Origin: an uncultured Caryophanales bacterium
Lineage (GTDB): Bacteria; Bacillota_I; Bacilli_A; RFN20; CAG-826
Direction: 5' to 3'
Assembly (NCBI GenBank): GCA_946411895.1
Contig: CAMKFP010000005.1
Location: 1 to 33,937, forward strand
Length of the DNA: 33,937 nucleotides
A model generated the notes under the pieces. It was not told the DNA's origin. It made no database searches and worked only from the letters and a program-made list of their open reading frames with translations. The stretch's first letter is position 1, and each line of letters begins with the position of its first letter. The translations under genes were made by a program, and so were the position numbers. This document shows, piece after piece, positions 1 through 33,937 of this stretch.

Positions 1-2
1 TG

Positions 3-773
3 AGAACTAACCCAGAAACTGGTCAAACCATTATCGCTGGTGTTGGTGAATTACATTTAGACATTATTGTCGATCGTATGAGAAGAGAATTCGGTGTTCA
101 AGTGAACATCGGTGCTCCTCAAGTTGAATACCGTGAAACCATTAAGAGTAGTGCGGATTGTGAAGGTAAATATATCAAACAATCTGGTGGTAGAGGTCAA
201 TATGGTCACGTATGGATCAAATTTGAACCAAACCCAGGCAAAGGCTTCGAATTCGTCGATGCGATTGTTGGTGGTACTGTTCCAAAAGAATATATCAAAC
301 CAACTCAAGACGGCTTAGTGGATGCCTTAAAGCGCGGTATGGTTGCTGGCTTTGAAGTGATGGACGTCAAAGCTACCCTCTTTGATGGTAGCTACCATGA
401 TGTTGACTCTTCTGAAGCCGCCTACAAGATTGCTGCTTCTATGGCTTTAAAAGAAGCGGCGAAAAAATGTAGTCCTGTCATTCTTGAACCAATCATGAAG
501 ATTGAAGTGACAGTTCCTGAACAATATTATGGTGATGTCATCGGTGATATCTCTCGTCGTAGAGGTAACATGACTGGTGAATCTCAAAGAGCCAACGCCA
601 AGATCATTGAAGCGGAAGTCCCATTATCTGAGATGTTCGGCTATGTCACTGACTTACGTAGTATGACTCAAGGTAGAGGTAACTACGTTATGCAGTTTGA
701 TCACTATGGTGAATGCCCAAGATATGTTCAAGATGAAATTATCAAGAAAGTTGGCGGCGTAAGCGCCAGATAA
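3..773 (+). CDS. fusA: Elongation factor G, C-terminal part (5' end outside window)
   Basis: Frame is open from nt 3 ([30 protein letters not shown]...), with EF-G domain IV/V motifs ([34 protein letters not shown]). Stop TAA. Confidence 0.97.
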
Positions 774-881
774 AAAAAGAATGTCTAATACCTTAAACGG
801 TATTGCACATAAAATTAAATTGCTATATTATGAATTCGTTGAAAATTTAGCTTTATACGAAAGAAAGGAGATTTCAATACT

Positions 882-2066
882 ATGGCAAAAGAAAAATTTG
901 ACAGAAGTAAGGAACACGTTAACATTGGTACCATCGGTCACGTCGACCACGGCAAAACTACTTTAACTGCTGCTATCACATCTGTCCTCGCAAAGAAAGG
1001 TGGCGCTGTCAAAACTGACTACGCGCAAATCGACTCTGCACCAGAAGAAAAGGCTCGTGGTATCACAATTAACACAGCCCACATTGAATACCAAACAGAC
1101 AAGAGACACTATGCTCACGTCGACTGCCCAGGGCACGCTGACTACGTCAAGAACATGATTACCGGTGCTGCTCAAATGGATGGCGCAATCCTTGTTGTTG
1201 CTGGTACTGATGGCGTTATGCCACAAACACGTGAACACATCTTACTTGCTCGTCAAGTTGGTGTTCCATACATTGTTGTCTTTATCAATAAGACTGACTT
1301 AGTCGATGATCCAGAATTATTAGACTTAGTCGAAATGGATGTCAGAGATCTTCTCAGCTCCTATGGTTTCCCAGGTGATGAAGTTCCAGTTATCCGTGGT
1401 TCCGCTAGAAACGTTTTAGACGGTGTTCCAGGATCTGAAAAGTGCATCGAAGAATTAATGGAAGCTTGCGATACTTATATCCCAGCTCCTGCTAGAGAAA
1501 CTGACAAACCATTCCTTCTCGCTATCGAAGACGTCATGACCATCTCTGGTCGTGGTACAGTCGTTACCGGCCGTGTCGAAAGAGGTTCCGCTAAATTAGG
1601 CGACCCTGTCGAAATCGTTGGTATCCGTCCAACACAAACTTCTGTTATTACAGGCTTAGAGTCCTTCCGTAAGACATGTGACTTCGTCCAAGCTGGTGAT
1701 AACGTTGGTGTCCTCTTAAGAGGTATCAACCGTGATCAAGTCCAACGTGGTCAAGTTCTTGCTAAACCAGGAAGCGTTACTCCACACAGCAAATTCACTG
1801 CTCAAGTCTACGTTTTAACCAAAGAAGAAGGTGGCCGTCACACAGCTTTCTTAAGCAACTACCGTCCACAATTCTATTTCCGTACAACTGACGTTACCGG
1901 TGTTATCACCCTCCCAGCTGGCGTTGAAATGGTTATGCCTGGTGACAACGTCGAATTAACAGTCGAATTAATTCACCCAATCGCGATGGAAAAAGGAACC
2001 AAGTTCTCCATCCGTGAAGGTGGCCGTACCGTTGGTGCTGGTACTGTTAGCGATATCGTTAAATAA
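882..2066 (+). CDS. tuf: Elongation factor Tu
   Basis: [41 protein letters not shown] and other EF-Tu motifs. SD AAAGGAG upstream. Follows fusA. Confidence 0.98.
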
Positions 2067-2087
2067 TCAAGTATTATTATCAAAAAT

Positions 2088-2115
2088 AGGGAATCCTTCG
2101 GGACTCCCTTTTTTG
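2088..2115 (+). terminator. Rho-independent terminator of tuf
   Basis: AGGGAATCC-TTCG-GGACTCCCT followed by TTTTTTG; UUCG tetraloop. Confidence 0.9.
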
Positions 2116-2125
2116 TTTACAAAAA

Positions 2126-2178
2126 CGATAAACATTAAATCTATCTTTTATTTGTCAAATAAACTATAATGTTTATCG
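2126..2178. promoter_or_regulatory. Promoter region of the nuclease gene with nested inverted repeats
   Basis: CGATAAACATT (2126-2136) / AATGTTTATCG (2168-2178), perfect 11-bp arms. Internal TTTATTTG-T-CAAATAAA (2147-2163). TATAAT at 2165-2170 overlaps the right arm. Confidence 0.6.
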
Positions 2179-2191
2179 GAGAGAAATACTT

Positions 2192-3367
2192 ATGAGGCTT
2201 AACAAATTGATTTTATTGTCCTCCTTGGTTCTAGGATGTGGCTTTTTGACTGCATACGGCACTTGGAAGACGAATGGCGTCGATATTATTGCGGTTCAAG
2301 CATATACAAATGGGGATGCTGATACTTATTATAGCGATATTAACGCTGATGAATTGACCCCTGCTCAGCTTTTAAGCGCATTACAATCGTTAAATAACAC
2401 CAAACTAAAGTCTCGTGTTGGATACGATCAAATGAAATCAAAATTTGTTTATACCGATCCAGGCGTTCGTAGTGGAGAAGTGACTTCCTTCTATTCTGGA
2501 AATAGTGCCACTTATAGTGGCAATATGAACCGTGAACACGTTTGGCCTGCGAGTAGAACTGTTGGTGGTCGTGACAATGATCCACTTGAAGATGATATTC
2601 ATATGACTCGACCAACTTTGATTAGCGAGAATTCTGCCCGCGGTAATTCATTCTTTGCGGAAAGTGGGGCCTGGGATCCAGCTTCATTTGATAATCCTTC
2701 ATATAGAGGAGATGCTGCTAGAATTATATTCTATTGCGTTGTTGCGGATTCTCGTTTGTCTCTAGTAGATAAAACAAACGATGGATCTGGTAATCACACG
2801 ATGGGCAAATTAAGCGACATGCTTAAGTGGAACTTAGAATATCCCGTACAAGCTAGAGAAAGAACTCGTAATGAAGAAGCCGAGAAACTTCAAGGAAATA
2901 GAAACCCATTTATTGATCACCCAGAATGGGCAAATTACATTTGGGGTGATGGCGATGTACCACCTATCCCTCCAGTTGAGGATGAGTTAAATAGCATCAC
3001 TCTTTCGGTTCATGAAAAATCTAAAGAAGTAGAGCAAACATTTAAACTAGCCTATACCACTGATCCTGCTGATTATAGTGGCAAACTTGTTTGGAAGAGT
3101 TCTAATACTAGCATTGCTAGTATCACTGAAGATGGACAAATTACTACTCTTAAAGTTGGAATGACCAACATCACACTTAGTAACGAAGACGGCACAATTA
3201 AAGATACATGTCTACTCAAAGTGATGGAAAAAGGGAGTGGTGGAAAATCAAATGATAGTGGATGTGGTGGCAGCATCTTAGCTCCATCTGTCATCGTCTC
3301 GGTGGCATCTATATTAGGTGTAGCCTTCTTATTAGTGAAAAAATATAGATTCCGTAAGGATTCTTAA
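2192..3367 (+). CDS. Secreted/membrane-anchored endonuclease I (EndA/NucM-like) with a Big_2-like domain and C-terminal TM anchor
   Basis: N-terminal signal sequence. Endonuclease_1 motifs NREHVWPASR and DDIHMTRPTLISENSARGNSFF. Ig-like segment (LVWKSSNTSIASITEDGQITTLKVG). C-terminal GCGGSI + TM + KKYRFRK. Confidence 0.88.
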   Translation: MRLNKLILLSSLVLGCGFLTAYGTWKTNGVDIIAVQAYTNGDADTYYSDINADELTPAQLLSALQSLNNTKLKSRVGYDQMKSKFVYTDPGVRSGEVTSFYSGNSATYSGNMNREHVWPASRTVGGRDNDPLEDDIHMTRPTLISENSARGNSFFAESGAWDPASFDNPSYRGDAARIIFYCVVADSRLSLVDKTNDGSGNHTMGKLSDMLKWNLEYPVQARERTRNEEAEKLQGNRNPFIDHPEWANYIWGDGDVPPIPPVEDELNSITLSVHEKSKEVEQTFKLAYTTDPADYSGKLVWKSSNTSIASITEDGQITTLKVGMTNITLSNEDGTIKDTCLLKVMEKGSGGKSNDSGCGGSILAPSVIVSVASILGVAFLLVKKYRFRKDS

Positions 3368-3388
3368 ATAATAATAAATTAATAGTAG

Positions 3389-3412
3389 ACCCATCCAATG
3401 GATGGGTTTTGC
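3389..3412 (+). terminator. Rho-independent terminator of the endonuclease gene
   Basis: ACCCATCC-AAT-GGATGGGT followed by TTTGCTTT. Confidence 0.85.
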
Positions 3413-3449
3413 TTTATATTTATAGATAATAACTATAAAATAATCATGT

Positions 3450-4679
3450 ATGTACTCGATAGATAAAGAAAATATCGAAAAGCAAAGTGGTGATGTAGAA
3501 GTTCTCATCCATCCAATTAGTAAATGGAAGAGATTCTTATTTTATCTTGGCGATATGATGCTCGCTTTTATGGTGGCGGTTTTATTGATGAATGTCGCGG
3601 TGATGCCGCTTGCTACTGTAATCGCTCCGACAAATAGCAAAGCTTCTTACGAAGCCGAGAAAAATAGAGATGATATTTTATATAATCACAATCTTCTTTT
3701 CTATCACACAGAAAAAGATGCCATCTATCCAAAATATGATTTTGATAGTGATTTAGTCTATACCACCAATCGTTTTATTGGGCATTATCTTTTCCCAGAT
3801 GGTGATACATCATATATCATTTATCAAACCTATACTCGTTTAGAAGACGGACTTAATGAAGTGGTGTGGACATACTTCCACAAGATCATAAACGATGACA
3901 TAACCTACTTCAATTTGTTTGAACACTATAATAGAGATGGTTATTTCGTCATTAATAAAAATGTTGTAACAAGTGGGGATTTACCCGATATCGTTTTAGA
4001 TCCTTCTTTATATGATGAATTACGCTATTTCAATTCCCCGACTGATGAGATGGGTTCGTTAGGCAAAAAGTATTATTCTTCAATACGCAATACTTTTCTC
4101 TCTTTATATGGAGAAATGATTGAAACGATTAAGAAAAACGATTTGACCTCTGAGATAGATGGAATTGAATATTCCTTTGTATCTTGCACGAAAATCATGA
4201 ATTCTATCAGCGAACATTACTACACAAGACTAACCATCTGCTGTGTAATTAGTTATCTATTAGCATGGGCGATAGTGCACATAGTTTACCCGCTCATTTC
4301 TAAAGTCAATCACACACCAATAATGAGCATTATGAAGGTGGAGAGAATTGGTATCAATAATCTTAAGGAATTATCAAAAGGAGAAGCCTTACTTAGTGGG
4401 GTCTATTTCCTCTTCTTTGACCTAGTCTTTATCGCCTTCTTAACCTTATCCTACATAACTATTGATTATTTGGCTCATATTTCCGTGCTTGTGACTTTAT
4501 CTGTTTTTGGTTTGGCGGTCTTACTTATCGATCTTGTCGTTCTTTTAGTTTCCAAGTTCAACCGCTGCCTCAGTGACTTTATGTCAAAAACTGTTTTAGT
4601 CCCAACGGAAGAAATGGATAATATAATCAAAGTCCAAGAGGAACTCAAAGAAGAAAGGAACATGAAATACCATGGCTAA
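3450..4679 (+). CDS. Multi-pass membrane protein, RDD-like
   Basis: 409 aa with an N-terminal TM pair and large ectodomain. C-terminal TMs follow a segment (HTPIMSIMKVERIGIN) resembling the RDD-family inter-TM loop. Overlaps the next RDD gene by 8 nt. Confidence 0.6.
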   Translation: MYSIDKENIEKQSGDVEVLIHPISKWKRFLFYLGDMMLAFMVAVLLMNVAVMPLATVIAPTNSKASYEAEKNRDDILYNHNLLFYHTEKDAIYPKYDFDSDLVYTTNRFIGHYLFPDGDTSYIIYQTYTRLEDGLNEVVWTYFHKIINDDITYFNLFEHYNRDGYFVINKNVVTSGDLPDIVLDPSLYDELRYFNSPTDEMGSLGKKYYSSIRNTFLSLYGEMIETIKKNDLTSEIDGIEYSFVSCTKIMNSISEHYYTRLTICCVISYLLAWAIVHIVYPLISKVNHTPIMSIMKVERIGINNLKELSKGEALLSGVYFLFFDLVFIAFLTLSYITIDYLAHISVLVTLSVFGLAVLLIDLVVLLVSKFNRCLSDFMSKTVLVPTEEMDNIIKVQEELKEERNMKYHG

Positions 4680-5805
4680 AGAAGCCTTAGAAGCCATTAC
4701 TGGTGATGAAAAGAACATCAACATACAGTATGAGATTCCCGCATATCATCGCCGCTTCATCGCCGCTTTTATTGATTTGGTGATCTTTTTCCTTTTGGGT
4801 ATTGGATGCTATATTCTTACTGAATTAGCAACTCATGCCACCCCTGTTTATAAGCACGCTGATGAGTTAGTAGCGAAGTATCGTGAAGAATCAGGTGTCT
4901 TTAGATATTCAAACTCCCGTAAAACTTGGGAGAATATTTCAACATATTTAGACAATAACAACGACCTTGGATATCCAAATAGAATCTCTTTATGCCAAAC
5001 CGCGATAAACGATTTCAATACCTACATTTATAACGCTTGGCAAAAAGAACCTGGAACCAAATATGATAATAAGAGATTTGATAACATCACTGAAGCGACC
5101 TATAACTTTGTTATCAATGATTATAACTCCTCTAGATTAAGCGATAAGCTCAAAGATGAATATGGTAACAAACTATTCATACAAGTGAGTGAAGAAATCG
5201 ATGATCCCGATAGTGATGATCCTGCTGATACAATTACAGTTAAAAAAATCATCAAAAATCCAGATAGTAAGGCTAGCGATAAATTTTATTACACCCATTT
5301 CTATAGGGAATATACTCTCGAGCATTGTGGGTCATTCCTCATCTCGTTCTTCCCTGAGTATAAGGGCGCTCTTAAAACAATGTCCAACTTCCTATTTTAT
5401 ATCCAAATTCCCGTGGCAATAACAGTTGCTAGTTTCCTCACCTATGCTTTTCCACCTCTAGTTGTCGGTAGGGGAAAGCCAACTATTGGCATGATTATTT
5501 ATCACATAGGAAGGGTAGATTCATCGGTGCTTTCTTTGAAGGCTGGGCGGTTTATGGCGAGATACGCAATCTTCTTCTTTGGAATCATTGTTTTATCCTT
5601 ATTCACCTTTGGCATTCCTCTTTTAGCAAGCACAACGATGATGATTTTTTCAAAGAAAAAACAATCGTTCCCAGACTATATGTTAGGGATTGTGGAAGTG
5701 GATACAAACAAGAACAAAATCTTCAAAAATAAGTATGAAGTATCCCTCGATAATTCTATCGATCACAAGGAAGCAATCGACTTCAAAATGAGCAACAGAG
5801 AGTAA
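4672..5805 (+). CDS. RDD family membrane protein
   Basis: YHRRFIAAFIDLVIFFLLGIGCYIL (R..A..D signature) and a C-terminal TM/loop arrangement (GKPTIGMIIYHIGRV...SFPDYMLGIVEV). Confidence 0.75.
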   Translation: MAKEALEAITGDEKNINIQYEIPAYHRRFIAAFIDLVIFFLLGIGCYILTELATHATPVYKHADELVAKYREESGVFRYSNSRKTWENISTYLDNNNDLGYPNRISLCQTAINDFNTYIYNAWQKEPGTKYDNKRFDNITEATYNFVINDYNSSRLSDKLKDEYGNKLFIQVSEEIDDPDSDDPADTITVKKIIKNPDSKASDKFYYTHFYREYTLEHCGSFLISFFPEYKGALKTMSNFLFYIQIPVAITVASFLTYAFPPLVVGRGKPTIGMIIYHIGRVDSSVLSLKAGRFMARYAIFFFGIIVLSLFTFGIPLLASTTMMIFSKKKQSFPDYMLGIVEVDTNKNKIFKNKYEVSLDNSIDHKEAIDFKMSNRE

Positions 5806-5829
5806 GTTAAATCTTGCTCCCTTTTTTTT
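5800..5829 (+). terminator. Probable terminator overlapping the stop codon of the RDD gene
   Basis: GAGTAAG-TTAAAT-CTTGCTC (one G-U pair), then CCTTTTTTTT. TAA stop lies inside the 5' arm. Confidence 0.65.
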
Positions 5830-5849
5830 AAAAAACCTTTGAGTTTTTA

Positions 5850-5878
5850 TTGATAGGAAACCCCTTTGCACGTATAAT
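5850..5878 (+). promoter_or_regulatory. Sigma-A-like promoter of the nuclease/ABC operon
   Basis: TTGATA (5850-5855), 17-nt spacer, TATAAT (5873-5878), 28 nt upstream of the ATG at 5907. Confidence 0.8.
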
Positions 5879-5906
5879 TAAGGCATAAGAGACTAGAGGA
5901 TTTATC

Positions 5907-8753
5907 ATGAATAATAAAAAATTCTTTGCCTTTTCCCTGCCATTATTGCTTTCACCATTAATCGCTGGATGCTCTAATTCAGGATCAGCAACTGCTAGTC
6001 ATAAGATAGCCCAAAAGGCCCCTGAAACCGCACATAGACTTGATGCCGGTGATTTTTCTAATGCGGTCCCTTTAACTCGTGATGAATTAAAGATTGACCT
6101 CAAATCGATTAATACCACCCCAGCATCCAAATCCGTGACAGTGAATTTCAATAGTTCTCGTTTGACAGGCTATGGAACCACAAGCAAGGGTTCTTATGTT
6201 GTTATTGATGATCCAGACTATTCTGGCTCCCCAACTGATGCTTCTTTAAGTGGTAACGTTGACCCAGAATATGGTGTACCATCCTTTAATGGATACACAA
6301 TTGAAATGACAGATAAGGCCACGTTCACTTTATCTTGTACCGAAGTCGCTTCTGGAGATAGTATCTCTAGAAAGGATTTCATTGTCCCCTCTATAGTTGA
6401 ATATAGTGGTTCGTTCGTTATTAAGAACCATTCTATTCTCAAAGATTCTCTCGTTTTCGATGGCGAAGAATATGGGAAAGCCTCTTTTGATTATTTCATT
6501 ATTCCTGAAGGAATTGAAAGAATTGAAGCTGGCGCTATTCAACTTATGCCAGTCGCCTATCCTGAAGAAAAAGATGGCGAAGATGTTATTAGAAAGGCCT
6601 ATGAAGGTGTAAAAATCGTTACCCCATATGCCAGCCGTCCAGCTGGTTGGGAAGACGGTTGGTTAACTTTCTCTGATGGTAGTGTTGTTACAGATGCTGA
6701 CGTCGAATGGGGTTATCAACTCATCGATGAAACATCTGAGCTTTACACCAAGGTCAGTAAAACTAATAACGAAGTTACAAACTGTAAACAAAATACAGGT
6801 ACCAACATTAATTATTATGGCGAACTCGAAACTGCTGTCAGTAATGATGACAACAGCCTTTTTGCTTTAATTGATGATGTTAACTTCTCTGGCGACTTAG
6901 TTAATCCACTTAGAACAACTGAAGGACGTACCGCTCCATATCATTTAAGTGCTTATGTTAATGAGATGGTCGATACCGAAGTTGACGTAGTGATTCCAAG
7001 TCAAATCAGCTATGCTGCCAGTGATATCGTCTTAGATGTTAAGAGCATCAAACCAAGAATTCTTTCTCTCGAACTCGATGATGAAAAGAATCACATTGGT
7101 GCGTTAAAGAACATCTACATTCCTGCCACAATTGAAACCATCGACAGTAACGCCTTCAGAGGTTTAACTGACGACGTTAATATCTATTGTGAAGCGGCCA
7201 GTAAACCAGATCTTTGGTCTGATTCCTGGATTCCTTCTAACTTCCCAAGTGCTAACGTTCACTGGGGTAGCGTGATTCCAGCCGCCAAGATTAATGTTAA
7301 TGCTGGTGATGAAGTGAGACAATATCGTACTTCTAATGAAGCCGATACTTACATCATTGGTTACGTTTATGAAAAAGAAAATACCTATTACAGCGCTTTT
7401 GATAAAGCGATGTATACAAAAGATGAATTGAAGGATGGCAAGTCCCCAACTGGACATGATGTTATCGAAGTGGAAGACACTAGACCAGCCTTCAATCTCC
7501 CATTAGTGGTTTCTTACACAGTTAATAAAAATGGTGGTGGATCAAGAACCGTTACAGAAGAACTTAAAGTTCAATCTTCCGAAGATGGTCTTCTCAACCC
7601 ATTTGATAGTGTTAAAACTTCTACATTCGCTAAGAGCATCGACGTCTTAATCGAAAGCGATGAGACATTAGATGCGAATAGCTTCGTCTTCTATAACATT
7701 TATAGAGCGACAACCACAAAGATTCTTACCAAACAACTCGACACCGAAACAGGCGAATTAGTCGAAAAGATGGTATCTTATACCATTCCTGATACCAGTG
7801 TCAGTTTCTCCTCTACATCATTAAAGAGATTTGATAAGGAAATAAACATTGATCAAATCATCAAGTACAAGTTCAATGGTGTGACATCATTTGGTGATTA
7901 CACCAACATTTCGATGCTTGTCGATAAGGTTCTTCCTTCCTTCTATTTTGAAGGTATGGATCCAGCCTTCATTGAATCCAATAGAGTTTTTATCGATTCT
8001 GGTGAATACTCTGTGAGATACGCCATTTATGATGTTTCTAGCTCTTTCTATCGTATCTCTTATCAAACTAGCAGTGGTCTCAAAGAAAAGAGAATCGCTG
8101 TTAAGACTCCTAACCCAGTCATTATTTTGGAAGCCGATAAAGGCAACAATATTTCCTTCTTAATCAATAACGCTTCTGTGGGAAGTGATTTCTCCGCTGG
8201 CAAATTAAGAAGATTTGAACTTATTGGTTTAACACTTAATATTCACCTTTGGAACAACAAGAATTCCTCTAAAGTGAGCCGCAGTGATTTATCAATGCAC
8301 TTTGGTGCTATTGATATTATGCCAGAGAGAACCAGCTCCCCAGCTGTCTTCTCCGTCGTTGGTTTCTTAGTGACATTCTTTGTCATCTATACCATCGCCT
8401 TTGCCGGTGGTGCGGTTGGCTTATATTTCTTCTTAAAGAATAAGTACAAAAATGATGAATTCAGAAGAATGAACACCAAGAAATACATCAAATCAGCGAT
8501 TATCTTCTATCTCGGTGTGGCGGTTGTTCTCTTAACAATCCTCGCCGTCATTATGAGAACGGGAGTGATGATGTCATCGGTCTCAGTCCATAACCCGATT
8601 GATATTCTGATTGTTATTCCTGGCATCATCTCAATTGTGGCGATTGGTTACTTTGTCAAGTTCACCTATGGCAAGATTAAAGCCAATAAACACCGCAAGA
8701 AAATTAAGAAACTGAAAATTGACCAAGATGTCAATGATGATGGAACCAATTAA
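5907..8753 (+). CDS. Large lipoprotein with LRR_5/BspA-like segments and C-terminal TM helices
   Basis: Lipobox LIAGC. Repeats FIIPEGIERIEAGAI / IYIPATIETIDSNAF, each followed by a 'W..W....VxWG' segment. Three hydrophobic helices near the C-terminus. Confidence 0.75.
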   Translation: MNNKKFFAFSLPLLLSPLIAGCSNSGSATASHKIAQKAPETAHRLDAGDFSNAVPLTRDELKIDLKSINTTPASKSVTVNFNSSRLTGYGTTSKGSYVVIDDPDYSGSPTDASLSGNVDPEYGVPSFNGYTIEMTDKATFTLSCTEVASGDSISRKDFIVPSIVEYSGSFVIKNHSILKDSLVFDGEEYGKASFDYFIIPEGIERIEAGAIQLMPVAYPEEKDGEDVIRKAYEGVKIVTPYASRPAGWEDGWLTFSDGSVVTDADVEWGYQLIDETSELYTKVSKTNNEVTNCKQNTGTNINYYGELETAVSNDDNSLFALIDDVNFSGDLVNPLRTTEGRTAPYHLSAYVNEMVDTEVDVVIPSQISYAASDIVLDVKSIKPRILSLELDDEKNHIGALKNIYIPATIETIDSNAFRGLTDDVNIYCEAASKPDLWSDSWIPSNFPSANVHWGSVIPAAKINVNAGDEVRQYRTSNEADTYIIGYVYEKENTYYSAFDKAMYTKDELKDGKSPTGHDVIEVEDTRPAFNLPLVVSYTVNKNGGGSRTVTEELKVQSSEDGLLNPFDSVKTSTFAKSIDVLIESDETLDANSFVFYNIYRATTTKILTKQLDTETGELVEKMVSYTIPDTSVSFSSTSLKRFDKEINIDQIIKYKFNGVTSFGDYTNISMLVDKVLPSFYFEGMDPAFIESNRVFIDSGEYSVRYAIYDVSSSFYRISYQTSSGLKEKRIAVKTPNPVIILEADKGNNISFLINNASVGSDFSAGKLRRFELIGLTLNIHLWNNKNSSKVSRSDLSMHFGAIDIMPERTSSPAVFSVVGFLVTFFVIYTIAFAGGAVGLYFFLKNKYKNDEFRRMNTKKYIKSAIIFYLGVAVVLLTILAVIMRTGVMMSSVSVHNPIDILIVIPGIISIVAIGYFVKFTYGKIKANKHRKKIKKLKIDQDVNDDGTN

Positions 8754-8775
8754 TCTATAAGGAGATTAAAACTAT

Positions 8776-10689
8776 ATGGAAATTAAAATTAAGAATTTGA
8801 CCAAAATCTTTACCGGAGATCCAAAAAAGAACATCCGTGATACCATCGCGGTTAAGGATTTGGATTTCGTTGTTGATGATGGCACACTTGTTGGTTTATT
8901 AGGACCTTCAGGATGTGGTAAATCCACAACTCTTTACATGATTAGTGGTTTACAAACCCCAACTTCTGGTGAAGTGTGGTTCGGTGATCAAGAAGTGACC
9001 AACCTTTCTCCAGAAAAAAGAGGAATCGGTTTAGTTTTCCAAAACTACGCCCTTTATCCTCACATGACAATTTATAAAAACATCGAATTCCCACTTACTT
9101 CTTTACAAGTGGAAGTTCCTCTTGAAACATTCTATACCTACCATCTTGAATATCGTTATGAGATGAAGGAAGATGATGAACTCAAAGGTTTAAAGAAATC
9201 ATTTGATTCTTTGGCAAAGAAAACTGGCTACACCAACAAACAGTTTGCCGCTAACTTTGCTTTAGAAGGACAAACCTTAACTATCAAAGTCACATTAACC
9301 AATGTTTCTCGTTCCAGCAAATCAATGTTTGAAGATAATGTCACACGCATTATCGCTGCTGAACTCGTCAACCAAGACGAAGCACAAACATCCGACGCTT
9401 TATTCGACACCACATTTAGAAGCACCGTTAACAAAATTAGTGATGCTGAAAAAGTGGATGTCGCCTTCCGTGGAAGACTTGGAAAAAGTTTCCAAACCGG
9501 ACAAATTGATGAAACTATCAAGTTGTTCCAATCAACCAGCCGTCCATTTGGTCATCCAGCGGAATCTGTTATTACCAAAACCCAACACGGCTATGAATTC
9601 ATGGCCCGCGTGGTGGGTGTTCCTCATTTAAAGATTGAAGAATGGTTCAATGCTGTAAAAGCTTCCTTTAATTATGAATCAAGCTATTACAACATTACCA
9701 AAGTCGATAATGCTCCTTTAACCAAGGACGTCAAAGCTTTCTTGAAAGCTAAGGGAGTCAAATTCGCCGACTTCAAGATCTATTTTGATAGAGAACATAC
9801 AAAACTCTATTTCAAACTCATGAAAGCCTCAACTGAGCAAGCTGACGCTGTTTTAGGTGAATTAGCTGAGAAGTTTGAACTTGGCGATATCGAAAAAGCC
9901 ACCTCTCAAGCCATTGCTCATAGAAAACTCACCAAAGAAGAACGTCGCGATATCGTTTATGAAACCGCCAAATTAGTGCAAGTTGATGATTATTTACAAC
10001 GTAAACCATCTCAACTCTCCGGTGGTCAACAACAACGTGTTGCTATCGCTCGTGCTTTAGTTAAACATCCAAGAGTTTTACTCTTAGACGAACCATTATC
10101 CAACTTAGATGCTCGTTTAAGATTACAAACCAGAGAAGAAATTAGACGTATTCAACAAGAAACCGGCATTACTTCCGTGTTTGTTACTCACGACCAAGAA
10201 GAAGCGATGTCCATTTCTGATCAAATCGTCGTTATGAAGTTAGGTGAAATGCAACAAATGGGTCATCCACAAGATGTCTATAATTCACCTGCTAACTTAT
10301 TCGTTGCTCAATTCCTTGGTACACCTCCAATCAATGTCTTTAAAGGACATGTGAAGGGCAAAGACATCATTGTTAACGATGAAACAGTCGGTCATAGTGA
10401 AATCGATTTAGGCGATAAAGATGTCTATGTCGCGATTAGACCAGAAGGTTTTATCTTAGCTAACGAAAAAGACAAAGAAGTCTTACATGCTGAATGTGAG
10501 ATGATTCAGGTCATGGGTCGTGATATTTCGATCGTCGCGAAACATCCTTGCTGTACCAAACCAACATTTAAAGCGATTATCTCTGCCGATGATGAAGTTC
10601 AACCAGGCAAAGTCGCCTTTAAGATTAAACCTCATAAGATTTTTGTCTTCGATGGAGAGACAGAAGAACGTATCTATACCACTAAATAA
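8776..10689 (+). CDS. ABC transporter ATP-binding protein (CUT1/MalK-UgpC-like) with a large internal insertion
   Basis: Walker A GPSGCGKSTT, Q-loop VFQNYALYPHM, signature LSGGQQQR, Walker B VLLLDEP, H-loop VTHDQEEAM, C-terminal TOBE-like region. About 270 aa lie between Q-loop and signature. Confidence 0.95.
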   Translation: MEIKIKNLTKIFTGDPKKNIRDTIAVKDLDFVVDDGTLVGLLGPSGCGKSTTLYMISGLQTPTSGEVWFGDQEVTNLSPEKRGIGLVFQNYALYPHMTIYKNIEFPLTSLQVEVPLETFYTYHLEYRYEMKEDDELKGLKKSFDSLAKKTGYTNKQFAANFALEGQTLTIKVTLTNVSRSSKSMFEDNVTRIIAAELVNQDEAQTSDALFDTTFRSTVNKISDAEKVDVAFRGRLGKSFQTGQIDETIKLFQSTSRPFGHPAESVITKTQHGYEFMARVVGVPHLKIEEWFNAVKASFNYESSYYNITKVDNAPLTKDVKAFLKAKGVKFADFKIYFDREHTKLYFKLMKASTEQADAVLGELAEKFELGDIEKATSQAIAHRKLTKEERRDIVYETAKLVQVDDYLQRKPSQLSGGQQQRVAIARALVKHPRVLLLDEPLSNLDARLRLQTREEIRRIQQETGITSVFVTHDQEEAMSISDQIVVMKLGEMQQMGHPQDVYNSPANLFVAQFLGTPPINVFKGHVKGKDIIVNDETVGHSEIDLGDKDVYVAIRPEGFILANEKDKEVLHAECEMIQVMGRDISIVAKHPCCTKPTFKAIISADDEVQPGKVAFKIKPHKIFVFDGETEERIYTTK

Positions 10690-10702
10690 TTAAGGAGGAC
10701 CT

Positions 10703-11827
10703 ATGTTGTTTTTTAGAAAGAAACATAAAGTCGAAGAAGCTTCAGCCAGTCAACTCCCAGTGGTAGAGGGACCGGGATACGATGATATCCCTGAGACTAA
10801 AGAAGGCTATGACGAAGAAAGAAAAGTCATCGTTAGATTAGTCGGCAAGCGTCCTGAAAAGAAATACCAAGTTACCGGTATTGATGATGTTGCGAGCAAA
10901 AACAACTGGAAAGCATGGCTCTATTTAGCCCCAGTCATTATTTTGCTCTCTGTCTTCTCGCTTTATCCATTGATTAACACCATCTTCATTTCCATTACGA
11001 AAAACTACTCATATATTGATGGATATGGAACAGGTTTAACACTTGATAACTTCGCTATCGTGCTAGGCCTGAAGAGTTTCGTAAACCAAGCCGGAGAGAT
11101 GGGTCGAGAAACGAACTTCGTGAAATTCGCTATCCCGAATACTTTGGTCATCACATTTGTGACTGTTCCACTCAGTATTTTCTTAGCGTTAATTATCGCG
11201 GTTGCCCTTAATAGTATTAAGTGGTTCCAAAAGTTCCTCCAAACCGTCTTCTTCCTCCCTTATGTCACTAACGGTATTGCTATTGGTATGGTTTTCGCCG
11301 TTATCTTTGATAGACAGGGTATTATTAATAACTTATTCGGTGTAAGCGTGAACTGGATTCAAAACGCTGAACGTTGGACAGCGATGATTCCACTTTGTAT
11401 CTTCATCGTTTGGAATTCTATTCCATTTAAAATCTTAATTCTTTTATCTGGCCTTCAAGGTGTTGATAAGCAGTATTATCAAGCTGCTCAAATTGATAGT
11501 GCTTCTAAGGGCAAAGTTTTAAGAAAGATTACTGTTCCATTATTATCACCACAAATCCTCTATCTCATGATTACCGGATTTATCGGTGCCTTTAAGGAAT
11601 ATAACTCAATTATTTCTATCTTTGGCGCTCCTTCTACCGCGGGTAGTGGTGGTGCTTCCACAGAAAAGAACTTATTAACTGTCGTTTATTACGTCTACGA
11701 TATCTTGGAAAATGACTCCACAACCAAGATTCAATACGGCGCTGCCGGCGCAGTCTTATTATTCGCAGTTATTCTCTTATTCACTCTCTTCCAGAGCAAA
11801 GTCAGTAAGAAGAGAGTCCATTACTAG
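10703..11827 (+). CDS. ABC transporter permease (MalF/UgpA-like) with a charged N-terminal extension
   Basis: EAA-loop QAAQIDSASKGKVLRKITVPLLSP; multiple TMs; follows the ATPase gene by 13 nt. Confidence 0.93.
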   Translation: MLFFRKKHKVEEASASQLPVVEGPGYDDIPETKEGYDEERKVIVRLVGKRPEKKYQVTGIDDVASKNNWKAWLYLAPVIILLSVFSLYPLINTIFISITKNYSYIDGYGTGLTLDNFAIVLGLKSFVNQAGEMGRETNFVKFAIPNTLVITFVTVPLSIFLALIIAVALNSIKWFQKFLQTVFFLPYVTNGIAIGMVFAVIFDRQGIINNLFGVSVNWIQNAERWTAMIPLCIFIVWNSIPFKILILLSGLQGVDKQYYQAAQIDSASKGKVLRKITVPLLSPQILYLMITGFIGAFKEYNSIISIFGAPSTAGSGGASTEKNLLTVVYYVYDILENDSTTKIQYGAAGAVLLFAVILLFTLFQSKVSKKRVHY

Positions 11828-11838
11828 GAGGATTAGAT

Positions 11839-12816
11839 ATGGCAAAAGAATATATTAATTTTTCTAGCGAAAAGATGGGACCACAAATCACTTTATCCAT
11901 TAAAGAGAGTGGTCGTACTGTTGAAATGATCAAACGTGGAGAAAAGATTGCTAAGATCATCTCAACAACCTTTACTTACATTTTCATTCTCGCTCTTGCG
12001 CTTCTTGTGATTTTCCCATTCTATTGGATGATTATCACATCATTGAAGAGTTTAGATGAAATTACTGGTATGTCTACTGGTGGATATCAGACATACTTCC
12101 CCCAAATCGTCATGTGGTCCAACTATGTGTACGTTTTCCAAAAATTCGACTTTACGACTTATATGTCCAATACAATCGTGGTCGCAATCTTCTCCACCCT
12201 TGGTACTTTGTTAACAACAGTCTTCGCCGCTTTCGCGTTTGCTAGACTTAATTTCAAAGGCCGTGAAACAGTCTTTATGGTCTTCTTAATGACCATGATG
12301 ATTCCAGGCGAAATGATGGTCTTATCTAACTACATTACCGTCGCTTCCTTCGGCTGGATTGATTCAGAAAATCAAACACTTATTCAAGCTTATGCTTGTA
12401 TGATTGTTCCATTCTGGGTTTCTGTCTTCTATATCTATTTATTAAGACAAAACTTCAAACAAATTCCTAATGAACTCTATTTGGCCGCGAAAGTCGATGG
12501 CAAGAGCGATTGGCATTATCTATGGAAAGTTATGGTGCCACTTTGCTCCCCAACCCTCATTTCCATTACCATCTTGAAGTTTATGGGTACTTGGAACTCA
12601 TATATGTGGCCACAACTCGTCTGTAAGAACGAAGCCTATCAATTGATCTCTAATGGTTTACGTGGATCAAGCTTCACTAACGCAGACACGGGTATTACTG
12701 AATATGGTTACCGTATGGCCGCGACCGTGCTTGTTACAGTCCCATTATTCCTCTTATTCGTCTTCTTCAGAAAATACATTATGAAGGGCGTTGGAAGAGC
12801 TGGTATTAAGGGCTAA
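11839..12816 (+). CDS. ABC transporter permease (MalG/UgpE-like)
   Basis: EAA-loop LAAKVDGKSDWHYLWKVMVPLCSP; multiple TMs; in operon. Confidence 0.93.
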   Translation: MAKEYINFSSEKMGPQITLSIKESGRTVEMIKRGEKIAKIISTTFTYIFILALALLVIFPFYWMIITSLKSLDEITGMSTGGYQTYFPQIVMWSNYVYVFQKFDFTTYMSNTIVVAIFSTLGTLLTTVFAAFAFARLNFKGRETVFMVFLMTMMIPGEMMVLSNYITVASFGWIDSENQTLIQAYACMIVPFWVSVFYIYLLRQNFKQIPNELYLAAKVDGKSDWHYLWKVMVPLCSPTLISITILKFMGTWNSYMWPQLVCKNEAYQLISNGLRGSSFTNADTGITEYGYRMAATVLVTVPLFLLFVFFRKYIMKGVGRAGIKG

Positions 12817-12865
12817 AAATGGTTTTAAGCTTTATTAAGCTTTAAATAAAAATAAGGAGATTCTT

Positions 12866-14365
12866 ATGAAAAGAAATTACAAATCAATCTTATTCGCTTT
12901 AACAGCTGCGATGATCGCACCTATCGTCGGTTGTGGTGGTTCTAGCACTGATGAAGCTCATACAATTAAGATCTGGACAACATTCAACGATGACTATGGC
13001 GCGATTATCACCAAAGTCAAAAAGAGCTTTGAAACAAAATATCCAGAGTACAAAGTCAGCTACAAGAAAATCAATGGTGGCTATAACGATTTAGCCGCGG
13101 ACATTGAAAAAGGCGCCAGCGCTGGTGATATTCCAGATATGGCAGCCTTATATCCAGATAGCATGGCAAAATTCTTAGATTTAAACATCGGTATGAATAT
13201 CGAGCCATATATGAAGGATGAAGAAATCGGCTGGACTAGTGAAGACTTTGATGATATCCCAGAAGGTTATATCGTAGAAGGTCAATCCTACGTTCTTCCT
13301 GGTACATATTCCTTACCAATTTGTAAATCCACAGAAGCGATGTTCTATGATAAAGACGCTTTAGTTAATAACGGCGGTTTAGATTTATCCAGCATCGATG
13401 ACACCATTAACGATGGTGATCCATTAACTGAAAACTACATCAACTCTTTAACATGGGATGATTTATTCAATCATTTACTCCCTGCGATCGAAACTTATAT
13501 TAAGAACAATCCAAGCGATACTAGATTCTCCCCATATGCTGCTAAATATAAAGACAATGGTGCTTTATTCGGCTATGACAGTGATGACAATATGTTCATC
13601 ACTTTAGCGGAACAATATGGATATGGCTATACTTCCATTAACTCCAAAACCGGTAAAGGTAGCATCGACTTTGTCGTTAAAAACGATAAGGGTGAATTTG
13701 CTGGTATTACCGATGAATACTATGCTTTAGTGACACAATTATATAACGCTGCTAAGGCTAGACATTTAACTACATCTGCTTATTTAGGTGAAAGAGTTAA
13801 CTACGTTTTTACAACTGGCGGTATGTTGTTCTCTATTGGTTCCACTGGCGGAACAAAATATCAATTCTCAACCACCCATGCTTTAGATGTCGGTGTTGCT
13901 AACATTCCACAAGTCAATCCAGAAGATAGCAAAGTCATCAACCAAGGACCATCTGTCGTCTTCTTAAGAAATCCAAAAATCAAGAAAGACGCGGAAAAAG
14001 TCGCCACCAAAGCCCGTGGTATGTGGTTATTCTATAAAGAATGGACAAGTAAAGATTTCGCCACTGAATGGACAGTGACAACTAACTACGCTCCAATTAG
14101 AAAATCCACTGGTGAAGATCCAACATACTTAGCTAAGTGTGATGAATCTAAACAAACATTAAAGACTCAAGAAATGCTCAATGCGAGAACATTTAAATAT
14201 GTCGCAGAAGTCTCTGACTCCTTATTCGGTAGCCCAGTCTTCACAAACTCTGGCAAAGCCCGTAACGCTGTCTCTGGTATCTTCTCTGATATTTTCAAAC
14301 TCTCAACACTCTCCCGTAGTGCTGTTGAAGAAATCTTCGCAAGAGCTTACTCCGCTGCTATTTAA
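12866..14365 (+). CDS. Extracellular solute-binding lipoprotein, family-1-like (copy 1)
   Basis: Lipobox PIVGC; HTIKIWTTFNDDYGAIITKVKKSFETKYP start typical of family-1 SBPs; homologous blocks with the next ORF. Confidence 0.88.
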   Translation: MKRNYKSILFALTAAMIAPIVGCGGSSTDEAHTIKIWTTFNDDYGAIITKVKKSFETKYPEYKVSYKKINGGYNDLAADIEKGASAGDIPDMAALYPDSMAKFLDLNIGMNIEPYMKDEEIGWTSEDFDDIPEGYIVEGQSYVLPGTYSLPICKSTEAMFYDKDALVNNGGLDLSSIDDTINDGDPLTENYINSLTWDDLFNHLLPAIETYIKNNPSDTRFSPYAAKYKDNGALFGYDSDDNMFITLAEQYGYGYTSINSKTGKGSIDFVVKNDKGEFAGITDEYYALVTQLYNAAKARHLTTSAYLGERVNYVFTTGGMLFSIGSTGGTKYQFSTTHALDVGVANIPQVNPEDSKVINQGPSVVFLRNPKIKKDAEKVATKARGMWLFYKEWTSKDFATEWTVTTNYAPIRKSTGEDPTYLAKCDESKQTLKTQEMLNARTFKYVAEVSDSLFGSPVFTNSGKARNAVSGIFSDIFKLSTLSRSAVEEIFARAYSAAI

Positions 14366-14389
14366 TCTCTATACAAAGGAGTAAACAGT

Positions 14390-15883
14390 ATGAAACCTAT
14401 GAAAAAAATACTCACATTACCAGCTTTAGCCCTCGCAATGGGCTCCTTAGCTGGTTGTGGAAGCAAATTCTCTGGTGTGACTATTAACTTCTGGCACACC
14501 TTTGGTAAAACCGTCACAGACGCTTTAACAGTGTACGCAAGCAACTTTGCTAAACTCGTTAAAGAACATGATGGTGTCGATATCAGAGTAAAACTCACCT
14601 ATAAAGGTGGTTACACCGATGTCAAAAACGAAGTGACCAAAGCTTTATCTGTAGCGGGCAACCCAACTTTAACCGTTGCCTATCCAGATCACGTCGCCGA
14701 CTATTTCTCCGCAGAGAAAAAAGCTGGTGAATACGTCGTTAATTTAGAAAATTACGCCGAAGATTCTGAAATCGGATTCGGTAAAGAAGCTTGGCTTGGC
14801 GATAACAAGGGCTCTGAAGACTTCATTGAATCCTTCTATAACGAAGGCCAAGCCTATCAAAGAGAAGGTTTATATTCCTTACCATTCTTAAAATCCACAG
14901 AAGTCATGCTCTATAACCAAGACTTGTTACTTTCTGCGATGAGCAAAATTGGCACCACACCTGATGGTGAAGATGCCCCAACCACTCCAGATGATTTAAG
15001 AGATTATCTCTCTGATATCTCATGGGATGATTTTATGGATTTATGTGAATCCATCAAAGACCATATGAAGGAAATCTCTAAAGACCTTAAGTGGCCTGCC
15101 TTCTATGATAGTGATGGTAACTTATTCATCTCTCAACTCTATCAAAACGAAATCCCATATGCTGATTTTGATGATAGAGGCCATGCCTATATTGGCTTTA
15201 ATGGCAAAGATGAAGCCACTGCCACACCAGAACAAATCGAAGCCTATAACGATGTGCAAGATTTAATGGCAAAATACTATAACTGGCACAAGAAAGGCTT
15301 ATTCGAAACCAAAGGTGTTGATGGCCAATATTCCTCTAACTATCTCGTTCCTGGAAAAACCATCTTTGCGATTGGTAGCTGTGGTGGTTCGGGTTATTCC
15401 TTCCCATCCAGTGGTGAGTTCAAAGTCGGTTGTGTTAAGGTTCCTTATAGCAACAACAACCCATTATATGTTTCTCAAGGCCCAACACTTACCATTTTAA
15501 ATAACAAGAAATTAAGCGCGGAAGATAACAGCGTTGCTGTTAAATACGCTTACAAGTTTGCAAAATACATCACAAACGATCAAATTAATGCAACCTTATG
15601 TACCAATAACTCTGAAGGTTACATCCCTGTCAGAAGTAGTGCTTATGATAATAAAGTCTTCACCGACTATATGGCTAGTAGCACTGAATACGTTATTGTT
15701 ACTAGATGCGTTTTAGAAGACGTTGCCGGTAACTATCTCAATTCTCCTGTTTTCAAAGGCTCTGCCACACTTAGAGAATTAGTCGCTGGTGCTTTAGCTG
15801 ATATTCTTAAAAAAGGTAGCAGCAAAGAAGAAATTAAGAAAATTTTAGATAACGCTATTGAACAAGCTATTCTCAAGATGTAA
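14390..15883 (+). CDS. Extracellular solute-binding lipoprotein, family-1-like (copy 2)
   Basis: Lipobox SLAGC; VTINFWHTFGKTVTDALTVYASNF. Shares YSLP..KSTE.M.Y, F.IGS.GG..Y.F and QGP blocks with copy 1. Confidence 0.88.
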   Translation: MKPMKKILTLPALALAMGSLAGCGSKFSGVTINFWHTFGKTVTDALTVYASNFAKLVKEHDGVDIRVKLTYKGGYTDVKNEVTKALSVAGNPTLTVAYPDHVADYFSAEKKAGEYVVNLENYAEDSEIGFGKEAWLGDNKGSEDFIESFYNEGQAYQREGLYSLPFLKSTEVMLYNQDLLLSAMSKIGTTPDGEDAPTTPDDLRDYLSDISWDDFMDLCESIKDHMKEISKDLKWPAFYDSDGNLFISQLYQNEIPYADFDDRGHAYIGFNGKDEATATPEQIEAYNDVQDLMAKYYNWHKKGLFETKGVDGQYSSNYLVPGKTIFAIGSCGGSGYSFPSSGEFKVGCVKVPYSNNNPLYVSQGPTLTILNNKKLSAEDNSVAVKYAYKFAKYITNDQINATLCTNNSEGYIPVRSSAYDNKVFTDYMASSTEYVIVTRCVLEDVAGNYLNSPVFKGSATLRELVAGALADILKKGSSKEEIKKILDNAIEQAILKM

Positions 15884-15896
15884 CAAAGGAGGAAAA

Positions 15897-18029
15897 ATGA
15901 TGTTCTCATTCCTTAAAAAATCTAAACTTGCTCTTTTAGGAGCGGCAACTATCTTAGCAGGAACATCACTTGTTGGTTGTAACAAAGGACCAAAATTCAT
16001 TGATTACGCCCACAATGGCTCAGTTGTTTTACCTGTCGATTATCGTGGTCATGACTTCTTCCAAGACGGTATTGGCCAAGTGACAGTTAAAACATATATT
16101 GATGGAGATACCACCCACTTCTTACAAGTGGAAGGCGATACTTCAACTATTTTGAAATCCAGGTATTATGGCATTGATACTCCAGAATCAACTGGTAATG
16201 TTCAAGAATATGGCAAACAAGCTAGTAATTTCACTCATGAAAAGCTAGCTAATGCTGTTGAAAACGGAACAATTGTTGTTTCTTCTCCGTTCTCTATTCA
16301 AGGAGACTTCCGTGCTCCTGAAAAAGATTCAACAGGTGAAAGATATCTTTCCCTTGTTTGGATTCATGAAACAAAGAAAAATGCCCCATTCAAGGAATTG
16401 ATTCTTCTCAATCTTTGGATTGTTCAAGAAGGTCTATCCTGGGCTAAAGGAACGACCGAAGTTCCTGAATACGCCGATACATTCTCTAATGCGATGAATC
16501 AGGCGGAAAAATTTAAACTCAAACTTTGGAGTGGTGAACCAGATCCATTATTCAACTATGGTTCTTATGAAACTGTCTCATTATTAGACATTAAGAATGA
16601 AACCATTGAATTTATTAAGGATCCAGACCACGTCAACAAGTATAATGGCATGAAGGTCAGATTTACCGGCACTGTCGCTGGTTATTCAAATCACAACCTT
16701 TATGTCGAAGAATTCTATCCTGACATCGACGAAGATACAGGTATGGAATTAGAAACTGGCCAATGGGCTGGTATCAACATCTTCTGCGGTATGGGTGCTA
16801 TTGCAAGTGATTACACAACAATTGGTACTTATCTTGAAGTTGTTGGCTTAGCCCAAGACAGTGATACCTTTGGTTTCCAAATTACTGATACTCAAGGTCA
16901 CTGGCCAGCCAGCTTAAAACCAACTGAAGACGACTGCAGAATTCTTTTAACCGCTGAAGAAAATCAAGGCGTTCACTCTTTAAAGACTTATAGTTACACA
17001 ATTAGTGAATTTAACGCCAAAATCAAAGATTCTCCAGAAGCAAACCTTGAGAATCTCTTCTGTTCTACAGTTGTTTTTGAACCATTAACAGTTTCTCGTG
17101 TTTATGTAAATAAAAGTGGTGACGAAGTTACTCTTTACTTCAAAGATTGTGATTTCTCTGCTTATGTCTCATTTACATATCACGGTGATCCAACCAACCC
17201 AGGTGATGCTTGGATGGACAAAGCCCATTTCCTCGGAAAGACATTTAATGTCCGCGGTGTTTATGGATATCACTATTATCCAGATTCTGGAACATTTAAC
17301 TATCAACTCATCATTTGTGAAGATAGCGATCTTGTCTGCTTAACTGATAGACATGGTACAGTTATTGCCGATCCATTAACTGTTGCTGAAGCTAATAACA
17401 CAACATTCGTTAAAGACGTTTACTACTTTGTGAATGGTGAAATCAGCGCTGTCACATCTGCTGATAAGACCACAGGCAAAGCCAGCTTCACTTTAGTCGA
17501 TGAGAAAGACAACACCAAATCAGTGAAAGTCGTTGACGCGATTGTCGCTGCTGCTTATATCGATGATTATATTCCAAAAGTCGTCGTTGGTTCTTATGTG
17601 AGATTATTTGGTGTCCCAGCCAAGAGTGGTGGAGTCGTAACATTCACTCCTGCTGAAATTATTGAAATTAAAGTTCACGGCCAAAGAGCGGAAGATCCAT
17701 TAACTCTTGAAGAAGCTAATGAGATTGCCTCTAAATTAGATAATAATCAAGAGACTGAACTCTTATACTATTTTGCTGGTGTGATTAAAGAAATCACTTC
17801 TCCATTAGATGATTCTAGACGTATTTCATTCGTCTTAGAGGATAATGGATATGAATATTTGGTCACTGATGCAAGAATCAAGTCCAGCGAAGACAAATTC
17901 TCTCCAGAGGACATTATTGTCGGCGCGACAGTCTTGATTAACGCTAAATTATTAAAGACTACAATTGATGGAAACGTAGTCCTTACCACATATCGTAACG
18001 GTTGTACCATTTACGATGTGCTCGATTAA
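15897..18029 (+). CDS. SNase (thermonuclease)-domain lipoprotein with C-terminal probable OB-fold repeats
   Basis: Lipobox SLVGC. TVKTYIDGDTTHF...SRYYGIDTPES...GKQASNFT...GERYLSLVW matches SNase catalytic positions (Asp, Arg, Asp-Thr-x-Glu, Arg). Start moved to the ATG at 15897 after GGAGG. Confidence 0.9.
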   Translation: MMFSFLKKSKLALLGAATILAGTSLVGCNKGPKFIDYAHNGSVVLPVDYRGHDFFQDGIGQVTVKTYIDGDTTHFLQVEGDTSTILKSRYYGIDTPESTGNVQEYGKQASNFTHEKLANAVENGTIVVSSPFSIQGDFRAPEKDSTGERYLSLVWIHETKKNAPFKELILLNLWIVQEGLSWAKGTTEVPEYADTFSNAMNQAEKFKLKLWSGEPDPLFNYGSYETVSLLDIKNETIEFIKDPDHVNKYNGMKVRFTGTVAGYSNHNLYVEEFYPDIDEDTGMELETGQWAGINIFCGMGAIASDYTTIGTYLEVVGLAQDSDTFGFQITDTQGHWPASLKPTEDDCRILLTAEENQGVHSLKTYSYTISEFNAKIKDSPEANLENLFCSTVVFEPLTVSRVYVNKSGDEVTLYFKDCDFSAYVSFTYHGDPTNPGDAWMDKAHFLGKTFNVRGVYGYHYYPDSGTFNYQLIICEDSDLVCLTDRHGTVIADPLTVAEANNTTFVKDVYYFVNGEISAVTSADKTTGKASFTLVDEKDNTKSVKVVDAIVAAAYIDDYIPKVVVGSYVRLFGVPAKSGGVVTFTPAEIIEIKVHGQRAEDPLTLEEANEIASKLDNNQETELLYYFAGVIKEITSPLDDSRRISFVLEDNGYEYLVTDARIKSSEDKFSPEDIIVGATVLINAKLLKTTIDGNVVLTTYRNGCTIYDVLD

Positions 18030-18049
18030 TATCAAAGGAGATAACTAAT

Positions 18050-18523
18050 ATGTATTGTTACCATTGCGGTTATAAACTTGACGAACGCAAGATTGAAGCC
18101 AAGAAATCTTCCTTTTCTGGCGTCGAAAATGTCGACGAAGAAGCAAAAGTGGAATATATTTGTCCACGTTGTGGCCATCTTATCCATGAAGGAATGAGTG
18201 AAGAAGATTCTAAAGCTTTATCACGTGCTTCTCACGCACAAATCCAACGTGCGGCTAACTCATATGCCCGTGGAATGTGTATGAATGCTCTTGGAGCAAT
18301 CTTGTTAGTTATCGCAATCATGTTCTTCTTCTTAGCCAAGAAGCCAGGACATGGTGGTGAACTCGAAACAAACTGCGCAGAATTCTACGTATTCCTTGTT
18401 TCGCTTGTTATTTCTGTAACTCTTTTAGGAGTTGGTATCGCTTTTACAATTATCGGAGTTCGTAATAAGCATCACTATACCAACCTCTTGAAAGATTTAA
18501 ATAATCAGACTTTTGTGCAGTAG
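18050..18523 (+). CDS. Zinc-ribbon membrane protein
   Basis: CYHCGYKL...YICPRCGHLI followed by two TM segments. Start at the SD-preceded ATG 18050 (AAAGGAG). Confidence 0.75.
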   Translation: MYCYHCGYKLDERKIEAKKSSFSGVENVDEEAKVEYICPRCGHLIHEGMSEEDSKALSRASHAQIQRAANSYARGMCMNALGAILLVIAIMFFFLAKKPGHGGELETNCAEFYVFLVSLVISVTLLGVGIAFTIIGVRNKHHYTNLLKDLNNQTFVQ

Positions 18524-18564
18524 CATAAAAGAAATTAAAGGATTGTTGTAATAAGGAGGAAAAT

Positions 18565-20448
18565 ATGAATTTTAAGAAATTATTACCAATCACATTCATG
18601 GCCTTCGCAGCACTCGTAGGCTGTGGCAAAGGCGGAGGTGGAGGCGAGTCTGGTTTCCCATCTGCTGAAAAAGAAGACGGTGTACATACAGTTACCGTTA
18701 CTAATGCTGCCGATTTAGCGGAAGAATTCCGTGTTGATGACAGAATTTCCCTCGATTTAGCTCTTACCAATGATGGTGAAGAGAAAAATCCACTTGTTGA
18801 ATTAGACGAAGGAAATCTTGAGATTCTCAGCTCTAACGAAAGCATTATTTCCGTTTCTGGCTTCGTCATTGAAGGCGAAAGCGTTGGTGAAGCGAAAGTC
18901 GCCATTAAATACTATAAGACTGTTAAGATTTATAGCTTTAATGTTCTCGAAAAGATGACCAACAAAATTAAATATGGAACCACTCACGAAGGTGATCAAG
19001 CCGATCCATTCACTAATGAAGATGCTCTCTTAGTTGGCGCTTACATCAAAGAAAACGCTATCGAAACAACTTCTGATTCGTTCTATATCAAAGGCGAAGT
19101 CGATCGTTTCTACCATGCTCCAGGTAGTAGACAAGATGGTGCTGTTTCTTGGTACTTAAAACCAGCCACCGAAGGCGGAGCACAATTCGAAGTCTATAAG
19201 TGTTATAAAGATGGCTCAGGCGCTGCCTCTTACTTAACAGATGATGATGTTTGGGTTGGTGGCGAAACCATCATTACCGGCAAAATCACAACTTATGGTG
19301 ATCAAGTTGAAACTCCATCCGCTAAGTTTGTCAGTTGTACTGGTAATAAACCAGATCCAAAACAAACATACGAAGTCGATGTTGCTGGAGCTCTCACAGT
19401 CGGTTTAGCTCTTGCAGACGGATCTTCTACATGGGACATCTATGCTGTTACTGGTTATGTCGTCCTCAAAGATGGAAGTAACTACTTCTTAGCTGATAGC
19501 AAAACTGCTGCTACAACAGATACGAAAACTCTTTATGAGATTTATGGTGCTTCTTCTGCTGATGAAGCTAAATTATTAAAAGGTGCTAAAGTTAAAGTTA
19601 CCGCTCAACTTAAGAACTATCATGGTCAAGTTGAAAATAATGGTACCTATACTCTCGACCTTTTAGAAGCTGGTGAAGATTGGGTCATCAATTATCAAGA
19701 AATGACATTTGCTCAAGCTCTTGCTACTGCAAAAGCTCTTGACAATGGTGCTTATAGTGAAGGTTATGTCAAGACAACTGCTAAAGTCGTCAAAGTCACA
19801 TATGCATGGTCTAATGGCACAATGTCATTAACTATCAACGAAAGCGGTCTTGAAGCTGATGAAACAATGACAGTCTATAAGATGGCTTGTACAGAAGCTG
19901 AAAGTGCTAAAGTCGTTGCTGGTGCAACTGTTACCGTTGGTGGTAAATTACAAAATTACTATAACCAAAGCAAAGACACTCATACCTATGAGTTCACAAG
20001 CCCAGTTCTCCTTGCTGTCGATGAAGGTCAAGGCGGAGGCGGCGGAGGCGGAGATGTCCCAGCCGGATATACCGCTGTCACAGCTACTCCAGGTGCCAAC
20101 TCTTGGAATGACAACTCAGTTAATGGCAAAGTCGCCGTTAAATGTGGTACTTCTTCCAAAGCTGGTTCTGCTTCTTTCACTCTCCCAGCTGGCGCTACCG
20201 AATTAGTGTTCTACGCTGGTGCTTGGAAAGGCACAACTGACTGCTCCCTTTCTGTTCTCCAAGGTGAAACAGAAATTGGTCCAGTTACCATTCTTGCAAC
20301 CGATACATTCACCGGTTCTGAAAAAGCATTCACTTTAGAAAACGAAGAAAACTTCAAAGTGACCATTACTGTCACCGTCGAAGCTGAAGCGACATTCACA
20401 TTATCCATGGCCAAGAGATTCCTTGTTTGGAATATCATGTACAAATAA
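18565..20448 (+). CDS. Lipoprotein with Big_2-like and probable OB-fold repeats, Gly-rich linkers
   Basis: Lipobox ALVGC. ILSSNESIISVSGFVIEGESVGEAKVAIKYY (Big_2-like). Repeats of the type 'F.IKGEV...', 'VTGYVVLKDGSNYFLADS', 'ATVTVGGKLQNYY'. GQGGGGGGGD linker. Confidence 0.7.
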   Translation: MNFKKLLPITFMAFAALVGCGKGGGGGESGFPSAEKEDGVHTVTVTNAADLAEEFRVDDRISLDLALTNDGEEKNPLVELDEGNLEILSSNESIISVSGFVIEGESVGEAKVAIKYYKTVKIYSFNVLEKMTNKIKYGTTHEGDQADPFTNEDALLVGAYIKENAIETTSDSFYIKGEVDRFYHAPGSRQDGAVSWYLKPATEGGAQFEVYKCYKDGSGAASYLTDDDVWVGGETIITGKITTYGDQVETPSAKFVSCTGNKPDPKQTYEVDVAGALTVGLALADGSSTWDIYAVTGYVVLKDGSNYFLADSKTAATTDTKTLYEIYGASSADEAKLLKGAKVKVTAQLKNYHGQVENNGTYTLDLLEAGEDWVINYQEMTFAQALATAKALDNGAYSEGYVKTTAKVVKVTYAWSNGTMSLTINESGLEADETMTVYKMACTEAESAKVVAGATVTVGGKLQNYYNQSKDTHTYEFTSPVLLAVDEGQGGGGGGGDVPAGYTAVTATPGANSWNDNSVNGKVAVKCGTSSKAGSASFTLPAGATELVFYAGAWKGTTDCSLSVLQGETEIGPVTILATDTFTGSEKAFTLENEENFKVTITVTVEAEATFTLSMAKRFLVWNIMYK

Positions 20449-20501
20449 TTTGATTGTTAGTTGACTAAAGCTCTGCTTAATAGCAATTACAATAACAATA
20501 A

Positions 20502-20550
20502 GTTTAGACAGGATGGACTCCGATCAACATCCTAGTCGATCTTGCTAAAC
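20502..20550 (+). other. Candidate structured RNA in the 3' UTR of the operon
   Basis: Outer stem GTTTAG/CTAAAC, inner stem AGGATG/CATCCT, immediately upstream of the terminator. Confidence 0.4.
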
Positions 20551-20552
20551 AG

Positions 20553-20577
20553 GGGGTACCACTCGGTACCCCTTTGT
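20553..20577 (+). terminator. Rho-independent terminator of the nuclease/ABC operon
   Basis: GGGGTACC-ACTC-GGTACCCC followed by TTTGTT. Confidence 0.85.
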
Positions 20578-20606
20578 TGTAGATACAGATATGATTTTGT
20601 TATGAT
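20577..20606 (+). promoter_or_regulatory. Possible promoter of the phosphatase-like lipoprotein gene
   Basis: TTGTAG-N18-TATGAT directly after the terminator. Confidence 0.45.
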
Positions 20607-20625
20607 AGTAGTGAGGTCTATAGAT

Positions 20626-21771
20626 ATGAAAATTTCTTCCTTATGCAAAATAGCCATTCTTTCTAGCTTTTTATTAACTTCTTGTAATAAACCAACACCA
20701 AATAGTGTGACGTTTGTTTTAGGTGATTTAGGAACGTCAATCAATTTTCATACCGAATTGCAGCAAGGCTTGATCGATTCTAATGCGCCAGATAATTATA
20801 TTTATCAACACGAATATGATATTGGTTCTTTCTCTAATAGTGCTCCAAACTCAGTGAAGTTTACCTATACAGTCACTAATGACAAGAATGTTTCTGCGGA
20901 TAAGTATGTTATTTCTATAAGTGAAGACGAATCCTTCACTAATCCATATGAAGTGGCTAGTAAGAATAAAAAAGAAACAGAAGTTTATAACCTCAAAATC
21001 AATACATCCTATTATTGGAAACTAAAAGCCTATCATAACGGCAAAGTCTTTGAATCTGAGACCGCCACATTTGCGACAGATGAAGATATTATTCGCAATG
21101 TGAGGGTAGAAGGAATGGAAAACGTCCGCGATTTAGGCGGATATGTCAATTCTAACGGGCAAAAGATCAAACAAGGACTAATTTATCGTTCTGCTGAATT
21201 AAACGGCGCAAAAGACGGAAAAAGCAAACCTACAAGCAATGGCAAAAAGACATTGCTCAATGAATTGAAAATTAAATCAGAAATCGATTTAAGAAAAACC
21301 TTGGATTCTTTTAATGAAGATGAAGTGTATGGCATTACTTCTTCACCTTTAGGAAAGAGCGTTAATTACATCTCTTGTCCTATGACTTTTGGTGGTTCTA
21401 ATCCAATCAGCAACGAAAAGAATGCAGGCGCGTTAAAGACATTCTTTGAATCTTTAGCAGATGAATCTAATTATCCGATAGTCTTCCACTGCGTGAGAGG
21501 AACAGATAGAACTGGCGCGTTAGCTTATGTAATTGAAGCCCTTTGTGGTGCGGATGAAAATGATATGCTAAAGGACTATCTCTTTTCTAACTTTGCCAAT
21601 ATTGGAGGTACAGTGAGAAAGAAGAACATTGATGGAATGTCATACTATATTGAAGGCATTAGAAACTCCGAAGGGGATAATATCCAAGAAAAGACTATTA
21701 ACTATATTCGTAACTTTGTGGATGTTAGTGAAGAGACATTAAGAAGTATCATTTCTATCCTTGTTGGTTAA
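20626..21771 (+). CDS. Lipoprotein with Fn3-like domain and tyrosine-phosphatase (Y_phosphatase3-like) domain
   Basis: MKISSLCKIAILSSFLLTSC lipobox (internal ATG preferred over 20542). VEGMENVRDLGGYVNSNGQKIKQGLIYRSAEL and HCVRGTDRTG (CX5R). Confidence 0.85.
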   Translation: MKISSLCKIAILSSFLLTSCNKPTPNSVTFVLGDLGTSINFHTELQQGLIDSNAPDNYIYQHEYDIGSFSNSAPNSVKFTYTVTNDKNVSADKYVISISEDESFTNPYEVASKNKKETEVYNLKINTSYYWKLKAYHNGKVFESETATFATDEDIIRNVRVEGMENVRDLGGYVNSNGQKIKQGLIYRSAELNGAKDGKSKPTSNGKKTLLNELKIKSEIDLRKTLDSFNEDEVYGITSSPLGKSVNYISCPMTFGGSNPISNEKNAGALKTFFESLADESNYPIVFHCVRGTDRTGALAYVIEALCGADENDMLKDYLFSNFANIGGTVRKKNIDGMSYYIEGIRNSEGDNIQEKTINYIRNFVDVSEETLRSIISILVG

Positions 21772-21802
21772 TACTTTCTTTATTAAGAAAAGATGATTTA
21801 TT

Positions 21803-21829
21803 AAGCGGATTTATCAGTCCGCTTTTTAT
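21803..21829 (+). terminator. Rho-independent terminator
   Basis: AAGCGGA-TTTATCAG-TCCGCTT followed by TTTATTT. Confidence 0.8.
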
Positions 21830-21891
21830 TTATAAATATTCACTTGCTTAATAAATATGCTTTGTTATACAATAAACGAGCAAAATTAAAT

Positions 21892-21967
21892 GCTCTCTTA
21901 GCTCAGATGGTAGAGCAACTGACTCTTAATCAGTGGGTCTAGGGTTCGAGTCCCTAAGAGAGTACCA
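21892..21967 (+). tRNA. tRNA-Lys (anticodon CUU), CCA encoded
   Basis: Cloverleaf: acceptor GCTCTCT/AGAGAGT, anticodon arm ACTGA-CTCTTAA-TCAGT, T arm TAGGG-TTCGAGT-CCCTA, then A + CCA. Confidence 0.97.
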
Positions 21968-21977
21968 GATGATTGTG

Positions 21978-22012
21978 AAATAACGCGTCAAAAGACGTGT
22001 TATTTTTTTACT
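21978..22012 (+). terminator. Rho-independent terminator of tRNA-Lys
   Basis: AAATAACGCGTC-AAAA-GACGTGTTATTT followed by TTTT. Confidence 0.88.
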
Positions 22013-22074
22013 TTTATTGATAAAACTCTTTAATAAGAATCATTGCCCAATTAAGATATGAATAGGAACATATT

Positions 22075-24012
22075 ATGAGAATTAGAAAAAAAGCTCTTCT
22101 CTTGCTATGCTTTAGTTTCGCTTTGAATGGTTGCACAGAAAGCAATTCACAGCTAAAGCACAAATATGCTCGCCAAATTGATGAACTAAACAGTTTTTTC
22201 AATGCCCAGAAACAGGAATTTAGTATTTCCGAACAAGTCAATTATGAAAGCCAAGCATTGATGAAAATTTATGGTGATGAAGAACAGATAATACTAAACC
22301 CAAAAGGCATTCCCTATGTTTCTGAGGGTTATACCCCAGATTGTTCTTTCATATATGGTGATGGTTTTAAAGTTCGTACCCCATCTAATAATTCTATCCT
22401 TTTCGATAGTGATTATTATTTTGATTTTGGGAAAAATATGAGAATTATCGGAAATCAATCGTCAGAATCTATACTCGTTTTTGACTTGAATTATAGAAAC
22501 TTATATGAAAGTATCTTCGATTATGGGGTGACAAATGAAGTATTGGAACTATTAAAATCTTATGGCGTTGATTTAGAAAAACTACGTTTTCGCGTTGAAT
22601 TCGATGCGAATAAAGTTACAAAGATGTCGATGATTTTTGATAGTCTATTTCATAAAATCAACGAGAATATCAAACTCTTTAGAATTAACTTTTATGTCAA
22701 AGGTTATAACGACTCTTTAATAAAAAGAGACCCCTTTGATTACGACTCCTTTTTAAATGTCAATGTAGATGTTTTCAACATGATAATTGATGATATTGAT
22801 GTCTACTTACAAGATGGTAGTGGATTTGCTTTCGAAGCGTATCCATTTGGTTATTTTGCAAAAGAATTGCCAGCCGATTTGTGCATGGGCTATGTTTATT
22901 TGCCACACCACAAAGAATACAACATATACATATACTCGAACGATGTTGTTTTAAATCCAAATACCGGAAGTTGTTATTTCGATTTTTATAGCAAAAAGTT
23001 TTATTTTAACGTCCGTGTCCTTGATGTCAGTAATGCCAAATTAATATCTAAAACAAGCCCTGGTTTAGACATTCAATACGCCAGTTCAGCTACTGTAGAT
23101 TATAAATCCGATATGGTTATTGCTATAAGCCATTCTATTGAAAATAATGAGGATAAAAGCTTAGCGAGATTTATCAGCACTGACTCTTTTGAAGTTGTTA
23201 AGAGCATTAATATAGAAGGGTATGTGACCAAAACTATTTGCTGCAAGGATGTTTATCATATTGTGAGTAGGATAGAATATTCAAATCAAGAAGATGGCTC
23301 TATAGAAAGAAAAATTATTGTCGTTGATAAGGAATCATTAGAAGTTATTGATGAAATAACCTGTGACATGGCAATTACACAAACGGTTGTCGACAAAAGA
23401 GGAAATGTTGTTATTCTTTCGAATAATTCTGATTCACAATGTGCTCTTTATTTATTTGATGTTTCCAAAAGAACCCTCGAGATTATAGAAGAGAATATAA
23501 ACCCATATTTGTATATGGAATACGACGAAGAAACTGACGTCGTTACTATATTCCCATATCGCGATAATGGTCCATCTTATATAACTCATCAAGATGATGA
23601 ATACATATATTCTCATCCAGCTTCATCAATTCAATATAGCAATTTTCCATTTCCAAGGCTGGCACATAATGGTTTTATTGTTACAGCAAGCTCCATTCAA
23701 TATTATGAGAATTGGGATACTCCTCCAATTGATGTCCATCCCGAAAAAACTTGCAATGGTTTTACACAATATTGGTTAACATTTTGTGATGATCAATATG
23801 TTTACGTTGGGTCGAATAATACCTATCTTTATGGTGGTGGCATAAATCTTGGCCGATTAAGATATGTGGATGGAAAAGTTGAAGAAAAGTATTACCGAAT
23901 ACCAGTGAATTCAAATTTTATTTTTGGCCTCGCAAAAGGCAATTATGTATGGCTTTATTCTTGTAGCTACGGCAGTGATCTTTTAGTTGTTTGCGAACTA
24001 CCTACAGATTAA
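22075..24012 (+). CDS. Lipoprotein of unknown function, possibly beta-propeller-like C-terminal half
   Basis: MRIRKKALLLLCFSFALNGC lipobox. Recurrent short strand-rich segments (VVDKESLEVIDEITCDMAITQTVVDKRGNVVILSN...). Confidence 0.65.
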   Translation: MRIRKKALLLLCFSFALNGCTESNSQLKHKYARQIDELNSFFNAQKQEFSISEQVNYESQALMKIYGDEEQIILNPKGIPYVSEGYTPDCSFIYGDGFKVRTPSNNSILFDSDYYFDFGKNMRIIGNQSSESILVFDLNYRNLYESIFDYGVTNEVLELLKSYGVDLEKLRFRVEFDANKVTKMSMIFDSLFHKINENIKLFRINFYVKGYNDSLIKRDPFDYDSFLNVNVDVFNMIIDDIDVYLQDGSGFAFEAYPFGYFAKELPADLCMGYVYLPHHKEYNIYIYSNDVVLNPNTGSCYFDFYSKKFYFNVRVLDVSNAKLISKTSPGLDIQYASSATVDYKSDMVIAISHSIENNEDKSLARFISTDSFEVVKSINIEGYVTKTICCKDVYHIVSRIEYSNQEDGSIERKIIVVDKESLEVIDEITCDMAITQTVVDKRGNVVILSNNSDSQCALYLFDVSKRTLEIIEENINPYLYMEYDEETDVVTIFPYRDNGPSYITHQDDEYIYSHPASSIQYSNFPFPRLAHNGFIVTASSIQYYENWDTPPIDVHPEKTCNGFTQYWLTFCDDQYVYVGSNNTYLYGGGINLGRLRYVDGKVEEKYYRIPVNSNFIFGLAKGNYVWLYSCSYGSDLLVVCELPTD

Positions 24013-24062
24013 AAATCTAAAAATGTATTATAATAGATATAATCTAGTTGGGGTTAACACAT

Positions 24063-24482
24063 ATGAAAGAAACCAGTTTATCTGTTTATAAGAAATATTT
24101 ATCCGCGTTAAATAAGAGCAAACATAAATATGTCACCGCGGAGAAGCTTTCTCGTGAAGTTGGATTATATCCAGAGATTATCGCTAGTGACCTTTCAGTC
24201 TTAGAGCCCACTTTAATGATGGATCCAAGTTACAACCTGAAAGATTTGATTCCTGCTTTAGAGGAATACATCGTTAAAAAAGAAGAAAAGAAAGCTCCTG
24301 TTGTCAAATCAGAAGCAGTAAGAAAAACTGAGCTCGCTAAATACGATTCCGTGAGTGACTTCGTCTATCAAAAGATGACATTTGGCGGTATCGTGGATAA
24401 GACTTGTTATCTTTCAGATAAAGACTTACGAGCGCTCAAGAAATTAGTGAGTGAAGAACTCGCCAGAAGAAAGAAAAAATAA
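24063..24482 (+). CDS. Small winged-helix-like protein resembling the Rex N-terminal DNA-binding domain
   Basis: LSVYKKYLSALNKSKHKYVTAEKLSREVGLYPEIIASDLSVLE follows the pattern of Rex N-termini (L..Y..YL..L....V....L...V......I..D.S). No Rossmann domain. Start at ATG 24063. Confidence 0.5.
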   Translation: MKETSLSVYKKYLSALNKSKHKYVTAEKLSREVGLYPEIIASDLSVLEPTLMMDPSYNLKDLIPALEEYIVKKEEKKAPVVKSEAVRKTELAKYDSVSDFVYQKMTFGGIVDKTCYLSDKDLRALKKLVSEELARRKKK

Positions 24483-24483
24483 G

Positions 24484-24512
24484 AGGACTCCCAAGCGGAG
24501 TTCTTTTTATTT
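24484..24512 (+). terminator. Rho-independent terminator
   Basis: AGGACTCC-CAAGC-GGAGTTCT followed by TTTTATTT. Confidence 0.75.
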
Positions 24513-24559
24513 CAAATGATAAAAAGATTATGAGCATCGCTAAAAAGAATAAAAAATGA

Positions 24560-24599
24560 TGATTTATATCTTGTTATAAATCACACGCGAGAATAAAAT
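24560..24599 (+). promoter_or_regulatory. nifJ promoter with operator-like inverted repeat
   Basis: TGATTTATA-TCTTGT-TATAAATCA (24560-24583) overlaps -35 TTGTTA (24571-24576); 17-nt spacer to TAAAAT (24594-24599). Confidence 0.6.
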
Positions 24600-24626
24600 A
24601 TTTATGGTATTTTAGGAGGAAAAAAT

Positions 24627-27600
24627 ATGGCCGATGTAAAGAAAACAATGCTCTCAGTCGATGGTAATACTGCGGCAGCACTTGGTTCTTACAATTACAT
24701 TGAAGTAGCGGGTATTTACCCCATTACTCCATCTTCTCCAATGGCGGAGAACATTGATGTTTATGCATCACAAAAAAGAAAGAATTTCTTTGGCTCTGTT
24801 GTCAAAGTGAGCGAAATGCAATCCGAAGCTGGTGCTTCTGGTGCAGTTCACGGCTTCTTACAAGCTGGCGCTTTAGCGGCCACCTACACAGCTAGCCAAG
24901 GTTTATTACTCATGATCCCAAATATTTATAAGTGGGTCGGCGAACTTCTCCCAGCGGTTCTTCACGTTTCCGCTAGAAGTTTAGCGACACGTAGCTTATC
25001 CATCTTTGGTGATCATCAAGATATCTACGCGATTAGACAAACTGGTATCGCCATGATTTGTGCGCACAGTGTCCAAGAAATCGCAGATTTAACTAACGTT
25101 GCCCACTTAGTGGCAATCGACGCTCAATATCCAGTGTGTCACTTCTTCGATGGCTTTAGAACTTCTCATGAAATTCAAAACGTCGAATTCGTCGATGATG
25201 CCGAATGGAAGAAACTCCTTCCAATGGATAAAGTTGAGCTCTTTAGAAGCCGCGCTTTGAACCCACACACTCACCCAGTGACCCGTGGTGGAGCGGAAAA
25301 CGATGACATCTACTTCCAAGGTAGAGAAGCGCAAAACGAAAAACTCGACGAAGTCGTGGAAGTCGCTTGCAAGTACTTCAAAGAAGCTTCTAGACTTACT
25401 GGTAGAAATTATGCTCCATTCACCTATTATGGTGCTAAAGATGCGACCAGAGTGATTATCGCTATGGGTTCTGTCACTGAAACAATTACTGAAGTAATTG
25501 ATGACTTAACCGCAAAAGGCGAAAAGATTGGTTTAGTAAAAGTTCACTTATACCGTCCATTCTCCGCGAAGCACTTACTTGAAGTTCTTCCAAAGAGTGT
25601 CAAACAAATCGCTGTCTTAGATAGAACTAAAGAACCAGGCGCAGCTGGTGAACCATTATATGAAGATGTTGCCGCTGTCATTAAAGAAGCTGGTTTAGAT
25701 ATCGAAGTCTTAGGTGGTAGATATGGTTTATCCTCTAAGGATACCCAACCAAAAGACATGAAAGCTGTTTATGATTTCTTAGCGTCCTCTAAGAGATGGA
25801 ATGGCTTCACCGTTGGTATTGAAGACGATGTCACACATCTCTCCATCCCACGCGATGATGAATATCACGTTAAAGGCGACTACACATCCTGCTTATTCTA
25901 TGGTTTAGGTAGTGATGGCACAGTCTCTGCGAATAAATCCTCCATTAAGATCATTGGTGATGCGACTGGTCAATACGCCCAAGCCTACTTCGCCTATGAC
26001 TCTAGAAAAGCCGGTGGTGTGACTCGTTCTCACTTGAGATTTGGTAAATCCCCAATTCACTCCACATATTATGTCCAAAACGCGGACTTTGTCTCTTGTT
26101 CACTTGATACATATCTCTTCAAGTTTGATATGATCCGTAACCTCAAGAAAGGTGGAACATTCTTACTTAACACTGATATGGATGATGAAACACTCATCAA
26201 GATGATGCCTAACCGCGTCAAATATCAACTCGCCACCAAAAGTGCGAAGTTCTATGTCATCGACGCTAACAAGATTGCTGGTGAAATCGGTATGGGTAGA
26301 CATACTAATACCATTCTCCAAGCTAGCTTCTTCTATCTTAATCCAGACATTATGCCATATGCGGAAGCCAATAAATGGATGAAGAAGTTCGCCGAAAAGA
26401 GCTACGCCAAGAAAGGTCAAGATGTCGTTGAGATGAACTTCAAGGCGATTGACGCTGGTACTGAAGGTTTAAGAGAAGTGAAAGTTGATCCAGAATGGGC
26501 CAAACTCTCTCCAAAAGCCGAAGTCAAATTAACTGGTGATGATTATTTCGACTCCTACGTTGCTGTTATGGGTAACTTAGGTGGAGATGATCTCCCTGTG
26601 AGCAAATTCAAAGAATTTGAATTACTCGATGGCACCATGCAAAACGATATCACCTTCAAAGAGAAGAGAAGTATCGCTGATAGAGTGCCTCTCTGGCATA
26701 AAGAAGCCTGTATTCAATGTAATAACTGTGCCTTCGTCTGTCCACACGCGACAATTAGACCATTCTTAATCGACGAAAAAGAACTCGAAGCCGCTCCTGA
26801 AATCGTGAAAAACGATGTCAAAGATGCGCTTGGTGTTCCAGGCATGAAATATCGCATCCAAGTCTCTCCACGTAACTGCGTTGGCTGCGGACTCTGCGTT
26901 GTTGAATGTATGGCTAATAAGACTGGTAAAGTCGCCCTTGAAATGGTGGAAGCCAAGTCTCAATTCCCACAAGAAGAAGGTGCTGAATATCTCTTCAAGC
27001 ACGTTACTTATAAGGCTGATAAGCTTCCAGCCGCCTTACAATCCTCTGTTAAAGGTGTTGGATTCTTAATGCCATATATGGAAATCTCTGGTGCCTGTGC
27101 GGGCTGTGGAGAAACTCCATATTATCGTTTAGTCTCTCAATTATTCGGTAAAGATATGTTAGTGGCTAACGCCACTGGATGTAGCTCCATCTATAGTGGT
27201 TCTACTCCACTTACTCCATTCTGTACCGATAAAGACGGTCAAGGTATTGCCTGGGCTAACTCCTTATTCGAAGATAACGCTGAATATGGATACGGCATGA
27301 GAGTGGCGACAAACGCGAAGATTAAACGCATTATTGAAATCTTAAGCGAAGCGAAAGCCCGTGGCTTAGAGCCAGAGCTCGACGCGAAGATTGATGAATA
27401 CTTTGCCAAGATCAAAGATAGAGTAGCGATGAGAACCATTGTTCCAGAACTCGTCAAACTCATTAAAGCCTCCAAAGATGAAGGCGTTAAAGAAGTTCTC
27501 GCTTATGAAAGAGACCTCGCTGATAAGTCCATTTGGATTATCGGTGGTGATGGTTGGGCATATGATATCGGCTATGGCGGTTTAGATCACGTCATCGCTA

Positions 27601-28172
27601 ATGAAGAAGATGTAAACATCTTAGTCTTAGATACCGAAGTCTATTCCAATACTGGTGGTCAATCCTCTAAGAGCTCTCAAACTGGCTCTATTGCGAAGTT
27701 CACTGCCTCTGGAAAGACCACTGCGAAGAAGAACCTCGCTTTAATCGCCATGAGCTATGGCAATGTCTATGTTGCGCAAATCGCTTTAGGTGCTAATCCA
27801 CTCGCGGCTATTAAGGCCCTTAAGGAAGCTGAAAGCTATGATGGACCAAGCTTAGTCATCTGCTATGCTCCATGTGCTAATCACGGTATTAAAGGTGGTC
27901 TCTCTAACTCCATGAGACAAGAAAGACTCGCTGTTGAATGCGGTTACTTCCCAATCTTCCGTTATGATCCACGTAACCTTGAAGCTGGTAAGCCTGCTCT
28001 CACTCTTGATATGAAAGAGCCAGACTTCTCCAAGTTCAGAGACTTCGTCATGACAGAAACCAGATTCTCTCAACTCCCACGCGTCAACCCAGAAAACGCT
28101 GAAGAATTACTCACCAAGTCTGAAAAATACGCGCAAGCGAGATTAGAAAGAATCAAAAAATTCGGTTTATAA
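24627..28172 (+). CDS. nifJ: Pyruvate:ferredoxin (flavodoxin) oxidoreductase
   Basis: 1181 aa, GIYPITPSSPMAE, two 4Fe-4S motifs (CIQCNNCAFVCPH; CVGCGLCVVECM), TPP region GGDGWAYDIGYGGLDHV. Confidence 0.97.
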   Translation: MADVKKTMLSVDGNTAAALGSYNYIEVAGIYPITPSSPMAENIDVYASQKRKNFFGSVVKVSEMQSEAGASGAVHGFLQAGALAATYTASQGLLLMIPNIYKWVGELLPAVLHVSARSLATRSLSIFGDHQDIYAIRQTGIAMICAHSVQEIADLTNVAHLVAIDAQYPVCHFFDGFRTSHEIQNVEFVDDAEWKKLLPMDKVELFRSRALNPHTHPVTRGGAENDDIYFQGREAQNEKLDEVVEVACKYFKEASRLTGRNYAPFTYYGAKDATRVIIAMGSVTETITEVIDDLTAKGEKIGLVKVHLYRPFSAKHLLEVLPKSVKQIAVLDRTKEPGAAGEPLYEDVAAVIKEAGLDIEVLGGRYGLSSKDTQPKDMKAVYDFLASSKRWNGFTVGIEDDVTHLSIPRDDEYHVKGDYTSCLFYGLGSDGTVSANKSSIKIIGDATGQYAQAYFAYDSRKAGGVTRSHLRFGKSPIHSTYYVQNADFVSCSLDTYLFKFDMIRNLKKGGTFLLNTDMDDETLIKMMPNRVKYQLATKSAKFYVIDANKIAGEIGMGRHTNTILQASFFYLNPDIMPYAEANKWMKKFAEKSYAKKGQDVVEMNFKAIDAGTEGLREVKVDPEWAKLSPKAEVKLTGDDYFDSYVAVMGNLGGDDLPVSKFKEFELLDGTMQNDITFKEKRSIADRVPLWHKEACIQCNNCAFVCPHATIRPFLIDEKELEAAPEIVKNDVKDALGVPGMKYRIQVSPRNCVGCGLCVVECMANKTGKVALEMVEAKSQFPQEEGAEYLFKHVTYKADKLPAALQSSVKGVGFLMPYMEISGACAGCGETPYYRLVSQLFGKDMLVANATGCSSIYSGSTPLTPFCTDKDGQGIAWANSLFEDNAEYGYGMRVATNAKIKRIIEILSEAKARGLEPELDAKIDEYFAKIKDRVAMRTIVPELVKLIKASKDEGVKEVLAYERDLADKSIWIIGGDGWAYDIGYGGLDHVIANEEDVNILVLDTEVYSNTGGQSSKSSQTGSIAKFTASGKTTAKKNLALIAMSYGNVYVAQIALGANPLAAIKALKEAESYDGPSLVICYAPCANHGIKGGLSNSMRQERLAVECGYFPIFRYDPRNLEAGKPALTLDMKEPDFSKFRDFVMTETRFSQLPRVNPENAEELLTKSEKYAQARLERIKKFGL

Positions 28173-28195
28173 TAATCGAGATATACAATAACATC

Positions 28196-28221
28196 AGGTG
28201 CCTTTGGCACCTTTTGTTTTT
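28196..28221 (+). terminator. Rho-independent terminator of nifJ
   Basis: AGGTGCC-TTT-GGCACCT followed by TTTGTTTTT. Confidence 0.88.
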
Positions 28222-28288
28222 GTCTAATGATGATTAGTATTTCAAATAATCTATTAAAGGGTATAATAAAACGAAGAGGAAAGAAAAA

Positions 28289-29581
28289 ATGAAAATTGCG
28301 ATTCGACTTTTCAATGTGATCATCTTAGCTCTTTCGGTTGTCGCGACCGTCTTTTTGTTTACTTCCGCGACGTTTTCTTTTAACTCCAATATCTCTTTAG
28401 ATGTCGCCGCTTTAGCGAAGTTTGTTCCTGAGACGACTTATTCGGAGAGTATTGATGTGGTGAAATCTTTAGGGACTGACGTTATTCATGTTGGTATTAA
28501 GTTCTCTTTAGACTATAACGGAACACGTGAAGTGATGGATGGCAATCGAGAGAAGATTAACGCTCACTTTATTACTGAGAATGTCTATGGCATTGTCAAT
28601 GAACTTCATGAACCAATCGAGTACATTACCAATTACTCCGTCAAGAGTGTTCTTAAGTCTACGATTAAAAAGGAAGTTACTGAACAAATCCAAGCCGCTT
28701 TAGAAAAATATAAAGATGAAAATCCTGATAAAGCTAGTGAACTAGAAGCCTACACTGCGGAAAACATCATGGATAACGCGGAGATGGATGAAGTCTATTT
28801 CCATAACTTCTCTTTAGCCTTATATAATGCTGCTGATGATATTGCAGCGACAATTGATAGTGTTTCTAACGTCTTATATGAGCAAATCGATTTCGCTTTA
28901 GCGAAAGCTGAAGATTCTAGCGTTATTGATGTCTCTAGTTACACTGAAGGCACCAAAGCGGGCATTAAAGATAATTTAGTGAGTATTCTCAATCAACTTA
29001 AACTCGTTAAAGAAGATGGAGAACACGTCAAAAGAATTAGTCAAATCGCTTATATTTATCTTTCTGATTATCTAGTGCAAGAACTTAACGGCAAAGTCGC
29101 CGCGAGTGAATTAGAAAGAAAGAGTGGAGAAGATGACCGTGATTATGGTGATCGTTTACTCCATACCTATGTTGTCACCATGATGCCTGATGTCTTCTAT
29201 CAAATCATTGGTTACATCTCTTTAAGTCTATTTATCGGGATGTTTGTTTTCGCCGGTATTTGGATTATTCTTATTCTCATTACATTAATTAAAACATTTA
29301 CGAAAAAACCATGGACATTATTTGGTCCTTGGTTCTGGATTATTGGTGGACTCCAACTCGTTTTGGGTCTTGGATTAACCGTGGCAGGTAAGTTCTTTAC
29401 AAAGAACATTACCTTCACCGCTACTGGAATCCCTCTAAAGAGTGTGATTCTTGTTCCTCGAACATTCGCTTTAATCCCATCTTTACTCTTCTTAGCGGCC
29501 ATTATTTTAGCCTTTATTTATGGCTTCTTTAAAAGAAGCGTGAAGAACCAAATCAAAAAAGAAAATGGGGAGGTCAAATAA
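28289..29581 (+). CDS. Membrane protein, one N-terminal TM, ectodomain, C-terminal TM cluster
   Basis: Hydrophobic N-terminus, ~250-aa polar middle, three C-terminal hydrophobic helices. TATAAT at 28262 and SD AGAGGA upstream. Confidence 0.7.
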   Translation: MKIAIRLFNVIILALSVVATVFLFTSATFSFNSNISLDVAALAKFVPETTYSESIDVVKSLGTDVIHVGIKFSLDYNGTREVMDGNREKINAHFITENVYGIVNELHEPIEYITNYSVKSVLKSTIKKEVTEQIQAALEKYKDENPDKASELEAYTAENIMDNAEMDEVYFHNFSLALYNAADDIAATIDSVSNVLYEQIDFALAKAEDSSVIDVSSYTEGTKAGIKDNLVSILNQLKLVKEDGEHVKRISQIAYIYLSDYLVQELNGKVAASELERKSGEDDRDYGDRLLHTYVVTMMPDVFYQIIGYISLSLFIGMFVFAGIWIILILITLIKTFTKKPWTLFGPWFWIIGGLQLVLGLGLTVAGKFFTKNITFTATGIPLKSVILVPRTFALIPSLLFLAAIILAFIYGFFKRSVKNQIKKENGEVK

Positions 29582-29582
29582 A

Positions 29583-30881
29583 ATGAAAAAATCTAGATTT
29601 TTACTTATCCCATTACTCTTAGGTGGATTAATGAGTTTATCCGCTTGTACGCTTTTTGATGATAGTGATATCGCTATTAAAAATGAATATAATCCTCCAA
29701 GCGATGAACCAGAAATCGATCCTGATGCGATCTATGCTGGTGGAGTTTATTCTGTAAAGAGTAGCCACACACCTGATGCTTTAGTCTTTAAGACTATTGG
29801 CTATGCCAATGAAGAAGGCAAGATTATCAACACCTATAAAGTGGGCGGGGCAAACTACACCGAATATAACGTCAATCATGGTGAAGACTATAACGCGACA
29901 AAGAGTAGCAATAACTATGACTTATACGTTCCTAATTCCTTAGACAAGAACGAAAAGCACACTGTCATCTTATTCATCCATGGTGGTGCTTGGGTATCTG
30001 GGTTTAAAACAGACGTTAATAAGTACATCTATGAATTCACCAATAGAGGATATATTGCCGCGACTTTGAAGTACACACTTCTTAACCGCGACATGAATAA
30101 TGATAGTCTCTCCATCTTTAGAAATATGGATGAAATTGATGCTTGTGTTACATCAATTAAATCAGTTCTAGGTGAGTTAGAATTTGACACCACAAAGACC
30201 AATTTAGTCATTGGTGGAGCCTCTAGTGGAGCGCATTTAGCAATGCTTTATGCCTACTCTAGAAACTCTAGTAGCGCTCTTCCGATTAAATACATCATCG
30301 ATGCGGTTGGACCAGTCGATATCAAACCAGAAAACTGGAAAGCCTTCACCTCAGTTGATGAAGACGCTCTTAATACTGCGCTTCGTGAAGACGGCATTGC
30401 TTCTTTAGAAGCAGATGGCAAACTCGTCTCCTTACCAATCGCTGGTGATAAAGATGGTTACACATGGAGTAGCTATCAAACCATGAGAATCGCTAATGGC
30501 ATGTGTGGACTTCCATATAGCTTAGAAGAAGTCGAAGCCGCTGCAGATTCTAATAAAGAAGAAATCGCGACAAATAACGCTGCCGCAATCAGTATGACCA
30601 AGGCTGGTGGAGGAGAAGATCAACTCTCTGTCACGTACTGGATGAATCAATCCGCGGATAAAATCCCTCTTATTGCCGCGTACGCTGGTTTAGATACTAT
30701 TGTTGGTATCGCCCAATATGCGACTTTAGAGCACGCACTTACGGATAATGGCATCTTTGATGAAGATAACTATTTCTATTTTAGAAATAGTGGTCACACA
30801 AATATCGATAAAGTGGAAGCGGACTCCGCTGTCTATAATGCCTTTATTGAACGCATTGATGAGGTTTGCGAGGCTTTATAA
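29583..30881 (+). CDS. Alpha/beta-hydrolase lipoprotein (esterase/lipase-like)
   Basis: MKKSRFLLIPLLLGGLMSLSAC lipobox (start 29583). HTVILFIHGGAWVSG oxyanion motif, GGASSGAHLAM nucleophile elbow, GLDTIVG and NSGHTNID near the end. Confidence 0.85.
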   Translation: MKKSRFLLIPLLLGGLMSLSACTLFDDSDIAIKNEYNPPSDEPEIDPDAIYAGGVYSVKSSHTPDALVFKTIGYANEEGKIINTYKVGGANYTEYNVNHGEDYNATKSSNNYDLYVPNSLDKNEKHTVILFIHGGAWVSGFKTDVNKYIYEFTNRGYIAATLKYTLLNRDMNNDSLSIFRNMDEIDACVTSIKSVLGELEFDTTKTNLVIGGASSGAHLAMLYAYSRNSSSALPIKYIIDAVGPVDIKPENWKAFTSVDEDALNTALREDGIASLEADGKLVSLPIAGDKDGYTWSSYQTMRIANGMCGLPYSLEEVEAAADSNKEEIATNNAAAISMTKAGGGEDQLSVTYWMNQSADKIPLIAAYAGLDTIVGIAQYATLEHALTDNGIFDEDNYFYFRNSGHTNIDKVEADSAVYNAFIERIDEVCEAL

Positions 30882-30941
30882 TTAGCTAAGTAGAGTAAAA
30901 GTTTTTTCCTAAAAGTGTAAAAAAATACTTGAATTTTGCTC

Positions 30942-30970
30942 TTGATAAAAATATCATTTTTCTATATCAT
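30942..30970 (+). promoter_or_regulatory. Sigma-A-like promoter
   Basis: TTGATA (30942-30947), 17 nt, TATCAT (30965-30970), upstream of the ATG at 30992. Confidence 0.6.
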
Positions 30971-30991
30971 TATATCGGTAGGTTAAGCAAT

Positions 30992-31348
30992 ATGAAAAAA
31001 GAACAAAGACAAATTGACTCACTATATGAATTATTAAAAGAACAAGTGGAGATTGAAAACAACATCGCCGCTTTACCACGTGGATATATTTCTGTGAAGA
31101 AAATCTCTGGTCACGTTTATAACTATCGTCAATGGAGAGAAGGAAGCAAAATCATTTCTGAGTATGTTCCTGAAGCTTTCCTTAATGGTGTAAAACGTAA
31201 AATCGCTGCTAGAAAAGAACAAGAAGCTCTTCTTAAAGCTGTTAAGAAAGACATCAAGTCCGTTTCTGGTAAATTATTACGCGCTGGCTTAATCGACGAG
31301 AAAGAAATCGCTGAACTCAAAGCTAAAGCGCAAGCAGAAGTTCGTTAA
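30992..31348 (+). CDS. Small conserved-looking protein of unknown function
   Basis: MKKEQRQIDSLYELL... with GYISVKKISGHVYNYRQWREGSKIISEYV. Highly charged helical C-terminus. Start chosen at 30992 after the promoter. Confidence 0.65.
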   Translation: MKKEQRQIDSLYELLKEQVEIENNIAALPRGYISVKKISGHVYNYRQWREGSKIISEYVPEAFLNGVKRKIAARKEQEALLKAVKKDIKSVSGKLLRAGLIDEKEIAELKAKAQAEVR

Positions 31349-31370
31349 TATTTCTTATTAGTATAGATAA

Positions 31371-31398
31371 TAGAGGCATGTAGGTGCCTCTATTTTTC
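31371..31398 (+). terminator. Rho-independent terminator
   Basis: TAGAGGCA-TGTAGG-TGCCTCTA followed by TTTTTC. Confidence 0.88.
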
Positions 31399-31418
31399 TT
31401 TTGTGCTATCATATTTAT

Positions 31419-31847
31419 ATGATTGTAGAACAAGCTAGTGCTCTTTTAGATAAAGATCTCCCTCTTATTAGTAATCTTGCTAATATTGCCTCTCTTTTAT
31501 ACCGCTATAAGAAAGTCTCTTGGGCGGGATTTTATCTTGCGGGAGATGAATATCTCTATTTAGGCCCTTTCCAAGGGGAAGTTGCCTGTATGAAGATAAA
31601 TTACGGTAAGGGTGTTGTTGGCCGCTGCTATAAGGAAAGAAAAGCGATTATCGTTGATAACGTTCATGAGGATAAAGATCATATCGCTTGTGACGCGAAG
31701 ACCAACTCCGAAATGGTGGTCCCGATCTTTAAAGAGAACGAAGTGATTGCGATTATCGACCTCGATTCTTATGAATTAAAGGCCTTTGATGAAGAAGACA
31801 AGATCAAGGTCAGCCAAATCGCCTATCTTTTAGGACAATATTTTTAG
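31419..31847 (+). CDS. GAF-domain free methionine-R-sulfoxide reductase (fRMsr)
   Basis: SWAGFYLAGDEYLYLGPFQGEVACMKINYGKGVVGRC...HIACDAKTNSEMVVPI matches the fRMsr family. Confidence 0.88.
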   Translation: MIVEQASALLDKDLPLISNLANIASLLYRYKKVSWAGFYLAGDEYLYLGPFQGEVACMKINYGKGVVGRCYKERKAIIVDNVHEDKDHIACDAKTNSEMVVPIFKENEVIAIIDLDSYELKAFDEEDKIKVSQIAYLLGQYF

Positions 31848-31874
31848 GTTATATTTTCTTATATATTTTTTTTC

Positions 31875-31899
31875 TATATCTAGACATAGATATATTTTT
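31875..31899 (+). terminator. AT-rich hairpin terminator
   Basis: TATATCTA-GACA-TAGATATA followed by TTTTT. Confidence 0.6.
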
Positions 31900-31922
31900 C
31901 TAATACGATAAATAACGTAATT

Positions 31923-32417
31923 ATGGCAAAACTCGTTGTACTTTCTGGTGTTCCTGGTAGTGGAAAAAGCTATTTCTCTAGAAAACTTAGATCCACGAAA
32001 GGCTCTCACGTCTATATCATATCTAGCGATGCGCTTAGAGATGCGATTATGGGTAACCAACAAGATCTCTCTAACGACACTTTGATGTGGAAGATGTATT
32101 ACGAGCTCGCTAAAGTCTATAGCGCCGATCCTGATGGATTAGTGGTGCTTGATGCCACCCATACTTCAGCGAAGTATCGTATTGAATCCACTAAACCAAT
32201 TAGAGAGTATTTTGATTCAGCCACTCTCGTGCTTTTTAATCGCCCATATGAAGTGATTAAAAAACAGAATTTAGAAAGAGATTGGTCAGTTCCTCAAGAC
32301 GTTTTGGATAAGTTATATGAAAACTTTGAGATGGTTACGGAGAAAGATAAGGAATTCTTTGACCGTATCTATGTCGTAGAAAACGAGGAAGTTGGAGCGA
32401 TTATTAACGCTCTATAG
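31923..32417 (+). CDS. P-loop kinase (AAA_33 / polynucleotide-kinase-like)
   Basis: Walker A GVPGSGKS; ISSDALRDAIMG and VVLDATHTSAKYR motifs. Confidence 0.8.
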   Translation: MAKLVVLSGVPGSGKSYFSRKLRSTKGSHVYIISSDALRDAIMGNQQDLSNDTLMWKMYYELAKVYSADPDGLVVLDATHTSAKYRIESTKPIREYFDSATLVLFNRPYEVIKKQNLERDWSVPQDVLDKLYENFEMVTEKDKEFFDRIYVVENEEVGAIINAL

Positions 32418-32483
32418 AAATATATAGAAATATTTAAAAAATATTTGCATAATAAATAGTGTACGAATAAGGAGAACAATCTA

Positions 32484-33230
32484 ATGTACAAACTAATTCT
32501 TGTAAGACACGGGGAATCAGTCTGGAATAAAGAGAATTTATTCACTGGTTGGACTGATGTCGACTTAAGTGAAACAGGTAAAGCAGAAGCAAAAGCCGCT
32601 GGTGAAGGCTTAAAAACCTTAAACTTAAATATTGATGTGTGCTTCACATCCTATTTAAAAAGAGCTATCCATACCTTAAACATCATCTTAGATGAAATGG
32701 ATAGAGCCTACTTACCAGTTTATAAAGCATGGCAATTAAATGAACGTCACTATGGTGCTCTTCAAGGTTTAAACAAAGCCGAGACCGCTGCCAAATATGG
32801 TGAAGATCAAGTCAAACTTTGGAGAAGAAGCTATGATGTCAAACCTCCAGCACTTGAAGAAGAGGATAAGAGAAATCCTGCTAAGCAAGATGCTTATAAA
32901 AACGTCGCTAAAGAGAATCTCCCATTAACAGAATCTCTTGAGACAACCGTTGAAAGAGTGGTGCCATATTTCCATGAAGCCATTCTTCCAGAACTCCAAA
33001 AAGGCAAAACCGTTTTGGTCGCTGCCCATGGTAACTCCCTTAGAGCCCTCATTATGTATCTTGAACATATGAGCAAAGAAGAAGTTATTGGGCTTAACCT
33101 TCCTACAGGTGTCCCACTCATCTACGATTTAAACGAAGATCTCTCTATTGCTAACAAGCAATATGTTGGTGATCAAGAAGCCATTAAAGCGAAGATGAAC
33201 GCAGTTGCCAATCAAGGCAAAGCCAAATAA
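32484..33230 (+). CDS. gpmA: 2,3-bisphosphoglycerate-dependent phosphoglycerate mutase
   Basis: LVRHGESVWNKENLFTGWTDVDLSETG; AHGNSLRALIMYLE. Confidence 0.97.
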   Translation: MYKLILVRHGESVWNKENLFTGWTDVDLSETGKAEAKAAGEGLKTLNLNIDVCFTSYLKRAIHTLNIILDEMDRAYLPVYKAWQLNERHYGALQGLNKAETAAKYGEDQVKLWRRSYDVKPPALEEEDKRNPAKQDAYKNVAKENLPLTESLETTVERVVPYFHEAILPELQKGKTVLVAAHGNSLRALIMYLEHMSKEEVIGLNLPTGVPLIYDLNEDLSIANKQYVGDQEAIKAKMNAVANQGKAK

Positions 33231-33248
33231 GTCTAAACTTAATAGCAA

Positions 33249-33280
33249 AAAAGCACACTCATGCGGGTGTGCTTTTCTTA
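33249..33280 (+). terminator. Terminator of gpmA
   Basis: AAAAGCACACTC-ATGC-GGGTGTGCTTTT followed by CTTATT. Confidence 0.85.
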
Positions 33281-33304
33281 TTATTCAGATTAACCTATAA
33301 AGAA

Positions 33305-33335
33305 AATAAAAAAGTCCTGAATTTTACTTCAGAAC
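33305..33335 (-). terminator. Terminator of tRNA-Pro (minus strand)
   Basis: Minus strand: GTTCTGAA-GTAAAA-TTCAGGAC followed by TTTTTTA. Confidence 0.7.
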
Positions 33336-33347
33336 CATTTATCAATC

Positions 33348-33424
33348 TGGTCGGAACGATGAGATTTGAACTCACGACCCCTTCCACCCCAAGGAAGTGC
33401 GCTACCAAGCTGCGCTACGTCCCG
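33348..33424 (-). tRNA. tRNA-Pro (anticodon GGG), CCA encoded
   Basis: Minus-strand cloverleaf: acceptor CGGGACG/CGTTCCG, anticodon arm CTTCC-TTGGGGT-GGAAG, T loop TTCAAAT, ACCA end. Confidence 0.93.
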
Positions 33425-33531
33425 AGCGCCACTCTATTATATTCTCTTTTTCTATATGAGCCCAAACAAAATCGAAAGACATTTTTGTCTTTTCATATCT
33501 TTATTGAATTAAGTTTGATAAAATATCAAAC

Positions 33532-33937
33532 ATGGACAAACAAATTATTGTTAAAGGCGCAAGAGAAAACAATCTCAAAAACGTTAACGTCTCAATCCCT
33601 AAAGATTCCTTAATTGTTTTTACTGGTTTAAGTGGTAGTGGAAAGACCACTTTAGCTTTTGATACGATCTTTGCCGAAGGTCAAAGAAGATATATGGAAT
33701 CTCTATCTAGCTATGCTAGACAGTTTTTGGGTAACTATGATAAACCAGACGTTGATAGTATTGATGGTTTATCTCCAACCATTGCGATTGATCAAAAAAG
33801 CGTCTCCCATAACCCGAGAAGTACTGTTGGTACAGTGACAGAGATTTATGATTATCTCCGTCTACTTTTTGGTCGCGTGGGAATTCCATATTGTCCAATT
33901 CATCATAAGCCTATTACAAGTCAAACAGTTGAAGAAA
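33532..33937 (+). CDS. uvrA: Excinuclease ABC subunit A, N-terminal part (continues beyond window)
   Basis: [60 protein letters not shown]... is UvrA-specific. Confidence 0.97.

Follow-up and report, generated by a model that had tools for sequence, protein, structure and literature searches.

Next to nifJ, a central fermentation gene, the window analyzed here (33,937 nt of DNA from an uncultured Caryophanales bacterium) carries a small gene whose product resembles the DNA-binding portion of Rex, a redox repressor, raising the question of whether it encodes a local switch on nifJ, of the kind known from Rex regulons (redox control of fermentation genes), or something else. The small gene (24063..24482, + strand) runs from an ATG at 24063 to a stop at 24482 and encodes 139 aa; an alternative TTG start at 24048 would lengthen the protein to 144 aa. 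It is followed by nifJ (24627..28172, + strand), which encodes a pyruvate:ferredoxin (flavodoxin) oxidoreductase of 1181 aa (TIGR02176, 1562 bits vs. a cut-off of 911). The initial annotation had proposed a redox switch acting on an inverted repeat at the nifJ promoter. The Rex-type ancestry, the missing Rossmann domain, and the nifJ neighborhood in that reading all stand; the redox switch on the repeat does not, and the original picture of the small protein as a simple promoter switch is probably wrong.

Judged by sequence profiles and predicted fold, the small protein is a descendant of the DNA-binding half of Rex. It matches Pfam PF06971 with E=6.8e-5 (23.3 bits, below the 27-bit curated cut-off), and NCBIfam Rex models match residues 6–87 with E-values down to 2.1e-7, likewise below curated cut-offs. 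A PDB search with the lone window protein sequence gave noise only; the family profile retrieved Thermoanaerobacter Rex (3wg9; E=4.3e-5, residues 8–70), and hhalign aligned the family with full-length Rex of the same order over 80 columns (E=2.4e-6, probability 89%). When an AlphaFold2 model was submitted to Foldseek, the top 27 matches were all Rex chains, mostly with a probability of 0.95–1.00 and with weak E-values (0.14 and above). Profile comparison and fold thus bear out the earlier claim that residues ~1–80 resemble the Rex N-terminal winged helix. What is shared with that domain (PF06971; PDB 3wg9, 5zz5, 7wb3, and 3ikt) is the helix-turn-helix core of ~70–80 residues. Unlike Rex, and as had been claimed, the 139-aa protein has no Rossmann NAD(H)-binding dimerization domain; it comprises a wingless Rex-type helix-turn-helix (~1–75), a linker, and a family-specific C-terminal domain of ~50 aa (~88–139) that is new relative to Rex.

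The residues by which Rex reads DNA have been replaced. In the Thermotoga maritima Rex–DNA complex, R48 and K49 are the main residues reading the major groove, and R60 and G61 contact the minor groove (PMC8836258); by HMMER alignment, these correspond to residues 41, 42, 53, and 54 of the window protein. In a survey of 89 family members and 30 full-length Rex proteins of the same order, the R48 and K49 positions were both basic in 0 of 89 family members vs. 30 of 30 full-length Rex. Across the family, the R48 position is now N/A, the G58 position I/L/V, and the R60 position M/L; the K49 position is acidic (E/D) in 76 of the 89 members, and the wing G61 position is Asp (D54) in 87. Helix plus wing has a mean charge of −4.0 in the family vs. 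+2.9 in the 30 full-length Rex proteins, and no strand is predicted in the small protein at the position of the Gly-rich Rex wing. From these replacements and the predicted structure, we infer that this domain has lost Rex-type DNA reading. Conservation extends to the replaced face (Y36, F47, P49, and D54), as expected of a new interface. However, winged-helix proteins can bind DNA by other faces, so the small protein could bind through another one, and its helix 1 is basic. Conserved Cys or His ligands, such as a thiol, Fe–S, or metal redox sensor might use, were not found in the family (the best Cys/His column reaches about 22–23% of members), leaving no visible redox sensor.

Within the GTDB family of Bacilli to which the window belongs, a protein search identified the two-domain protein in 116 of 146 genomes, spread over 30 of 35 genera; when 296 genomes of the class were searched with a profile, the other families yielded none. 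Its C-terminal domain has the motif YxSVxDFxYxKMTxGGLxD...LSDxDLxxLKKLIxEE and was not found in other proteins or elsewhere in the class. Three further families of the class gave weak matches that might have indicated a wider family for this domain; by inspection, these were ribosomal protein L10 (twice), the product of a gene immediately preceding that of an ATP synthase subunit, and a YebC-like protein, and they were judged to be chance. The small protein is built from a known domain, newly varied, and the two-domain family is apparently undescribed so far: no stand-alone Rex N-domain protein was found in the literature searched, which covered papers not behind a subscription. Many relatives encode both the small protein and full-length Rex, and others have the small protein without full-length Rex. 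Because at least 18 genomes that are >90% complete have the small protein and no detectable Rex N-domain, a role as a partner of full-length Rex was ruled out; many genomes carry one without the other. A full-length Rex elsewhere in the window's own genome, which the initial annotation had suggested seeking, is absent, as is galU, both provisionally because that genome is 79.5% complete.

Our preferred explanation, held tentatively, is that the small protein is a repurposed Rex winged helix with a new C-terminal domain, which quite possibly acts through protein contacts. A small basic protein would have arisen from the DNA-binding half of Rex by loss of the NAD(H) domain and gain of the helical C-terminal domain; the winged-helix core would have been kept as the DNA-reading surface turned acidic and hydrophobic and the wing disappeared. 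It might work as an adaptor or modulator, for which a partner linked to pyruvate:ferredoxin oxidoreductase, or RNA polymerase, are guesses; the lysine-rich helix 1, the K18–K22 loop, and the C-terminal tail may give extra non-specific nucleic-acid affinity. Ancestry, residue loss, gene order, and distribution are established by the data; that the small protein binds other proteins, or influences NifJ at all, is what we infer. The more specific proposal, that one family of small-genome Bacilli exapted the Rex DNA-binding domain as a non-DNA-binding module dedicated to pyruvate:ferredoxin oxidoreductase, whose activity or transcription complex it would control, is rather improbable. If true, the preferred explanation would provide a clear case, conserved across ~30 genera of uncultured small-genome Bacilli, of a redox repressor's DNA-binding half becoming a separate protein with its fold kept and its DNA-reading surface lost.

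An alternative that we regard as unlikely is that the small protein is a local transcription regulator of nifJ with altered DNA specificity, binding a palindrome at the nifJ promoter. The winged-helix ancestry would suit such a role, as would gene position: of 110 genomes with both genes, 97 have them on one contig, and in every one of these the small gene lies upstream of nifJ in the same orientation, within 3 kb in 93, a neighborhood far more conserved than a single genome could show. This gene order also counts in favor of the protein-contact explanation. The two genes also appear to be transcribed separately. Directly after the small gene is a terminator-like hairpin, ggactcc-caagc-ggagttc plus a T-run (24483..24512, + strand; a second scanner calls the stem on the − strand only), which makes nifJ a probable transcription unit of its own. 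Among relatives with the two genes close together, 35 of 53 have a similar hairpin between them vs. 15 of 465 random windows, and so the genes would be mostly separate transcripts in relatives. The nifJ promoter (24571..24599, + strand) is as annotated, TTGTTA (24571–24576)-N17-TAAAAT (24594–24599), and the gap between the genes is 144 nt rather than the 145 nt given; many relatives have a similar TTG...TATAAT arrangement at a comparable distance from nifJ. Against this alternative is the loss of recognition-helix and wing chemistry, as well as the behavior of the repeats.

A perfect inverted repeat with 9-bp arms, TGATTTATA-N6-TATAAATCA (24560..24583), does cover the nifJ −35, as had been reported. 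The window contains seven such repeats, two of them within the 144 nt separating the genes, where shuffles give P ~0.03 for one repeat (arm ≥9, loop ≤12); its chance occurrence is mildly improbable and no more than that. The other perfect 9-bp-arm repeat of this intergenic region is TCTTTTTAT-N8-ATAAAAAGA (24502–24527). Of 97 nifJ upstream regions examined, none besides its own contained the window repeat, contrary to the conservation that the initial annotation had expected of an operator. A genome scan for further copies fared no better: the other near matches in the window's own genome all have 3 mismatches, and the three inspected lie inside ORFs. For the Rex operator (TTGTGAA-N4-TTCACAA type), the window contains two 3-mismatch matches, neither near nifJ, where 4.2 are expected by chance; unlike in Rex regulons, there is no Rex consensus site above chance. 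A Rex-type operator switch on the window repeat was ruled out by the lost contact residues and the absence of the repeat in relatives, and the wider claim of a local redox switch is unsupported, given the same two points and the lack of conserved Cys/His. A helix-turn-helix match plus one palindrome calls for caution against reading regulation.

Other palindromes do recur at nifJ in relatives, and they speak for a dedicated regulator. TAAGTAT-N3/4-ATACTTA lies near or overlapping the nifJ −10 in genera g6 (genomes G005, G035, G057, and G075), g8 (G037 and G059), g14 (G041), and g27 (G085, G026, and G049); it is at nifJ in all 10 genomes that have it, with 3 other sites in all, and is a likely operator, predicted from its placement, for a nifJ-dedicated regulator. 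Example loci are L138, L077, and L031. Different palindromes occur near the nifJ −10 in g22 (ATACACGCGTGTAT) and g24 (ATAGTAACTAGTTACTAT), and such variation by lineage is what an evolving regulator would give. However, the four g6 genomes lack the small gene; an alanine-racemase-like gene lies upstream of nifJ there, on the other strand, and a candidate diverged small gene (E=0.12) proved to be a match to the preceding small ORF. Dyad strength at nifJ (p≤0.05) likewise does not differ with an adjacent small gene (19 of 74) or without one (5 of 18). No operator tied to the presence of the small gene was found at nifJ. The near restriction of TAAGTAT-N3/4-ATACTTA to nifJ, in genomes lacking the small gene too, makes a dedicated nifJ regulator probable, with this evidence not pointing to the small protein; the nifJ-only palindromes make that regulator searchable. 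Separately, ACGCGTGTATATT lies in the −35/−10 spacer of nifJ in g22 (L016, L018, L028, and L029) and g11 (L039) and is nearly absent elsewhere in those genomes; a single exact copy is present in the window's own genome, near the 16S rRNA gene on contig C61.

No more probable than a local regulator is a general nucleic-acid- or RNA-polymerase-associated small protein that is unrelated to nifJ, the neighborhood being merely conserved. The family's mean pI of 9.3 and its Lys/Arg-rich helix 1, loop, and tail are consistent with this, as is genus g34, in which all five genomes keep the small protein without detectable nifJ. The conserved neighborhood is broad (galU, nifJ, a 119-aa ORF, a P-loop kinase, and uvrA), and because the block downstream of nifJ is itself widely conserved, the linkage of the small gene to nifJ is weaker functional evidence than it looks. 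Genus g34 and the conserved neighborhood also count against the protein-contact explanation, together with the 22 genomes that have nifJ without the small gene and genus g9, where the two genes are on different contigs. Conversely, the small gene–nifJ link outlasts the downstream block in the deep branches g24, g26, and g12, and the presence of the two genes is correlated across the 146 genomes (110 with both, 6 with the small gene only, 22 with nifJ only, 8 with neither; Fisher p=0.0017, uncorrected for phylogeny). The basic 119-aa ORF and the P-loop AAA_33 kinase gene, at 30929–31348 and 31923–32417 of the window, keep company with nifJ and uvrA in many genera; g7 instead has the kinase gene directly upstream of the small gene, which would also suit a general role.

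Least probable, and very doubtful, is an accessory role in a galU operon (UDP-glucose supply) with nifJ as a bystander: a GalU-like gene (NCBIfam galU, E=1e-79, below cut-off) does lie between the small gene and nifJ in eight genera (g4, g8, g12, g14, g23, g27, g31, and g33), in an arrangement that could be ancestral because its occurrences are dispersed across the NifJ tree and extend to the deep branch g12, but no GalU was detected in 113 of 146 genomes (the incomplete genome of the window included) while the small protein persists. In these eight genera, the GalU-like gene mostly overlaps the stop of the small gene by 4 nt or starts within 20 nt; examples of this coupling include L007:5584-6857, L100, and L085.
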